Part shown: piece by piece, positions 1 through 64,000 of the stretch
Layout of the letters: the number at the start of each line of letters is the position of its first letter
Position numbering within the stretch: the stretch's first letter is position 1
Assembly (NCBI RefSeq): GCF_030209575.1
Contig: NZ_JARVRS010000001.1
Coordinates: 2,728,001 to 2,792,000, forward strand
DNA from: Leifsonia sp. fls2-241-R2A-40a
GTDB taxonomy: Bacteria > Actinomycetota > Actinomycetes > Actinomycetales > Microbacteriaceae
Length of the DNA: 64,000 nucleotides
Reading direction: 5' to 3'
Program-made: the position numbers and the translations under genes
The notes under the pieces: generated by a model
What the model was told of the DNA's origin: nothing
What the model saw: only the letters and a program-made list of their open reading frames with translations
Database searches by the model: none

Positions 1-1353
1 GCCGGCGCCGCGAGCCGCAACCAGCCCGCGAACGGCGAGCTGCCCGACAACGACGACCTCGAGCCGCTGTTCGAGGCCATCCTCGAGCACATCCCGGCCC
101 CCAGCTACGACCCCGAGGCGCCCCTGCAGGCGCACGTGACGAACCTCGACGCCTCGCCGTTCCTCGGCCGTCTCGCCCTGCTCCGCATCTTCAACGGCAC
201 CCTCAAGAAGGGCCAGACCGTCGCGTGGGTTCGCCACGACGGCGACGTGCACAACGTGCGCGTCACCGAGCTGCTGATGACGAAGGCGCTCGACCGCTAT
301 CCGGCCGAGTCCGGCGGCCCCGGCGACATCGTCGCCGTGGCAGGCTTCGCCGACATCATGATCGGCGACACGCTGGCCGACCCGGACGACGTGCGCCCGC
401 TGCCCGCGATCCACGTCGACGAGCCCGCGATCTCGATGACCATCGGCACCAACACCTCCCCGCTGGTCGGAAAGGTGAAGGGCCACAAGCTCACCGCGCG
501 CATGGTCAAGGACCGCCTCGACCGCGAGCTCATCGGCAACGTGTCGCTGCGCGTGCTCGACATCGGCCGTCCCGACGCGTGGGAGGTGCAGGGCCGCGGC
601 GAGCTGGCGCTCGCCATCCTCGTCGAGCAGATGCGACGCGAAGGCTACGAGCTCACCGTCGGCAAGCCGCAGGTCGTCACCAAGCGCGTCGACGGCAAGC
701 TGCAGGAGCCGTTCGAGCACCTGACGATCGACGCCCCCGAGGAGTACCTCGGCGCGATCACGCAGCTGCTCGCCGCCCGCAAGGGCCGCATGGAGAACAT
801 GGCGAACCACGGCACCGGCTGGGTCCGCATGGAGTTCATCGTCCCGTCGCGCGGCCTGATCGGCTTCCGCACCGAGTTCCTGACCACCACCCGCGGTACG
901 GGCATCGCGAACGCGATCGCCCACGGATACGACGACTGGGCCGGCCACATTGTGACCCGCAGCAACGGCTCCATCGTGGCCGACCGCTCCGGCGTGGTCA
1001 CCCCGTTCGCGATCATCGCCCTGCAGGAGCGCATGACGTTCTTCGTCAACCCGACCGAAGAGGTCTACGAGGGCATGGTCATCGGCGAGAACTCGCGCGC
1101 CGACGACATGGACGTGAACATCACCAAGGAGAAGAAGCTGACCAACATGCGTCAGTCGACCGCCGACAACTTCGAGTCGATGACGCCGTCGCGCCAGCTG
1201 ACGCTCGAGGAGTGCCTGGAGTTCGCCCGCGACGACGAATGCGTCGAGGTGACCCCGGAGGCCGTCCGCATCCGCAAGGTCGAGCTGGATGCGACCGCGC
1301 GCGGCCGCGCCGCCGCCCGCCTGAAGCGCCAGGACGCCGCCGCCGCGGTCTGA
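1..1353 (+). CDS. typA: Translational GTPase TypA/BipA, C-terminal part (5' end outside window)
   Basis: The frame is open from the first base and ends in TGA, giving 450 residues. TypA is normally about 610-640 residues, so roughly the first 180 residues, including the GTP-binding loop, lie upstream of the window. What remains is the EF-Tu-like beta-barrel domain (TNLDASPFLGRLALLRIFNG), the EF-G III/V-like domains, and the TypA-specific C-terminal domain with the typical RGLIGFRTEFLT stretch and the NMRQSTAD motif. TypA is a ribosome-associated GTPase of the EF-G family that acts in 50S assembly and stress adaptation. A GTG at 136 is internal and is not the start. A strong hairpin follows the stop. 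Confidence 0.95.
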   Translation, partial: AGAASRNQPANGELPDNDDLEPLFEAILEHIPAPSYDPEAPLQAHVTNLDASPFLGRLALLRIFNGTLKKGQTVAWVRHDGDVHNVRVTELLMTKALDRYPAESGGPGDIVAVAGFADIMIGDTLADPDDVRPLPAIHVDEPAISMTIGTNTSPLVGKVKGHKLTARMVKDRLDRELIGNVSLRVLDIGRPDAWEVQGRGELALAILVEQMRREGYELTVGKPQVVTKRVDGKLQEPFEHLTIDAPEEYLGAITQLLAARKGRMENMANHGTGWVRMEFIVPSRGLIGFRTEFLTTTRGTGIANAIAHGYDDWAGHIVTRSNGSIVADRSGVVTPFAIIALQERMTFFVNPTEEVYEGMVIGENSRADDMDVNITKEKKLTNMRQSTADNFESMTPSRQLTLEECLEFARDDECVEVTPEAVRIRKVELDATARGRAAARLKRQDAAAAV

Positions 1354-1372
1354 CGGCCGCTGCTGTTCCTCC

Positions 1373-1413
1373 GGAGGCCCGCCCGCGCACTGCGCAGGCG
1401 GGCCTCCTTCGTG
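1373..1413 (+). terminator. Intrinsic terminator of typA
   Basis: A perfect 11-bp stem GGAGGCCCGCC / GGCGGGCCTCC (1373-1383 with 1397-1407) surrounds a 13-nt loop and is followed by TTCGTGT. It starts 20 nt after the typA stop. The U-run is poor, as is usual in high-GC actinobacteria. Confidence 0.7.
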
Positions 1414-1462
1414 TCGGGGCCGGGGCGGAACCGGGTTGCGTCGGAGATCCCGGCGCTACGGA

Positions 1463-1495
1463 AGGAGATGCGGCCAATTCGGCCCCGAATCTCCT
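1463..1495. repeat. Interrupted inverted repeat upstream of the lipoprotein gene
   Basis: AGGAGAT (1463-1469) and GGCC pair with GGCC and ATCTCCT (1489-1495) around a 5-nt AATTC loop, with unpaired bases between the two stem segments. It lies in the 263-nt gap between typA and the lipoprotein gene. It could be a second termination signal or an operator; nothing in the sequence decides this. Confidence 0.4.
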
Positions 1496-1604
1496 CCCGC
1501 ACCGCGGTACGTCGGAGATTTGGGACCCGGACTCCTCCGTTGCCACGGATCCGACGGGAGGACGCGCAGGCGGATCATGCAGCCTGCTGCGCGGATGCGT
1601 CGGG

Positions 1605-1610
1605 GACAAT
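1605..1610 (+). promoter_or_regulatory. Putative -10 box (GACAAT) of the lipoprotein gene
   Basis: GACAAT ends 6 nt before the ATG at 1617, the distance seen at many clear TANNNT boxes in this window, so the mRNA may be leaderless. The intervening GGAGG is too close to the ATG to act as a normal Shine-Dalgarno sequence. Confidence 0.35.
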
Positions 1611-1616
1611 GGAGGC

Positions 1617-2087
1617 ATGAACCGCCGTCGCCTCCTCGTCGTCCCGCTCGTCGCCGCGCTGCTGCTCGGGTCGGCGCCCGCGCTCAGCGGGTGCAGCTTC
1701 CAGGGCGCCGTGAAGGACCTCTCCGGCGGCAACGTCGACATCGGCGGCACCTCCGTGCCGTCCGACTTCCCGAAGGACGTGCCCCTGGCCAGCGGCGACG
1801 TGGTCTTCGGTGCGGGCCTCGGCTCCGGCGACGACAAGGTGTGGAACGTTACGGTCAAGGTCGACGGGGGAGACGCGTACACCGCCATCGAGAAGCAGCT
1901 GACCGATGCGGGCTTCAGCGGCGAGTTCGGCGCACGCGGGCCGAACGGCGGCGGCACGGGCACGTTCAGCAACGGCACGTACGGGGTGCTCGTGGTCGTC
2001 ACGGACGCGGGCAGCAACGGCTGGGTGGCCAACTACTCCGTGTCCAAGGGCAAGGCGCCGAGCCCGACACCGACCGCGGGGTCGTGA
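1617..2087 (+). CDS. Putative secreted lipoprotein
   Basis: 156 residues. The N-terminus is a lipoprotein signal peptide: MNRRR, a hydrophobic stretch over residues 6-22, then the lipobox LSGC with the lipidated Cys at about residue 26. The mature part is about 130 residues, rich in Gly, Ser and Asp, with no motif I can assign. It should sit on the outer face of the cytoplasmic membrane. I chose the ATG at 1617 because it starts directly at the signal peptide; the same frame stays open far upstream but that part looks like non-coding translation of typA. The gene converges on efeB with only 12 nt between stops. Function unknown. Confidence 0.75.
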   Translation: MNRRRLLVVPLVAALLLGSAPALSGCSFQGAVKDLSGGNVDIGGTSVPSDFPKDVPLASGDVVFGAGLGSGDDKVWNVTVKVDGGDAYTAIEKQLTDAGFSGEFGARGPNGGGTGTFSNGTYGVLVVVTDAGSNGWVANYSVSKGKAPSPTPTAGS

Positions 2088-2099
2088 CAGCCGGGGCCG

Positions 2100-3494
2100 T
2101 CAGGCGAACAGCCCGGCCCCCACATACGACCCTTCCTTCGCGCCGGGGGGCACGGCGAAAACACCCGAGCCGACGTGGCGCACGTATTCGTTCATCAGGT
2201 CGTTCGACGCGAGGCGCTGCTGGATCGGGATGAACTGCGTGCGCGGGTCGCGCTGGAACGCGATGAAGAACAGGCCGGCGTTGAGCCGTCCGAGCTCGTC
2301 GTTGCCGTCGACGAAGTTGTAGCCGCGGCGCAGCAGCTGCGCGCCCCCATTGGAGGTGGGATGCGCGAGCTTCACGTGCGAGTCGGGGTCGATCTTCGTG
2401 CCGCCGTCCTTCGCCAGCGCGAGGAAGTTGGGCGGGGTGAACTCGGTGCCGCCGGAGAGCGGGGCGCCCTCGCCCTTGTCGCGTCCGATGATCCGCTCCT
2501 GCTCGCCGAGCTGCTGCCGGTCCCAGGTCTCGATCACCATGCGGATCTTCCGCGCGACGAGGTACGAGCCGCCGTGCATCCAAGCGGCGCCGTCGTCGCC
2601 CGCGGCCCACACCTGGTCTTCGACCACGGACTGGTCCTCGGACTTGATGTTCGCGGTGCCGTCCTTGAAGCCGAACAGGTTGCGCGGAGTCGCCTGGGCG
2701 CGCGATGTGGAGGAGGTGCGGCCGAAGCCGAGCTGCGACCAGCGGATCGCCGCACGCCCGAACGCGATGCGCGACAGGTTGCGGATGGCATGGACGGCGA
2801 CCTGCGGGTCGTCGCTGCACGCCTGTACGCACAGGTCGCCGCCGGTGATCGCGTCGAGCAGGGCGTCGCCGGGGAAGCGCGGCAGGTCGACCAGTGCCGC
2901 CGGGCGCCGGGAGGCGATGCCGAAGCGGTCGACGCCGGCGGCGGTGCGGAACAGGGTGGCGCCGAACCCGAACGTCAGCGTGAGCCCGCCGGGCGGCAGG
3001 TCGAGGGCCTCGCCGGTGTCGTCCGGGGGAGCGTCGGACGGGCCCGACGTCGGTCCGTACTTGCCGGCCGGTCGGCCCTGCGTCATCCGCGCGGCGGCCG
3101 TGGTCCAGTCGTGCAGCAGCTCGATCAGGCCGTCCCGGTCGAGCCCGGGGGCGACGTCGAACGCGGCGAAGTGCAGCCGGTCCTGAGCGGGCGTGGTGAT
3201 GCCGGCCTGGTGCGCGCCGTAGAACGGGTAAGTGGATGCGGACCCGGCCGTTGCCGCGGCCACCGCGCGGTCCACGCCCACGCCCGCAGCAGCGCCCACG
3301 AGCCCGGCGCCGACGGTCGCGCCGGCGAGCCCGAGCATCCCGCGCCGCGACAGCCCCGGGCGCCCGGCGTCCTGCCGCCCGGCGTCCTGCCGCCCGGCGT
3401 CCTGCCGCCCGGCATCCTGCTGCCCGGCGTCCTGCTCGATGGCCGCGTGCGCGGATTCCGGCCGCTCGGCGCTCTCGTGGTTCTGCTGCGACAC
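2100..3494 (-). CDS. efeB: Tat-exported Dyp-type heme peroxidase EfeB
   Basis: 464 residues from a GTG start. The N-terminus carries five near-identical five-residue units (QDAGR) at residues 21-45, then the twin-arginine signal SRRGMLGLAG (RR at 50-51) with its hydrophobic segment. The catalytic domain has the Dyp signature GFKDGT and the C-terminal segment RLNAGLFFIAFQRDP typical of EfeB. EfeB is exported folded with heme by the Tat system. It works with EfeO and EfeU in acquisition of iron, with ferrous oxidation and deferrochelatase activity both proposed for the family. The start lies 5 nt after the efeO stop, so the two are co-transcribed. The repeat between the start and the Tat signal is unusual. 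Confidence 0.93.
   Translation of the reverse strand: MSQQNHESAERPESAHAAIEQDAGQQDAGRQDAGRQDAGRQDAGRPGLSRRGMLGLAGATVGAGLVGAAAGVGVDRAVAAATAGSASTYPFYGAHQAGITTPAQDRLHFAAFDVAPGLDRDGLIELLHDWTTAAARMTQGRPAGKYGPTSGPSDAPPDDTGEALDLPPGGLTLTFGFGATLFRTAAGVDRFGIASRRPAALVDLPRFPGDALLDAITGGDLCVQACSDDPQVAVHAIRNLSRIAFGRAAIRWSQLGFGRTSSTSRAQATPRNLFGFKDGTANIKSEDQSVVEDQVWAAGDDGAAWMHGGSYLVARKIRMVIETWDRQQLGEQERIIGRDKGEGAPLSGGTEFTPPNFLALAKDGGTKIDPDSHVKLAHPTSNGGAQLLRRGYNFVDGNDELGRLNAGLFFIAFQRDPRTQFIPIQQRLASNDLMNEYVRHVGSGVFAVPPGAKEGSYVGAGLFA
3361..3435. repeat. Five tandem copies of a 15-bp repeat in the efeB 5' end
   Basis: CGCCCGGCGTCCTGC occurs five times head to tail on the plus strand (3361, 3376, 3391, 3406, 3421); copies 1-3 are identical, copies 4 and 5 each differ by one base. 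On the coding strand this encodes QDAGR/QDAGQ units ahead of the Tat signal. The 15-bp unit keeps the frame, so copy-number change would lengthen or shorten the extension without breaking the gene. Confidence 0.9.
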
Positions 3495-3499
3495 GCGCC

Positions 3500-4717
3500 C
3501 TACTTGACGATGATCGAGGTCAGTCGGCTGAGCGGCTCGCTGAGCGCGTTGACCTGGTCGGAGAGCTGCTTCACCTGGTCGGTGCTGAGCGCGGTGTAGC
3601 TGACGAAACCGTCGCCGCTCTTGTACTGGGCCAGGGTCGTGGCGATCGTCGTGAACTCGGAGTCGAGCTTCGTGACGACGTCCTTCCCGCTGCTGCCCTT
3701 CGACTCCGCGATGTCGCGGACGACCCCGTACGCCACCTGGGCTCCTTCGAGGTTCGCCTGGAAGTCCTGCAGGTCGGTGTGCGAGAAGGCCTCCTCCTCG
3801 CCGGTGATCTTCGATCCCGCGACCTCCTCCATCAGGCCGATGGCCCCGTTGGAGATCTGGTCGATGGTCAGCGTGAAGGACTTCGCGTGCACGAGGTCGT
3901 AGAGGCGCTGGGTGTCGGCGACCAGTTTGTCCGCGAGCTGGATACGCGTCGCGCCGTCGGCCGGGGTGTAGCCCGCGGGTGCCCAGAGGTCCTTCTCGAT
4001 GCGGTGCCAGCCGGTCCAGTCCTGGCCCTCGGCCAGGTCGGCCTCGCGGAGGTCGAGCGCGGGGTCGAGGTCGCCGAACTGCTCGGCGGTGGGCTCGATC
4101 CGCTCGTAGAAGGCCCGGGTCGCGGCGTACTGCGCCCGCGCAGCGGCCGCGTCGCCGCCGGCGTACGCCGCCGCGAACGACTTCGTGGCGGTCAGGAGCG
4201 CTCCCGACTGGTCCTTGACGTATCCGATGTAGTTCGTGACCGCCTGGCCGACCTGCTTGCTCTCGCTCTGCGAGACGGCCTTCCCCGATCCGGGTGTGAC
4301 CGTGAACGCGGCGACGTGCGCCGGCTGGCCTACCATCCCCTTGCGGCACGCCGAGAAGTAGTCGCCTTCGGGCAGCTGCACCACGTAGTTGACGGTGGTG
4401 CCCGGGCCGATGTTCTCCTTCTCGCCGACGATGCGCAGCTTGTCCGTCGCGAGCAGCTCGAACTCGTTGACGTCGGCGCCGTTGTTGGTCACCTGGAAGG
4501 TGATCGGTCCCGCCTTCGCCGTGCTGGTCGAGACGGTGCACTTCGAGTCGGTCAGCGTGACGGCGATGGCCTCGTCGGACGCGGTCGCCTGATTGGGCAC
4601 GCAGCCGGTCAGTGCGGCGGCGAGGGCGGCGGCTCCGGCGAGGGATCCGGCGGTGGCGACGAGGCGGCGGCGGACCGGGCGGGCCGTGCGGGTGGTCACC
4701 GGGCGGAGTCGGGGCAT
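3500..4717 (-). CDS. efeO: Iron uptake lipoprotein EfeO (cupredoxin plus M75 imelysin-like domain)
   Basis: 405 residues. The signal peptide ends in the lipobox LTGC (Cys at about residue 39), so this copy is predicted to be membrane anchored. A cupredoxin-like N-domain follows (to about residue 150, with two cysteines, in KCTVS and SACRKG). The imelysin/M75 domain carries the HxxE motif as HRIEKD near residue 238. EfeO is thought to bind iron and hand it to the permease EfeU. It lies between efeU and efeB in a typical efeUOB order. ATG start; 48 nt separate it from efeU. Confidence 0.94.
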   Translation of the reverse strand: MPRLRPVTTRTARPVRRRLVATAGSLAGAAALAAALTGCVPNQATASDEAIAVTLTDSKCTVSTSTAKAGPITFQVTNNGADVNEFELLATDKLRIVGEKENIGPGTTVNYVVQLPEGDYFSACRKGMVGQPAHVAAFTVTPGSGKAVSQSESKQVGQAVTNYIGYVKDQSGALLTATKSFAAAYAGGDAAAARAQYAATRAFYERIEPTAEQFGDLDPALDLREADLAEGQDWTGWHRIEKDLWAPAGYTPADGATRIQLADKLVADTQRLYDLVHAKSFTLTIDQISNGAIGLMEEVAGSKITGEEEAFSHTDLQDFQANLEGAQVAYGVVRDIAESKGSSGKDVVTKLDSEFTTIATTLAQYKSGDGFVSYTALSTDQVKQLSDQVNALSEPLSRLTSIIVK

Positions 4718-4765
4718 GGGTGTGCTGCGCTTTCTCTGGGGCGTCGGGAAGGTGAGGGGAGGGGG

Positions 4766-5629
4766 TCAGGAGGCGATGGGCGCGTGCGACGCGGTGGCGG
4801 CAGCCGGCTTCCGGGCCGCAGGGCGCGCCGAGGCGCGGTGCTGCCGCACGTAGAAGAACCCGACGACCGCGAGGTACGCGACCCACGCGACCACCTGCAG
4901 CCAGGTCGGCGACGGGTTGAAGTTCAGGATGCCGGCGGCGAGGGTGCCGTACCAGCTGGAGGAGGGGATGGCGCCGCTGACGTCGTAGGCGTGGACGCCG
5001 CCGCCGGGGATGAGGCCCGCCTCCTGGAGGTCGCCCAGGCCGTACGCGAAGACGCCGGCCGCGACGACGATGAGGAACACGCCGGTCCAGGTGAAGAACG
5101 TGCCGAGGTTGATCTTGACCATGCCGCGGTAGAGCAGGAAGCCGAGCACTGCCGCCGTGGCGAGCCCGAGGAGCGCGCCGACCGCGGGTTCCCAGCTGCC
5201 GCCGGTGCTCGCGACCGTCGCCCAGACGAACAGCGAGGTCTCGATGCCTTCGCGGCCGACGCTGAGCATGGCCAGGAGCACGACGCCCCAGCCGGCACCG
5301 ACGAGTGCCGAGTCGAGACGGTTGTGGAGGGTGGACTTCATGGAGCGGGCCGTCTTGCCCATCCAGAACACCATCCATGTGACGAACCCGACTGCGACCA
5401 ACGAGAGCGAGCCGCCGAGGATCTCCTGAGCCTCGAAGCTCATGCCGTAGGGCCCCCAGGTCAGCGCGGCGCCGATTGCGAGCGGGATGATGAGCGCGAT
5501 ACCGACGCCGATCCAGAGCTTCGAGAGCACCTCGGTGCGACCGAGCTTGACGACGTAGGCGACCAGGATGGTGACGATGAGCGCCATCTCGAGGCCTTCA
5601 CGGAGGCCGATCAGGTAGTTCGCGAGCAC
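4766..5629 (-). CDS. efeU: High-affinity iron permease EfeU (FTR1 family)
   Basis: 287 residues with about seven membrane segments. Both iron-binding REXXE motifs of the FTR1 family are present: REGLE near residue 10 (VLANYLIGLREGLEMA) and REGIE in the middle (SVGREGIETS). I place the start at the GTG at 5629 because the family begins with this helix and because the promoter and iron box lie just upstream. The same frame stays open further upstream, but an upstream ATG start (about 5683) would fall inside the operator. First gene of the efeUOB operon; probably repressed when iron is plentiful. Confidence 0.93.
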   Translation of the reverse strand: MLANYLIGLREGLEMALIVTILVAYVVKLGRTEVLSKLWIGVGIALIIPLAIGAALTWGPYGMSFEAQEILGGSLSLVAVGFVTWMVFWMGKTARSMKSTLHNRLDSALVGAGWGVVLLAMLSVGREGIETSLFVWATVASTGGSWEPAVGALLGLATAAVLGFLLYRGMVKINLGTFFTWTGVFLIVVAAGVFAYGLGDLQEAGLIPGGGVHAYDVSGAIPSSSWYGTLAAGILNFNPSPTWLQVVAWVAYLAVVGFFYVRQHRASARPAARKPAAATASHAPIAS

Positions 5630-5660
5630 AGGGGACCTTGTCCAGGATCGGGGGCTGAGG

Positions 5661-5680
5661 TTGGTAAGGCTAACCTTACC
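5661..5680 (-). promoter_or_regulatory. DtxR/IdeR-like iron box of efeUOB
   Basis: TTGGTAAGGCTAACCTTACC is a near-palindrome matching the DtxR/IdeR consensus TTAGGTTAGGCTAACCTAA at 15 of 19 positions in my alignment, including the unbroken AGGCTAACCT core. It lies immediately downstream of the efeU -10 box, over the expected transcription start, which is a classic repressor position. Confidence 0.8.
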
Positions 5681-5686
5681 CATTCG

Positions 5687-5715
5687 ACTGTAGATCACGT
5701 CTCCGAGAGTGTCCA
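5687..5715 (-). promoter_or_regulatory. efeUOB promoter
   Basis: On the minus strand: -35 TGGACA (5710-5715), a 17-nt spacer, and -10 TACAGT (5687-5692). Spacing and sequence fit a housekeeping sigma promoter. The -35 overlaps the region just upstream of the divergent gene's -10 at 5718. Confidence 0.7.
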
Positions 5716-5717
5716 GG

Positions 5718-5723
5718 TAGGAT
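5718..5723 (+). promoter_or_regulatory. -10 box TAGGAT of a leaderless mRNA
   Basis: TAGGAT is followed by 6 nt and the ATG at 5730, so transcription should begin at or next to the start codon. Confidence 0.5.
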
Positions 5724-5729
5724 TCGAGG

Positions 5730-6110
5730 ATGCTCAGCCGGATCGTCAGCGCCATCCTCCTCGTGCTGGCCGGGGCCGCGATCGGTGCGATCGGAACCAT
5801 CGCCCACCAACTCACGGTGGCGTGGGGCATCCCGATCCCGCTCGGCCTGATCCTGTCTCTGCTCGCCTACACGTCGCTGCTGGTCGGCCTCCGCCTGCTC
5901 GGGCACAGCCGCCTCCCGGCGCTGCTCGCGGCGCTCGGCGCGATCGCGGTCATCCTGCTCTTCACGCAGCAGAGCGGGGGAGGGTCGGTGCTCATCCCGA
6001 ACAACCTCGCCGGGCAGGTCTGGCTCGTCGCGCCCATCCTCATCGCGGCGGTCGTCGTCGCCTGGCCGGACGTGCAGGGCCGCCGACGCGTCGGCGACGG
6101 CATAAGCTAG
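5730..6110 (+). CDS. Small four-helix membrane protein (DUF6113-like)
   Basis: 126 residues, almost entirely hydrophobic, with four predicted membrane segments (about residues 5-28, 35-58, 62-80 and 92-112) and a short charged C-terminus. It resembles actinobacterial DUF6113 proteins, but I recognise no functional motif. It is divergent from efeUOB and sits 34 nt upstream of the fdxA start. The ATG is preceded by a -10 box at leaderless distance. Confidence 0.7.
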   Translation: MLSRIVSAILLVLAGAAIGAIGTIAHQLTVAWGIPIPLGLILSLLAYTSLLVGLRLLGHSRLPALLAALGAIAVILLFTQQSGGGSVLIPNNLAGQVWLVAPILIAAVVVAWPDVQGRRRVGDGIS

Positions 6111-6144
6111 AAGAACCGCTCCTCGTGAAGGGATCCGAACCACT

Positions 6145-6465
6145 GTGACCTATGTCATCGCTCTCCCGTGCGTCGATGTGAAGGACAGGGCCTGTATCGA
6201 CGAGTGCCCCGTCGACTGCATCTACGAGGGCGAACGGTCGCTCTACATCCACCCCGACGAGTGCGTCGACTGCGGCGCCTGCGAGCCGGTCTGCCCCGTC
6301 GAGGCGATCTACTACGAGGACGACCTGCCCGAGGAGTGGAAGGACTACTACCGCGCGAACGTGGAGTTCTTCGACGACATCGGCTCGCCCGGGGGCGCCT
6401 CGAAGGTGGGCGTGATCCAGAAGGACCACCCCGTGATCGCCGCGCTGCCTCCGCAGGCCCACTGA
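6145..6465 (+). CDS. fdxA: 7Fe ferredoxin FdxA
   Basis: 106 residues, GTG start. The cysteine pattern is that of 7Fe ferredoxins: C9, C17 and C50 for the [3Fe-4S] cluster, C21, C40, C43 and C46 for the [4Fe-4S] cluster, and C25 as the usual free cysteine. The order is CVDVKDRACIDECP, then CVDCGACEPVCP. It is a soluble low-potential electron carrier. The adjacency fdxA-dapC is common in actinobacteria; the gap to dapC is 13 nt, so they are probably one unit. Confidence 0.95.
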   Translation: MTYVIALPCVDVKDRACIDECPVDCIYEGERSLYIHPDECVDCGACEPVCPVEAIYYEDDLPEEWKDYYRANVEFFDDIGSPGGASKVGVIQKDHPVIAALPPQAH

Positions 6466-6478
6466 GCGGCCGCGCGCT

Positions 6479-7597
6479 GTGGCTCTGCAGGAGCTCCCGG
6501 ACTACCCTTGGGACCTGATGGTCCCGTACGCCGAGCGTGCGCGTGCGCACGCCGACGGCATCGTGGATCTGTCGATCGGTTCGCCCGTCGATCCGACGCC
6601 CGACCTCATCCGCCGCGCGCTCGCCGAGGCGACCGACGCGCACGCATACCCGCAGACGGTGGGCACGCCCGCCCTGCGCGAAGCGATCGTGGACTGGTTC
6701 GAGCGCCGCCGCGGGGTGCGCGGGCTCACCGTCGACAACGTCCTGCCGACCATCGGCTCCAAAGAGCTCGTGGCGCTGCTGCCGTTCATGCTGGGGCTCG
6801 GGGAGGGCGACATCGTCGTGCACCCGCGTGCCGCCTACCCGACGTACGCCGTCGGGGCGACCATCGCCGGCGCGACCGCCGTCGCGAGCGACGAACCGGC
6901 CGAGTGGCCGGAGGGCACGCGCCTGGTCTGGCTGAACTCGCCGGGCAACCCGGACGGGCGCATCCTCTCGGTGGACGAGCTGCGCGCGGCCGTCGCCCGC
7001 GCGCGCGAGCTCGGCGCCTACATCGCCAGCGACGAGTGCTACGCGGAGCTGGGCTGGGAGGCGCCGTGGGATGCGGAGCGCGTCCCCAGCATCCTCGACC
7101 CCCGCGTGATCGGGCAGAACCGCGAGAACGTGCTCGCCGTCTACTCGCTCAGCAAGCAGTCGAACCTCGCCGGATACCGTGCCGCGTTCGTCGCCGGCTG
7201 CCGCACGGTCGTGTCGCGGCTGGTCAACGTGCGGAAGCACGCCGGCCTGATGCTCCCCGCCCCGCTGCAGGCCGCCATGGTGGCCGCACTCGGAGACGAG
7301 GAGCACGTGGAGGCGCAGAAGGAGCGCTACCGCGCACGCCGCGAGCTGCTGAAGCCGGCACTCGAGGCGGCGGGCTTCCGCGTCGATCGCAGCGAGGGCG
7401 GCCTGTACCTCTGGGCCACGGAGGGGCGTGACGCCTGGGACAGCATCGGTCGTCTCGCCGACCTCGGCATCCTCGCCGGTCCGGGCCACTTCTACGGCGA
7501 GTTCTTCCCGCAGCACGTGCGGCTGTCGCTCACCGCGACGGATGAGCGGGTGGCCGCGGCGGCGGAGCGGCTGCGCGCCTTTGGAGACTCCCTCTAA
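6479..7597 (+). CDS. dapC: Succinyldiaminopimelate transaminase DapC
   Basis: 372 residues, GTG start. A fold-type I PLP aminotransferase with the lysine motif SLSKQSNLAGYR (Lys226), WLNSPGNPDG for cofactor and substrate contacts, and SDECYAELGW. It converts N-succinyl-2-amino-6-oxopimelate to N-succinyl-LL-diaminopimelate in the lysine/peptidoglycan pathway. The specific DapC assignment rests on the actinobacterial fdxA-dapC neighbourhood and on dapA, dapB and dapF elsewhere in this window. A related aminotransferase role cannot be excluded from motifs alone. Confidence 0.88.
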   Translation: MALQELPDYPWDLMVPYAERARAHADGIVDLSIGSPVDPTPDLIRRALAEATDAHAYPQTVGTPALREAIVDWFERRRGVRGLTVDNVLPTIGSKELVALLPFMLGLGEGDIVVHPRAAYPTYAVGATIAGATAVASDEPAEWPEGTRLVWLNSPGNPDGRILSVDELRAAVARARELGAYIASDECYAELGWEAPWDAERVPSILDPRVIGQNRENVLAVYSLSKQSNLAGYRAAFVAGCRTVVSRLVNVRKHAGLMLPAPLQAAMVAALGDEEHVEAQKERYRARRELLKPALEAAGFRVDRSEGGLYLWATEGRDAWDSIGRLADLGILAGPGHFYGEFFPQHVRLSLTATDERVAAAAERLRAFGDSL

Positions 7598-7646
7598 CCG
7601 ATCCGCGCAGGCTTTGCCCGATGCCGCAGTTGTCGCCGAGGTTCGT

Positions 7647-7652
7647 TAGGCT
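7647..7652 (+). promoter_or_regulatory. Possible -10 box (TAGGCT) for citrate synthase
   Basis: TAGGCT lies 87 nt upstream of the GTG at 7740, in the 142-nt gap after dapC. No convincing -35 is at the right distance. A leader of about 80 nt would follow. Confidence 0.35.
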
Positions 7653-7739
7653 GTACCGGCAGGGCCGCTAGCGCGCGGCACTGTGCAGCGCTGCCACAAC
7701 CGGCGCGCAAGACCCCGACTATCCCCACCAGGAGGCGTT

Positions 7740-9086
7740 GTGAGCGGACTCGGCACCGAGAGCACTGGCACCGAGAAGGCCCCCACCGAGGCCGACCTCG
7801 CGCCGGAGACCGAGCTCGCGACGGCCTCGCTGAGCTACCCGGGGGGCGTCGCGGAGTTCCCGATCCGTCCCAGCGTCGACGGTGCCTCGAGCATCGACTT
7901 CTCCACCCTGACCAAGCAGACCGGGCTCACCAGCCTCGACTACGGCTTCGTCAACACGGCGGCCACGCGCTCCTCGATCACCTACATCGACGGCGAGCAG
8001 GGCATCCTGCGCTACCGCGGCTACCCGATCGAGCAGCTCGCCGAGAACTCCACGTTCCTCGAGGTCGCCTGGCTGCTCATCCACGGTGAGCTCCCGACGC
8101 CGGCCGAGCTGGCGGAGTTCGACGAGCGCATCCGCCGTCACACCCTCCTGCACGAGGACCTGCGCCGCTTCTTCGACGCGCTCCCGCACGACGCGCACCC
8201 GATGTCGGTGCTGTCGAGCGCGGTCTCCGCGCTGTCGACCTTCTACCAGGACTCGCTGAGCGTGCACGATCCCGAGCAGATCGAGCTGTCGACCATCCGT
8301 CTTCTCGCGAAACTCCCGGTGATCGCCGCGTACGCGCACAAGAAGAGCCTGGGCCAGGCGTTCCTGTACCCGGACAATTCGCTGAGCTTCGTCGACAATT
8401 TCCTGCGCCTCAACTTCGGCACGCTGGCCGAGCCGTACGAGGTGAACCCTGTGCTGTCGCGCGCGCTGGAGCGTCTGCTGATCCTCCACGAGGACCACGA
8501 GCAGAACGCCTCCACCTCGACCGTCCGTCTGGTCGGCTCGACGCAGGCGAACCTGTTCGCCTCGGTCTCCGCCGGGATCAACGCCCTCTACGGCCCGCTG
8601 CACGGCGGCGCGAACGAGGCCGTGCTTCAGATGCTCGCGGGCATCCGCGACTCCGGCGAGAGCGTCCAGAAGTTCGTGGAGCGGGTGAAGAACAAGGAGT
8701 CCGGCGTCAAGCTGATGGGCTTCGGTCACCGCGTCTACAAGAACTTCGACCCGCGCGCCAAGCTCGTGAAGCAGTCGGCGGACGAGGTGCTCGAAGCGCT
8801 CGGCGTGCACGACCCGCTGCTCGACATCGCGAAGGAGCTGGAGGAGGTCGCTCTGGCCGACCAGTACTTCGTCGACCGGAAGCTGTACCCGAACGTCGAC
8901 TTCTACACGGGCGTGATCTATAAGGCCATGGGCTTCCCGACGCGGATGTTCACGGTGCTGTTCGCGATCGGCCGGCTCCCCGGATGGGTGGCCCACTGGC
9001 GCGAGATGAACCTCGACCCGCAGACGAAGATCGGCCGCCCGCAGCAGCTGTACGTCGGCTCCCCGGAGCGCGACCTCGGCCGCTGA
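7740..9086 (+). CDS. gltA: Citrate synthase
   Basis: 448 residues, type II length. The citrate synthase signature GFGHRVYKNFDPR is at about 327-339, with the LHGGANEAV motif before it and the usual C-terminal GWVAHWREM segment. It condenses oxaloacetate and acetyl-CoA at the TCA-cycle entry. I chose the GTG at 7740 because AGGAGG lies 4 nt upstream; an earlier in-frame GTG at 7683 has no ribosome site. The first 60 residues are a low-complexity extension (Thr, Glu, Ala) before the conserved domain. Confidence 0.95.
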   Translation: MSGLGTESTGTEKAPTEADLAPETELATASLSYPGGVAEFPIRPSVDGASSIDFSTLTKQTGLTSLDYGFVNTAATRSSITYIDGEQGILRYRGYPIEQLAENSTFLEVAWLLIHGELPTPAELAEFDERIRRHTLLHEDLRRFFDALPHDAHPMSVLSSAVSALSTFYQDSLSVHDPEQIELSTIRLLAKLPVIAAYAHKKSLGQAFLYPDNSLSFVDNFLRLNFGTLAEPYEVNPVLSRALERLLILHEDHEQNASTSTVRLVGSTQANLFASVSAGINALYGPLHGGANEAVLQMLAGIRDSGESVQKFVERVKNKESGVKLMGFGHRVYKNFDPRAKLVKQSADEVLEALGVHDPLLDIAKELEEVALADQYFVDRKLYPNVDFYTGVIYKAMGFPTRMFTVLFAIGRLPGWVAHWREMNLDPQTKIGRPQQLYVGSPERDLGR

Positions 9087-9100
9087 GCCACAGCCGGTCG

Positions 9101-11743
9101 TCAGTGCGGCGGTCGCAGGGTGAGGGTCTGCGTCGCGGCCGCGCGGACCGCGGCGGCGGTGAACGGCCACGGACGCGTCTTCCCGACCGCCCAGAGATCC
9201 GTCTGGTCGGTGTAGTGCGCGTCGAAGGCGTGCCCGGAGGCTCCGGTCAGGTTGATCCAGGTGCTCTTGTCGAGGTCGGCGAGGTCCACGACCATCCGCA
9301 TCGAGGGGACGCGCGAGACGCCGTAACCGACGGATGCGTCCCAGCCGGTCGCATCCACGACCGACGAGCCGCCCCCGACGTGCCACGGTCCGCGGTTGAA
9401 CAGCCACTCGATCGGTGCGACGCCGGACTCCCCGAGGCTGGCGTTCTCCAGCGTCAGGGTGTGGAGGCGGTCCCAGCGCCACGACGACGGATCGCCGCCG
9501 AGCAGGTGCCCGGTCTCGCGCCAGGCGCGCCCGGCCGCGAGGGTCAGCATCCCATCGCGGTCGGTCGTGCCGAGGTCGGAGTCCACCCACCAGGTCGATT
9601 CGGGCTCGTCGAGCAGCGAGCCCACCACCGCGAACCAGCGGTCACCGCCGGTCGGCGCGGTCGCCGCGGGCAGCCGCCGGGCGAACATGTCGTGCAGCAG
9701 CTCCTTCCAGAACACGGCGAAGAAGGCGGCGGGAGCGCTGTCCGCGTCGTCGCGGTAGTCCCACCCGTCGAGCAGCTGGGCCGCCCGCTGTACGTCGGCG
9801 GGCGCATCCGGCTTCTCGGCCACGGCGCGCAGCACCGGCACGAGGTTCGCCGCGTTCGCGTCGTACGTGTCCGACTGGATCGCCGACATGTCCGCCGAGG
9901 TGACCTTCTTCCCCGCGCCGAACAGCGTCGCCAGCCGCACCTCGATCTGGTTCGCGCGGTAGCCGAGGTCCCAGTCCGCGGTGATGAGCTGCGGATAGGC
10001 GGGGCCGACGGCGGCGTTGTTGGCCGTCACGAGGTAGCCGGCCGGCGGGTCGAGCACGGAGGGGAGCTGATCGAATGGGATGGTGCCGGTCCAGGCGTAC
10101 TGGCTGGTCCATCCCGGGACCGGCAGCGTTCCGTCGCCCCCACGGCGTGTGGGGATGAGCCCGGGCGCCTGGTAGCCGATGTGCCCGTCCACGTCGGCGT
10201 AGACGAGGTTCTGCGACGGGACCTGGAAGGACTGCGCGGCGGCACGGAATCCGGCCCAGTCCCGCGCAGTGTCGAAGGCGAAGATCGCGTTCGCGGTCGT
10301 GCCCGGCGTCAGCGCGGTCCAGGCGAGCGAGAGCTGGAACTGCTGCGCGGGGACCCCGAGCTTGCCCGCCTGGTCTTTCGCGATGGCGGCGTAGGCATCG
10401 CCGATGTCGGTCACGATCGGGCCGTGGAGGGTCGAGCGGACGGTGATCGTCACGTCCGCGCCGCCGGCGACGTGGATGCGCTCGGTGCGCTTCTGCAGCG
10501 GCACCTGCTTGCCGTCGTACTCGTACGTGCTGCCGGTGACCTTCTCGACGAACAGGTCGGCGACATCCGGGCCGAGATTCGTGAAGCCCCAGGAGATGCG
10601 GTCGTTGTGCCCGATGATGATGCCCGGGAAGCCGGAGAAGCTGAACCCGGATACCTCGAACGGGCAGGCGGGGCCCGGCTTCGTGCAGTGGAGGCCCATC
10701 TGGTACCAGACGGAGGGGAGGGCTGCGCCCAGGTGCGGGTCGTTGGCGAGCAACGGCTTGCCGCTCGCGGTGTGCGCGCCGCCGACGACCCACGAGTTCG
10801 AGCCGATGTCGTCTCCCGCCGGTCCCATCAGCTGCGGCAGGCGGTCCACGCTGGCGGCGATCTGCTGCAGTTGCGAGGCGTAATCCGACGGGTTCACTGC
10901 TGCGGCGCTTGCCGAGCCGTCGTCCGCTGAGGATGCGATGGCGCCGGGACGCACGTCCGGCGTCGTGACCCGCGGGTTCCCGCCTCCGAGGTCGGTGATC
11001 GTCGGATGGCTCGTGTACGAGTAGCCGGGATGCAGCTCGGCGACCTGCTCGGGCTTCAGTTTCGTCGCGAGCAGCGCCCGGTCCACCTCGTCCTCGAGGT
11101 TGGAACGGAGGTCCCAGGCCATCGCCTTGAGCCACGCGACCGAGTCGGCGGGTGTCCATGGTTCGGGCTTGTAAGACGGATTCTGCAGCCCGAGCACGGC
11201 GTACTCGAGCGACAGCTCGGCACCGGAATGCTGTGCGAGGTACGCGTTCACCCCGTCCGCGTAGTCCTGGTAGTAGCGCAGCGAGGTCGGGTCGAGCAGC
11301 TTCACCTCCTGCTCGGCGACGCGCCGCCAGCCGAGGGTGCGGATGAACGTGTCGGTCGGCACCTGGCTCGCGCCGAAGAGCTCCGACAGCCGGCCCGAGG
11401 TGACGTGCCGCCGGAAGTCCATCTCCCAGAAGCGGTCCTGCGCGTGCACGAACCCCTGCGCCCGGAAGAGGTCGTCGGCGGTGGAGGCGTACAGCTGCGG
11501 CACGCCTGCTCCGTCGCGGTACACCGTGACCGGAGCGGTGAGTCCCGGCACATCCACCGAGCCGGAGGTCTGCGGGAAGGACCTGGTCACCGTCCAGACG
11601 CCGACGCCGCCCGCGATGACCACGAGTGCGAGCAGGAGGACGACCACCCCGCCGACGACCCGCAGCACCCGATGATGCCGTCTGAGCCGGGGGGTGTCCT
11701 CGCCCACGTCACTCCTTCGGGTCGGGTAGCGCAGCGCCGTCAC
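9101..11743 (-). CDS. Penicillin acylase family Ntn-hydrolase
   Basis: 880 residues. A single membrane segment at about 30-52 (VVGGVVVLLLALVVIAGGVG) anchors or exports the protein. The Ntn nucleophile is Ser317 in GSNSWVVGG, so self-cleavage before it would give an alpha chain and a beta chain of about 564 residues. Family members hydrolyse amide bonds of penicillins, N-acyl homoserine lactones or other N-acyl amides; the substrate cannot be told from sequence. The GTG start at 11743 lies 5 nt from a TACAGT box. It converges with gltA (14 nt apart) and lies next to a TetR gene on the same strand. Confidence 0.88.
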   Translation of the reverse strand: MTALRYPTRRSDVGEDTPRLRRHHRVLRVVGGVVVLLLALVVIAGGVGVWTVTRSFPQTSGSVDVPGLTAPVTVYRDGAGVPQLYASTADDLFRAQGFVHAQDRFWEMDFRRHVTSGRLSELFGASQVPTDTFIRTLGWRRVAEQEVKLLDPTSLRYYQDYADGVNAYLAQHSGAELSLEYAVLGLQNPSYKPEPWTPADSVAWLKAMAWDLRSNLEDEVDRALLATKLKPEQVAELHPGYSYTSHPTITDLGGGNPRVTTPDVRPGAIASSADDGSASAAAVNPSDYASQLQQIAASVDRLPQLMGPAGDDIGSNSWVVGGAHTASGKPLLANDPHLGAALPSVWYQMGLHCTKPGPACPFEVSGFSFSGFPGIIIGHNDRISWGFTNLGPDVADLFVEKVTGSTYEYDGKQVPLQKRTERIHVAGGADVTITVRSTLHGPIVTDIGDAYAAIAKDQAGKLGVPAQQFQLSLAWTALTPGTTANAIFAFDTARDWAGFRAAAQSFQVPSQNLVYADVDGHIGYQAPGLIPTRRGGDGTLPVPGWTSQYAWTGTIPFDQLPSVLDPPAGYLVTANNAAVGPAYPQLITADWDLGYRANQIEVRLATLFGAGKKVTSADMSAIQSDTYDANAANLVPVLRAVAEKPDAPADVQRAAQLLDGWDYRDDADSAPAAFFAVFWKELLHDMFARRLPAATAPTGGDRWFAVVGSLLDEPESTWWVDSDLGTTDRDGMLTLAAGRAWRETGHLLGGDPSSWRWDRLHTLTLENASLGESGVAPIEWLFNRGPWHVGGGSSVVDATGWDASVGYGVSRVPSMRMVVDLADLDKSTWINLTGASGHAFDAHYTDQTDLWAVGKTRPWPFTAAAVRAAATQTLTLRPPH

Positions 11744-11748
11744 TGTGG

Positions 11749-11754
11749 ACTGTA
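11749..11754 (-). promoter_or_regulatory. -10 box TACAGT of the acylase gene (leaderless)
   Basis: On the minus strand TACAGT is followed by 5 nt and the GTG start at 11743, the leaderless layout repeated elsewhere in this window. Confidence 0.45.
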
Positions 11755-11783
11755 TCCCATGCCCGTGACGGCCCGGCGGGCGG

Positions 11784-12407
11784 TCAGGGCGAGGTGAGCG
11801 CCGACCAGGCCATCCGTTCGAGCACGGGGCGCACGGCGTCGGAGGCCACCTGGTGGGTGCCGACCCGTGCGGTGTGCGGGGTGGAGTTGAGGAGGCCGAA
11901 GGTGCCCTGCACGCGCACGCGGAGCTCGTCGTCGTCGAGCCGGGGATGCAGTGCGCCGAGCACGCGCATCCACACCTCGACGTAGCGACGCTGCAGGCGG
12001 CGCACCTGGCGCCGGGCGGTCTCGGTGAGGGAGTCGAGGTCGCGGTCCTGCACGCGGATGGTGTCGGGCTCGCCGAGCGCGAAGTCGATGTGGAAGCCGA
12101 TCAGGGAGCGCAGGGCGGCGTCGGCGTCCTCGGCGGTCTCCTCGACCGCCTGGCCTCCCGCGAGGAGCCGTTCGCTGACGCCGACGAGGAGCGCTTCGAG
12201 CACGGCCTGCTTGGAGGCGAAGTGCCGGTAGACCGCCGGTCCACTGACACCGACCGCTGCACCGAGGTCTTCGATGGAGACCCCGTTGAAGCCGCGCTCG
12301 GCGAACAGCCCGGCGGCGGCCTCCAGCAGCGCCGCGCGGCGATCGGCCTTGGCCTGGCTGCGCTGCGTCGGGCGCTCGAGCGGCGCGGCGGGGTCGAGCT
12401 GGGTCAT
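11784..12407 (-). CDS. TetR-family repressor of the leucine-degradation operon (BkaR-like)
   Basis: 207 residues from the ATG at 12407. The helix-turn-helix is at about 30-65 (GVSIEDLGAAVGVSGPAVYRHFASK); the rest is an all-helical ligand domain. It is divergent from the acyl-CoA carboxylase operon. The same arrangement exists in Mycobacterium tuberculosis, where the TetR regulator BkaR (Rv2506) faces the scoAB-accD1-accA1-fadE19-citE genes. Two matching 18-bp palindromes lie between the two start codons, so autoregulation and repression of the operon are likely; a CoA thioester is a reasonable effector guess. I rejected a 19-residue upstream extension because it would run into the first operator. 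Confidence 0.85.
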   Translation of the reverse strand: MTQLDPAAPLERPTQRSQAKADRRAALLEAAAGLFAERGFNGVSIEDLGAAVGVSGPAVYRHFASKQAVLEALLVGVSERLLAGGQAVEETAEDADAALRSLIGFHIDFALGEPDTIRVQDRDLDSLTETARRQVRRLQRRYVEVWMRVLGALHPRLDDDELRVRVQGTFGLLNSTPHTARVGTHQVASDAVRPVLERMAWSALTSP

Positions 12408-12451
12408 CGTCCTCGATGGGGTTCGGCCGCAGCTGCGGCGCTGGACATTTC

Positions 12452-12469
12452 GGTTAATGAACACTAACC
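12452..12469. promoter_or_regulatory. TetR operator 1
   Basis: GGTTAATGAACACTAACC: arms GGTTAATG and CACTAACC around a 2-bp centre, with one mismatched pair. Same design and arm sequence as operator 2; centres are 26 bp apart. Confidence 0.75.
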
Positions 12470-12477
12470 TAAAACCG

Positions 12478-12495
12478 AGTTAGTGACCACTAACC
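12478..12495. promoter_or_regulatory. TetR operator 2
   Basis: AGTTAGTGACCACTAACC: TTAGTG and CACTAA pair perfectly around AC. It lies 29 nt upstream of the carboxylase start. Confidence 0.75.
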
Positions 12496-12523
12496 GAATG
12501 TCGACGACGACACACGGAGCAGC

Positions 12524-14131
12524 ATGCCGACCCTGATCAGTGAGGCGTCCGCCACGGACGCCCGGTTCGAGCAGAACGACGCGGCCCAGCGCGAGCTCGT
12601 GGCCGACCTCCGGCGACGGCTCGCCGTGGCGGCGGCCGGCGGTCCCGAGCGGGCGCGCGAACGTCACGTCGCGCGCGGAAAGCTGCTGCCGCGTGACCGC
12701 ATCGACGCGCTCCTCGACGAGGGGAGTCCCTTCCTCGAGCTCGCACCACTGGCCGCGACAGGGATGTACGACGACGAGAGCCCGGCAGCGGGCGTGATCG
12801 CCGGCATCGGCCTCGTCGCCGGCCGCCACGTGATGGTGGTCTGCAACGACGCGACGGTCAAGGGCGGAACGTACTACCCGATGACGGTCAAGAAGCACCT
12901 CCGGGCGCAGGAAGTGGCGCTGGAGAACCGCCTCCCGTGCATCTACCTGGTCGACTCCGGAGGCGCGTTCCTCCCGATGCAGGACGACGTCTTCCCCGAC
13001 CGCGACCACTTCGGCCGCATCTTCTACAACCAGGCCCGGCTCTCGGCGGCGAAGATCCCGCAGATCGCCGCAGTGCTCGGCTCCTGCACCGCGGGCGGAG
13101 CATACGTCCCGGCGATGAGCGACGAGACGGTGATCGTGCGCAACCAGGGCACGATCTTCCTCGGCGGACCGCCGCTCGTGAAGGCGGCGATCGGCGAGAT
13201 CGTCAGCGCCGAGGAGCTCGGCGGAGGCGACCTGCACGCCCGCACGTCGGGCGTCGTCGACCACCTGGCGGAGGACGACGAGCACGCGCTCGCGATCGTG
13301 CGCGACATCGTCGCGACGCTGCCCGCACCCGCCGCCCCCGCCTGGTCCGTCACCGAGACGGTCGAGCCGGCGGCCGATCCGGCCGAGCTGTACGGCGTCG
13401 TCCCGGTCGACGTGCAGGCCCCCTACGACGTGCACGAGGTCATCGCGCGCATCGTCGACGGCAGCGGCTTCCACGAGTTCAAGCCCGAGTACGGGACGAC
13501 GCTGGTGACCGGCTTCGCGCACATCCACGGGCATCCCGTCGGCATCGTCGCCAACAACGGCGTGCTGTTCAGCGAGTCCGCCCTGAAGGGCGCGCACTTC
13601 ATCGAGCTGTGCGACCAGCGCGGTATCCCGCTGCTGTTCCTGCAGAACATCTCCGGCTTCATGGTGGGCCGCGACTACGAGGCCGGCGGCATCGCCAAGA
13701 ACGGCGCCAAGATGGTCACGGCAGTCGCCACGACCCGCGTGCCGAAGCTCACCGTCGTGATCGGCGGATCCTTCGGTGCGGGCAACTACTCCATGTGCGG
13801 CCGCGCCTACTCGCCGCGCTTCCTGTGGATGTGGCCTGCCGCACGCATCTCGGTGATGGGCGGCCAGCAGGCGTCCAGCGTCCTCGCGACCGTCAAGCGC
13901 GACCAGCTGGAGGCGCGCGGCGAGGAGTGGAGCTCCGAGGACGAGGCCGCGTTCCGCGCGCCGATCACCGAGCAGTACGAGGAGCAGGGCAACCCGTACT
14001 ACTCGACCGCCCGGCTCTGGGACGACGGCGTGATCGACCCCGCCGAGACCCGGACGGTGCTGGGGCTCGCCCTCGACGTGGTCTCCCGTTCTCCGCTGCC
14101 CGACACCGCCTTCGGGCTCTTCCGGATGTGA
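12524..14131 (+). CDS. accD1: Acyl-CoA carboxylase beta (carboxyltransferase) subunit, methylcrotonyl-CoA type
   Basis: 535 residues, the length of methylcrotonyl-CoA carboxylase beta chains. It has N-terminal and C-terminal crotonase-like halves, with [18 protein letters not shown], the acyl-CoA oxyanion stretch [16 protein letters not shown] and the second glycine motif [16 protein letters not shown]. The MQDDVFPD and [13 protein letters not shown] segments favour the MCC type over propionyl-CoA carboxylase. It transfers CO2 from biotin to 3-methylcrotonyl-CoA in leucine degradation. ATG at 12524 with GGAG 6 nt upstream. First gene of the operon; its stop overlaps the next start (GTGA). Confidence 0.92.
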
Positions 14132-16290
14132 CCGCCGTGACCTCTACGCCTTTCCGCACCGTCCTCGTCGCCAACCGGGGAGAGATCGCCTGCCGGGTGA
14201 TCCGCACGCTGCAGCGCCTGGGCATCCGCTCGGTCGCCGTCTACAGCGACGCCGACCGCGACGCGCCCCACGTCGCGCTCGCCGATGTCGCCGTCCGCCT
14301 GGGTCCGCCCGCCGCCCGCGAGAGTTACCTCAACGTCGACGCGATCCTGGAAGCGGCTCGCCGCACCGGCGCAGAGGCCGTCCACCCCGGATACGGCTTC
14401 CTGTCCGAGAACCCCACGCTCGCGGAGGCGTGCGCGCGGGCGGGCATCGTGTTCGTGGGACCGGACGTCCGCGCGCTCGAGGTCATGGGCGACAAGATCA
14501 CCGCGAAGCACGCCGTGGCCGAGTACGACGTGCCCACCATCCCGGGCATCGCCGAGCCGGAGCTCAGCGACGACGACCTCATCGCAGCCGCCGAGCGGAT
14601 CGGGTTCCCCGTGCTGGTCAAGCCGTCCGCGGGCGGCGGCGGCAAGGGGATGCAGGCGGTGCACACGCCCGCCGAGCTCCCCGAGGCCCTTCGTGCCGCA
14701 CGGCGCGTCGCGGCCGCGGCCTTCGGCGACGACACGCTGTTCCTGGAGCGGCTGGTCGCCTCCCCCCGGCACATCGAGGTGCAGGTCCTGGCCGACCGCC
14801 ATGGCGGGATCGTGCACCTCGGCGAGCGCGAGTGCTCGCTGCAGCGGCGCCACCAGAAAGTTGTCGAGGAGGCGCCGTCGCCGCTGCTCGACAGCGCCAC
14901 CCGGGAGCGGATCGGCGAGGCCGCGTGCCGGGTCGCCGCGAGCGTCGACTACGTCGGTGCGGGGACGGTCGAGTTCCTGGTCTCGGCGGACTCGCCGGAC
15001 GAGTTCTTCTTCATGGAGATGAACACCCGGCTGCAGGTCGAGCATCCTGTCACCGAGCTGGTGACGGGCCTCGACCTGGTGGAGCAGCAGCTGCGCATCG
15101 CCGCCGGCGAGCCGCTCGCCTTCGGGCAGGCGGAGGTCCGACTGAACGGCCACGCCGTCGAGGCCCGCGTGTACGCGGAGGACCCGGAGCGCGGCTTCCT
15201 CCCGGCCGCTGGTCACGTGCTCGCGCTGCGGGAGCCGCGCGGGGAGGGCGTGCGCGTCGACAGCGGGCTGGCCGCGGGCATCCCGATCGTCACCGACTAC
15301 GACCCGATGCTCTCGAAGGTGATCGCCTGGGGCGAGGACCGGGACGAGGCGTTCGCCCGCCTGCGCGGAGCGCTCGCCGGGACGAGCATCCTCGGCGCCG
15401 TGTCGAACGTCGCGTGGCTCGTCGACCTCGTCTCCGACGACGATGTGCTTGCGGGGCGCATGGACACCACGCTCATCGACCGCCGGTTCTCCGAGCGCCA
15501 GCCGGCGCCCGTGACCGAGCCCGAGCTGATCGCGGCCGCGCTTATGGCGCACCGGGACCGCTGGGAGGCGCCGCCGGAGGTCGGGCCGCTGTGGGCCGCA
15601 CCGACGGGATGGCGGCTCGGACGGGCGCGGCCGGTGCGGTACGACGTCGAGGGCGTCACCGTGACCGTCGCCGGCGGGACCGAGGACGCGAGGGTGTCGG
15701 TCGGCCTGGATGCTGCCGCGCCGCGTCGCGCCGCGCTGCGCGTGAGCGGACCCGCGGCGGCCGGCGAGCCCGGCGTCGCGCTGCTCGAGCTCGACGGCGA
15801 GACCGTGCGGTTCGACGTCGCGCGCGACGGGACGACCGTCTGGCTGGGCCGCGAGGGCCGCGTGCGGCCGCTGCGCCTGCGCGACCGTGCGACCGTTCTC
15901 GCAGACCGCCTCGCGGCCGTCGACCGCGGGACGCTCGCGGCGCATCCCGAACTCCGCTCGCCGATGCCGGGAACGGTCGTCGCCGTCCCCGTCGACGCGG
16001 GCGCACGCGTGGAGGTCGGCGACACCGTCGTCGTCGTCGAGGCGATGAAGATGGAGCACCGGCTGGTGGCTCCCGTGGCCGGGACCGTCACGGTGCACGC
16101 CGCACCCGGCGACCTCGTCCGGCTCGACCAGCTCGTCGCCCGCGTGGATGCGGACGACGTGCCCGACGCGGACGACGTGCCCGCCGCATCCACCCCCACC
16201 CCCGATGTGCCGCCTCACGAGGCGGACGCGGCGCCGACACGACCGGCCGCCGCACGAGAAAAGTCACCACGAGAGACAGGACCCGCATGA
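14128..16290 (+). CDS. accA1: Acyl-CoA carboxylase alpha subunit (biotin carboxylase plus biotin carrier)
   Basis: 720 residues. The biotin carboxylase N-domain starts [19 protein letters not shown]; the ATP-grasp part has [12 protein letters not shown] and [16 protein letters not shown] linker follows and then the biotinyl domain with EAMKMEH, Lys641 being the biotin site. It carboxylates biotin at the expense of ATP and partners with the preceding carboxyltransferase. The GTG at 14128 overlaps the upstream stop by 4 nt; a GTG at 14137 is an alternative. About 55 residues of Asp/Pro/Ala-rich tail follow the biotinyl domain, which is unusual but shows no motif. Confidence 0.93.
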
Positions 16291-17519
16291 CCATGCAGAT
16301 GACCCGCACCGGCGCCACCGGCGGCACCGACGCCGCGGCCGAGACCGACATCGCCGGCTTCCAGCTCACCGACGAGCAGCGCCGGCTGCGCGACGAGGTC
16401 CGCGACTTCGCAGACACCGTCGTCGCGCCCGCCGCCTACGAGTACGACACCAAGCGCAGCCTGCCGTACGACATCATCGCCGAGATGGGCCGGATGGGCC
16501 TGTTCGGCCTGCCCTTCCCCGTCGAGTACGGCGGCCAGGGCAAGGACTACCTGTCGCTCTGCATCGCGGTCGAGCAGCTGGGACGCGTGGACCAGTCCAT
16601 CGGCGTCACCCTCGAGGCAGGCGTCGGCCTCGGCGTCATGCCGATCTTCCGGAGCGGCACCGAAGAGCAGAAGCAGGAGTGGATGCCGATGCTCGCGCGC
16701 GGCGAGGCGCTCGCCGGGTTCGGGCTGACCGAGGCGGAGGCGGGCTCCGACGCGTCGGGCACGAAGACGACCGCCGAACTGCGCGACGGCGAGTGGGTGA
16801 TCAACGGGACCAAGCAGTTCATCACCAACTCGGGCTCCGACATCACGCGCCTCGTCACCATCACCGCGGTGACCGGCGAGTCGACGCGGCCCGACGGCTC
16901 CATCAAGAAGGAGCTCTCGGCGATCATCGTCCCCACCGGCACCCCCGGCTTCGTCGCCGAGCCGGTGTACGACAAGGTCGGCTGGCACACCTCCGACACC
17001 CACCCGCTCACCCTGACCGACGTGCACGTGCCCGAGGCGAACCTGCTGGGGGAGCGCGGCCGCGGCTACGCCAACTTCGTGGAGACGCTCGACGAAGGCC
17101 GCGTGGCCTTCGCCGCGCTCTGCACCGGCGCCGCCCAGGGCTGCCTGGAGGAGGCCATCCGCTACTCCAAGAGCCGCAATGTGTTCGGCCGCCCGATCGG
17201 CTCCAACCAGTACATCGCCTTCAAGATCGCGCGGATGCAGGCGCGGGTGCATGCCGCACGCCTCGCCTACTACGACGCATGCTTCAAGCTGATGGCCGGC
17301 AAGCCGTTCAAGCTGGAGGCGTCGATCGCCAAGCTGACCGCGAGTGAGGCGGCGATGGACAACGCCCGCGACGCCACGCAGATCTTCGGCGGCTACGGCT
17401 TCCTCAACGAGAACCCGGTCGCGCGGCACTACCGCGACTCGAAGATCCTGGAGATCGGCGAGGGCACCAGCGAGGTCCAGCTCATGGTCATCTCGCGCCA
17501 GCTGGGCTTCTCCGCCTAG
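16287..17519 (+). CDS. Acyl-CoA dehydrogenase, probably isovaleryl-CoA dehydrogenase of leucine degradation
   Basis: 410 residues, starting with ATG overlapping the previous stop (ATGA). It has the FAD-binding ACAD signatures [20 protein letters not shown] and [18 protein letters not shown]-like ends, with the C-terminal IGEGTSEVQ. The place in the operon, as with fadE19 in mycobacteria, points to oxidation of isovaleryl-CoA to 3-methylcrotonyl-CoA. Glu392 in EGT is the catalytic-base position of most acyl-CoA dehydrogenases; well-studied isovaleryl-CoA dehydrogenases use a glutamate elsewhere, so substrate range is less certain. The first 20 residues are a Thr/Ala-rich extension. Confidence 0.87.
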
Positions 17520-17555
17520 CCTGAAGGCGGCTACGGACCTCGAGGAGGAGGACGG

Positions 17556-18319
17556 ATGATCGACAAGACGGTCGCGAGCGCCGCGGAGGCGGTCGCCGAC
17601 ATCGCGGACGGCAGCACCCTCGCCGTGGGCGGGTTCGGGCTGTGCGGCATCCCGAGCGCGCTCATCCAGGCGATGCTGGAGGCGGGCACCACCGACCTCG
17701 AGATGGTCAGCAACAACTGCGGCGTCGACGACTGGGGGCTCGGTCTCTTGCTCGCCGAGCGTCGCATCCGAAAGATGGTCAGCTCGTACGTCGGTGAGAA
17801 CAAGGAGTTCGCCCGCCAGTTCCTCTCCGGCGAACTGGAGGTCGAACTCACGCCGCAGGGCACGCTCGCCGAGAAGCTGCGCGCGGGCGGCGCCGGCATC
17901 CCTGCCTTCTTCACCCCGGCCGGGGTCGGCACCCAGATCGCGACCGGCGGCCTGCCGCGCCGCTACGCACCGGACGGCTCCGTCGCCGTGGCCAGCGAGC
18001 CGAAGGAGGTTCGCACGTTCGAGGACGCGGAGTACGTGCTGGAGCGGTCGCTCCGCCCCGACTTCGCGCTCGTCCACGCGGCGAAGGGCGACCGCCACGG
18101 CAACCTGGTGTTCCACGCCGCGGCGATGAACTTCAACCCGCTCGCCGCCATGGCCGGGCGGGTCACGATCGCCGAGGTGGAGGAGCTGGTCGAGCCCGGC
18201 GAACTCGACCCGGGGGCGGTGCACTGCCCGGGCATCTTCGTCCAGCGCGTCGTCCATGCGCCCGGAGTGGAGAAGCGGATCGAGCGACGCACGGTCGCCG
18301 CCGCGGAAGGGACCGCACG

Positions 18320-18323
<4 letters not shown>
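17556..18323 (+). CDS. scoA: 3-oxoacid CoA-transferase subunit A
   Basis: 255 residues. Contains the class I CoA-transferase glycine motif [10 protein letters not shown] near residue 25 and [13 protein letters not shown]-like substrate loop ([12 protein letters not shown]). With ScoB it moves CoA from succinyl-CoA to acetoacetate, the product of leucine degradation, giving acetoacetyl-CoA. A strong GAGGAGGA Shine-Dalgarno precedes the ATG. The 36-nt gap before it is the only real gap in the operon; the end overlaps scoB (ATGA). Confidence 0.93.
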
Positions 18324-18963
<640 letters not shown>

Positions 18964-18967
<4 letters not shown>

Positions 18968-19512
18968 GAGAGATCGAGCAGCGCGGGCTGTACTACGAGG
19001 AGTTCGAGCCGGAGACCCGCTACCTCCACCGGCCCGGACGCACGGTGACGGAGGCCGACAACGTCTTCTTCACGACGCTCACCATGAACACGCAGGCGCT
19101 GCATCTCGACGCCGCCTGGTCGGCGCGGCAGCCGTTCGGCGAGCGGCTGGTGAACTCCATGTTCACGCTGGCCACCATCGTCGGTGCGTCGGTCGCCCAG
19201 CTCACGCAGGGCACCATCGTTGCCAATCTCGGCTTCAGCGAGGTCGCGTTCCCGCACCCGCTGCACCACGGCGACACGCTCTACTCGGAGACGGTGGTGG
19301 TCACGAAACGGCTGTCCGCATCCCGCCCCGGTCAGGGCATCGTCACCCTCGAGCACACCGGCCGCAATCAGGACGGCGTGGTCGTCGCCACGGCCACCAG
19401 GCAGGTCATGGTCTGGTGCAAGGATGCGTCGCCCGCGTCGGCCGTCGACGATGTCGCGGCGGATGCGAGTGCGCTCGACCCGGGAGCGTCCGAGCCGGAC
19501 GGCATCCTGTGA
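18964..19512 (+). CDS. MaoC-like hydratase, probable 3-methylglutaconyl-CoA hydratase
   Basis: 182 residues with a single hot-dog domain; the start region reads [20 protein letters not shown], the MaoC pattern with the active-site Asp in TEAD and the neighbouring Asn/His region. In the matching mycobacterial cluster a MaoC-like gene next to citE has been linked to (R)-3-hydroxy-3-methylglutaryl-CoA formation in leucine breakdown; I infer the same role. It replaces the crotonase-type hydratase of many other bacteria. The last 25 residues are low complexity. ATGA and GTGA overlaps on both sides. Confidence 0.85.
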
Positions 19513-20330
19513 CGGCTGACGCGACGCCGGTGTTCCCCTGGGGGCCGGCGCTGCTGTTCTGCCCGGCCGACCGCCCCGAGCGCTACGCGAAGGCGCTGGA
19601 CCGGGCGGATGCGGTCATCCTCGACCTGGAGGACGCGGTGGACCCGTCGCGGCGCCCGGCCGCCCGGGAAGCGCTCGTCGCCTCCGACCTCGATCCCTCG
19701 CGCGTGATCGTCCGGGTGAACCCGGCGGGGACGGCGGACCACGACGCCGACCTGTCCGCGCTCGCCGCGACCCCGTACCGGGCCGCGATGCTGCCCAAGG
19801 CCGAGCGTCCCTCGGACCTCGACGGACTCGGCGGGTACGACGTCATCGCCCTCTGCGAGAGCGCCGCCGGCGTGCTCGCCGCCCCGGCGCTCGCGCAGGC
19901 GCCTACGGTGCTCGCCCTGATGTGGGGCGCGGAGGACCTCGTCGCGTCCCTCGGAGGAACCTCCAGCCGGCACGCCGACGGGCGGTACCGGGATGTGGAC
20001 CGCCACGCCCGATCGTCGGTGCTGCTGGCCGCCGGCGCGGCCGGCGCGTTCGCGATCGACACGGTGCATCTCGACATCGCCGACCTGGACGGTCTGGCCG
20101 CGGAGGCGGAGGATGCGGTCGCCGTCGGATTCGCGGCGACCGCGTGCATCCACCCCGGTCAGGTGGAGACGATCCGGGCGGCCTACCGGCCGTCTGCGGC
20201 CGAGGTGGAGGCCGCCCGGGAGCTGCTCGCAGCGGCCCGAGACGCCGGCGGGGGAGTGTTCCGACACGCCGGTCGGATGGTGGACGGACCGGTGCTTGCG
20301 CACGCCAGAGCAGTGCTCCGACGTTCGTGA
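19509..20330 (+). CDS. citE: CitE-family CoA lyase, probable HMG-CoA lyase of leucine degradation
   Basis: 273 residues, GTG start overlapping the previous stop. It is an HpcH/HpaI/CitE TIM-barrel enzyme: LFCPADRPERYAKAL at the start, VILDLEDAVDPSRRP with metal-binding acids, RVNPAGT and the MLPKAE segment, and ALMWGAEDL. No citrate lyase alpha or gamma subunit genes are nearby, so it is not part of citrate lyase. In M. tuberculosis the homologous Rv2498c cleaves (R)-3-hydroxy-3-methylglutaryl-CoA and citramalyl-CoA. Last gene of the operon; it would release acetyl-CoA and acetoacetate, which ScoAB then activates. Confidence 0.87.
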   Translation: MTADATPVFPWGPALLFCPADRPERYAKALDRADAVILDLEDAVDPSRRPAAREALVASDLDPSRVIVRVNPAGTADHDADLSALAATPYRAAMLPKAERPSDLDGLGGYDVIALCESAAGVLAAPALAQAPTVLALMWGAEDLVASLGGTSSRHADGRYRDVDRHARSSVLLAAGAAGAFAIDTVHLDIADLDGLAAEAEDAVAVGFAATACIHPGQVETIRAAYRPSAAEVEAARELLAAARDAGGGVFRHAGRMVDGPVLAHARAVLRRS

Positions 20331-20397
20331 TGAAACTGTGACCTAGCTTTACCCGGCGGTTCACCCGTTTCGTCCTTCCGGCGTCGGAGGCATGACG

Positions 20398-20403
20398 TAC
20401 GCT
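20398..20403 (+). promoter_or_regulatory. Possible -10 box (TACGCT) of the aldo-keto reductase gene
   Basis: TACGCT follows a weak -35 candidate TTCCGG (20376-20381) at 16 nt. It would give a leader of about 80 nt that contains the palindrome at 20432. Confidence 0.4.
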
Positions 20404-20431
20404 GCAAGTGTTCAATCAGAAGTCCAAGGTT

Positions 20432-20447
20432 CTCGAATCGATTCGAG
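20432..20447. promoter_or_regulatory. Perfect 16-bp palindrome in the aldo-keto reductase leader
   Basis: CTCGAATCGATTCGAG is its own reverse complement. It lies 45 nt upstream of the start and downstream of the likely promoter, a position suited to a repressor site. Its regulator is not obvious; the TetR at 21715 is one candidate. Confidence 0.55.
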
Positions 20448-20492
20448 TCCGCGGAGTTCCGGCAGAACCAGTCGTCACGGGGAGGGGGAGAG

Positions 20493-21611
20493 ATGCCACA
20501 GCTTCTACCCCTGCGCCTGCTCGAGACCGTCGGTCTCCGCAGCAGTTCCGACGCCTCCCGTGCCGCCCGCACGACGGACCGGCCGAGCGCCGAGGCCGGC
20601 GCCCGCGACCTCGCCCGGGCTGGAACGGCCGAGCCTCCGACCGGCGTGATCGACGTCGACCCTGCTATCGCGACCACCGGTCCCCTCTCGATCATCGCTC
20701 CGCGCCGAATCGGCGAGAGCGACCTCGCGGTGTACCCGCTGTCGCTCGGCGCGAGCGTCTTCGGCTGGACGGCCGACGGAGACACGTCGCTCGCGATCCT
20801 CGACCGGTTCGCAGAACTCGGCGGCAACTTCATCGACACCGCCGACAGCTATGTCGGCGGTCGCAGCGAGCTGCTCATCGGCAAGTGGATGCGCGAGCGC
20901 GGCAACCGCGACCGCATGGTGGTCGCGACGAAGGTCGGCCGCCACCAGGAGAACCCCGGTCTCGGCGCCGTCAGCGTCGTGCGCGCGGTGGAGGCGTCGC
21001 TCGAGCGGCTGCAGACCGACTACATCGACCTGCTCTACTTCCACGAGGACGACCCGGAGACTCCGCTGGAGGACAGCCTTGCGACAGCGGAATGGCTGAT
21101 CGAGAGCGGCAAGGTTCGCTACCTCGCAGCATCGAACTTCACCGCCGACCGGCTGATCGAGGCGCGCATCCTCTCGTCGTCCGGGCTGCCCAAGTTCGTG
21201 GCGATCCAGACGCAGTACAACCTGATGCACCGCACCGAGTTCGAGAGCGCGCCGCGGATCGTGGCGGCGGCCCAGGGCCTCGCGGTGATGCCGTACTACG
21301 CGCTGGCGAACGGCTTCCTCACCGGCAAGTACCGCAGCAAGAACGATCTCACCGGCGGGGCGCGCAGCGTCCGTGCGTCGGCGTACCTGAACCGCCGCGG
21401 CCTGCGCGTGCTCGCGGTGCTCGACCGCATCGCGGCGGAGCACAGGGTCGCTCCGGCGAGCATCGCTCTCGCCTGGCTGCTGGCCAAGCGCACGATCGTC
21501 GCACCGGTGGCGAGCGCGAGCCGCCCGGACCAGGTCGACGCGCTGATGGCGGCGGCGGGCATCCGGCTCACGCGTGCGCAGATGCTCGACCTCGACCGCG
21601 TCTCCGAGTAG
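20493..21611 (+). CDS. Aldo/keto reductase
   Basis: 372 residues from the ATG at 20493. The TIM-barrel enzyme has the catalytic tetrad of the family: Asp and Tyr in NFIDTADSYVGGRSE, Lys in VATKVGRH, His in LLYFHEDD; the C-terminal cofactor loop reads PVASASRPDQ. It should reduce a carbonyl with NADPH; substrate unknown. The first 50 or so residues are low-complexity and not part of the fold. The GTG at 20646 would give a more usual 321-residue protein, but GGGGAGGGGGAGAG stands directly before the ATG, so I keep the longer form with doubt. Confidence 0.82.
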   Translation: MPQLLPLRLLETVGLRSSSDASRAARTTDRPSAEAGARDLARAGTAEPPTGVIDVDPAIATTGPLSIIAPRRIGESDLAVYPLSLGASVFGWTADGDTSLAILDRFAELGGNFIDTADSYVGGRSELLIGKWMRERGNRDRMVVATKVGRHQENPGLGAVSVVRAVEASLERLQTDYIDLLYFHEDDPETPLEDSLATAEWLIESGKVRYLAASNFTADRLIEARILSSSGLPKFVAIQTQYNLMHRTEFESAPRIVAAAQGLAVMPYYALANGFLTGKYRSKNDLTGGARSVRASAYLNRRGLRVLAVLDRIAAEHRVAPASIALAWLLAKRTIVAPVASASRPDQVDALMAAAGIRLTRAQMLDLDRVSE

Positions 21612-21632
21612 CCACCCACCTGCTTGACGCAA

Positions 21633-21648
21633 CACGCCGTCGGGCGTG
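21633..21648. terminator. Short hairpin between the convergent reductase and TetR genes
   Basis: CACGCC and GGCGTG pair around GTCG. There is no T-run on either side, so this is a weak bidirectional terminator candidate in the 103-nt gap. Confidence 0.35.
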
Positions 21649-21714
21649 CGCGCGACGACGACGTGTCGTGACAACCAGGTTGCGTGCGCTGGCCCGCGTG
21701 ACGCGCGAGTGGGC

Positions 21715-22299
21715 TTACGCCTCGGCGAGGATGCGGTCGAGCGCGCGGTGCAGGGCGGCACCCGCCGCGATGGGGTCGCCGACGTAGCCGCCGGCGAGCG
21801 CGCCGTCGCGCGCGAGGATGAGGTCGTCGGCTGCGTCGCCCGGGCGCGGGTGGCCGATCTGCCGGAACAGCTCCTCGATGCGGTCGGCGTACCAGTCGCG
21901 GTGGGCGGTGACGGCGAGGCGCACGGGGTCGGTCTCGTCCGCGAACTGGGCCGCCGCGTTGATGAACGGGTCGCCGTGGAATCCGGGGTCGACCGCATCC
22001 TGGTTGATCGCGTCGACGAGGGCCCGCGCGATGTCGCGCGGGTCGTCGAACTTCGTCTCCTGCTCGGCGAACCACTCGCGCACCTGGCGGTCGCGGCCCT
22101 CGACGTAGGCGATGATCAGAAGGTCCTTGGACCGGTAGTGCTTGTAGAACGTCGCCTTGGTGACGCGGGCTCCGGCGATGATCCGGTCGACGCCGACCGT
22201 GTGGATGCCCTCCTGGTAGAAGAGCTGGTCCGCCGTTGCGAGGATCTTGACCTTCGACGGCGCTGGCGGCCGGATGGTCGCTCGGGCACTTACGACCAT
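21715..22299 (-). CDS. TetR-family transcriptional regulator
   Basis: 194 residues. The helix-turn-helix is at about 30-60 (GVDRIIAGARVTKATFYKHYRSKD). ATG with AGGAG 9 nt upstream. It is convergent with the aldo-keto reductase and divergent from the M16 peptidase gene. A short palindrome sits about 115 nt upstream beside a TATACT box and may be its own operator. Target genes unknown. Confidence 0.87.
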   Translation of the reverse strand: MVVSARATIRPPAPSKVKILATADQLFYQEGIHTVGVDRIIAGARVTKATFYKHYRSKDLLIIAYVEGRDRQVREWFAEQETKFDDPRDIARALVDAINQDAVDPGFHGDPFINAAAQFADETDPVRLAVTAHRDWYADRIEELFRQIGHPRPGDAADDLILARDGALAGGYVGDPIAAGAALHRALDRILAEA

Positions 22300-22399
22300 C
22301 CGGACGACTCCTTCTGTGAGGAGGCCTGGTGGCCTCCGGCTTGCGGTTCAGGGGCCACCGGGTTCCGGCGCAGGGGACGCCGAACCCGATGGTTCTCAC

Positions 22400-22426
22400 A
22401 GTATAGCCGTAGACAGAAGAGTCTGT
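22400..22426 (-). promoter_or_regulatory. TetR promoter region with operator-like palindrome
   Basis: On the minus strand a clear -10 TATACT is at 22400-22405. Upstream of it, ACAGAAGAGTCTGT (22413-22426) is a palindrome with ACAGA/TCTGT arms and a 4-bp centre, lying where the spacer and -35 should be. No good -35 is visible. Confidence 0.45.
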
Positions 22427-22469
22427 TTGTCCCCGTTTTCTCAGCGAGGGAATGGCGCACCGTCTGGCG

Positions 22470-22475
22470 TAGGCT
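22470..22475 (+). promoter_or_regulatory. -10 box TAGGCT of the M16 peptidase gene (leaderless)
   Basis: TAGGCT is followed by 7 nt and the ATG at 22483. Confidence 0.5.
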
Positions 22476-22482
22476 GGTGGGG

Positions 22483-23841
22483 ATGAACAGCGCAGTCGAC
22501 CTTCCGCTCGGTATGGCCGACCTCACCTTCGCCGCGTCCGGCGAGGCGCTGGTCCGCCGGACCGTCCTCCCGAGCGGCGTGCGCATCCTCAGCGAGCACG
22601 TCCCCGGGTCGCGGAGCGCCACGCTCGGCTACTGGGTGGCGGTCGGCTCCCGCGACGAGAGCGAGGGCGGCGCCGGACATCCCGGAACGCTCGGATCCAC
22701 CCACTTCCTCGAGCACCTGCTCTTCAAGGGCACGCGGACACGGACCGCACTCGACATCGCCGTGAGCTTCGACTCGGTCGGCGGCGAGCACAACGCGATG
22801 ACCGCCAAGGAGTACACCTGCTACTACGCCAAGGTGCAGGATCGCGATCTCGCGATGGCGGTCGAGGTCATCGGCGACATGCTGACCTCCTCACTGCTCG
22901 ACCCCGCCGAGTTCGAGAACGAGCGCGGGGTCATCCTCGAAGAGCTGTCGATGGCGGAGGACGACCCGGGCGACGTCGCGAACGAGCGGATGTTCCAGGC
23001 CGTGCTGGGCGACCATCCTCTCGGCCGGCCCATCGGCGGCCGCCCGGACACCATCCACGCGGCCACCCGCGATGGCGTCTGGGAGCACTACCGCGCCAAC
23101 TACCGCCCGCAGGACCTGGTGGTGACGGCCGCGGGCGCCGTCGACCACGACCTCCTCGTCGCCGGTGTCGAGAACGCTCTGACCTCGGCCGGCTGGGACC
23201 TCGACCTGGCCGCCACGCCCGTCTCGCGCCGAGGAGCCGTGCCCGCGGTCATCCAGCGCGGCACCCCGCTCATCACGGTGCAGCGCCCCACCGAGCAGGC
23301 GAACCTGTTCGTCGGGATGCCCGGCATCCTCGCCACCGACCCGCGCCGCACCACCATGAGCGTGCTCAACTCGGTCCTCGGCGGAGGGATGTCCAGCCGG
23401 CTGTTCCAGGAGGTCCGCGAGCGTCGCGGCCTCGCCTACGCCGTGTACTCCTTCTCCGGCTCGTACTCGGACGCCGGCGTCTTCGGCCTCTATGCGGGAT
23501 GCGCGCCCGCGAAGGCGCGCCAGGTCACCGAGCTCATGCTCGAGGAGCTGCGCCGGCTGGCCGCCGACGGGGTCACCCCCGACGAGCTCCGGCGCGCGGT
23601 CGGTCAGCTGTCCGGCGGGGCGGCCCTCGCCCTGGAGGACTCCGACACCCGCATGTCCCGGCTCGGCCGCGCCGAGATCACCCTCGGCGAGTTCGCCGAC
23701 CTCGATGAGAGTCTCCGCCGCCTGCACCTCGTCACCGCCGACGACGTGCGGGAACTGGCCGCCGACCTGGCCGGCCGGCCGATCTCCATCGCCGCGGTGG
23801 GGAGCCTGACCGACGACGCGTTCGCCGGTCTCGTCCCCTGA
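22483..23841 (+). CDS. M16 family zinc metallopeptidase (PepR-like)
   Basis: 452 residues with the two-lobe M16B fold. The inverted zinc motif HxxEH is present as HFLEHLLFKGT, and the distal glutamate lies in ENERGVILEELSMAEDDP. The C-terminal lobe has the GGGMSSRLFQEVRERRGLAY stretch that identifies M16 non-catalytic halves. It probably acts in the cytoplasm as a peptide or processing protease. In many actinobacteria this housekeeping copy lies near dapB, as here. A second, quite different M16 gene is at 51146. Confidence 0.92.
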   Translation: MNSAVDLPLGMADLTFAASGEALVRRTVLPSGVRILSEHVPGSRSATLGYWVAVGSRDESEGGAGHPGTLGSTHFLEHLLFKGTRTRTALDIAVSFDSVGGEHNAMTAKEYTCYYAKVQDRDLAMAVEVIGDMLTSSLLDPAEFENERGVILEELSMAEDDPGDVANERMFQAVLGDHPLGRPIGGRPDTIHAATRDGVWEHYRANYRPQDLVVTAAGAVDHDLLVAGVENALTSAGWDLDLAATPVSRRGAVPAVIQRGTPLITVQRPTEQANLFVGMPGILATDPRRTTMSVLNSVLGGGMSSRLFQEVRERRGLAYAVYSFSGSYSDAGVFGLYAGCAPAKARQVTELMLEELRRLAADGVTPDELRRAVGQLSGGAALALEDSDTRMSRLGRAEITLGEFADLDESLRRLHLVTADDVRELAADLAGRPISIAAVGSLTDDAFAGLVP

Positions 23842-23876
23842 TCCGCCTCCCGTCCGTTCCACCGAAAGGTCCCCTC

Positions 23877-24479
23877 GTGCCCCACTACCTCTACCTCGTG
23901 CGCCACGGCGAGCAGCAGGATGCCGAGCACGGTCTGCCGGACGGCCCGCTCTCCCCGCGGGGCAAGCGACAGGCCCAGCTCATCGCCGAGCGACTCAGCG
24001 GCATCCCGTTCACCTCGATGTACCACTCGCCGCTCAATCGCGCGACGGAGACGGCGGCCATCATGGCCGAGCGGATGCCGGCGCTGGAGCCGCAGCCGTC
24101 GAGCCTGCTGTTCGACTGCATCCCGTCGGGCCCGACGCCGGACATGCCGAGGGCCTTCGAATCGTTCTTCGGCCCCGTGACCGAGGCGGAGATCGAGGCC
24201 GGGCGGGCGCAGATGGAGGACGCGGTCCACGAGTTCCTGACGCCGGCGATGGGGGATCGTCACGACCTGCTGGTGACGCACAACTTCGTCATCGGCTGGT
24301 TCGTGCGCCACGTGTTCGACGCGCCGGCCTGGCGCTGGCTCGGCCTGAACCAGGCGAACTGCGGTCTCACCATCATCCGGGTGCGCTCGGCGAAGCCGCC
24401 CGTGCTCGTGGTGCACAACGACCTGGGCCACCTGCCGGTCGAGCTCCGGACCGGCCTCCCCGAGCTGCAACCCGTCTGA
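23877..24479 (+). CDS. Histidine phosphatase family protein
   Basis: 200 residues, GTG start. The catalytic RHG motif is near the N-terminus (LYLVRHGEQQ), and the second histidine is in LLVTHNFVIGWFVRH. These phosphoglycerate-mutase-like enzymes remove phosphate from small molecules or proteins; the substrate is not evident. It follows the M16 gene by 35 nt and may be co-transcribed. Confidence 0.85.
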   Translation: MPHYLYLVRHGEQQDAEHGLPDGPLSPRGKRQAQLIAERLSGIPFTSMYHSPLNRATETAAIMAERMPALEPQPSSLLFDCIPSGPTPDMPRAFESFFGPVTEAEIEAGRAQMEDAVHEFLTPAMGDRHDLLVTHNFVIGWFVRHVFDAPAWRWLGLNQANCGLTIIRVRSAKPPVLVVHNDLGHLPVELRTGLPELQPV

Positions 24480-24506
24480 GGTCCGGCGCCGGGAGGGTGG
24501 GCGCGG

Positions 24507-25001
24507 TCAGCTCAGCGTCTTGCGGAACCAGTCGGTCGCGTTCGGGTTGTCGTTGTAGGGCTGGATGGGCTCGTAGCCGTGGGAGCGGTACAGCGCGCCG
24601 GCTGCTTCGAGACTGGCATTCGTGTCCAGCACGAGCTCGGTCGCACCGAAGCCGCGGGCGCGGTGCTCGAGCTCGGAGAGGATCGCCCGGCCGAAGCCGT
24701 TGCCGCGCCGGGCCTTCGGCACCCACAGGTGCTTGATCTCGTAGCGGACGACCGGGATGCCGTCCTCCTGCTCGGTCAGCGGCACGGGGAGTTCCCGGAT
24801 GCCGCCGCATCCCACCTCGACGCCGTCGTCGTACGCCAGCAGGAAGACGCCGTTCGGCGCCACGAACTGGCCGGGGTCGGGGAACGACGTGCGGTAGGCG
24901 CCCTGCGCGGTGGGGAAGGTCTCGGCGCGTTCGGCGAAGTAGTCGGAGAGCATGCGATGGGCGGTCGCGTCGGTGACGGCGACGTCTGCGAAAGACACCA
25001 T
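24507..25001 (-). CDS. GNAT family N-acetyltransferase
   Basis: 164 residues. The acetyl-CoA binding motif is seen as LWVPKARRGNGFGRAILSELEHRA (V-x-x-x-x-R-G-x-G), followed by ELVLDTNASLEAAGALYRSHGYE, the usual C-terminal signature. Substrate unknown. It is divergent from dapB with 53 nt between starts and converges with the phosphatase gene. Confidence 0.87.
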   Translation of the reverse strand: MVSFADVAVTDATAHRMLSDYFAERAETFPTAQGAYRTSFPDPGQFVAPNGVFLLAYDDGVEVGCGGIRELPVPLTEQEDGIPVVRYEIKHLWVPKARRGNGFGRAILSELEHRARGFGATELVLDTNASLEAAGALYRSHGYEPIQPYNDNPNATDWFRKTLS

Positions 25002-25007
25002 CGGCCC

Positions 25008-25013
25008 AGCGTA
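25008..25013 (-). promoter_or_regulatory. -10 box TACGCT of the acetyltransferase gene (leaderless)
   Basis: On the minus strand TACGCT is followed by 6 nt and the ATG at 25001. Confidence 0.45.
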
Positions 25014-25042
25014 TCCCCGACGGACTCCCGGGATGCCGCAGG

Positions 25043-25048
25043 TAGGCT
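25043..25048 (+). promoter_or_regulatory. -10 box TAGGCT of dapB (leaderless)
   Basis: TAGGCT is followed by 6 nt and the GTG at 25055. Confidence 0.5.
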
Positions 25049-25054
25049 GGGCGG

Positions 25055-25861
25055 GTGAGCATTCGCGTGGCCGTCGCCGGAGCGACCGGAAAACTGGGAA
25101 GCGTGGCGGTCCGCCTCATCGAGCAGGCCGACGACCTCGAACTCGTTGCACGGCTCGACTCGCGATCACCGCTGGAGGACATGCTCGGCGCCGACGTGCT
25201 CGTCGACATGACGCTGCCGCAGGTGAGCCCGGGGATCGTCGCCTTCGCGATCGACAACGGACTCAATGTGCTCGTCGGGACCTCGGGCTGGTCCGCCGAC
25301 CGCATCCTCGACCTCGAGCGGAGGGTCGCGCTGCACGAGGGTCGCGGCGCGGTCGTCATCCCGAACTTCTCCCTCGGGTCCGCGCTCGGCACCGCGTTCG
25401 CCACGGTCGCCGCACGGTTCTTCGACTCGATCGAGATCCTGGAGGCGCACGGCGCGGGCAAGACCGACTCGCCGTCCGGGACGGCCGTGCGCACGGCCGA
25501 GCTGATCGGTGCCGCGCGCGCGGCGAAGGGGCCCGTGGAGGCGCCGCACTCCGACCAGCGCGCCCGCGGTCAGCAGGTGGCGAGCGTCCCCATCCACAGC
25601 CTCCGCATGCGCGGCGTCGTCGCACAGCAGCAGGTGATCTTCGGCGGTGCCGGGGAGCAGCTGACCATCCGGCACGACACGGTCGGTTCGGAGGCGTACG
25701 AGGCGGGCATCCTGCTCGCCCTTCGCGCGGCCGCGACGATGACCGGTGTGACCGTGGGGCTCGACAAGCTGATCGACCTCGGCATCGCGGAGCCGAACGG
25801 CGAACCGCCCCGCCCGACCGTGCGCGACGCGGGCGACGACGGCACCGACCCGACCCGATGA
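25055..25861 (+). CDS. dapB: 4-hydroxy-tetrahydrodipicolinate reductase
   Basis: 268 residues, GTG start. N-terminal Rossmann motif VAVAGATGKLGS, then the DapB substrate signature EAHGAGKTDSPSGTA with the catalytic His and Lys, and the C-terminal segment SLRMRGVVAQQQVIFGG. It reduces 4-hydroxy-tetrahydrodipicolinate with NAD(P)H in the diaminopimelate/lysine pathway. dapA is 2.9 kb downstream on the same strand. A 16-nt gap links it to the next small membrane protein gene. Confidence 0.95.
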   Translation: MSIRVAVAGATGKLGSVAVRLIEQADDLELVARLDSRSPLEDMLGADVLVDMTLPQVSPGIVAFAIDNGLNVLVGTSGWSADRILDLERRVALHEGRGAVVIPNFSLGSALGTAFATVAARFFDSIEILEAHGAGKTDSPSGTAVRTAELIGAARAAKGPVEAPHSDQRARGQQVASVPIHSLRMRGVVAQQQVIFGGAGEQLTIRHDTVGSEAYEAGILLALRAAATMTGVTVGLDKLIDLGIAEPNGEPPRPTVRDAGDDGTDPTR

Positions 25862-25877
25862 GGAGCCGGCAGAGCTC

Positions 25878-26357
25878 ATGAGGAACCGACTGGCCGCCAT
25901 TCTGATGGCGATCATCCTGCTCGTCTATCTGGTCCTGGCCGGCCAGCGTGCGGTCATGCTCATCGCGACCGGTGAGGCGATCGGCGTCGCCATGGGCGTC
26001 GCGCTGCTCGTGCTCCCGATCGTCGGCGCGTGGGCGCTCGCCCGCGAGCTGCTGTTCGGCGTCCGCACCGAGCGGCTCGTCCGGCAGCTGGATGCGGAGG
26101 GCGGCTTGCCGGTCGAAGACCTCCCCACCCGTGCGAGCGGTCGTCCGTTGCGCGATGCGGCGGACGAGCAGTTCCCGCAGTACCGCGCCGAGGTGGAGGC
26201 CGCCCCGGACAGCTGGCGCGCGTGGTTCCGTCTCGGTCTCGCGTACGACGCGTCCGGTGACCGGCGCCGGGCACGCGGAGCGCTGCGTCAGGCGATCCGA
26301 CTGGAGCGCGCGGACGCGAAGAGCGCCGCCAAGTCCGGCGGGCAGTCGGCGCGCTAG
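25878..26357 (+). CDS. Small membrane protein with a TPR-like C-terminus
   Basis: 159 residues. Two hydrophobic segments at about 5-25 and 29-50 are followed by a cytoplasmic part with a tetratricopeptide-like helix pair (SWRAWFRLGLAYDASGDRRRARGALRQAI). No enzymatic motif. Probably co-transcribed with dapB. Its TAG stop shares the CTAG palindrome with the stop of the convergent gene. Confidence 0.75.
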   Translation: MRNRLAAILMAIILLVYLVLAGQRAVMLIATGEAIGVAMGVALLVLPIVGAWALARELLFGVRTERLVRQLDAEGGLPVEDLPTRASGRPLRDAADEQFPQYRAEVEAAPDSWRAWFRLGLAYDASGDRRRARGALRQAIRLERADAKSAAKSGGQSAR

Positions 26358-27250
26358 GCCGCGCGGACCTCCACGAGCCGATCCATCGCGTCCTCGACCG
26401 TCGGGTCGCGGAACACGAAGCCGTCGGCGAGCAGCTTCTCGGGGACCACCAGCTGATCCGCGAGCAGCAGCTCCCGGCCGGCGTCCTGCAGCGCCAGCTC
26501 GATGGCGAACTTCGGGACCGGGACGAAGTACGGCCTGCGTACCGCCTGCGCGAGTGCCCGGACGACCTCGCCGGCGGTTGCGGGCGTCGGCCCCGCGATG
26601 TTCACCGGCCCGTCGAGTGTCGACGTGAGCAGGTGGACGAGCGCCGCCGCCTCGTCGTGGAGGCTGACCCACGGCCAGTGCTGACGCCCGCTGCCGAGCG
26701 GCCCGGCGAGACCCGCCTTGGCGATCGGCAACAGGGGTGTGAGGGCGCCACCGCGGCCGATGACGACCCCGGTCCGCGCCAGGGCGACCCGGGTGGCCGC
26801 CGGCGCCAGGCGTGCCGCGGCCTCCCACGCGTCCACGACGTCGGCGAGGAACCCGCGTCCCTTGCTCGCGGCTTCGGTCAGCTGCTGACCGGGACGGTCG
26901 CCGTAGAACCCGACCGCCGACCCGCTGACGAAGACCTTCGGCGGGTCGTCGGCCCGGCGCATCCCGTCGGCGAGCGTGCCGGTCGCCTGCAGGCGCGAGG
27001 AGAGGATGCGCCGCTTGGTCGCCCGCGTCCATGGCAGGCGTTGCAACGAGCTCCCGGACAGGCCGATGACCGCATCCGCCCATTCGAAGACGTCGACGTC
27101 GACGGAGCGTTCCTCCGGTGCCCACCGCGACTCGTCGGGCGAGGTCGGCTCGCGACGGACGAGCCGACGCACGTCGTGACCGGCGGCCGAGAGCTGCGCG
27201 CGCAGTTCGCGGCCGATCATGCCGGAGGAGCCGGCGAGCAGCACTCTCAT
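26354..27250 (-). CDS. TIGR01777-type NAD-dependent epimerase (SDR family)
   Basis: 298 residues. It begins with the dinucleotide motif MRVLLAGSSGMIGREL; the family marker FVSGSAVGFYGDRPGQ and the C-terminal TPATAGEVVRALAQAVRRPYFVPVPKFAIELAL stretch identify the YfcH/TIGR01777 subgroup. Its substrate is not established in this family. It converges on the upstream gene with a 4-bp stop overlap and precedes osmC on the minus strand but 17 nt after its end, so both may be in one unit. Confidence 0.87.
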   Translation of the reverse strand: MRVLLAGSSGMIGRELRAQLSAAGHDVRRLVRREPTSPDESRWAPEERSVDVDVFEWADAVIGLSGSSLQRLPWTRATKRRILSSRLQATGTLADGMRRADDPPKVFVSGSAVGFYGDRPGQQLTEAASKGRGFLADVVDAWEAAARLAPAATRVALARTGVVIGRGGALTPLLPIAKAGLAGPLGSGRQHWPWVSLHDEAAALVHLLTSTLDGPVNIAGPTPATAGEVVRALAQAVRRPYFVPVPKFAIELALQDAGRELLLADQLVVPEKLLADGFVFRDPTVEDAMDRLVEVRAA

Positions 27251-27267
27251 CTCAGCGCCGCCGACGC

Positions 27268-27693
27268 TCAGGCGAGGGACGCCTCGAGCGTGATCGGGAT
27301 GCCGACCAGCGCTCGCGAGACAGGGCAGGTGCGCTTCGCCTCGTCGGCGAGGCGCTTGAAGTCCTCCTCCGAGAGGCCCGGCACGGTGGCGGTGACCGTC
27401 AGGTGGCTTCCGGTGATGCCCTGGGCGGGGTCGAAGGTCACGGCGGCGGTGGTCCGGATGCTCTCCGGCGCGTTGCCGAACTGAGCGAGGACGTTCGAGA
27501 ACGCCATGGAGAAGCAGGCGGCGTGCGCCGCACCCAGCAGCTCTTCGGGGGTCGTGACCTCCGCACCGCCTTCCGAGCGGGCCTTCCAGTTGACGGAGAG
27601 CTCAGCTGCACGCGACGAGTCGAGGGTCACCGTGCCGGAGCCGCTCGTGAGATCGCCGTTCCAGACGGTGGTGGATGCGCTGGTGACTGCCAT
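27268..27693 (-). CDS. osmC: OsmC-type peroxiredoxin
   Basis: 141 residues from the ATG at 27693, which has GAGGAGG upstream; longer in-frame forms lack a ribosome site. The two redox cysteines are in PEELLGAAHAACFSMAFS and AKRTCPVSRAL. The GGAEVTTPEELLGAAHAACFSMA stretch is OsmC-like rather than Ohr-like. It reduces organic hydroperoxides in the cytoplasm, with electrons from dihydrolipoamide or similar thiols in studied relatives. Confidence 0.92.
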   Translation of the reverse strand: MAVTSASTTVWNGDLTSGSGTVTLDSSRAAELSVNWKARSEGGAEVTTPEELLGAAHAACFSMAFSNVLAQFGNAPESIRTTAAVTFDPAQGITGSHLTVTATVPGLSEEDFKRLADEAKRTCPVSRALVGIPITLEASLA

Positions 27694-27804
27694 TGAGGCC
27701 TCCTCGGGACGTGCGGCCGCCGTGCGCGGCCGGGCCCGACCCACACTACTGACGAGGTCCGACAGCGTCACCGGGCGTTCGGCGGATTCCCTGCTGGGGT
27801 GCGG

Positions 27805-28281
27805 TCACGCCTCGACACGGCGCCGGATCACTCGTGCTCGCACCAGGAGCAGGTACAGCTGGCAGCCCAGGCAGTATCCGAAGACCGAGTTGAGGAATGC
27901 AGCGATGAAGGCCAGCGTCGCCGCGACGGGAACGGCGAACGGGACACCGGCGAGCCCCAGCGCCAGCCCGAGTCCGGTGACCAGCAGACCGACCGCCTGG
28001 GCGAAGGTCGGCGGTGCTGGATCCTCCAGCTCACGGGGCGGTCCGAGGCGTGGCCGGAGCAGGCGCCGGTAGAGGAAGCCGTACGGGTGGCGTTGCACGC
28101 CGGCGAACGCGCCCCACGCGAAGAGCAGCGCGATGGCGAGCAGCAGCACGAAAGCCGCCGTGGTCGCCCCGACGAGCGAGAGGAAGAGATCGACCAGCAG
28201 GAGAAGGGAGGTGATCCCGGCGCCGAAGCGCGGGGATCGGGGGTCGACGCCGCGGTCGGCAAGGGGATCAGGCTGAGACAT
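27805..28281 (-). CDS. DUF4395 membrane protein (partner of thioredoxin-like protein)
   Basis: 158 residues from the ATG at 28281. Four membrane segments flank a short cytoplasmic loop, and a CxxC pair appears in the last helix region (FGYCLGCQLYLLLV), as expected for DUF4395. Its start lies 14 nt inside the end of the thioredoxin-like gene, so the pair is translationally coupled. The common pairing of DUF4395 with thioredoxin-like genes in actinobacteria suggests a membrane thiol-redox module; the exact reaction is unknown. Confidence 0.85.
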   Translation of the reverse strand: MSQPDPLADRGVDPRSPRFGAGITSLLLLVDLFLSLVGATTAAFVLLLAIALLFAWGAFAGVQRHPYGFLYRRLLRPRLGPPRELEDPAPPTFAQAVGLLVTGLGLALGLAGVPFAVPVAATLAFIAAFLNSVFGYCLGCQLYLLLVRARVIRRRVEA

Positions 28282-28708
28282 GGTTGCTCCTGAGGATGGT
28301 GCGGAGGGCCGAATGGACGGCGTCCGGGCGCGCAGTGCCACCGATCCGGGCGCGGACGGTGCCCGACGCGTCGAGGATCAGCGTGGTCGGGGTTTGGAGG
28401 AGATGGAAGCGGTCGGCGAGTTCGGGGCGGCGAGTGACGTCGATCTCCACGTGGCGTACGCCGTCGGAACCGACAGCCGCGGCAGCGAGCACGCGCGCGG
28501 TCGAACGGCAGGGCGAGCAGAGCTCGGTCGAGAACTGCAGGAGGGTCGCCTGCGCCCCGAATGCGTCTGCGCCGACGTCGCCGGGCCGGACCGCCTCCCG
28601 CGCCCGGAGGGTGCGCGCCCGCCCGGTCGTCGCGCGCCAGACGAGGCCGCCTGCCGCGACGACGGCGACGAGTCCGAGCACGATGCCGAGCGCAGCGAAT
28701 CCGTTCAC
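28268..28708 (-). CDS. Membrane-anchored thioredoxin-like protein
   Basis: 146 residues from the GTG at 28708. One N-terminal membrane helix (about residues 3-24) and then a thioredoxin fold with active site LCSPC, a variant of the usual CGPC, and the cis-proline motif QTPTTLI. It should be a thiol oxidoreductase at the membrane surface. Upstream GTGs at 28717 and 28729 are alternative starts; no clear ribosome site separates them. Divergent from dapA. Confidence 0.82.
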   Translation of the reverse strand: MNGFAALGIVLGLVAVVAAGGLVWRATTGRARTLRAREAVRPGDVGADAFGAQATLLQFSTELCSPCRSTARVLAAAAVGSDGVRHVEIDVTRRPELADRFHLLQTPTTLILDASGTVRARIGGTARPDAVHSALRTILRSNHVSA

Positions 28709-28774
28709 AGGCGGCACGTTACGCGGCACTTTTCCCGAGCGACACGAATGTGTCTCCCCGTGACAGCGACCCGA

Positions 28775-28780
28775 TAGCCT
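28775..28780 (+). promoter_or_regulatory. -10 box TAGCCT of dapA (leaderless)
   Basis: TAGCCT is followed by 6 nt and the ATG at 28787. Confidence 0.5.
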
Positions 28781-28786
28781 GGAGCC

Positions 28787-29764
28787 ATGGCTGCTCACCA
28801 GAATCCGTTCGGCCAGGTCCTCGTCGCCCTGGTCACCCCGTTCACCGCCGACGGCGAAGTGGACTGGGCGGCGGTCGAGAAGCACATCGACGACGTGATC
28901 CAGGCCGGTGCCGACGGCATCGTGGTCACCGGCACGACGGGGGAGACCTCGACCCTCACCGACCCGGAGAAGCTGCGCCTGGTCGAGGTGGGCAAGTCGG
29001 TCGCGGCGGGCCGCGCCAAGATCATCACCGGCGGCGGCTCGAACGAGACCGCGCACGCCATCCAGCTGTACCAGCACAGCGAGAAGGCCGGCGCCGACGG
29101 CGTCATGGTCGTCACGCCGTACTACAACAAGCCGACGCAGGCCGGCATCCTCACGCACTTCCGGATGATCGCCGACTCCACCGACCTGCCGGTCATCCTC
29201 TACGACATCCCGGGCCGCACGGGCGTCCCGATCAAGTACGAGACGATCCTCCGCATCGCCAAGCACCCCAACGTGCTCGCGATCAAAGACGCGAAGGGCG
29301 ACTTCAGCGAGGTGAGCCGCGTGCTCAACCAGACCGACCTCCTCTACTTCTCGGGCGACGACGCCAACGTGCTCCCGCACCTCTCGATCGGGGCGAGTGG
29401 GCTGATCGGTGTGACGGCGAACATCGCGCCGACGCCGTACCGCCAGATCGTCGATGCGGTCAACGCGGGCGACCTCGCCACCGCGACGGCCGCCCACATG
29501 AAGCTCGAGCCGCTGGTGCGCGCCGTCATGACGCACGTGCCGGGTACAGTGGCCGCGAAGTACATCCTCCACGGCCTCGGCCGCATCTCGAGCCCCCGCG
29601 TGCGTCTGCCGCTCGTCGGGCCCGAGGAGTGGGAGGCCGCACAGATCGAAGACGAGCTCGACCTCGTCACCGACATCCCCGGCGTCGACTTCTCCAACTT
29701 CCGCCCAGACCGCAACGCGGCCGCAGGCGGAGCGCTCCCGAAGATCGCCGGGACCACACGCTGA
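28787..29764 (+). CDS. dapA: 4-hydroxy-tetrahydrodipicolinate synthase
   Basis: 325 residues. TIM-barrel aldolase with GTTGETSTL near residue 48, the YYNKPTQAG motif with the catalytic Tyr, ILYDIPGRTG, and the Schiff-base Lys167 in LAIKDAKGD. It condenses pyruvate with aspartate semialdehyde, the first step of the lysine branch. The order dapA followed by the RNase J gene is typical of actinobacteria; 73 nt separate them. Confidence 0.96.
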   Translation: MAAHQNPFGQVLVALVTPFTADGEVDWAAVEKHIDDVIQAGADGIVVTGTTGETSTLTDPEKLRLVEVGKSVAAGRAKIITGGGSNETAHAIQLYQHSEKAGADGVMVVTPYYNKPTQAGILTHFRMIADSTDLPVILYDIPGRTGVPIKYETILRIAKHPNVLAIKDAKGDFSEVSRVLNQTDLLYFSGDDANVLPHLSIGASGLIGVTANIAPTPYRQIVDAVNAGDLATATAAHMKLEPLVRAVMTHVPGTVAAKYILHGLGRISSPRVRLPLVGPEEWEAAQIEDELDLVTDIPGVDFSNFRPDRNAAAGGALPKIAGTTR

Positions 29765-29837
29765 CGGCCGCACGAGCGGCCGACCACCGGGCGGGTGCGC
29801 GAAGCCCCGCTGACAGAACACAGAAATAGGAGGGCAG

Positions 29838-31514
29838 ATGCCCAACCTCGTCTCCGAGCCTCCCGCGCTCGAGCCTGGAACGCTCCGAATCATCCCGACC
29901 GGCGGTCTGGGCGAGATCGGGCGGAACATGACCGTCTTCGAGTACGAAGGCAAACTCCTCATCGTCGACTGCGGCGTGCTGTTCCCCGAGCAGGACCAGC
30001 CGGGAGTCGACCTGATCCTCCCCGACTTCGCGCCCGTGCGCGACCGGCTCGACGATGTCGTGGGCGTCGTCCTCACCCACGGCCACGAAGACCACATCGG
30101 CGCCGTGCCGTACCTGCTCAAGCTGCGCAGGGACATCCCGCTGATCGGCTCCGGCCTCACGCTGGCGCTCGTGGAGGCGAAGCTCAAGGAGCACCGCATC
30201 CAGCCGTACAGCCTCACGGTGAAGGAGGGACAGGTCGAGCAGCTCGGCCCGTTCTCGCTCGAGTTCGTCGCGGTCAACCACTCCATCCCGGATGCGCTGG
30301 CCGTCGCCATCACGACCCCCGCGGGCGTCGTTCTCCACACCGGCGACTTCAAGATGGACCAGTTGCCGCTCGACGACCGCATCACCGACCTGCGCGCCTT
30401 CGCGCGGCTTGGCGAGAAGGGGGTCGACCTCTTCCTCGCCGACTCGACCAACGCCGACGTCCCCGGCTTCACGCCGCTCGAGCGGTCCATCGGCCCCGTC
30501 CTCGACACTGTGATCGCCCGCGCGCCGCGGCGCGTCATCGTCGCCAGCTTCTCCAGCCACGTGCACCGCGTGCAGCAGGTGCTCGACGCGGCAGCATCCA
30601 ACGGGCGCCGCGTCGCCCTGCTCGGCCGCTCGATGGTCCGCAACATGACCATCGCCGCCGAGCTCGGCTACCTCAAGGTCCCCCAGGGCGTGCTGATCGA
30701 CTACAAGAAGGCCGCCGACCTGCCCGACGACGAGATCGTCTACATGTCGACCGGCTCGCAGGGCGAGCCGATGGCCGTGCTGGCGCGCATGGCGAACCTC
30801 GATCACCAGATCGAGGTCGGCCACGGCGACACCGTCATCCTCGCGTCCAGCCTCATCCCGGGCAACGAGAACGCGGTCTACCGCGTCATCGACGGGCTCA
30901 CCAAGCTCGGCGCCAACGTCGTCCACAAGGGCAACGCGAAGGTCCACGTCTCCGGCCACGCCGCCGCGGGCGAGCTGCTGTACTGCTACAACATCCTGAA
31001 GCCCAAGAACGTCATGCCGGTCCACGGCGAGTACCGCCACCTGGTCGCCAACGCACGTCTGGCGATGGACACGGGCGTGCCGGAAAAGAACACGATCCTC
31101 GCGGAGGACGGCACGGTCGTCGACCTGCGCGACGGCGTGGCGCGCGTGGTCGGCCAGCTCGACCTCGGCTTCGTCTACGTCGACGGGTCGAGTGTCGGCG
31201 AGATCACCGACGCCGATCTGAAGGACCGGCGCATCCTCGGCGAGGAGGGCTTCATCTCCATCATCGTCGTGGTCGAGGCCTCGACCGGGCGCATCGTCAC
31301 CGGCCCCGAGGTCCACGCCCGCGGGTTCGCGGAGGACGACGCCGTGTTCGACGACGTGAAGCCGAAGATCGCAGCCGCCCTCGCGGAGGCTGCTCAGAAC
31401 GGTGTCCGCGACTCGCACGCGATGTCCCAGGTGGTCCGCCGCACGGTCGGCCGCTGGGTGAACACGAGCTACCGGCGCCGTCCGATGATCGTGCCGCTCG
31501 TCATCGAGGCGTAG
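29838..31514 (+). CDS. rnj: Ribonuclease J
   Basis: 558 residues. Metallo-beta-lactamase/beta-CASP RNase with the metal motif THGHEDHIG (about residues 79-87), HTGDFKMDQ, the beta-CASP motif region VASFSSHVHRVQQ and STGSQGEPMAVLARMA, and the C-terminal RNase J domain. It is a 5' exo- and endonuclease for mRNA decay and rRNA processing. AGGAGGG stands 5 nt upstream of the ATG. Confidence 0.96.
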   Translation: MPNLVSEPPALEPGTLRIIPTGGLGEIGRNMTVFEYEGKLLIVDCGVLFPEQDQPGVDLILPDFAPVRDRLDDVVGVVLTHGHEDHIGAVPYLLKLRRDIPLIGSGLTLALVEAKLKEHRIQPYSLTVKEGQVEQLGPFSLEFVAVNHSIPDALAVAITTPAGVVLHTGDFKMDQLPLDDRITDLRAFARLGEKGVDLFLADSTNADVPGFTPLERSIGPVLDTVIARAPRRVIVASFSSHVHRVQQVLDAAASNGRRVALLGRSMVRNMTIAAELGYLKVPQGVLIDYKKAADLPDDEIVYMSTGSQGEPMAVLARMANLDHQIEVGHGDTVILASSLIPGNENAVYRVIDGLTKLGANVVHKGNAKVHVSGHAAAGELLYCYNILKPKNVMPVHGEYRHLVANARLAMDTGVPEKNTILAEDGTVVDLRDGVARVVGQLDLGFVYVDGSSVGEITDADLKDRRILGEEGFISIIVVVEASTGRIVTGPEVHARGFAEDDAVFDDVKPKIAAALAEAAQNGVRDSHAMSQVVRRTVGRWVNTSYRRRPMIVPLVIEA

Positions 31515-31572
31515 CCCGGGCGTCGCTCTTCCGGGAGAGCGGAACGTAACCCGCCGGAAACACGCGGGCGGG

Positions 31573-31578
31573 TAGCGT
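31573..31578 (+). promoter_or_regulatory. -10 box TAGCGT of the acetyltransferase gene (leaderless)
   Basis: TAGCGT is followed by 6 nt and the ATG at 31585. Confidence 0.5.
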
Positions 31579-31584
31579 TCCTGC

Positions 31585-32076
31585 ATGCAGGCGTTCCGCA
31601 TCCGACCGGCCACCGGCCAGGATGCGCGCGTGCTCGCGGACATGCTGGTCGAGGCGGCGAACTGGAACCCGGTGCGCGCCCGCTCGCGCGTGACGGTCCT
31701 CGAGGATCCGGCCGTGCGGCACTACGTCGCGGGCTGGCAGCGCCCCGGGGATTTCGGCTGTGTGGCCGAAGATGCCAAAGGCGTGGTCGTCGGCGCGTGC
31801 TGGGCGCGGCTGTTCTCCGCGGACGACCCGGGCTACGGGTTCGTGGCCGCGGGGGTGCCGGAACTCACTCTCGGCGTGTACCCGCAGTGGCGCGCGCAGG
31901 GCGCCGGCCGGGCGCTGCTGCGCGAGCTGGCGCGCACGGCGGCCGCCCGCGGCCACGCCCGGCTCAGCCTGAGCGTGCAGCGCGCCAACTTCGCCCAGCG
32001 CCTGTACGTGAGCGAGGGATACGTGACGGTCGCGTCCGGTGACGGCTCCGACACGATGGTGCGCACCGTTCGCTGA
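31585..32076 (+). CDS. GNAT family N-acetyltransferase
   Basis: 163 residues. Acetyl-CoA motif [22 protein letters not shown] followed by [22 protein letters not shown]. It acetylates an unknown small molecule or protein. It stands alone between the RNase J gene and ftsK with its own leaderless-type promoter. Confidence 0.86.
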
Positions 32077-32133
32077 CCGGGCCGATTTTCCACAAACCAG
32101 GCGCGGGAACCGCGTGATGACGGGGGCACGACG

Positions 32134-32139
32134 TAGCGT
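32134..32139 (+). promoter_or_regulatory. -10 box TAGCGT of ftsK (leaderless)
   Basis: TAGCGT is followed by 7 nt and the ATG at 32147. This supports 32147 over the in-frame ATG at 32117, which would lie upstream of the promoter. Confidence 0.5.
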
Positions 32140-32146
32140 TGTGCCC

Positions 32147-34990
32147 ATGGCCACGAGCACCAAGTCGAATTCCGGCGCCCGGAACTCCGGCCGCGGCGGG
32201 TCGACCGCGCGCAAGCCGGCGTCGAAGACCGCCCAGCAGAAGACGGTCGCCTACCCGGCGGCCGACGCAGGCCCCAGTCCGCTCATCCGCGCCTGGATGG
32301 GTCTGGCGCACCTCACCGGCGCGGCCTTCCGCGCCCTCGGCCCCGAGAAGCTGAGCAAAGAGGAGCGCCGCGACGGCTTCCCCTTCTTCCTCGTGCTGCT
32401 CGCGATCGCGGGTGCGGTGGTGGAGTGGTTCCTGATCAACGACCAGGTCGCCCGCACTCTCGACGCCTGGACCTTCGGCGGCCTGTTCGGCCGCGTCGCC
32501 TTCGCGCTCCCGGTCGTGATGGTGCTCTTCGCCGCCTGGCTGTTCCGTCATCCGAGCTCCGTGCACGACAACACCCGGATCGGCATCGGCCTCAGCCTCC
32601 TGCTGCTCATGGTGTCCGGGCTGTGCCACCTGTTCAGCCCGCATCCCTCGCCGAGCGACGGCATGGCCGCTCTCGCGCAGGCCGGGGGAGTGCTCGGCTG
32701 GCTCATCGCCGCCCCGCTCTCGCTGGTGATCACGCCGTACGGCGCCGGAGCCGTGATCATCCTGCTGCTCATCCTGAGTCTCTTCATCATCACCAAGACA
32801 CCGCCGAACAAGCTGCCCGCACGCATCCGCGAGCTCTACGCCTACCTCTTCGGCGCCCAGCTCCCGACGGAGGACGAGCGCCAGGAGGCCAAGGAGTCGG
32901 CCCGCGGCGCGAAGTCGAAGCAGGTCGAGTTCGACGGCATCGACGACGAGGAGCAGGAGCCGGAGGGCAACCTGCCCTGGTGGCGGCGCAACAAGTCGCA
33001 GCGCGAAGAAGACCCGGACTACGACGCCAGCCCGGCAGACGACCTCACCAGCGTCTTCGGAGCAGGCCAGCGCGGCAAGGGCGAATTCGCGACGCCGCTC
33101 GAGCCCGACCCGGCGAGCGACCACTACAACACCGAGGTGCTCAGCCAGCTGGCGCACGCGGAGGACGCACTCCAGCGGTTCACCGGCGAGCAGCCGGCCA
33201 CCGCGGTCGCGCCGCTGCCCCCGATGACCGGAACACCCGGCGGGGCTGCCGTGCTACCCGGGTTCCAGCCGGGCGCCGCGGCCGACGACTTCGACGAGGA
33301 GGAGGCCGGCGCGCCGGCGCTGCCGGAACCCTCCACCCCGTACGACCTGCCGTCCGCCTCGATGCTCTCCGCGGGAACGCCCGCGAAGACGCGGTCGGGC
33401 GCGAACGACGAGATCGTCGCCGCGATCACGTCCGTGCTCACCCAGTTCGGCGTGGACGCGAAGGTCACCGGCTACTCGCGCGGCCCGACGGTCACCCAGT
33501 ACGAGATCGAGCTCGGCCCCGGCGTGAAGGTGGAGCGCGTCACGGCGCTCAGCAAGAACCTGTCGTACGCGGTCGCGAGCAACGAGGTCCGCATCCTCTC
33601 GCCGATCCCCGGGAAGAGCGCCATCGGCGTCGAGATCCCCAACAGCGACCGCGAGATCGTCTCGCTCGGCGACATCCTGCGTTCGCCCGCGGCCGCCAAG
33701 AGCACCCACCCGATGACGATCGGCGTGGGCAAAGACGTCGGCGGCGGCTTCGTCGTCGCCAACCTCGCGAAGATGCCGCACCTCCTGGTCGCCGGTTCCA
33801 CCGGCTCCGGAAAGTCGAGCTTCGTCAACTCGATGATCACCAGCCTGCTGATGCGCGCCAAGCCGTCCGAGGTGCGGATGGTCCTCATCGACCCCAAGCG
33901 CGTCGAGCTGACGATCTACGGCGGCGTCCCGCACCTCATCACGCCCATCATCACGAACCCGAAGAAGGCCGCGGAAGCGTTGCAGTGGGTCGTGAAGGAG
34001 ATGGACATGCGGTACGACGACCTCGCCAGCTTCGGATTCCGGCACATCGACGACTTCAACCGCGCGGTGATCAACGACGAGATCGTCCTTCCCGCCGGGA
34101 GCGAGCGCAAGCTCAAGCCGTATCCGTACCTCCTGGTGGTCGTCGACGAGCTCGCCGACCTCATGATGGTCGCCCCGCGCGACGTCGAGGACTCGATCGT
34201 CCGCATCACGCAGCTCGCGCGGGCCTCCGGCATCCACCTGGTGCTGGCCACGCAGCGTCCGTCGGTCGATGTCGTCACGGGCCTCATCAAGGCCAACGTG
34301 CCCTCGCGGCTCGCCTTCGCGGTGACCAGCGTCACGGACTCCCGCGTCATCCTCGACCAGCCGGGAGCCGACAAGCTCATCGGCCAGGGCGACGGTCTCT
34401 TCCTCCCCATGGGCGCCTCGAAGGCCATTCGCGTGCAGGGCGCCTGGGTCAACGAGGCCGAGATCCAGAAGGTCGTCGACCACGTCACGCGCCAGGCTCG
34501 TCCGGAGTACCGTCAGGATGTCGCGGTGGGCGCCGAGAAGAAGCAGATCGACTCGGACATCGGCGACGACCTCGAGCTGTTGCTCGCGGCCGCGGAGCTG
34601 GTGGTGTCCTCGCAGTTCGGGTCCACCTCGATGCTGCAGCGCAAGCTCCGCGTGGGCTTCGCCAAGGCCGGCCGACTGATGGACCTGCTGGAGTCGCGCG
34701 AGATCGTCGGTCCGTCGGAAGGGTCCAAAGCCCGGGATGTGCTGGTCACGGCCGAACAGCTGCCGCAGGTGATCGCTCGCCTGCGAGGCGAGGAGCCCCC
34801 GGCCGGAGCGCCCGCGAGCGGCGCGCCGGCGACGACAGCGGCATCCGCTGCCACATCGACCGCGGCCGTCCCGGCCGGAGACGACGAGGACCGCTACGGA
34901 GCCGACCCCGTCGCCGAGATGACAGCGGGCTATCCTGAGGTCGAGGGCGACTCGAACGAGGACGCCTGGCAGCTGACCGGCAGGGAGTAG
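32147..34990 (+). CDS. ftsK: DNA translocase FtsK/SpoIIIE
   Basis: 947 residues. A Ser/Lys-rich N-terminus is followed by four membrane helices (about residues 75-215), a long acidic linker, the alpha/beta RecA-like motor with Walker [11 protein letters not shown] (about 549-558) and Walker [14 protein letters not shown], and the winged-helix gamma domain at the C-terminus (about 810-880), followed by an Ala/Pro-rich tail. It pumps chromosome dimers through the division septum and directs XerCD at dif. Ten nucleotides separate its stop from the pgsA start. Confidence 0.96.
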
Positions 34991-34999
34991 AAGACCGCG

Positions 35000-35623
35000 A
35001 TGTCGGTGCCCGAAACGCCTCCGCCCACCGCGGCGGACGGCGGAACAGACCGCGTGAGCAACTGGAACCTGCCCAACGCGATCACCGTGGTGCGCATCCT
35101 GCTGGCCCCGCTGTTCGTGTGGATGCTGCTCGCCGATGGGGGCGAGGACGGCTGGCTGCGGTGGGCCGCGGCCGCGCTGTTCATCATCGCGATCGCGACC
35201 GACGGGGTGGACGGCGCACTGGCGCGGCGCAACGGCCTCGTCACCGATCTCGGCAAGCTGCTCGACCCGATCGCCGACAAGGTGCTCACCGGCGGCGCGC
35301 TGATCGCGCTATCGATCCTCGGCGAGCTCCCGTGGTGGGTCACCGTCGTCATCCTGGTGCGCGAAGTGGGCATCACCATCTACCGCTTCGTGGTCATCCG
35401 GCAGGGGGTGATCGCGGCGTCGCGTGGCGGCAAGATCAAGACGATCGTGCAGTCCGTCGCCATCTCGTTCGCACTCGTGCCGCTGTGGACGGTCTTCGGC
35501 GACTGGATCTTCTGGGTGAACGGCATCCTCATGACGGCAGCCGTGATCCTCACCGTGTGGACGGGGATCGACTACCTCTGGCAGGCCTGGAAGGGCCGGA
35601 GGGCCAAGCGTGCCGTCGCCTGA
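35000..35623 (+). CDS. pgsA: CDP-diacylglycerol-glycerol-3-phosphate 3-phosphatidyltransferase
   Basis: 207 residues, membrane protein. The CDP-alcohol phosphotransferase motif is complete as DGVDGALARRNGLVTDLGKLLDPIADK (D-G-x2-A-R-x8-G-x3-D-x3-D). It makes phosphatidylglycerol phosphate. Its end overlaps the next gene by 14 nt. Confidence 0.93.
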   Translation: MSVPETPPPTAADGGTDRVSNWNLPNAITVVRILLAPLFVWMLLADGGEDGWLRWAAAALFIIAIATDGVDGALARRNGLVTDLGKLLDPIADKVLTGGALIALSILGELPWWVTVVILVREVGITIYRFVVIRQGVIAASRGGKIKTIVQSVAISFALVPLWTVFGDWIFWVNGILMTAAVILTVWTGIDYLWQAWKGRRAKRAVA

Positions 35624-36116
35624 GGCGGCGGACACCGTCGCGCTCGTCCGCACCCTGATCGAACGGCGCCTCACCATCGCTGCGGCGGAGTCCCTCACCG
35701 GCGGACTGCTCACGGCCGAGCTCACCAGCGTGCCGGGCGCCTCCGCCGTCGTGCTCGGCGGAGCGGTGGTCTATGCCACCGAGCTGAAGCACACGCTGCT
35801 CGGCGTCGATGACGCGCTGCTCGCCGCGGAGGGCCCGGTGCACCCGGAGGTCGCGCGCCAGCTCGCCGCGGGGGTGCGTGAGCGGCTCGCAGTGGACGGG
35901 CGACCGGCAGACCTCGGCGTGGCGACCACGGGTGTCGCCGGGCCCGACCCGCAAGGCGGCCGGCCGGTCGGGACCGTGTACCTCGGTGTGGCCTCCTCCG
36001 AAGGGTCGCGCGCGATCGCGCTCGAACTGTCGGGCGATCGCGACGCGATCCGCCGCGCGACGGTCGCGGAGGCGGTGCGGGCGCTGGCCGCCGAGCTTCG
36101 CATCACAGCTGTGTAA
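35610..36116 (+). CDS. pncC: CinA C-terminal family nicotinamide-nucleotide amidase
   Basis: 168 residues, GTG start inside pgsA. Stand-alone CinA-C domain: the motif AAAESLTGGLLTAELTSVPGAS near residue 20-40 and the TTGVAGPDPQGGRPVGTVY segment around residue 110. It deamidates NMN to nicotinate mononucleotide in relatives. The pgsA-cinA-clgR-recA order is typical in actinobacteria. Confidence 0.9.
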   Translation: MPSPEAADTVALVRTLIERRLTIAAAESLTGGLLTAELTSVPGASAVVLGGAVVYATELKHTLLGVDDALLAAEGPVHPEVARQLAAGVRERLAVDGRPADLGVATTGVAGPDPQGGRPVGTVYLGVASSEGSRAIALELSGDRDAIRRATVAEAVRALAAELRITAV

Positions 36117-36122
36117 AGTTCC

Positions 36123-36142
36123 CGTATTACCGCGGGAATACG
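36123..36142. repeat. 20-bp near-perfect palindrome upstream of clgR
   Basis: CGTATTACCGCGGGAATACG has arms CGTATT/AATACG and a CCGCGG core; only one pair is mismatched. It starts 7 nt after the pncC stop. It may be a terminator stem or an operator; no T-run follows. Confidence 0.5.
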
Positions 36143-36229
36143 CGAGGTTTCGGTCTGGTTACACCTGCTGCATTCACAAGAAAAGCCCAGTGGCCCTCGA
36201 TATCGTGGAGTACAGGGATGCGGTACATT

Positions 36230-36246
36230 CGTATCCCATCGATACG
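36230..36246. repeat. Second CGTAT inverted repeat upstream of clgR
   Basis: CGTATC and GATACG pair around a 5-nt centre, 29 nt before the clgR start. It shares the CGTAT half-site with the palindrome at 36123, which suggests a common binding protein, ClgR itself being a candidate. Confidence 0.45.
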
Positions 36247-36274
36247 TCGGCAGGGTAAGAGAGGGAGGCTCCGA

Positions 36275-36586
36275 ATGATTCTTGTACGTCAGGAAATCGG
36301 CGACGTGCTCAGGGACTTCCGCCTGCAAAAGGGTCGTACGCTCCGCCAGGTCGCCAGCAAGGCGAGCGTCGCGCTCGGGTACCTCAGCGAGGTCGAGCGC
36401 GGACAGAAGGAGGCGTCGAGTGAGATCCTCGCTTCCGTCGCAGATGCGCTCGAGACCCCGGTCTCGGTCATCATGCGCGAGGTCGGCGACCGCATCGCCG
36501 TGCTCGAGGGTCTCGAGCCCGTGATTCCGGACACCGTTCCGGACGAGTTCGTCTCGGCGATGGACTCGGACCTGGTCGCCCGCTGA
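36275..36586 (+). CDS. clgR: XRE-family regulator ClgR
   Basis: 103 residues from the ATG at 36275, preceded by GAGGGAGG at 7 nt; an in-frame upstream ATG at 36218 has no ribosome site and would cover the inverted repeat. The helix-turn-helix is at about 20-60 (LRQVASKASVALGYLSEVERGQKEAS), the highly conserved actinobacterial ClgR motif. ClgR activates clp protease genes and, in relatives, recA or other stress genes, and is itself degraded by Clp. A strong terminator follows. Confidence 0.88.
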   Translation: MILVRQEIGDVLRDFRLQKGRTLRQVASKASVALGYLSEVERGQKEASSEILASVADALETPVSVIMREVGDRIAVLEGLEPVIPDTVPDEFVSAMDSDLVAR

Positions 36587-36602
36587 TCCCGAAAGCTCTC
36601 GA

Positions 36603-36636
36603 GGACGCCCCGCAGTCGCGGGGCGTCCTTCGTTTT
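36603..36636 (+). terminator. Intrinsic terminator of clgR
   Basis: An 11-bp perfect stem GGACGCCCCGC / GCGGGGCGTCC (36603-36613 with 36618-36628) with a 4-nt AGTC loop and the tail TTCGTTTT. The best Rho-independent terminator in the window. Confidence 0.88.
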
Positions 36637-36666
36637 CCACACCCCTGTTCTCTGAAGTAAGGACCC

Positions 36667-36891
36667 ATGAAGCTCAGCGAGTTCCAGCGAGCCGTCTCGG
36701 ACGAGTTCGGCAGTTCCTACGGTCAGGCGCTAATGGCCGACCTCGTGCTGGGCGAACTCGGCGGCCGAACGCCGCAGGAGGCGATCACCGCCGGCATTCC
36801 GCCGCGCGAGGTCTGGCTCGCGCTCTGCAAAGAGACCGGCGTTCCGCCGTCGCACTGGTACGGCGCCGGGAAGCCCGCGCCGAAGGCCTGA
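36667..36891 (+). CDS. DUF3046 family protein
   Basis: 74 residues, starting [15 protein letters not shown] and containing [20 protein letters not shown]. These small proteins are found almost only in actinobacteria, usually directly upstream of recA as here. The function is unknown. The LexA box and promoter of recA begin 30 nt after its stop. Confidence 0.9.
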
Positions 36892-36922
36892 ACGAGGCTG
36901 CGACACGCCGGTTCGGAACTCT

Positions 36923-36936
36923 CGAAGATATGTTCG
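36923..36936. promoter_or_regulatory. LexA (SOS) box of recA
   Basis: CGAAGATATGTTCG matches the actinobacterial consensus CGAACNNNNGTTCG with one mismatch. It overlaps the -35 of the proposed promoter TCGAAG (36922-36927), 17 nt, TACACT (36945-36950). Two copies of GTTCGGAACT flank it (36911 and 36932), 21 bp apart. Confidence 0.85.
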
Positions 36937-37007
36937 GAACTGGCTACACTTCTTCACAACGGCAGTCGAAAACCGGTTGTCCACAGATGCGCGTCCCTCG
37001 CTTCGAG

Positions 37008-37029
37008 TGTCGGACGTCCCTCCTAGAGT
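37008..37029 (+). promoter_or_regulatory. Second recA promoter, LexA-independent (PafBC/RecA-NDp type)
   Basis: TGTCGG (37008-37013) and TAGAGT (37024-37029) have the spacing of the mycobacterial RecA-NDp motif TGTCRGTG-N8-TANNNT; the last two bases of the first element differ (AC instead of TG). In mycobacteria this motif marks PafBC-controlled DNA-damage promoters. Confidence 0.5.
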
Positions 37030-37063
37030 CGAACCGAAGCGAAGCCCACGAAGGAGAACCGCA

Positions 37064-38140
<1,077 letters not shown>

Positions 38141-38171
38141 TCGCGTCCTCCGCCTCCCGAAGGGAATCCTC

Positions 38172-38978
38172 GTGGTGGTGAAGTTCCCGTCCTCGCCGGA
38201 GGACGACGCGGGCGACGGCACGCCGCGTGACGAAGTGGGGGAGCAGGAGCGTCTCGCTCCTGTCACTCCGCTGCGTCGTGCGGCGGCCGCCCGCCCGGAG
38301 GGCAGTGACGATCATCCCTCTCGCCGTGGCACCGCGCGGCCCGTGGTCGGGTTGAACAGCTCTGCCGGCGGCCGGAACAACACCGCCGCGCGGAACAACA
38401 CCGGCGGGTGGAACAACACGTGGGGCACAGAGGCGCCGGCGTCGGTGGCGGCGGCCGCCGAAGAGCCCGATGAGGAGACGATTCGGCAGACACGCAAGAC
38501 GAGCGGTCTCGCCATCCGGCAACTGGCGCGTCGAGGCATGTCGCGGTGGGAACTCGAACAGGTTCTGAACAAGCGCGAGATCGAGCCCGAGGTCTATGGC
38601 CCCGAACTCGACCGCCTCGAAGCACTCGGCGTGATCGATGACGCCTCCCTCGCGGTGACGCTCGCCTTCACGCAGCACAGCCGGAAGGGGCTGGGGCGCT
38701 CCGCGATCGCGCAAGAGCTCAAGAGCCGGCACATCGCTCCCGAATTCATCGAGGCGGCACTCGCCGACATCGGCGAAGACGACGAGCTCGAGCGTGCCAC
38801 CGAGCTCGCGGTCAAGCGCATGGGGCAGCTCTCGTCCTACGACGACGAGACCGCACGCCGGCGGCTGCACGGGTTCCTCGCCCGCAAGGGCTACGCCTCC
38901 GACGTGGTGCGGCAGGCGATGGATGCGGCCTTCGCCGGACGGCGTTCGCGCGGCGGCTCCGGCGTCCGCTTCCAGTGA
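38172..38978 (+). CDS. recX: Regulatory protein RecX
   Basis: 268 residues, GTG start. The RecX three-helix repeats fill about residues 115-262 ([38 protein letters not shown], and the [28 protein letters not shown] repeat). RecX binds the RecA filament and limits it. The first 110 residues are an extra, disordered-looking region with three RNNT/WNNT units; many RecX proteins lack such an extension. Co-transcribed with recA. Confidence 0.9.
38374..38427. repeat. Three 18-bp repeat units in recX
   Basis: GGAACAACAC recurs at 38374, 38392 and 38410, an exact 18-bp period, encoding (R/W)NNT units of six residues in the N-terminal extension of RecX. Confidence 0.8.
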
Positions 38979-39023
38979 CGGAAGGCTGGGGACAGCGGGT
39001 CGTCGCGCGGCCCGTCGGAAACG

Positions 39024-39029
39024 TAGACT
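39024..39029 (+). promoter_or_regulatory. -10 box TAGACT of miaB
   Basis: TAGACT is followed by 10 nt and the ATG at 39040; a very short leader or leaderless mRNA. Confidence 0.45.
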
Positions 39030-39039
39030 TGTCGCCATT

Positions 39040-40680
39040 ATGAGCATCCTGGAACAGCGCAGCGTCATCGAGCCCTCCGAGGCGGCGGTCCGCGCCGACG
39101 GCCGGGCGCGAACGTACGAGGTACGCACGTTCGGCTGCCAGATGAACGTCCACGACTCCGAGCGGCTCAGTGGGTCGCTCGAAGCGGCCGGGTACGTTCC
39201 GGCGAACGGTGAAGAAGCCGACATCGTCGTCATCAACACCTGCGCCGTGCGCGAGAACGCGGACAACAAGCTCTACGGCAACCTCGGGCATCTCGCCGGG
39301 GTGAAGCGCCGCCACGAGGGGATGCAGATCGCCGTAGGCGGCTGCCTCGCGCAGAAGGACAAGAACGTCATCCTCGAGAAGGCCCCGTGGGTCGACGTGG
39401 TCTTCGGCACCCACAACATGGGCGCGCTCCCGAGCCTGCTCGAGCGGGCCCGCCACAACGACGCGGCGGAGATCGAGATCCTCGAGTCGCTCGAGACCTT
39501 CCCGTCGACGCTGCCCACGAAGCGGGACTCCTCCTACTCCGGCTGGGTCTCCATCTCGGTCGGCTGCAACAACACCTGCACGTTCTGCATCGTCCCGTCG
39601 CTGCGCGGCAAGGAGAAGGACCGCCGTCCGGGCGACATCCTCGCCGAGATCCAGGCACTCGTCGACGACGGCGCCATCGAGGTCACCCTCCTCGGTCAGA
39701 ACGTGAACTCCTACGGCGTCGAGTTCGGCGACCGACAGGCGTTCAGCAAGCTGCTCCGGGCGGCGGGCCAGATCGACGGGCTGGAGCGCATCCGCTTCAC
39801 CAGCCCGCACCCGGCCGCGTTCACGGACGACGTGATCGACGCCATGGCCGAGACGCCCAACGTCATGCCGCAGCTGCACATGCCGCTGCAGTCCGGCTCC
39901 GACCGCATCCTCCGTTCGATGAGGCGCTCGTACCGGTCGGAGAAGTTCCTCGGCATCCTCGACCGCGTTCGGGCGAAGCTTCCGGAGGCGGCGATCAGCA
40001 CCGACATCATCGTCGGCTTCCCGGGGGAGACGGAGGAGGACTTCCAGGAGACCCTCCGCGTCGTCGAGGCGGCACGATTCGCCTCCGCGTTCACGTTCCA
40101 GTACTCGATCCGCCCCGGAACGCCGGCGGCCACCATGGCCGACCAGGTGCCCAAGGAGATCGTCCAGGAGCGCTATGAGCGCCTCATCGCCCTCCAGGAG
40201 CGCATCTCGCAGGAGGAGAATCAGAAGCTGATCGGCCGGGAGGTCGAGCTCCTCGTCGCGAACGGCGAGGGCCGCAAGGACGCGGACACCCGCCGCCTCA
40301 GCGGGCGCGCCCGCGACAGCCGGCTCGTCCACTTCGAGGTCCCGGCCGGCTCCGAGCTGCCGCGTCCGGGAGACGTCGTCATGGTTCGCGTGACGCAGTC
40401 CGCTCCGCACCATCTCATCGCCGACTCCGTCGACGGCGCCCCCCTCCGCATCCGCCGGACGCGCGCCGGCGACGCCTGGGACCGCGCTGAGGCCGAATCC
40501 TGCGCAGTACCCGCCCACGGCAGCGCCGGGAGCGGCTCCGCCGAACCGGGCCGCGTCTCGCTCGGCCTGCCCGAGCTACGCGTCGGGCTCCCGGCCCTCC
40601 GCCCGCTCACCCGCGAGCCGCTCACGTCGCCCGGCGTCGGCACCATGCCCATCTACGACCCGACGGACGGCCAGCGCTGA
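39040..40680 (+). CDS. miaB: tRNA-2-methylthio-N6-dimethylallyladenosine synthase MiaB
   Basis: 546 residues. N-terminal UPF0004 domain with cluster cysteines ([27 protein letters not shown]), radical SAM domain with GCNNTCTFC (Cys176, 180, 183), and a C-terminal TRAM domain ending near residue 470. It adds the methylthio group to isopentenyl-A37 of tRNAs. A 70-residue Pro/Gly/Ser-rich tail follows TRAM. The TGA stop overlaps the proposed CTG start of miaA. Confidence 0.95.
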
Positions 40681-41636
40681 GCGCCGGACCCGTCCCGCCG
40701 CTCGTCGCCATCGTCGGGCCGACCGGAACGGGCAAGACCGACCTCTCCCTCGCTCTCGCAGGCGCGCTCAGCGCCCGGGGTCGATCCGCCGAGGTGGTCA
40801 ACGCCGACGCCATGCAGCTCTACCGCGGCATGGACATCGGCACGGCCAAGCTGCCGTCGAGCGAGTGGCGCGGCATCCCGCATCACCTCTTCGACGTGCT
40901 CGACGTGACCGATGAGGCGACCGTCGCCCGGTACCAGCTGGACGCCCGGGAGGCCATCCGGCAGATCCTGGCGCGGGGAGCGGTCCCTATCCTGGTCGGC
41001 GGGTCGGGGCTCTACGTGTCGAGCGTCCTCTTCGACCTCCGCTTCCCGGGCACCGACCCCGAACTCCGCGCCCGACTGGAGGCCGACCTCACCGAGCACG
41101 GACCCGGGATGCTCTACCAGCGCCTCGCCGAACGCGACCCGGAGGCCGCGCGCCGGATCGGATCCAGCAACGGCCGCCGCATCGTCCGAGCCCTCGAGGT
41201 CGCCGAACTGACCGGCACCTCCGTCTCCGGCACGCTCCCCGACGAACCGCAGCTGTGGCACGAGCCGACCGTCGTCATCGGGCTCTCCGCGCCGCGCGAG
41301 CAACTGGTCGAACGGCTGGACGCCCGGGTCGAGAGGATGTGGGCCGACGGCCTGCCCGCCGAGGTCGCCGGGCTCGTCCCCGCCGGGATCGATCGCGGCG
41401 TCACCGCACGGCGTGCGATCGGCTACGCGCAGGCGCTCTCCGAGCTGCGCGGCGAGCTCACCCGCGACGAAGCCGTCACCCAGACCCAGCAGCTCACCCG
41501 GCGGTACGCCCGCCGCCAGGTCAGCTGGTTCAAGCGCTACCCGGACATCCATTGGCTCGACTTCGACGCGCCGGACCTGGTGGATGCGGCGCTCGCGCTC
41601 GTCGAGGCCGCCGAACTACTCGGCGACGGTCGCTAG
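40677..41636 (+). CDS. miaA: tRNA dimethylallyltransferase MiaA, probable CTG start
   Basis: 319 residues counted from a CTG at 40677. The P-loop [13 protein letters not shown] is essential and lies at about residues 9-21; no ATG, GTG or TTG is in frame between it and upstream sequence that reads as miaB. The first standard start, GTG at 40794, would delete the P-loop. The CTG overlaps the miaB TGA (CTGA), the usual form of coupling in this window. Other motifs: [31 protein letters not shown], and the C-terminal [13 protein letters not shown]. It transfers dimethylallyl to A37 of tRNA before MiaB acts. Confidence 0.88.
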
Positions 41637-41639
41637 GCT
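41634..41639 (+). promoter_or_regulatory. -10 box TAGGCT of dapF (leaderless)
   Basis: TAGGCT, which contains the last bases of miaA and its stop TAG, is followed by 7 nt and the ATG at 41647. Confidence 0.45.
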
Positions 41640-41646
41640 GGAACGC

Positions 41647-42525
41647 ATGGCGACCATCCACTTCACCAAGGGTCAGGGCACGGGCAACGACTTCGTGCTG
41701 TACTCCGACCCGGAGGGGCGCCTGCCGCTCACCGCCTCCCAGATCGCGGAGGTCTGCGACCGGCACTTCGGCGTCGGCGCCGACGGCGTGATCCGCGCCG
41801 TCCGCTCCGAGCACCTGCCGGAGGGTGAGGCGGCACTGGCGGAGGACGAGGCCGCGACCTGGTTCATGGACTACTACAACGCCGACGGGTCGCCCGCGGA
41901 GATGTGCGGAAACGGTATCCGCGTCTACGTCCGCTATCTGCTGGAGACCGGGCTCGCCGAACTGCCCGCCGGGGGGACGATCGCGATCGGAACCCGGTCC
42001 GGCGTGCGCGACGTCCAGCGCAGCACCAACGGCTTCCAGGTCGACCTCGGGCGCTGGGATCTCGCCGGAGGCGAGCCGCTGGTCCGCGCCAAGGAGCTGC
42101 CGGTCGCCCGCCCGGGGCTGGGCATCGACATGGGCAATCCGCACGTGGTCGTGGCGGTGGCCGACGACGACGAGCTGGATGCGGCCGACCTCTCGTACAT
42201 CCCGCACCTCGAGCCGACCCCGGAGCACGGCGCGAACGTCGAGTTCGTCGTCCCGCACGAGCCGCTGATCACGGACGGCGTCGGCCGCATCCGGATGCGC
42301 GTGCACGAGCGGGGCAGCGGCGAGACGCTGTCGTGCGGCACGGGTGCGGCTGCCGCCGCGCTCGCTGTCCGCTATTGGGCCGGTGAGGGTGCGCCCAACC
42401 AGTGGCGCGTGGATGTGCCCGGCGGCACGGTCGGGGTGCGCATGTTCCCCACGGAGGACGGCGAGCACGTCGGACTCTCCGGCCCGGCCGCCCTCGTCTT
42501 CACCGGCACCCTCGAGCTCGCCTGA
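41647..42525 (+). CDS. dapF: Diaminopimelate epimerase
   Basis: 292 residues. The two catalytic cysteines are Cys87 in AEMCGNGIR and Cys230 in [10 protein letters not shown], one in each half of the fold. It interconverts LL- and meso-diaminopimelate. With dapA, dapB and dapC this window holds four steps of the succinylase route. The start at 41647 is set by the conserved [16 protein letters not shown]. Confidence 0.95.
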
Positions 42526-42564
42526 CGCATCCCCGAGGCACCCGCGTTCGACGAGCTCCCCGTC

Positions 42565-43176
42565 TCAGGCGTGCGCGCGAGCCCGTAGAACGCGGTAGCC
42601 CTTGGAGGTCGCAGCGCGCGTCGTCGTCAGCTCCGGGAACGTGGTCTGCATCCAGCGGTGCAGAGAGTCGCTGCCGAGGTTGCGCTGCACGACCAGCCAC
42701 GCGTCCGATCCCGGCTCCAGCCGCGGCAGCCACTTCTCCAGGATGTTGTGCAGTTCGTTCTTGCCGACGCGGATCGGCGGATTCGACCAGATGGTCGTAA
42801 ATCGCACGTCATCGGGAAGATTTTCGGGCGTCACCGGGTTTACATTGGTGAGACCGAGCTTCTGCGCATTCCTGCGCACCAGATCCAGCGCTCGGGTATT
42901 GACGTCGACGGCCCACACCGTCGCATGAGGGGATTCGAGAGCAAGTGTGAGAGCCACCGGGCCCCAGCCGCAGCCGAGGTCGAGCAACTGACCTCCGGGC
43001 GGAGGCGCGGGGACATGGTCCAGCAGCACTCGCGTACCCATATCGACGCGCTCCGGGCTGAAGATGCCGTTGGCCGTCACCAACTCGTAGGTGTGACCGG
43101 CGAGGCGTGCGGTGAACGGCCGCAGGTTCATCTCGCTCTCGGGCGCCGGGGAAAAGTAGTGATCTCCGCTGGCCAT
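42565..43176 (-). CDS. Class I SAM-dependent methyltransferase, RsmC-like
   Basis: 203 residues. SAM motif LLDLGCGWGPVAL near residue 55-68 and the catalytic N-P-P motif WSNPPIRVG near residue 130, which marks N2-guanine RNA methyltransferases of the RsmC/RlmG group. A 16S rRNA guanine is the likely target, but the single-domain form makes the exact site uncertain. Convergent with dapF, divergent from hflX. Confidence 0.85.
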   Translation of the reverse strand: MASGDHYFSPAPESEMNLRPFTARLAGHTYELVTANGIFSPERVDMGTRVLLDHVPAPPPGGQLLDLGCGWGPVALTLALESPHATVWAVDVNTRALDLVRRNAQKLGLTNVNPVTPENLPDDVRFTTIWSNPPIRVGKNELHNILEKWLPRLEPGSDAWLVVQRNLGSDSLHRWMQTTFPELTTTRAATSKGYRVLRARAHA

Positions 43177-43182
43177 AAGCAG

Positions 43183-43188
43183 ACCGTA
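43183..43188 (-). promoter_or_regulatory. -10 box TACGGT of the methyltransferase gene (leaderless)
   Basis: On the minus strand TACGGT is followed by 6 nt and the ATG at 43176. Confidence 0.45.
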
Positions 43189-43204
43189 CAGGACACGAAC
43201 AAAC

Positions 43205-43210
43205 TAGGGT
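43205..43210 (+). promoter_or_regulatory. Putative -10 box (TAGGGT) of hflX
   Basis: TAGGGT lies 21 nt upstream of the ATG and overlaps the palindrome GGGTTAACCC (43207-43216). No good -35 is visible; GGGGA near 43222 is a usable ribosome site. Confidence 0.4.
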
Positions 43211-43231
43211 TAACCCGGATCGGGGAACTGA

Positions 43232-44767
43232 ATGACTGATAACACCGACATCCGCGAACACGATGCAGACGACGTCGTCGCACGCGTGCTCGCGACCGAG
43301 GGGAACCGCGCCAGCGTAACGCTGTTCGGCGGCGCGACCTCCTCCCGGGCGCAGGCTCTGCAGAGCGACGGAGCCGACGGCGGCTCCCACGACGGCGACC
43401 AGTTCGACCGCGAGGAGCGCGCGGCGTTGCGCCGCGTCTCGGGTCTTTCGACCGAGCTCCAGGACGTCACCGAGGTCGAGTACCGGCAGCTGCGGCTGGA
43501 GAACGTGGTGCTCATCGGCGTCTACTCGCAGGGCTCCCTGCAGGACGCTGAGAACTCCATGCGCGAACTCGCCGCACTGGCCGAGACCGCCGGAGCGGCC
43601 GTCCTCGACGGCCTGCTGCAGCGCCGACCGCATCCCGACGCGAGCACCTACCTCGGCCGCGGAAAGGCGGAGGAGCTCGCCGGGCTCGTGGCAGCGCTCG
43701 GCGCCGACACCGTGATCGCCGACACCGAGCTGGCCCCCAGCCAGCGACGTGCGCTGGAGGACGTGGTGAAGGTGAAGGTGATCGACCGCACGGCGGTGAT
43801 CCTCGACATCTTCAGCCAGCACGCCAAGAGCCGCGAGGGCAAGGCGCAGGTCGAGCTCGCACAGCTCGAGTACCTGCTCCCGCGCCTTCGAGGCTGGGGT
43901 GAGTCGATGTCCCGCCAGGCCGGTGGCCAGGTGGGTGGCGCCGGCGCCGGTATGGGATCGCGTGGTCCCGGTGAGACCAAGATCGAGCTGGACCGTCGTC
44001 GCATCCACACGCGCATGGCCCGTCTGCGCAAGCAGATCGCCGGCTTCAAGCCGGCGCGCGAGGCCAAGCGCGCGAACCGCAACCGCAACTCGGTGCCGTC
44101 CGTGGCGATCGCCGGCTACACCAACGCGGGCAAGTCGAGCCTGCTGAACCGCGTGACGAAGGCCGGCGTGCTGGTCGAGAACGCGCTGTTCGCGACCCTC
44201 GACGCGACCGTGCGCCGCAGTGTGACCGCTGACGGCCGGCTGTACACGCTGGCCGACACCGTCGGCTTCGTGCGCAACCTCCCGCATCAGCTGGTGGAGG
44301 CGTTCCGCTCGACCTTGGAGGAGGTCGCCGATTCCGACGTCATCGTTCACGTCGTCGACGGCTCGCATCCGGACCCCGCGGCGCAGCTGGCGACGGTGCG
44401 CGACGTGATCGGCGAGGTCGGTGCGCGCGACATCCCGGAGATCGTGGTCTTCAACAAGGCCGACCTGATCTCCCCGGACGACCGTCTGGTGCTGCGCGGC
44501 CTGGAGCCGGGCGCGATCTTCGCGTCGGCCCGCACCGGCGAGGGCGTGGATGAGGTGCTCGCCGCCATCGCGCGGCTGCTGCCCGACCCCTCCCTCGAGG
44601 TGGAGCTCGTGGTGCCGTACGACCGGGGCGACCTGATCTCCGCTCTGCACGAGCGCGGCCGGGTCATCTCGACCGACTACGTGGAGGAGGGAACCCGCGT
44701 CACCGCGCGGATCATGCCCGAATACCACGCGGCGTTCGAGCCGTTCGAGGTCGCTGCCGCGGAGTAG
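43232..44767 (+). CDS. hflX: GTPase HflX
   Basis: 511 residues. N-terminal HflX domain with the DGLLQRRPHPDASTYLGRGKAEEL motif, the glycine-rich linker GGAGAGMGSRGPGETKIE, and the G domain with Walker A GYTNAGKSS (about residue 295) and NKAD. It binds the 50S subunit and splits stalled ribosomes. The first 60 residues are poorly conserved. Confidence 0.95.
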   Translation: MTDNTDIREHDADDVVARVLATEGNRASVTLFGGATSSRAQALQSDGADGGSHDGDQFDREERAALRRVSGLSTELQDVTEVEYRQLRLENVVLIGVYSQGSLQDAENSMRELAALAETAGAAVLDGLLQRRPHPDASTYLGRGKAEELAGLVAALGADTVIADTELAPSQRRALEDVVKVKVIDRTAVILDIFSQHAKSREGKAQVELAQLEYLLPRLRGWGESMSRQAGGQVGGAGAGMGSRGPGETKIELDRRRIHTRMARLRKQIAGFKPAREAKRANRNRNSVPSVAIAGYTNAGKSSLLNRVTKAGVLVENALFATLDATVRRSVTADGRLYTLADTVGFVRNLPHQLVEAFRSTLEEVADSDVIVHVVDGSHPDPAAQLATVRDVIGEVGARDIPEIVVFNKADLISPDDRLVLRGLEPGAIFASARTGEGVDEVLAAIARLLPDPSLEVELVVPYDRGDLISALHERGRVISTDYVEEGTRVTARIMPEYHAAFEPFEVAAAE

Positions 44768-44828
44768 TCGGCGTCTTCCGTCCACAGGGCCGGACCGGAT
44801 CGCATGTGTCACAGGATGACGCAGGCGA

Positions 44829-44857
44829 TTCCGTCCGGCCTTCTGCGTTGCTAGATT
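44829..44857 (+). promoter_or_regulatory. Putative metF promoter
   Basis: -35 TTCCGT (44829-44834), 17 nt, -10 TAGATT (44852-44857). It would give a leader of about 120 nt. The arms GGCCGGAC (44788) and GTCCGGCC (44833) also pair across 37 nt and may end hflX transcription. Confidence 0.4.
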
Positions 44858-44925
44858 GCGTGACAACCGAAGCGGGCGACCGCTGACGTGGTGCGACAGC
44901 CGAGCCCGGCACCCGCCCGTGAATT

Positions 44926-44950
44926 CCCGCCACCGGACACCGGTGGCGGG
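44926..44950 (+). promoter_or_regulatory. Strong hairpin in the metF leader
   Basis: CCCGCCACCGG and CCGGTGGCGGG pair perfectly over 11 bp around an ACA loop, ending 36 nt before the metF ATG. No T-run follows, so it is a leader structure rather than a normal terminator. I see no known SAM, SAH or cobalamin riboswitch core. Confidence 0.5.
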
Positions 44951-44986
44951 GCGTCCCGTGCCGCTGTCCGACCAGTCGAGGAGCCC

Positions 44987-45964
44987 ATGAGCTGTACCGA
45001 GGCCCGGTACTCCTTCGAGTTGTACCCACCGCGCAACGAGCGCGCCGCCGAGGCGCTCCCGGCCACGATCGACCGCCTCGCGGCCGTCCGGCCCGACTTC
45101 ATCTCGGTGACGTACGGCGCAGGCGGCTCGTCGCGGACCGCCTCCCTGGAGGTGCTCCGCTACATCCTCGAGCACACCGACGTGAGCCCGATGGCCCACC
45201 TGACCTGTGTCAGCTCGTCGCACGAAGAGGCGCACCGGCTGATCCGCGACTTCCTGGACGCCGGCGTCCGGCGGTTCCTCGCCGTGCGCGGCGACCCGCC
45301 CGAGGGCTTGACGGCGGGGGAGGACGGCATCGGAGACATCCGGACGACGGCCGAGCTGGTGCAGCTCATCCACCGGGTGCAGGCCGAGCGCGCCCCCTAC
45401 GGTGAGCTGGACGTGCCGGAGCTGCACGCCCACGCCGTGCTCGACCATCGCGAGCACGTGCAGATCGCCGTCGCGGCCTTCCCGAACGGGCATCCCTCGT
45501 CCCGCTCCGTCTCCCAGGACATCGACGCGCTGCTGGCGAAGCAGGCCGCGGGCGCCAACCTCGGCATCACCCAGCTGTTCTTCCACGCGGAGGACTACTT
45601 CCACTTCACCCAGCGGGCGGCGGACGCGGGGGTCGACTTCCCCATCCTTCCCGGCATCATGCCCGTCACCAGTCCCGCCCGCCTGAAGCGGATGCTGGAG
45701 CTGAGCGGCGAGGACCTGCCGAGCGACCTCGCCATCGAGCTCGAGGTCGAGCCGACCGACGAGGGTCGCCGGGAGATCGGCATCGCCTGGGCGGCACGGC
45801 TCGGCGAACGGCTGCTCGACGGCGGCGCCCCGGGCCTGCACCTGTACACCTTCAACCAGCACGAGGCCGTCCTGTCCGTGCTCGACCGTATCGGGGTGCT
45901 CCCGGCAGTGGAGAGCCCCCGCACCACCTCCGAGGAATCGGCCACCGAAAGGGAACCAGCATGA
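44987..45964 (+). CDS. metF: 5,10-methylenetetrahydrofolate reductase
   Basis: 325 residues from the ATG at 44987, preceded by GAGGAG; an upstream in-frame start at 44888 would include the leader hairpin. FAD-dependent TIM barrel: [28 protein letters not shown] and RGDPPEGL, the expected MetF order. It supplies 5-methyl-THF to MetE, whose ATG overlaps its stop by 4 nt. Confidence 0.93.
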
Positions 45965-48321
45965 CCGACACCACCCGCGCAGCCCAGCGTCCCGCCTTCC
46001 CGGCGGGCACGATCATCGGCTACCCGCGCATCGGCCGCCGCCGCGAGCTCAAGAAGGCGGTGGAGGCGTTCTGGGCCGGCAGCATCACGGCCGACGAGCT
46101 GGAGGCGACAGCGGCCGACCTGCGGTCGGTCACCCGCGAGCGGCTCGCGTCGTTGGGGCTGGGACGCACCGACGCCTCCATCCCGGAGAGCTTCAGCTTC
46201 TACGACCAGGTGCTGGATGCGGCCGTCGCGGTCGGTGCGCTGCCCGCGCGGTTCGCGGGGCTCGCCGGTGCAGTCGGCTCCGTCGACCTGGCCGGGTATT
46301 TCACGATCGCCCGCGGCGAAGGGGAGAACCCGCCGCTGGAGATGACGAAGTGGTTCGACTCGAACTACCACTACCTCGTACCGGAGATCGGTCCGGAGAC
46401 CGACTTCCGGCTGGCGTCGGACCGCATCGTGCGTGAATTCGAGGAGGCCGCGGCCGCGGGCTTCGTCACCCGCCCGGTGATCGTGGGGCCCGTGACGTTC
46501 CTCCTGCTGAGCAAGGCGAGTGACGACGCGCCCGAGGGCTTCCGCCCGCTGTCGCGCCTCGGCGACCTGCTCCCGGTGTACCGCGAGCTGCTCGCGCGGC
46601 TGGCCGCCGCGGGCGCACCCTGGGTGCAGCTCGACGAGCCGGCCCTCGTCAGCGAGAGCATCGACGAGGGCCGGGATGCGGTGCTCGCCGCGGTACGCAC
46701 GGCCTACGACGAACTCGGCGCGACTTCCGACCGGCCGGCGATCTTCGTCGCCGCTCCGTACGGCAGCCTGGACGACGCCCTCCCGGCGCTGGCGGCCACG
46801 CCGGTCGAGGCGATTTCGCTCGACCTCGTGCGCGGGTCGCTCCCGACCGGGCTGGACACGGCAACGGCGTCTGCACTCGCAGAGAAGACGCTGGTCGGTG
46901 GCGTGATCGACGGCCACAACATCTGGCGCGGCGACCTGGAGGCCGCATTCGGAACGCTCACCGAGCTTCTGTCGCTCAGTCCCGACGTCGCGGTGTCGAC
47001 GTCCACCTCGCTGCTGCACGTCCCGCACGATGTCGAGGACGAGCCGGAGCTGGATGCGCGGCTGAAGTCGTGGCTCGCCTTCGCCGACCAGAAGGTCGCC
47101 CAGGTGGCAGTGCTGGCCCGCGGCATCGTCGACGGGCACGAAGCGATCCAGGACGAGCTGACGGCGGCGACGGCGGCGCTGGCCGACCGCGCGGGAGCCC
47201 CCGGCGTGCGGGTTCCCGCCGTCCGCGAGCGGGAGGCGGCGCTCACCGACGCCGACTTCCGCCGCGGCGAGTACACGGACCGCCTGACGGCCCAGGAGGA
47301 GGCGCTCGGGCTGCCGTTCCTCCCCACGACGACCATCGGATCCTTCCCCCAGACGGCCGACATCCGCCGGTCGCGCGCGCAGCTCGCCAAGGGCCTCATC
47401 AGCGAAGCCGAGTACCTCGGCCGGATGCGCGACGAGATCAAGCGCGTCGTCGACCTCCAGGAGGAGATCGGGATCGACGTCATCGTTCACGGCGAGCCGG
47501 AGCGCAACGACATGGTCCAGTACTTCGCCGAGAACCTGGAGGGCTTCGCGGTCACCCAGAACGGCTGGGTGCAGTCGTACGGCTCGCGCTGTACGCGCCC
47601 GTCCATCCTCTGGGGCGATGTCTCCCGCACTGCCCCGATCACCGTCGACTGGTCGACCTACACGCAGAGCCTCACCGCCAAGCCGGTGAAGGGGATGCTG
47701 ACCGGCCCGGTCACCATCCTCGCCTGGTCGTTCGTTCGCGACGACCAGCCGCTCGGCGAGACGGCCCGTCAGGTGGCGCTCGCGCTCCGGGACGAGATCG
47801 CCGACCTGGAGGAGGCGGGCATCCGCGTCGTCCAGGTGGACGAGCCGGCGCTCCGTGAGCTGCTGCCGCTCAAGAAGGCGGCGCAGGACGAGTACCTGGA
47901 GTGGTCGGTCGGATCGTTCCGGCTCGCGACCTCGGGCGTCGCCGACCGGACGCAGATCCACACGCACCTCTGCTACTCGGAGTTCGGCGTGGTGATCGAC
48001 GCGATCCGCAACCTCGACGCGGACGTGACCAGCATCGAGGCCGCGCGCAGCCGGATGGAGGTCGTGCACGACATCCAGCGCTCCGGCTTCGAGCACGGCA
48101 TCGGCCCGGGCGTCTACGACATCCACTCACCGCGGGTGCCGTCGGTCGAGGAGGTCACCGAGCTGCTGGAGACGGCGCTGGGCGCGATCCCGGGCCGCCA
48201 GCTGTGGGTGAACCCGGACTGCGGTCTGAAGACCCGTGGCTACGACGAGACGGTCGCCTCGCTGCGGAACATCATCGAGGCCACGCGCGGGGTCCGGGAG
48301 CGGGCGTCGGTCTCGGCCTGA
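45961..48321 (+). CDS. metE: Cobalamin-independent methionine synthase
   Basis: 786 residues with both MetE halves. Zinc ligands are in the C-terminal domain: HTHLCYSEF (about 668-676), the glutamate region after it, and the Cys in NPDCGLKTR (about 754). It methylates homocysteine with 5-methyl-THF polyglutamate. Coupled to metF. A long-stem hairpin follows. Confidence 0.96.
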
Positions 48322-48339
48322 CACGTCCCTACGACGGAG

Positions 48340-48374
48340 CCGGCCCCGGTACGCGCACAGCGAACCGGGGCCGG
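48340..48374 (+). terminator. Terminator-like hairpin after metE
   Basis: CCGGCCCCGGT (48340-48350) pairs with ACCGGGGCCGG (48364-48374), 11 bp, around a 13-nt loop. The tail has no clear T-run. Confidence 0.6.
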
Positions 48375-48406
48375 TGCCTATGCGGGCGCCGTGTGAGGAT
48401 GACCGT

Positions 48407-48757
48407 GTGGTGCACATCCCGGACGACGACTTCGAGCGGATGGTCGGCGACATCTTCGACGGGCTCCCCGACGACATGGTGGGGCCGCTGGAGAACGTAG
48501 CGATCCTCATCGAGGATCAGCCGCCCGGAGCGCGGCCGCGGCTGTTCGGGCTGTACAGCGGCCGTCCGCTGACCCGCCGCTCCGTCTACGGGTTCGGCGA
48601 GCTGCCCGACCGCATCACGTTGTTCCGCAACAACCTCGAGGCATCGGCACGGACCGAGGACGAGCTACGGGCCCGGGTGCGGGTCACGCTCGTGCACGAG
48701 ATCGGGCACTACTTCGGGCTGTCGGACGAGCGGTTGCGGGAGCTCGGCTGGGCGTGA
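48407..48757 (+). CDS. Small zinc metallopeptidase (Zincin_1/DUF1025 family)
   Basis: 116 residues from the GTG at 48407; AGGAT stands about 8 nt upstream, and an ATG at 48380 is an alternative start. The zinc motif HExxH is near the C-terminus in LVHEIGHYFGLSDERLRELGW, the family hallmark. Substrate and role unknown; widespread in actinobacteria near tRNA-modification and SOS genes. Its stop lies 41 nt from the end of lexA (convergent). Confidence 0.85.
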   Translation: MVHIPDDDFERMVGDIFDGLPDDMVGPLENVAILIEDQPPGARPRLFGLYSGRPLTRRSVYGFGELPDRITLFRNNLEASARTEDELRARVRVTLVHEIGHYFGLSDERLRELGWA

Positions 48758-48797
48758 GCCCGGCTGGGCGGGAGCCCATCCACTCGGCTGAGGTCGC

Positions 48798-49478
48798 TCA
48801 GACGGCCCGGAGGACCGCGACGACCTTGCCGAGCACTGTCGCGAAGTCGCCGAGGATCGGCTCGAAGTTGGAGTTCCGGGGCAGCAGCCACGTGTGGCCG
48901 TCGCGCTGCCGGAAGACCTTGACGGTCGCCTCCTCGTCGAGCATCGCCGCGACGATGTCCCCGTTCTCGGCCGTGTTCTGCGCGCGGATGACCACCCAGT
49001 CCCCGTCGCAGATGGCCGCGTCGATCATCGACTCTCCGACGACCTTCAGCATGAACAGTTCGCCGTTGCCCACGAGCTGGCGGGGGAGCGGGAAGACCTC
49101 GTCCACCTGCTGCTCGGCCGTGATCGGGATGCCCGCGGCGATGCGGCCGACCAGGGGGACCATGGCGGCGTCGCCGACCGGCGTCTGGTTCTCGTAGTCC
49201 GGAGTCGCGCCGGAGGACGATGGCAGGTCGATGAGGATCTCGAGCGCGCGCGGGCGGTTGGGGTCGCGCCGCAGGTAGCCGCTCAGCTCGAGCTGGTTCA
49301 GCTGGTGCGTCACCGAGGAGAGCGACGAGAGGCCGACGGCGTCGCCGATCTCGCGCATGCTCGGCGGATAGCCGCGCTGGCTCACGGAGCGCTGGATCAC
49401 ATCGAGGATCGCCAGCTGCTTGTCGCTCAGGTTCTTGCGGCGGCGTGTGCCTCCGCGGGCCTGGTTGTCGTTCGACAC
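48798..49478 (-). CDS. lexA: SOS repressor LexA
   Basis: 226 residues. N-terminal winged helix-turn-helix (about 20-75, [24 protein letters not shown]), cleavage site Ala115-Gly116 in GRIAAGIP, and the Ser150/Lys187 dyad in GESMIDAAI and EEATVKVF. It represses DNA-damage genes until RecA filaments trigger self-cleavage. Its own promoter overlaps a LexA box, so it is autoregulated. Confidence 0.97.
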
Positions 49479-49569
49479 GGGCGTCCTCTCCTGGCCTTCG
49501 GGCGTCCGCCGGGATGGGTCCCGGCAGGAATGTCGGTGGTACCTGATCTGATGTCCTCAGACAGTCGAA

Positions 49570-49598
49570 ACTGTATCCGCGTCGGGAAGGGAAGACAA
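49570..49598 (-). promoter_or_regulatory. lexA promoter
   Basis: Minus strand: -35 TTGTCT (49593-49598), 17 nt, -10 TACAGT (49570-49575). The LexA box at 49596 covers the -35. Confidence 0.65.
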
Positions 49599-49609
49599 AC
49601 ATGTGTTCG
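49596..49609. promoter_or_regulatory. LexA box at the lexA promoter
   Basis: CAAACATGTGTTCG matches CGAACNNNNGTTCG at 9 of the 10 fixed positions. Confidence 0.75.
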
Positions 49610-49654
49610 AGCGTGTCGCCAACTTTTCCGGCAAATAGGCCAAATGAGCGCGCC

Positions 49655-49683
49655 TTGCGGATTCAGACATTCGAAGATACATT
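49655..49683 (+). promoter_or_regulatory. Promoter of the LysM protein gene
   Basis: -35 TTGCGG (49655-49660), 17 nt, -10 TACATT (49678-49683). The -10 lies inside the LexA box at 49672. Confidence 0.65.
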
Positions 49684-49685
49684 CG
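49672..49685. promoter_or_regulatory. LexA box of the LysM protein gene
   Basis: CGAAGATACATTCG, two mismatches to CGAACNNNNGTTCG. The wider sequence is almost the same as at recA: TCGAAGATA, two variable bases, then TTCGGAAC. Confidence 0.7.
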
Positions 49686-49726
49686 GAACACAGCTTCGCA
49701 CCCGCGAGCCTGAGGAGGTCACGAGC

Positions 49727-50107
49727 ATGAGTGCAGTACTGATGAGCGAGTCGGTTCCTACCCTTCGTGCGGTCCCGCCGCTCCCCGAAGGAGCGCGTGT
49801 GCGCCTGCGCCTCACGCGCCGCGGCCGTGCAGTGCTCTCGGCCCTCGTCGCACTCCCGCTGGTGATCGGAGCCCTCGTCTTCGCACTGAACGGCGGAGGC
49901 GCCGTCGCGAACGGCGAGCAGGCCCACGTCAGCTTCCAGTACGTCAGCGTCGAGTCGGGCGACTCCCTCTGGTCGGTGGCGCAGCGCGTGGCCCCGAACG
50001 CCGACCCCCGCGACGTGATCTCCGACATCGTCTCGCTCAACGGCCTCGACTCCGCCGTCGTGTCCCCGGGGCAGCAGCTCGCCATCCCCTCGAAGTACGC
50101 GCACTAG
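49727..50107 (+). CDS. SOS-induced LysM membrane protein, probable cell-division inhibitor (YneA/DivS/ChiZ type)
   Basis: 126 residues from the ATG at 49727, with GAGGAGG 8 nt upstream. One membrane helix (about 35-54), then an extracellular LysM domain at about 71-122 (YVSVESGDSLWSVAQRVAPNADPRDVISDIVSLNGL). Genes with this design next to lexA (yneA in Bacillus, Rv2719c in Mycobacterium, divS in Corynebacterium) stop cell division after DNA damage. The divergent position and the LexA box over its -10 fit this role. Confidence 0.85.
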   Translation: MSAVLMSESVPTLRAVPPLPEGARVRLRLTRRGRAVLSALVALPLVIGALVFALNGGGAVANGEQAHVSFQYVSVESGDSLWSVAQRVAPNADPRDVISDIVSLNGLDSAVVSPGQQLAIPSKYAH

Positions 50108-50109
50108 TC

Positions 50110-50129
50110 CGGTCGCACTCCGGCGACCG
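50110..50129. terminator. Bidirectional hairpin between the LysM gene and rsgA
   Basis: CGGTCGC and GCGACCG pair over 7 bp with a 6-nt loop in the 31-nt gap between the two convergent stops. Confidence 0.45.
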
Positions 50130-50138
50130 TCGGGCTCG

Positions 50139-51161
50139 TCAGTGCCCTCGGGCTCGGCGGTACTCTCGGGCGAACCGCGAGTATTCGGTTCCCTTGTTTC
50201 GGCGCTGGGGATTCTCACGACGTTGCATGAACTCTCGTTCTCGCACGAGCGCGAGGTAGCGTCGGTAACGTTCTCTCGAGATCGCGCCGCTTTCGGCGGC
50301 GCGGCGGACGGCGCAGCCCGCATCCTGGGTGTGGGAGCAATCCGTGAACCGGCAGGATTCGGCGAAGGCTTCGATGTCGGTGAAGACTTCCTCGAGCGGC
50401 GCACGTGTCGACACTCCGAGTTGTCGTATGCCCGGCGTGTCGATGATGACGCTCACTCCGCCGGGCAGGGGAGTGATGGTCCGGGCGGTCGTGGTGTGCC
50501 GGCCTTTTCCATCGCGCTCCCGCACGGCCTGCGTCGCCTGGACGTCGGTGGAGGACAGCCTGTTCACCAGGGTGGATTTCCCGACCCCGGAGTGACCGAG
50601 AAGCACTGCCGACATCGGTTCGCTGAGGAGATCTCCCAGCGTCTGGATCCCCTCGTCTGTGACCGCCGAGGTGACGGTCGTATCGATGCCGGGTGCTGAC
50701 GCCGCGATGACCTCGAGGGCGTATCCACGTTCGCGGTCAGAAAGCTCCTCGACCTTCGTCACGAGGAAGTGGGGAGTGGCACCCGACTCCCATCCGGTGA
50801 CCGCCAGCCTCTCGACGAGTCCCGGTCGCATAGCCTCCCTGGCCGTCAACGTCAGGAGGACGAGATCGACATTGGACACGAGGGGCTGGACCTCGCCAGA
50901 TGACTTCGCCCTGGTGAGGACGTGGTAGCGCGGTGCAAACCGCACGGACGCCTCTCCCTCGTCTCCCGGCGAAATCCATGCCCAATCGCCCACCAAGACA
51001 TCCCGATCGCCGGGCAGCGTGGCGGCATGTTCTGCGCCGGACGGGTCCAAGGCGCTGATCGAGCGTCGATCAACGCGTGAGACCCGACCGAGCCATGCAT
51101 CCGGAGGGCGGGCGACGCTTTCAGCCAACCGTCTCGCTGTGGATGTCAGTCCCAGTGCCAT
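50139..51161 (-). CDS. rsgA: Ribosome small-subunit GTPase RsgA, last gene of the peptide operon
   Basis: 340 residues. OB-fold N-domain, circularly permuted GTPase with TKVEEL-like G4 before Walker A LLGHSGVGKSTLVNRL (about 187-202) and DTPG, and a zinc knuckle with Cys/His in ESCRFTDCSHTQDAGCAV near residue 270. RsgA proteins check late 30S assembly. The ATG lies 15 nt inside the end of the M16 gene and has GGAGGA upstream, so it is co-translated with the peptide operon. This is an odd home for a housekeeping gene, and its codons share the lower GC bias of the operon. It could be the only rsgA or an extra copy with a protective role. Confidence 0.92.
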   Translation of the reverse strand: MALGLTSTARRLAESVARPPDAWLGRVSRVDRRSISALDPSGAEHAATLPGDRDVLVGDWAWISPGDEGEASVRFAPRYHVLTRAKSSGEVQPLVSNVDLVLLTLTAREAMRPGLVERLAVTGWESGATPHFLVTKVEELSDRERGYALEVIAASAPGIDTTVTSAVTDEGIQTLGDLLSEPMSAVLLGHSGVGKSTLVNRLSSTDVQATQAVRERDGKGRHTTTARTITPLPGGVSVIIDTPGIRQLGVSTRAPLEEVFTDIEAFAESCRFTDCSHTQDAGCAVRRAAESGAISRERYRRYLALVREREFMQRRENPQRRNKGTEYSRFAREYRRARGH

Positions 51162-52381
51162 CTGATTCCTCCGCTTTCGTCCTCGTGGCCGATGAACTCG
51201 ACAGGCGATGACGAGAGGACTCCCGCCAGCGCCGCGACCGACGCTGGGCGAATGCGATCGATAGCCCGGATGACTTCCGCAGGCGAGAACCGGCGCCGCC
51301 GCTCCCAGGAACTCGCCAGTGCGCTCACCCGCCTCGGAAGATCGTCATAGGCGATCAAGGTCCCCGTCCTCAGATGTGCTTTCGCCACGTCGACTCGTTC
51401 TGCGAGCAGCGGATCTGAGGCGAGGTCGTGCATAGCGTCCGCCATTGCTCGCGCTGCCGCATCCTCGTCTGATGTAGCCACGGTGGCGAATGCGCTGATC
51501 AGCCCGATCGTGCCGTAGTCGGTATAGAACGTACGCGGGGAGTAGGACAGTTGCCGATCGGTTCGGAGCTGTCGGACGAGCAGCGACGAGAAGCCTCCAC
51601 CGAGAAGCGCGACGAGGACATTCGCAACCGCACGGTGTTCGCCGCTGCGGTTGGGAACCGTGTAACACGAGAGCAGATGCGTGTGACCGCGCTGCGTGTC
51701 GGCTTTGCGAATATGGAGCACGCGCAGTTTCGCCGGCGATGCCGAGGTAGCACCCGATGTCTTGGGCGGCGCGGAGCCATGTTGCCGAGCACCTGTCGCG
51801 AGGCCGAGGGCGTCAGTGTTCGCGGGGCCGCTCGTGAAGATGGTGATGTTTCCGGGTCGATAGTGGTCTGACCAGAACCGGTGTGCTCCCGCCAACCACT
51901 CGCTTGTGCCCGGGGCCATCGATCTCTGGCTGAACAGGTGCTTCTCTGCGACACGCGACAGCGCACGCAGGGGGTCACCTTGCTGAATCGCCCGTTCTGC
52001 AGCGATGATTCGCTGTTCCGCTTCCACCGCGCTGACAGAGAGTTCTGGCTGGAGGATCATGCGATGGAGTTCGTCGAGCGCGATCGCCGCCTGGTCATTG
52101 GGAACGGTCACCCCGAACGATGTGAAATCGCGAGCGGTGGCTGCCGTCGGTCGCGCGCCGAGCTCCTCCAGCGATCGAGTGCGGGTGCTCAGCGGCGTGC
52201 CGTCGGCACGACGCAGGACGAGGTGCTCGACGAGATGCGCGAGGCCGCACGCGCTTTCCGGATCGCTGCCGTATCCGGTGCCCACGCGGACTTCGAAGCA
52301 CTGGATGCGGCGCCCGCGAAGACGCTCGCTGATAACCAGGATGCCGTCCGCAAGGATGCCGATCGATAGCCCGTCCCTCAC
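51146..52381 (-). CDS. M16-family zinc peptidase of the peptide operon
   Basis: 411 residues from the GTG at 52381, whose first bases overlap the permease stop (GTGA). The zinc motif HLVEH (His49, Glu52, His53) is intact, and Glu129, 76 residues after His53, fits the third ligand. The second lobe has LLGGGFSSLLVRQLRTDRQLSYSP, the M16 substrate-arm signature. Single-domain M16B enzymes usually act as homodimers. M16 peptidases process leader peptides in other systems (PqqF/PqqG, AlbE/AlbF), so cleavage of the 31-residue peptide is a fair inference. No signal peptide, so it should act before export. Confidence 0.88.
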   Translation of the reverse strand: MRDGLSIGILADGILVISERLRGRRIQCFEVRVGTGYGSDPESACGLAHLVEHLVLRRADGTPLSTRTRSLEELGARPTAATARDFTSFGVTVPNDQAAIALDELHRMILQPELSVSAVEAEQRIIAAERAIQQGDPLRALSRVAEKHLFSQRSMAPGTSEWLAGAHRFWSDHYRPGNITIFTSGPANTDALGLATGARQHGSAPPKTSGATSASPAKLRVLHIRKADTQRGHTHLLSCYTVPNRSGEHRAVANVLVALLGGGFSSLLVRQLRTDRQLSYSPRTFYTDYGTIGLISAFATVATSDEDAAARAMADAMHDLASDPLLAERVDVAKAHLRTGTLIAYDDLPRRVSALASSWERRRRFSPAEVIRAIDRIRPASVAALAGVLSSSPVEFIGHEDESGGIRWHWD

Positions 52382-53160
52382 GAGAGATCGACGCGGGCCG
52401 TTGCTCGCGCTTGTTGCTCGAAGTGGCGAAGGAGCACCAAGCTCATCACCAGCCAGATCACGGCGACGCAGGTCTCCACACCGCACTGGACCCAATAGTC
52501 GCCTGTGCCGGCTCCGCTCAGAGACCTGATGCCTTCGATGGCGTGGCTGCTGGGCAGCACCGCACCGATCCAGGCCAGAGGTGCCGGAAGGTCCGACGAT
52601 GCGATATTTGCTCCGGAGGTGACGAGCATCACCAGGTAGGTCCCGGTGGCGAGTTGGTAGATATCGCGGTAGATCAAGCCGAAGGCGCTGAGGGCGAGGC
52701 CGAGAGTCGAGCAGGAGAAAGCCGCAAGCACCACTGCGACTGCGTAGAGACCGATGTCCTCCGGCGGAAAGGGCAGGCCCGCCACGAGGAACCCGAATAC
52801 GGAGATGACGACGGAAACGGCGATGCCGCACACCACGCCGGGGATCAGCCGGCCGACGAAGACGGCCGTCCGGGGCGCAGGCGAGGCGAGCAGAGCCGAC
52901 AGGGTGCCGAACCGTCGTTCGTCGGCGATCACGCTCACCATTCCCCCCACTCCGGCCGCGGCCGTCGCTTGGACGGCGTTTCCGGTGATGAAGAATTGCT
53001 GGCTTCCATAACCATTCGCGTTGCCGAGCGTGACGAAGAAGATCGTCTGCAACGCAGGGGTGATGAGGAGCGATGCCACGAAGAGGGCAGGTGTGTTCCA
53101 AGCGAAGAGCGCCCGGTAACCGAGGCGGCCGGAGATCAGGGCCGTATTGAAGAAGGTCAC
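52378..53160 (-). CDS. ABC-2 type permease (second)
   Basis: 260 residues, GTG start. Six predicted membrane segments, with the ABC-2 pattern of a long loop after helix 2 (VIADERRFGTLSALLASPAPRTAVFVGR) and a C-terminal helix ending in a basic tail. It pairs with the permease encoded upstream and the ATPase to form an exporter. The 4-nt gap before it and the GTGA overlap after it show tight coupling. Confidence 0.85.
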   Translation of the reverse strand: MTFFNTALISGRLGYRALFAWNTPALFVASLLITPALQTIFFVTLGNANGYGSQQFFITGNAVQATAAAGVGGMVSVIADERRFGTLSALLASPAPRTAVFVGRLIPGVVCGIAVSVVISVFGFLVAGLPFPPEDIGLYAVAVVLAAFSCSTLGLALSAFGLIYRDIYQLATGTYLVMLVTSGANIASSDLPAPLAWIGAVLPSSHAIEGIRSLSGAGTGDYWVQCGVETCVAVIWLVMSLVLLRHFEQQARATARVDLS

Positions 53161-53164
53161 GTCG

Positions 53165-53917
53165 TCACCTCAATCTCAAGGTTCCGCGTCGACGCGCCAG
53201 AACGTCCACGCGGTACAAGAACAGAATCCCGGCGACTCCGTACATCGCTGCCAACGCGACTGCCGCGGCCGCGGCCCCCCACGCGCCGGAGCCCGATATC
53301 GCCCCGTCCAGGGCATCCATCCCCCATCCGAGGGGAAAGAGGTGACCGGCGGCCGAAAGCGGCGGCCACAGTGCCGCAGACGGCACGACGAGACCGCACG
53401 CCAGCCAGATCGGATATTCCATGACGTTCGTGATTTCTATGGCGTGGCGGGTCAGAACGTAGAGGCCCGCGAGAAGCGTGCCCATCGAGACGAGGGAGAC
53501 CAGGACCGCAATGAGTGCGGCAATGAGTCCCCACGGATCAGAGATGGCGATCGGCCCCAGGCGCGCGAACGCGATCGCCATGACGGAGACAGCGGCAAGC
53601 GAATAGACACCCAGGGTGACGGTGGCGGCCGTGAAGCCGAACACGGGGGCCACGAGTGAGCGCGGTGCGCCGATCAAGAATTCCAACGTGCCGGCGAAGC
53701 GCTGCATGAACAGCGCCTCCGCTGCGCCGAACATCGTGGCGGACCAGGCTCCGAGAAGTCCCGCGCCCAAGATGGCCCGCAGCGAGGCCTCCCCGCCGGA
53801 CATCAACAGCGTGACTCCTCCGTACGCCAGCGGCGTCATGAGAGACATCCCCAAGAAGAACGGCGAGCGTGAAAGGAGCCTGAACTGCAGCCACCAGGCA
53901 GCTACCAGCAGTCTCAC
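53165..53917 (-). CDS. ABC-2 type permease (first)
   Basis: 250 residues, GTG start overlapping the ATPase stop. Six membrane segments and the ABC-2 loop FMQRFAGTLEFLIGAPRSLVAPVFG. It is similar in plan but not in sequence to the second permease, so the exporter is probably a heterodimer. Cargo is not shown by the sequence; the peptide encoded at the head of the operon is the obvious candidate. Confidence 0.85.
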   Translation of the reverse strand: MRLLVAAWWLQFRLLSRSPFFLGMSLMTPLAYGGVTLLMSGGEASLRAILGAGLLGAWSATMFGAAEALFMQRFAGTLEFLIGAPRSLVAPVFGFTAATVTLGVYSLAAVSVMAIAFARLGPIAISDPWGLIAALIAVLVSLVSMGTLLAGLYVLTRHAIEITNVMEYPIWLACGLVVPSAALWPPLSAAGHLFPLGWGMDALDGAISGSGAWGAAAAAVALAAMYGVAGILFLYRVDVLARRRGTLRLR

Positions 53918-54885
53918 GTCACCACCTCGTCCTTCTGCTCCTCGACGATCGCCACGTAGGCGTCCTCAAGCGTCGGCGTGCGCTCCAACGACGACCCCAC
54001 CGACAGGTGAGGAATGGCTCGCAATACGTCGACAAGGCGGGTGGAGCTGCCGTTGCCAACGCGAACGGACAGGAGATTGACTGGTCCTCGGCTCTCGATG
54101 TCGAGGCCTGACACACCGTCGAGCGCCCGCACGTCAGCCTCCGAGCGTCCGAGTTCGTCGCGCACTTCGACCTCGATGACGCGTTCGAGAGTCACGGACG
54201 ACTTGATGTCATCCGGTGAGCCCACCTGGCGAACTCGTCCGCCCACCAATACGGCGACTCGATCACAGAGGATGTCCGCCTCGAACATCTCGTGTGTTGT
54301 GATGAGGATGGTCTTGCCGCGACCCTGCAGCTCTTTCGTGAGGTCCCGGAGCGATCGAGCTGCCACCGGGTCCAGGCCGGAACTGGGTTCGTCCAGGAAG
54401 ACGACTGCCGGGTCATGGATCAAGGCCCGGGCGATATGCAGACGCTGCTTCATCCCACGCGAGAATGTCTCAACCCTCGAGTCTGCGCGCTCGTGAAGAT
54501 CGACCAGGTCTAAGACCTCATTCACGCGACGGGCGACGTCGCGGCGGGGAACGTCGTACAGCTGCGCGGCGAAGAGGAGGTTGTCGCGAGCCGAGAGGCG
54601 GTCGTACAGTCCTCGCTCACCGCCGAAGGCCACACCGATCATTCGTCGTACGGTCTTCATCTCTCGAACCACGTCGTGGCCGCACACCTCGGCAGCGCCG
54701 CTCGATGGGGTGAGCAATGTGGTGAGGATGCGCACGAGTGTGGTCTTTCCCGCCCCGTTGGGCCCCAGGATGCCGAACAATTCGCCCTCGCCGATCGAGA
54801 GGTCGATGTCTGTCAGCGCTGGAATCGCTCGTTGGCCCCGCTTGGCGTGGTAGACCCGCGAGAGTCCCGAGATTTCAATGGTCAT
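53914..54885 (-). CDS. ABC transporter ATP-binding protein
   Basis: 323 residues from the ATG at 54885, with GAGG 9 nt upstream; an ATG at 54900 is in frame but lacks a ribosome site. Walker A GPNGAGKTT (41-49), signature FSRGMKQRL, Walker B VVFLDEPSSGLDP and switch His in TTHEM. A C-terminal extension of about 100 residues (DUF4162-like) is typical of drug and bacteriocin ABC-2 exporters. The start overlaps the end of the TPR gene by 11 nt. Confidence 0.92.
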   Translation of the reverse strand: MTIEISGLSRVYHAKRGQRAIPALTDIDLSIGEGELFGILGPNGAGKTTLVRILTTLLTPSSGAAEVCGHDVVREMKTVRRMIGVAFGGERGLYDRLSARDNLLFAAQLYDVPRRDVARRVNEVLDLVDLHERADSRVETFSRGMKQRLHIARALIHDPAVVFLDEPSSGLDPVAARSLRDLTKELQGRGKTILITTHEMFEADILCDRVAVLVGGRVRQVGSPDDIKSSVTLERVIEVEVRDELGRSEADVRALDGVSGLDIESRGPVNLLSVRVGNGSSTRLVDVLRAIPHLSVGSSLERTPTLEDAYVAIVEEQKDEVVT

Positions 54886-56131
54886 GGCCCTGTTCCTCAT
54901 CTGATGTCAGCCAGAAGTACGGCGTCATCGTGGATACGCGTCGTGCGCGCGCACGGTCGCCCAGTTCGACGTAGGCGCGATAGAGCATCTTGCGGACCTG
55001 AAGGACGACGCTGGGGTCGTACTCGTCGCGGAGAAGACCGAGGGCGTCCCTCAGGAGCGGGGCCGCGGTGGCGGCATCTCCGCGGACGAGATGGATGTAA
55101 GCCAACAGGGAGAGAGTGGTGTGAATCGCCCCGGGGTCGTGTCGTTGCGCGAACTCGCGCAATCGCTGCAGTCGCTCGATGGCGAGGTCATGTCTCTGCT
55201 GCGACAAATCGAGTTGGGCCGCGTTGAGTTCGGCCATCCAGAGGTAGCGCGCAGCCTCGGGGCTTCCGATGCTCCGCGCCGCGCCGGTGTCGTGAGCCGC
55301 GGCCAAGCGGCTGATGGCATCGCAGACGAGGCGGCTACTGCCGGCGATGTCGCCTCGCCGCAATGCGAAAAGAGCGCGCAAGTTCGAGGAGAGACCGAGG
55401 GCCACATCGCGATCTGCTTCTGATGAATTCTCGATACAGTGCTCCGCGCGGTCGACGATGCCGTCTGCGCGGTCGAGGTCTCCTCGTCGTTTCGCCGTCA
55501 GACTCGCCCAGCGCAGATAGACGAAGAACTGCTCGGGGGTGCCCACGAGGTTCTTGACAGAATCTTCGAAGAGCCGATCGCACGTGTCCGTGTCACCGGC
55601 AAGGCCGACGACCACTCCTGCTAGCCCTGAGGTCAGTCCGCGCAGCCGTCCGTCGGGAAAGGCGGGATCGCTCGCGTAGGCGTAGGCCGTTGCTTCTGCC
55701 TCGTCCCAGTTTCCGAACGCGTTGACGTATTTGAGTAGCGATTCGTACACGTCCTCCCTTGGGGCTCTGGCGAGTTCACGAGGCGCGAAGGCGGCTGACC
55801 CGGACGACGCCGACCGGCCGGCCGTGAGAACATCCCAGCCCGGACCGTCGACGATCTCCGCGCTTCGCGCCGTGTTTTGGAGTGCTCTGAGAACGCCGGG
55901 CGATGCTTCGTCCCATGCTCGGATGTTGAGGAGGAACATCTGCCGGGAGCTCTCATCCCGGCGCAGCCGGAGGTCGGTGAGGGGAGCGTGGTCACCCCGC
56001 GAAGCGCGGACGAACTCGTTGCCGGACAGCCGGGCGTTCTTCATCGTCGTAACGAAGCGTGGGTGGAGGGCCGCGCGGGCTTCCGCGTGGTGGTCGGTTA
56101 CGTACTCTGCGACGAGCTGACTTGCCTTCAT
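54875..56131 (-). CDS. Helical-repeat (TPR-like) protein of the peptide operon
   Basis: 418 residues, no membrane segment and no recognisable helix-turn-helix. From about residue 130 to 400 it is a series of amphipathic helix pairs with TPR character (for example LRWASLTAKRRGDLDRADGI, LAYIHLVRGDAATAAPLL, MLYRAYVELGDRARAR). The N-terminal 130 residues match nothing I know. TPR proteins without a DNA-binding domain bind short peptides in the Rap/RRNPP group; here the neighbour is a 31-residue peptide gene, so a receptor, chaperone or immunity role is plausible but unproven. The ATG has a GGAA-repeat ribosome site. Confidence 0.8.
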   Translation of the reverse strand: MKASQLVAEYVTDHHAEARAALHPRFVTTMKNARLSGNEFVRASRGDHAPLTDLRLRRDESSRQMFLLNIRAWDEASPGVLRALQNTARSAEIVDGPGWDVLTAGRSASSGSAAFAPRELARAPREDVYESLLKYVNAFGNWDEAEATAYAYASDPAFPDGRLRGLTSGLAGVVVGLAGDTDTCDRLFEDSVKNLVGTPEQFFVYLRWASLTAKRRGDLDRADGIVDRAEHCIENSSEADRDVALGLSSNLRALFALRRGDIAGSSRLVCDAISRLAAAHDTGAARSIGSPEAARYLWMAELNAAQLDLSQQRHDLAIERLQRLREFAQRHDPGAIHTTLSLLAYIHLVRGDAATAAPLLRDALGLLRDEYDPSVVLQVRKMLYRAYVELGDRARARRVSTMTPYFWLTSDEEQGHDH

Positions 56132-56136
56132 GTCGT

Positions 56137-56154
56137 CCTTCCTTCCTTCCTTCC
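56137..56154. repeat. GGAA tandem repeat forming the ribosome site of the TPR gene
   Basis: On the coding strand four and a half copies of GGAA run up to 5 nt before the ATG at 56131. Gain or loss of a unit would change the Shine-Dalgarno region without touching the protein. Confidence 0.75.
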
Positions 56155-56184
56155 AGGGGCCGGCACAGCATGGGCCGGCCCCTG
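56154..56184 (-). terminator. Hairpin directly after the peptide gene (attenuator or mRNA stabiliser)
   Basis: CAGGGGCCGGC and GCCGGCCCCTG pair perfectly over 11 bp with a 9-nt loop, 9 nt after the peptide stop and 22 nt before the next start. No T-run follows, so read-through is expected. This position is typical after precursor genes of bacteriocin operons, where it raises peptide mRNA over the rest. Confidence 0.75.
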
Positions 56185-56193
56185 CGAACCCGA

Positions 56194-56289
56194 TCAGTAC
56201 ATTGCTGCGCCGTGGTTCCAGCCGGCGAAGAGGGTGGCGATGTAGCCCTGCTCATTGGACATCTCCACCGTGATCTCGTCGTAGTTCAT
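56194..56289 (-). CDS. 31-residue peptide, probable precursor of an exported peptide
   Basis: Begins MNYDEITVEM and ends FAGWNHGAAMY, then TGA. GGGAG stands exactly 7 nt before the ATG. The first 13 residues carry four acids and no bases; the C-terminal 17 are hydrophobic and aromatic (Tyr, Phe, Trp, His, Tyr) with glycines and no charged Asp, Glu, Lys or Arg. This split is that of an acidic leader and a neutral core. No Cys, so neither a lantibiotic nor a sactipeptide; no acid at core position 7-9, so not an ordinary lasso peptide. It heads the ABC exporter/M16 operon and is followed by a strong hairpin. No close relative known to me. Confidence 0.72.
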   Translation of the reverse strand: MNYDEITVEMSNEQGYIATLFAGWNHGAAMY

Positions 56290-56309
56290 TCGCTTGCTCC
56301 CTAGAAGGA

Positions 56310-56325
56310 ACCTGCCTCAGCAGGT
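56310..56325. repeat. Inverted repeat in the peptide gene leader
   Basis: ACCTGC and GCAGGT pair around a 4-nt centre, 21 nt upstream of the peptide ATG. Operator or leader hairpin. Confidence 0.45.
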
Positions 56326-56395
56326 CAACGGAGACTTTCCGTTCTACCTCTGAGGACGAAGCATCGACCGAGGTGATGACGCGGGTGTTATCCCT

Positions 56396-56417
56396 AACGC
56401 ACGCATTCTGTTGCGTT
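56396..56417. promoter_or_regulatory. Operator-like inverted repeat between hisC and the peptide gene
   Basis: AACGCA-N10-TGCGTT, with the inner repeat ACGCA-N6-TGCGT sharing the right arm. It lies midway in the 180-nt divergent gap. No clear -35/-10 pair for the peptide operon is visible around it. Confidence 0.4.
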
Positions 56418-56457
56418 GGCCGCTGTCATGCAGCCGACCAGCTCCTGCGCCTCTGAC

Positions 56458-56463
56458 TACGAT
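56458..56463 (+). promoter_or_regulatory. -10 box TACGAT of hisC (leaderless)
   Basis: TACGAT is followed by 6 nt and the GTG at 56470. Confidence 0.5.
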
Positions 56464-56469
56464 TGAAGA

Positions 56470-57615
56470 GTGACTTCTCTCTCCGAGCTCCCGATCCGGG
56501 ACGACCTCCGTGGCCGTTCCCCGTACGGCGCTCCGCAGCGTCCCGTGCCCGTCGCGCTGAACGTGAACGAGAACACGCATCCGGTGCCGGAGGACGTCGC
56601 GGCCGACATCGTCGCGCGGGTCGCCGCAGCGGTCGGGGGCGTCAACCGCTACCCCGATCGCGAGTTCTCCGAGCTGCGCGCCGCGTTCGCGCGGTACCTC
56701 GGACACGACCTCACCCCGGAGAACATCTGGGCGGCGAACGGGTCGAACGAGGTGCTGCAGCACATCCTGCAGGCGTTCGGGGGCCCGGGACGCACACTGC
56801 TCGGCTTCGCGCCCACCTACTCGATGTACCCGCTGCTCGCGTCCGGCACCGGCACCGCTTACCTCGCCGGTGCGCGGGATGCCGACTACGAGCTCTCGCC
56901 CGAGACCGCGGTCGCCGAGATCCGCCGGCTCGACCCGGACATCGTCATCCTCTGCTCGCCGAACAACCCGACGGGCACACCTCTCGGACTCGACACCATC
57001 GAGGCCGCCTACGACGCCTCCCGGGGGATCGTCGTCGTCGACGAGGCCTACGCGGAGTTCATGCCGGAGGGAGCGCCGTCCGCTCTGTCGCTGCTGCCGG
57101 GCCGCCCGCGGCTGCTGGTCTCCCGCACCATGAGCAAGGCCTTCGCCTTCGCCGGCGCGCGCGTCGGCTACCTCGCCGCCGACCCCGCCGTGAACGACGC
57201 CCTCCGACTCGTCCGGCTGCCGTATCACCTGTCGGCCATCACGCAGGCCGCCGCACTCGGGGCGCTGGCCCACTCCGGCGAGATGCTGGCGACGGTCGAC
57301 GAGATCCGCGGACAGCGCGACCGGCTGGTCGCCGAGCTCGCACGGCTCGGCTACACACCTCACCGGAGCGGAAGCAACTTCGTGCTGTTCGGTGGCGTGG
57401 ACGACCCGCACGCGACGTTCGAGGCGCTCGCCGAGCGCGGCATCCTCATCCGTGACGTCGGGATCCCGCACCACCTGCGGGTGACCGCCGGCACGGAGAC
57501 GGAGACGACCGCCTTCCTCGAGGCGCTCGCCGCGCTGGGCCGCCCCGGCGCTGCCGCCGCGGCGGACGAGGCCCCGGAGCGGGCGCAGGACGCCCCGGTA
57601 GACTCGGACGCATGA
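56470..57615 (+). CDS. hisC: Histidinol-phosphate aminotransferase
   Basis: 381 residues, GTG start. Fold-type I PLP enzyme with [13 protein letters not shown] at the N-terminus, [16 protein letters not shown] and the PLP lysine Lys223 in [16 protein letters not shown]. It makes histidinol phosphate. First gene of hisC-hisB-hisH-priA; the stop overlaps the hisB ATG by 4 nt. The last 30 residues are an Ala/Glu-rich tail. Confidence 0.95.
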
Positions 57616-58214
57616 CGAATCGCACCGCCACGGTCACGCGGGAGACGAGCGAGTCGAGCATCGAGCTGACCCTCGACCTCGACGGCACCGGCACGTCCGA
57701 CATCCAGACGAGCGTCCCCTTCTACGACCACTTGCTGACCGCGTTCGCCAAGCACTCGCTGACCGATCTGCGCATCCGCGCCACGGGTGACACCGACATC
57801 GACGTGCACCACACCGTCGAAGACATCGGGATCGTCCTCGGTCAGGCGATCCTCGAGGCCCTCGGAGACAAGGCCGGGATCTCACGGTACGGCGACGCCC
57901 TGGTGCCGCTCGACGAGGCGCTCGTGCAGGCAGTCGTCGACATCTCGGGCCGTCCCTACCTGGTGCACGCGGGTGAGCCCGCGGGGTTCGAACTGCACCT
58001 CATCGGCGGCCACTTCACCGGCTCGATGGTGCGTCACGTGTTCGAGGCGATCTCGTTCAACGCGCGCATCACCACCCACATCACCGTCGTCGGCGGCCGC
58101 GACCCGCACCACATCGCGGAGGCCGAGTTCAAGGCGTTCGCCCGCGCGTTCCGCGAGGCCAAGGCGCTCGATCCGCTGATCAGCGGCATCCCCTCCACCA
58201 AGGGGGCGCTGTGA
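57612..58214 (+). CDS. hisB: Imidazoleglycerol-phosphate dehydratase
   Basis: 200 residues, mono-functional length. Metal-binding motifs [11 protein letters not shown] and [18 protein letters not shown] (the two HHxxE signatures), plus [13 protein letters not shown]. It makes imidazole acetol phosphate. Overlaps on both sides (ATGA, GTGA). Confidence 0.97.
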
Positions 58215-58852
58215 TCGACGGGCGCAAGCCGGATGTCGTCGTCTTCGACTACGGGACGGGCAACGTCCACTCGGCCGTCAAGGCGCTGGAGGCCGCGGGC
58301 GCCGAAGTGGAGCTGACCGGCAACCGTCGCCGCGCACAAGAGGCCGACGGCTTGCTCGTCCCGGGTGTCGGGGCGTTCACCGCCGTGGCCGAAGCGTTGC
58401 GCGCCTCCCACGGCGACGAGGTCGTCGACCGGCGGCTCGCCGGCGGCCGTCCCGTGCTCGGGATCTGCGTAGGGATGCAGGTCATGTTCGACCGCGGCGT
58501 GGAGAACGGCCTCGCGACCGAGGGTCTGGGCGAGTGGCCGGGGACGGTGGACCTGCTCCAGGCCGACGTCGTGCCGCACATGGGCTGGAACACGATCCAG
58601 GCGCCGGAGGACTCCGCGCTGTTCGCCGGCCTCCACGACGAGCGCTTCTACTTCGTCCACTCCTACGCCGCCCAGGACTGGACGCTGGAGCCGACGGGAC
58701 CGTTCCCCAAGCCGAAGGTCACCTGGGCGAACCACGGCTCCCCGTTCGTCGCAGCGGTCGAGAACGGCCCGCTCAGCGCGACGCAGTTCCACCCCGAGAA
58801 GTCCGGCCGCGCGGGCATCCAGCTGCTCCAGAACTGGGTCCGCTCGCTCTAG
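58211..58852 (+). CDS. hisH: Imidazole glycerol phosphate synthase, glutaminase subunit HisH
   Basis: 213 residues, GTG start. Class I glutamine amidotransferase triad: Cys86 in LGICVGMQ, His and Glu in QFHPEKSG. It feeds ammonia to HisF, which is not in this window. 49 nt separate it from priA. Confidence 0.96.
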
Positions 58853-58901
58853 CCGCACCCCGGCCACCCGTCCGCGCCCGCGGACCGATACGAGGAAACA
58901 C

Positions 58902-59648
58902 ATGACCGACTTCATCTCCACGCCCCGGCTCGTCCTTCTTCCCGCGGTGGATGTCGCCGACGGCAAGGCCGTGCGTCTCACCCAGGGCGAAGCCGGCAGC
59001 GAGACCAGCTACGGCGACCCGGTGGATGCGGCCGCGGAGTGGGCGGACGCGGGCGCGGAATGGATCCACCTCGTCGACCTCGACGCCGCGTTCGGCCGCG
59101 GAGAGAACCGTTCGCTGCTGCGCAGGGTCATCCGCGAGGTGCACGGGGTGAGCGTCGAGCTCTCGGGCGGCATCCGCGACGACGAGTCCCTGCAGCAGGC
59201 ACTCGACGCCGGGGCGACTCGGGTGAACCTGGGCACCGCGGCACTGGAGAACCCCGAGTGGGCGGCTAGCGCGATCAGCCGGTTCGGCGAAGCGGTGGCC
59301 GTCGGCCTCGACGTGCGCGGCACCACGCTCGCCGCGCGTGGCTGGACCCGCGAGGGCGGCGACCTGTGGGAGGTGCTCGATCGCCTCGAGGATGCCGGCT
59401 GCGCGCGCTACGTCGTCACCGACGTGACCAAGGACGGCACTCTGCGGGGCCCGAACCTCGACCTGCTGCGCCAGGTGATCGAGCGGACCGAGCGACCCGT
59501 CGTGGCCTCCGGCGGCATCTCGAACCTGGATGACATCGCCGCCCTGCGCGAGCTGGTCCCGCTGGGGCTGGAAGGCGCGATCGTCGGCAAGGCGCTCTAT
59601 GCGGGCGCGTTCACCCTGCCCGAGGCGCTGGATGTCGCCGGACGCTGA
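58902..59648 (+). CDS. priA: Phosphoribosyl isomerase PriA (HisA/TrpF)
   Basis: 248 residues. TIM barrel with catalytic Asp17 in [14 protein letters not shown] and the second Asp in [15 protein letters not shown]. In actinobacteria this single enzyme isomerises both ProFAR (histidine) and PRA (tryptophan). Last his gene here. Confidence 0.93.
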
Positions 59649-60480
59649 CGACACCCGCCACGACGGCCCGTCCCGGCCCGCACCCAGCGAGGAGGGGGCC
59701 GCCCGGCTGGCCGGCTTCGCCGCATCCCTCGCCGACTCCGCCGGGCAGCCGTGGGAGGGGCGTCAGTTCGACGACAATCCCTTCGGCGAGGACGACGGGA
59801 CCGCTCCGCCCGCTCTGCTCGGCGCGCTTGCGGCCTTCCGGGCGGGCGAGGTCGGCGCCGAAGCGGTCGTGGATGCTCTGCGGGATGCGCGCCTGCTGAT
59901 CCCGCTGGTCGCCGAACTCGGCGAGGAGGGCGAGAACGACGCGGGGATGCTCGTCGATAAGACCCAGGAGCTGTCGATCGTGCGCGTGGCGGGTCCGGAC
60001 GGTCGTACGGTCCAGCCGGTGTTCTCCTCGGTCACCGCGTTGCAGGCGTGGAACCCGGCTGCTCGGCCGGTTCCTGCACAGGGACGCCGCGCCGCGCTCG
60101 CCGCAGCCGCGGAGGGGACCGAGCTGATCGTGCTCGACCCGACTTCGGAGACCGAGTTCGTGCTGCGCCGTCCGGCCGTGTGGGCGATCGCGCAGGGCAC
60201 GACGTGGGTGCCGAGTGACCGCGACCCGGAGGTGGTCGAGGCGTTCCGCGCATCCATCGGTTCGGAGCTCGGCGTGCACGACGTCGCACTGGTCGCGGGC
60301 GACCCGGGCAGCCGGCTGGCGGGGGAGGAGCTGGTCGTCCGGCTCTCCCTGGCCTCCGGGCTCACCAGGGAGGAGCTCGATGCGATCCTCGCGCGCCTGG
60401 CGCAGCGCTGGGCGAACGACGACCTGATCGCCACTCGCGTCGACTCCCTGCGGGTGCAGCTCGTCGCCTCCGACGACTGA
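59632..60480 (+). CDS. SseB family protein
   Basis: 282 residues from an ATG 17 nt inside priA. The SseB N-terminal domain is visible ([64 protein letters not shown]). The C-terminal 80 residues resemble the SseB C-domain. Function unknown outside enterobacterial virulence regulation; commonly next to priA in actinobacteria. Coupled to the his operon. Confidence 0.87.
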
Positions 60481-60501
60481 ATCGGTCGCGCCGCGGCACC
60501 G

Positions 60502-60507
60502 TAGGCT
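60502..60507 (+). promoter_or_regulatory. -10 box TAGGCT of the small membrane protein gene
   Basis: TAGGCT is followed by 9 nt and the ATG at 60517. Confidence 0.45.
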
Positions 60508-60516
60508 GAAGGCACA

Positions 60517-60735
60517 ATGACCGTCTTCGCCGCCATCGTGCTCTTCCTCAACGCCGTCTTCAACGTGTTCGCCTGGCCCCGGTTCTTCACCCGGGTGCGG
60601 AAGGACGAACGGGCCCGGGATGCGGCGGGTCGCGCGACCCCTTTCCTCGTCGTGCACGCTGTGCTGCTCGGAGTGGCCCTGCTGCTCGCCGCGCTGTCCG
60701 CTGTGGCGGGCGTGCTGCTCCTGGTGGCAGGCTGA
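60517..60735 (+). CDS. SCO4848-family small membrane protein
   Basis: 72 residues with two membrane helices (about 3-20 and 44-70) and a basic loop containing FAWPRFFTRVRKDERARD. This fits the conserved actinobacterial SCO4848 family of unknown function. It overlaps nothing and is 5 nt from the next gene. Confidence 0.8.
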   Translation: MTVFAAIVLFLNAVFNVFAWPRFFTRVRKDERARDAAGRATPFLVVHAVLLGVALLLAALSAVAGVLLLVAG

Positions 60736-60740
60736 GGGTC

Positions 60741-61307
60741 ATGGCTCTGAACATCACCGGCGATCCCGAGGCGGACGCCCTGCTCGACCAGTCCGCGTTC
60801 GCTCTCCTGACCGGGATGCTGCTCGACCAGCAGGTGCCGATGGAGACCGCCTTCGCGGGTCCGGCCAAGCTGCGCGACCGGCTCGGCGCGCTCGACCCCG
60901 CGACCGTCGCTGCGGTCGACCCGGAGAAGCTCGTCGAGGTGATGAAGCAGACCCCTGCCGTTCACCGGTACCCGGGCTCGATGGCCGGGCGGGTGCAGGC
61001 GCTCGCTGCGGCCATCGTGTCCGACTGGGGAGGCGACACCGCCGCGATCTGGACACAGGGCGACCCGGACGGCGCCGAGGTGCTCCGCCGGCTCAAGGGC
61101 CTGCCGGGGTTCGGCGAGCAGAAGGCCAAGATCTTCCTGGCGCTGCTCGGCAAGCAGAAGGGACTCACGGCCGCGGGATGGCAGCAGGCCGCGGGCGACT
61201 ACGGCACGGAGGGCTACCGCTCGGTGGCCGACATCGTCGATGCGGACTCGCTGACCCGCGTGCGCGAGCACAAGCGAGCGATGAAGGCCGCCGCGAAAGG
61301 AAAGTGA
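60741..61307 (+). CDS. HhH-GPD-like base-excision repair protein
   Basis: 188 residues. The helix-hairpin-helix LKGLPGFGEQKAKIFLALLG is at about 115-135, inside an endonuclease III-like helical fold that starts near residue 15. The segment where active glycosylases carry the catalytic Asp (a VDxHV-type motif) is not recognisable; the protein reads AAGDYGTEGYRSVAD there. It may be a non-catalytic or different-acting member. Often listed as a HhH-GPD repair protein in actinobacteria. Confidence 0.8.
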   Translation: MALNITGDPEADALLDQSAFALLTGMLLDQQVPMETAFAGPAKLRDRLGALDPATVAAVDPEKLVEVMKQTPAVHRYPGSMAGRVQALAAAIVSDWGGDTAAIWTQGDPDGAEVLRRLKGLPGFGEQKAKIFLALLGKQKGLTAAGWQQAAGDYGTEGYRSVADIVDADSLTRVREHKRAMKAAAKGK

Positions 61308-61432
61308 CCACAGGTCCGGCCGTCTTTGACGCTCCCCGCTCGTCCTGTGGATGACGCCGGGGCTGTCGGTGGTCGCCGATAGTCTCGCAGTGCGGGTGGC
61401 CGCTGGGCCGCCTCGAACGAAGGGAGGTCGCC

Positions 61433-64000
61433 ATGTTCCTGCTCGACGGGATGATCGTCACCAGCGCGAGCGATCTCACCGAAGCGTCGAAGTGCGAGTT
61501 CGCCTTCCTCCGCACGGTCGATGTGAAGCTCGGCCGTCTCGAGAAGACGGAAGAGATCGAAGACCCGATGTACGTGCGCTCTTCGCGCATGGGCGACGAG
61601 CACGAGCACCGCATCCTCGAGCGGTACCGCGAGCAGTTCGGCAGCGGAGTGGTCGAGATCGAGCGGCCGACCCCGCTCACCGCCGACTCGCTCGCCGAGG
61701 CGGTGCGGCAGACCTCCGAAGCGTTCGCCCGCGGGGCCGAGGTGGTGTTCCAGGCGACCTTCTTCGACGGGTCGTTCGTCGGTTTCGCCGACTTCGTCGT
61801 CCGGCTGCCCGACGGCCGCTACCGGGTACAAGACTCCAAGCTCGCCCGAAGCGCGCGCGTGACGGCGCTGCTCCAGCTGGCGGCATACGCGGAGCAGCTC
61901 CGCGCGATGGGGGTCGACGTCGACGACACCGTCGAACTGCTGCTGGGCGACGGCTCCGTGAGCGAGCACGCGCTCAGCGACATCGAGCCCGTGTACCGCA
62001 AGCGCCGCGCACGTCTGCTGTCGGTCATCGCCGAGCACGTGTCCGACCCGGGGCCGGTGGCCTGGGGCGATCCCCGCTTCACTGTGGACGGACGCTGCGA
62101 CACCTGCGACGCAGAGGTGCAGGCCACGCGCGACGTGCTGCTCGTCGCCGGGATGCGGGTGACCCAGCGCGAGCATCTCCTCGCGTCGGGAGTCGCCACT
62201 ATCGACGCGCTCGCCGCATCGACGGGGCCGATCGACGGCATTCCCGACGGCACCCTTGAGGGGCTGCGCGAGCAGGCGCGACTCCAGCTGCAGGCGGAGC
62301 CGGGGAGCCCGCCGCCGGTCCGCGTCTTCAACGCTCCCGTGCTCGCCGTGCTGCCGCACCCGAACCCGGGGGACATCTTCTTCGACTTCGAAGGCGACCC
62401 GCTCTACACCGAAGGGGCCGGGGAGCGCTGGAACCTCGACTACCTCTTCGGGCTGGTCGACCAGGAGGAGCGTTTCACCGCGTTCTGGGCCCACGACTTC
62501 GCCGCCGAGCGGGTGGCTCTGGAGGCGTTCCTCGCGTTTGTGCGCGATCGTCGCGCGCAGTATCCCGGCATGCACATCTACCACTACGCCGCTTACGAGC
62601 AGACGCACCTGCTCGCCCTGGCCGCTCGGCACGGAGTCGGCGAAGAAGAAGTCGACGCCTTGCTGCGCGAGAACGTAATGGTCGATCTCTACCCGCTGGT
62701 GCGCAAGGCGGTCCGGGTCGGATCGCGGTCGTACTCGATCAAGAAGCTCGAGCCGCTCTACATGGGCGACGAACTCCGCGAAAGCGACGTCACGAACGGC
62801 GCCGACTCCATCACCGAGTACGCGAACGCCCGCGACCTGCTCGCACTCGGCCGGCTCGACGAAGCCCAGCCGCTCCTCGACGACATCGGTGAGTACAACC
62901 GCTACGACTGCGTGTCGACACTGCGGTTGCGCGACTGGCTGCTCGCTCGCGCGGCCGAGAACGGCATCCCGGTCGGGTCCGCACCGATGGAGGAGATCGA
63001 GGGCGGCACCGAGGAGTCGCCGCTCCGCGCGGGGCTGCTCGCCTTCGCCGGCGATCCGCTCGACCCGCACCGCACCGCCGACCGTCGGGCCATGGCGCTG
63101 GCGGCCGCCGCCATCGACTTCCACCGGCGTGAACAGAAGAGCTTCTGGCAGTCGCACTTCGCGCGGCTCATCCAGCCGATCGAGGAGTGGGCCGAGACCC
63201 GCGACGTCCTGGTGGTCGAGCGCGCGGTCGTGCTCCGCGACTGGTATCTCGACGAAGGCCAGCGCGTGGAGCGTCGCGAGCTGCTGCTGTCCGGGCCCTG
63301 GGGCGCGGGCAGCGCAGTTCGGGTGAGCGAGCGCACCGGCCCCTACCTGCTGTACGAGTACCCCGGGCCCTTCCGTCAGCCGCGGGCGCAGCCCGGCGCG
63401 CGGGCGGCACGCACAGTCGCCGTGATCGAGGCGCTGCCCGACGGGTCGATCGTCGTGCGGGAGACGCTTCCGCCGGACGTGCCGCCCTACCGCGACCTGC
63501 CGAGCGCGCTCACGCCTGCGGCACCGCCGGACTCCCGCCGACTGGGAGAGGCGATCCGCGAGTGGGGGACGGCGCTGTTGATCGCCCGGCACCACGAGAC
63601 CTGGCCGGTGGACGCAACGATCGACCTGCTGCGGCGGACTCCACCGCGGACGCGTCGCGGCGGGCTGGTGCCGGAAGGGTCGGCATCCTCATCCTCATCC
63701 TCGGATGACGGTGATGGACGGATCGACGCCGTGGTGGCGAGCCTGCTCGATCTCGACCGGTCCTACCTCGCCGTCCAGGGGCCTCCCGGGACGGGCAAGT
63801 CCTACCTCGGCGCCCACGTCATCGCGCGCCTCGTCGCGGAGCACGGCTGGAAGGTCGGCGTGGTCGCGCAGTCGCATGCCGTCGTCGAGAACCTGCTCGA
63901 TCGTGTCGTCGTCGCGGGGCTCGATGCGGCGATGGTCGGGAAGGTCCCGAGCGGGGGTGCGCGAACCGAAGAGGCCGAGGCCGTCGAGGGTGGCGACGCT
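61433..64000 (+). CDS. TM0106-type RecB-like nuclease/AAA ATPase, 3' end outside window
   Basis: 856 codons, open to the last base. ATG with AAGGGAGG 5 nt upstream. The N-terminal half holds the Cas4/RecB-like nuclease fold: FQATFFDGSFVGFADFVVRL, YRVQDSKLARSARV, four spaced cysteines (CEF near residue 22 and CDTC near 225) and a DEDD-like segment IFFDFEGDPLYTEGAGERWN. From about residue 780 the helicase-type ATPase starts with VQGPPGTGKSYL. It is probably a DNA or RNA processing nuclease-helicase. The remaining helicase motifs lie beyond the window. Confidence 0.87.
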   Translation, partial: MFLLDGMIVTSASDLTEASKCEFAFLRTVDVKLGRLEKTEEIEDPMYVRSSRMGDEHEHRILERYREQFGSGVVEIERPTPLTADSLAEAVRQTSEAFARGAEVVFQATFFDGSFVGFADFVVRLPDGRYRVQDSKLARSARVTALLQLAAYAEQLRAMGVDVDDTVELLLGDGSVSEHALSDIEPVYRKRRARLLSVIAEHVSDPGPVAWGDPRFTVDGRCDTCDAEVQATRDVLLVAGMRVTQREHLLASGVATIDALAASTGPIDGIPDGTLEGLREQARLQLQAEPGSPPPVRVFNAPVLAVLPHPNPGDIFFDFEGDPLYTEGAGERWNLDYLFGLVDQEERFTAFWAHDFAAERVALEAFLAFVRDRRAQYPGMHIYHYAAYEQTHLLALAARHGVGEEEVDALLRENVMVDLYPLVRKAVRVGSRSYSIKKLEPLYMGDELRESDVTNGADSITEYANARDLLALGRLDEAQPLLDDIGEYNRYDCVSTLRLRDWLLARAAENGIPVGSAPMEEIEGGTEESPLRAGLLAFAGDPLDPHRTADRRAMALAAAAIDFHRREQKSFWQSHFARLIQPIEEWAETRDVLVVERAVVLRDWYLDEGQRVERRELLLSGPWGAGSAVRVSERTGPYLLYEYPGPFRQPRAQPGARAARTVAVIEALPDGSIVVRETLPPDVPPYRDLPSALTPAAPPDSRRLGEAIREWGTALLIARHHETWPVDATIDLLRRTPPRTRRGGLVPEGSASSSSSSDDGDGRIDAVVASLLDLDRSYLAVQGPPGTGKSYLGAHVIARLVAEHGWKVGVVAQSHAVVENLLDRVVVAGLDAAMVGKVPSGGARTEEAEAVEGGDA

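Follow-up and report, generated by a model that had tools for sequence, protein, structure and literature searches.

The 64,000-nucleotide stretch of Leifsonia DNA analysed here (the window) carries an operon whose core consists of a short peptide gene, a TPR-like protein and an ABC exporter, and the peptide belongs to an undescribed family. The conserved peptide, its own exporter and a frequent spare copy of the GTPase RsgA together suggest that the secreted product is of a new kind and may target ribosomes. We tentatively favour the reading that the operon produces a secreted, ribosomally made peptide, possibly a translation inhibitor, against which RsgA would protect the producer's own ribosomes.

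Seven open reading frames, packed into 6.1 kb as a first-pass annotation had described, were confirmed on the minus strand at 50139-56289 with the identities given there, and family matches bear out the two ABC-2 permeases and single ATPase. From upstream to downstream, the features are:

56194..56289, minus strand: 31-residue peptide gene MNYDEITVEMSNEQGYIATLFAGWNHGAAMY, Shine-Dalgarno-like AGGGAG at 56297-56302, relatives in seven other loci
56154..56184, minus strand: stem-loop with an uninterrupted stem of 11 bp and no U-tract, 9 nt past the peptide stop
54875..56131, minus strand: TPR-like protein, 418 aa, N-terminal motif HAPLTDLRLRRD, no HTH match
53914..54885 (start at 54885, or 54900), minus strand: DrrA-like ABC ATPase
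53165..53917, minus strand: ABC-2 permease A, 250 aa
52378..53160, minus strand: ABC-2 permease B, 260 aa
51146..52381, minus strand: M16 metallopeptidase, 411 aa, accessory, HxxEH and downstream Glu intact
50139..51161, minus strand: RsgA-type GTPase, the genome's second copy, P-loop, DTPG and zinc residues intact

Overlaps had been claimed at five junctions; four were found among the six, namely 4 nt each for ATPase/permease A and permease B/M16, 16 nt for M16/RsgA, and 11 nt for TPR/ATPase if the ATPase starts at the likely ATG, 54885 (26 nt if at 54900). The 4-nt gap described at another junction is present, and a 62-nt gap containing the stem-loop separates the peptide and TPR genes. The ribosome site of the peptide gene, previously called perfect, is AGGGAG located 7 nt before the ATG, and is good rather than perfect. 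The ATPase is classed as DrrA-like on a TIGR01188 match of 272 bits, which is below the model's cut-off of 312.

The 31-residue peptide, which matched no Pfam or NCBIfam family, is encoded by a real gene, as first proposed: relatives were found at the same place in seven further loci, and a short ORF for a W-x-H peptide precedes the TPR gene in eight of nine related loci (window counted; two families, one order). The check proposed at first pass, whether a short peptide gene always precedes the TPR gene, comes out positive in these eight loci and negative in G269, which has the TPR and exporter genes and no visible peptide. Likeness to the window peptide is clear in G023, G025, G018, G014 and G1285 and moderate in G1101, and the G116 peptide shares little beyond position and W-x-H; G1101 and G116 are weaker tests because the motif itself helped choose their ORFs. 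The conserved C-terminal half (QGxxAxLFAGWNHGAAM, which includes W-x-H) terminates in the window as GYIATLFAGWNHGAAMY, and a peptide from the other family ends AVIPAGWNHGAKI, where AGWNHG recurs. The N-terminal half is acidic and helix-like (YDEIxxEM), a pattern that by eye also looks conserved, and the last residues of the eight peptides are Y, F, M, I, R or H.

Selection acts on the protein sequence of the peptide. Among the four most alike peptides dN/dS was 0.23-0.43 (27 codons), and synonymous codon variation was observed at 7 of 16 invariant residues. Peptides of the genus are 47-71% identical to the window peptide, compared with 39-42% for the TPR protein, 22-30% for M16 and 44-47% for RsgA; the exporter genes are 51-62% identical. 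An encoded precursor peptide under protein-level selection, one of the features of a RiPP system, is present.

An uninterrupted stem of 11-15 bp (G-U pairs allowed) begins 3-15 nt past the peptide stop in all eight peptide loci. Here the stem counted is the longest uninterrupted one, a definition that replaced an earlier one based on outermost pairs. The window stem was matched by 1 of 200 shuffles, and over all eight loci the stem scores were reached by 4 of 1600; as a control, stems of at least 10 bp were found at 9 of 114 long-frame ends. A sigma-70 scan provided no lead.

Beyond the peptide and exporter, the partners differ in how regularly they occur. The TPR-like protein has weak TPR matches only. 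The M16 peptidase was matched in both halves (2e-15 and 3.6e-16) and starts at GTG 52381, and the intact HxxEH-E motifs that had been claimed are indeed present, with HxxEH and a Glu 76 residues downstream retained in all four operon M16s. The enzyme was nevertheless rejected as a defining partner, being present in only four of eight assessable loci and absent from G018, G269, G1101 and the G1285 ABC/RsgA contig. Of the first-pass proposal of a ribosomally made, cleaved and exported peptide, synthesis and export remain the best reading, while cleavage by M16 is not supported as a general step. An M16 pattern used as a search handle gave 49 matches, none of them a relative.

RsgA (PF03193, 1.7e-38), for which the first-pass annotation offered no explanation, is a more widespread accessory than M16 and was found in six of eight loci. 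Two copies occur in 4 of 28 genomes of the genus, exactly those with an rsgA-bearing operon, and the operon copies fall outside the housekeeping clade with a support of 100/100; within the genus, the operon RsgA is a fast-evolving, dedicated paralogue and not the housekeeping enzyme. The P-loop, GRHTTT and DTPG motifs, together with the Cys/His zinc residues, are retained in six of six operon copies; at the G4-like site the window copy has TKVE, and the other copies have TKxD or SKAD. Neither M16 nor a second RsgA is indispensable, since G018 lacks both and still carries the peptide, TPR and exporter genes. The notion that this RsgA is exclusive to these operons was rejected: among f81 genomes, the same subfamily was found in 67 of 180 at E<1e-30 (G1101 and G1285 included), and ten others that were opened had no TPR or operon-like permease beside it. 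Given these stand-alone copies, rsgA alone is no marker of the peptide system.

Precedents from other bacteria lend support to the favoured reading. One of two paralogues in S. coelicolor is counted among genes activated by WblC, the regulator of resistance to translation-targeting antibiotics (PMC7157823). The window copy resembles these paralogues (SCO6149/SCO5211) in being a second RsgA, tied there to translation stress, and differs in sitting in a peptide-exporter operon. In a berninamycin producer rsgA is listed as duplicated, an entry to which the duplication criterion applies and the phylogeny and cluster criteria do not (PMC9290621). Loss of rsgA in E. coli is described as raising gentamicin sensitivity 2- or 4-fold and also cefotaxime sensitivity (PMC10295648), so the sensitisation extends beyond drugs that act on the ribosome.

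The distribution of the operon is narrow and patchy; it is rare and was probably acquired horizontally. In a phylum sample, 1 of 396 genomes was positive, namely the window's own. In a class sample 7 of 296 were positive, of which one was again the window's genome and the other six gave matches that were weak and partial (E 4e-9 to 1e-5). Misses are likely in these wide searches, since only 4-11 candidates were scored per genome and samples were drawn evenly. The TPR protein was not found in plasmids, phages or viral contigs, nor the peptide in plasmids. Eight matches of an AGWNHGA DNA pattern in viral contigs were judged to be chance, two being embedded in long ORFs and the other six falling in short frames that do not resemble the peptide. 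When the six operon proteins other than the peptide were searched with PADLOC, the only matches were of ATPase domains to the ABC ATPase, and no known anti-phage defence system was identified.

Among the closest known systems, M16 peptidases are also encoded in the subtilosin and PQQ operons. The seven operon genes include no classical RiPP enzyme and, unlike those clusters, no radical SAM enzyme; the earlier statement that no modifying enzyme is present accordingly stands for the window operon and does not extend to G116, where a 2OG-Fe(II) oxygenase gene lies 36 nt before the peptide gene. Class V lanthipeptide operons share a short precursor gene, an ABC transporter and an M16 peptidase, and for cacaoidin (Cao15) and lexapeptide (LxmP1/P2) M16 is proposed to cut the leader (PMC8068269). 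The window operon differs in having no lanthionine or radical-SAM enzyme, and M16 occurs in half of the assessable loci. Daptides come from Microbacterium, a member of the same bacterial family as the window genome. They have short precursors and an ABC transporter as well, and besides a C-terminal Thr they require a decarboxylase, an aminotransferase, a methyltransferase and an RRE peptidase (PMC10036551). None of these enzymes is encoded in the window operon, and none of the eight peptides ends in Thr. Leaderless or unmodified bacteriocins likewise combine a small peptide with an exporter and no modifying enzymes, but the N-terminal half of the window peptide looks like a leader, and we know of no RsgA or TPR partners for them.

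Under the favoured reading of a secreted peptide, translation of the short gene would yield a precursor with an acidic N-terminal half and a conserved W-x-H C-terminal half, and the stem-loop past the gene may allow more of the peptide to be made than of the proteins encoded downstream. The TPR protein could bind the precursor and pass it to the ABC-2 exporter, and M16, where present, might trim the precursor or degrade returned peptide. The second RsgA would protect or re-check the producer's 30S subunits, in which case the peptide would act on translation; RsgA is described as acting at the 30S decoding centre (PMC9032327). A bolder version, in which these loci define a new class of W-x-H-core, ribosome-targeting peptides that are matured without a known RiPP enzyme and whose producer is shielded by duplication of the 30S checkpoint GTPase RsgA, where other producers would methylate rRNA or modify a ribosomal protein, seems unlikely to us as a whole.

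One may postulate that the exported peptide instead serves as a pheromone sensed by the TPR protein, which would be functionally analogous to receptors of the Rap/NprR type, with RsgA and M16 as cargo or for growth tuning. In Firmicutes, peptide pheromones are usually received by TPR proteins, and the strong conservation of the peptide fits a signal. In f91, genes of a related TPR family are followed by relatives of a single response regulator (REC and LuxR HTH, PF00072 and PF00196, as typed in L067) at 14 of 16 loci, an arrangement resembling Rap-ComA; the other two loci end at contig edges. These loci were themselves set aside as a different system, since none of the 16 matched the exporter, M16, RsgA or peptide or had a W-x-H ORF close to its TPR gene. 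The operon TPR protein, however, has no HTH match, the operon genes include neither a regulator nor a peptide re-importer, and a profile of eight TPRs searched against PDB found no significant RRNPP protein (NprR at E=1.1, with generic TPRs scoring better). We regard signalling as having a lesser, though appreciable, chance of being correct.

We assign a similarly modest probability to a regulatory upstream ORF, in which the peptide is no product at all but a leader on which ribosomes stall when a translation inhibitor is present, the stem acts as an attenuator, and the operon, with its exporter and RsgA, confers resistance to another organism's drug. The conserved C-terminal half adjoins the stop, the stem follows directly and resistance-like genes lie downstream; control by an upstream ORF and terminator is described for actinomycete whiB7/wblC (PMC11550727). 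Pairing of the 5' arm of the stem with the upstream 130 nt also leans this way, being slightly above shuffles in all eight loci (z -0.15 to -1.24; summed z about -2.0 if the loci are taken as independent). No single locus shows marked alternative pairing, however, and wider arms, from the outermost-pair stem test, gave z of -0.36 to +1.03. The stems have no U-tracts, the window region has no Rfam match at gathering scores, the N-terminal half seems conserved in pattern too, and the G116 oxygenase and M16 fit a processed peptide. It is quite improbable, finally, that the second RsgA serves enzyme side-chemistry, the peptide having a non-ribosomal target such as the membrane: B. subtilis CpgA (RsgA) is reported to hydrolyse 4-phosphoerythronate as a second function (PMC12445079), but every operon copy retains the P-loop, DTPG and zinc residues, and no operon gene hints at a phosphorylated metabolite.

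The simple signature, in which AGWNHG / W-x-H is followed by a stem and next by TPR and exporter genes, can be used for mining, synthesis and testing. Were RsgA an immunity factor, a ribosome-assembly checkpoint could be duplicated for self-protection, and the 30S decoding region would be indicated as the target ahead of any chemistry. Most peptides of the genus are more conserved than the TPR, M16 and RsgA proteins, a pattern that counts against a secreted inhibitor and fits a regulatory upstream ORF; many bacteriocins are engaged in an arms race, unlike what such high conservation implies here.

The minus-strand block at window positions 50139-56289 holds seven genes:

56194-56289, minus strand: 31-residue ORF (the peptide), no Pfam or NCBIfam match
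54875-56131, minus strand: TPR-like protein, weak TPR matches only (Pfam, NCBIfam)
53914-54885, minus strand: DrrA-like ATPase, Pfam and NCBIfam support
53165-53917, minus strand: first ABC-2 permease, Pfam and NCBIfam support
52378-53160, minus strand: second ABC-2 permease, Pfam and NCBIfam support
51146-52381, minus strand: M16 peptidase, Pfam and NCBIfam support
50139-51161, minus strand: RsgA GTPase, Pfam and NCBIfam support

Genes overlap at four of the six junctions rather than at the five given in the first-pass annotation, whose 4-nt gap at another junction was correct; the peptide and TPR genes are separated by 62 nt containing a stem-loop. An inverted repeat noted by eye just upstream of the peptide gene (ACCTGC-TGAG-GCAGGT, 56310-56325) is a possible operator.

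The TPR protein was found in 5 of 28 genus genomes (own genome counted), in 3 of 398 genomes of the family sample (own, G116 and G269), and in the phylum sample in 1 of 396, the own genome. A wider profile matched 18 of 396 genomes in the order sample (own, 16 from the bacterial family f91, and G1101 from the family f81), and a search of f81 yielded 2 of 180 (G1101 and G1285). Both f81 TPR genes look interrupted: that of G1101 contains an in-frame TGA close to the N-terminus (locus L079:8677-8679), and that of G1285 changes frame (locus L091, near 8050); assembly error, decay or recoding are candidate causes. We considered nine TPR loci, including that of G1285, whose exporter lies on another contig with no link given by the assembly.

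The short peptide gene that the first-pass annotation placed ahead of the TPR gene recurs in eight of these nine loci, window included; in the exception, G269, no peptide ORF precedes the TPR gene.

Peptides encoded directly before the TPR gene (G023, G025, G018 and G014, own genus; G1285 and G1101, f81; G116, family sample)
Window: MNYDEITVEMSNEQGYIATLFAGWNHGAAMY
G023: MDETYDAVVSEMSNTQGFVASLFAGWNHGAAMF
G025: MNENYDEIVAEMSDAQGFVASLFAGWNHGAAMM (start codon uncertain)
G018: MEHSYEDIVAEMQDPQGFVASLFAGWNHGAAMF
G014: MTEFDLDSISKEMNDGQGFVATLFASWAHAMKM
G1285: ...IVTRLTEQQAKTFAVIPAGWNHGAKI (start codon uncertain)
G1101: MSVKQIERIDKVVNRLKSKKGATFASTLSAWAHQSPR (ORF choice aided by the W-x-H motif itself)
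G116: MSVETIKAELKESDETVRDLSMPWAH (ORF choice aided by the W-x-H motif itself)

As a check on ORF choice, we counted short ORFs that had a ribosome site and carried W-x-H close to their end. The 19-kb stretch of G1101 and the 5-kb contig of G116 each contain one, in both cases preceding the TPR gene, and the G269 stretch contains none. W-[ANSG]-H turned up in one such ORF across the 16 loci of f91, well away from the TPR gene, and W-[AN]-H in none across 10 further f81 stretches. Eleven residues are invariant across the five genus peptides. Among the four most alike (27 codons), pairwise dN/dS is 0.23-0.43, differences by codon position number 30, 23 and 51, and codons vary synonymously at 7 of 16 invariant residues; the peptide is therefore a gene under protein-level selection. 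In G116, a 2OG-Fe(II) oxygenase gene (PF13640, 1.1e-7; locus L016:275-955) ends 36 nt before the 26-residue W-x-H peptide gene, and its product is a candidate peptide-modifying enzyme.

The downstream side is readable in eight loci (the G116 contig ends 250 nt past the second permease). M16 is present in four of these (window, G023, G025 and G014) and RsgA in six (the same four, G1101, and G1285 on contig C10), with neither at the G018 and G269 loci. As the peptide is found in eight of nine loci, M16 in four of eight and RsgA in six of eight, the core of the system is the peptide, TPR protein and exporter. The operon genes have a G+C content of 57-66%, against 69.9% for the whole window; in 1-kb steps it is 0.63-0.67 across 49000-57000 and 0.69-0.73 in the flanks, a dip consistent with acquired DNA. 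Flanking ORFs are unlike between loci, except that G023 and G025 apparently have two flanking genes in common (by eye), and these differing flanks, together with the patchy occurrence, suggest that the operon spread horizontally. The TPR/exporter cassette of G269, which lacks the peptide, is flanked by 66-nt direct repeats (locus L015:4336-4401 and 8468-8533) that are 98% identical and whose ends resemble inverted repeats; it is perhaps mobile.

In all eight peptide loci, an uninterrupted stem of 11-15 bp (G-U allowed) begins 3-15 nt past the peptide stop, conserved in position and not in sequence. Only 4 of 1600 shuffles in all reach an equal score, and folding the 68 nt that follow the stop gives energies with z of -1.8 to -6.2; in a control that includes non-gene frames, stems of at least 10 bp occur at 9 of 114 long-open-frame ends in the window, the longest being 13 bp. 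None of the eight stems carries a U-tract, and the whole window leader folds no more stably than shuffles (z -0.69). Operons that produce their precursor in excess of the enzymes, such as lantibiotic operons, have a stem in this position, behind the precursor gene.

One explanation, which we favor tentatively and at somewhat less than even confidence, is that the peptide is secreted: the TPR protein would handle its precursor, the ABC exporter would provide its exit, M16 may be an optional trimmer, and RsgA may optionally protect the producer's own ribosome; we infer every step after translation. One may postulate instead that the peptide is a pheromone sensed by the TPR protein, an unlikely scenario to which the pairing of TPR relatives with response regulators in f91 lends support. 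There (loci L065-L078, L054 and L080), the TPR relative has a response-regulator gene after it in 14 of 16 loci, and contig ends cut off the remaining two; the regulator was typed as REC + LuxR HTH in L067, and the two genes may form a Rap/ComA-like pair in actinobacteria. A regulatory uORF is likewise improbable: the high conservation of the peptide would suit it, and in 8/8 loci pairing between the stem's 5′ arm and the 130 nt upstream is slightly stronger than in shuffles, but this pairing is marked in none of them (z -0.15 to -1.24). Openly available literature, represented by titles and the starts of abstracts, yielded no description of the operon or peptide; topics were M16/TPR/RiPP, RsgA in gene clusters, RsgA with bacteriocins, RsgA paralogues, RsgA and drugs (12 of 98 matches covered), Leifsonia RiPPs, peptide motifs, daptides, actinobacterial TPR pheromones and whiB7 uORFs (8 of 37 matches covered).

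All 28 genus genomes have an RsgA match (E<1e-10), and four have two copies, the second being exactly the operon ones. Our RsgA tree had 49 rows, of which 31 were housekeeping copies (27 of 28 genus genomes, that of G023 having no locus, plus G116, G269, G1101 and G1285) that formed one side of a branch with 100/100 support. The four genus operon copies formed one clade (97/92) on long branches, and the f81 operon copies (G1101, G1285 C10) were placed among f81 copies labeled stand-alone, with a program warning that long branches may attract. Judging from this tree, either the operon recruited RsgA on two or more occasions or there were repeated losses of the gene. RsgA of the same subfamily occurs commonly in f81, where 67 of 180 genomes match (E<1e-30); 12 tree rows were labeled stand-alone, and among the 10 whose surroundings were viewed (all except G1306 and G1318) none had a TPR or operon-like permease gene beside it, and four stretches held an unrelated ABC ATPase. 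This second RsgA subfamily, widespread in f81 with no adjoining exporter genes (loci L121-L130), includes a third RsgA of G1285 (locus L108:6212-7279).

Excerpts of published work place RsgA action at the 30S decoding center (PMC9032327) and report that mutation of rsgA makes E. coli more sensitive to gentamicin and likewise to cefotaxime (PMC10295648). One of the S. coelicolor paralogues SCO6149 and SCO5211 is counted as WblC-activated in the excerpt of PMC7157823, and the rsgA of a berninamycin producer is listed in that of PMC9290621 as duplicated, with negative entries for phylogeny and cluster. A housekeeping RsgA is also present in G1101 and G1285, the two f81 genomes where it was seen, and all six operon copies retain their P-loop, GRHTTT and DTPG motifs and zinc residues.
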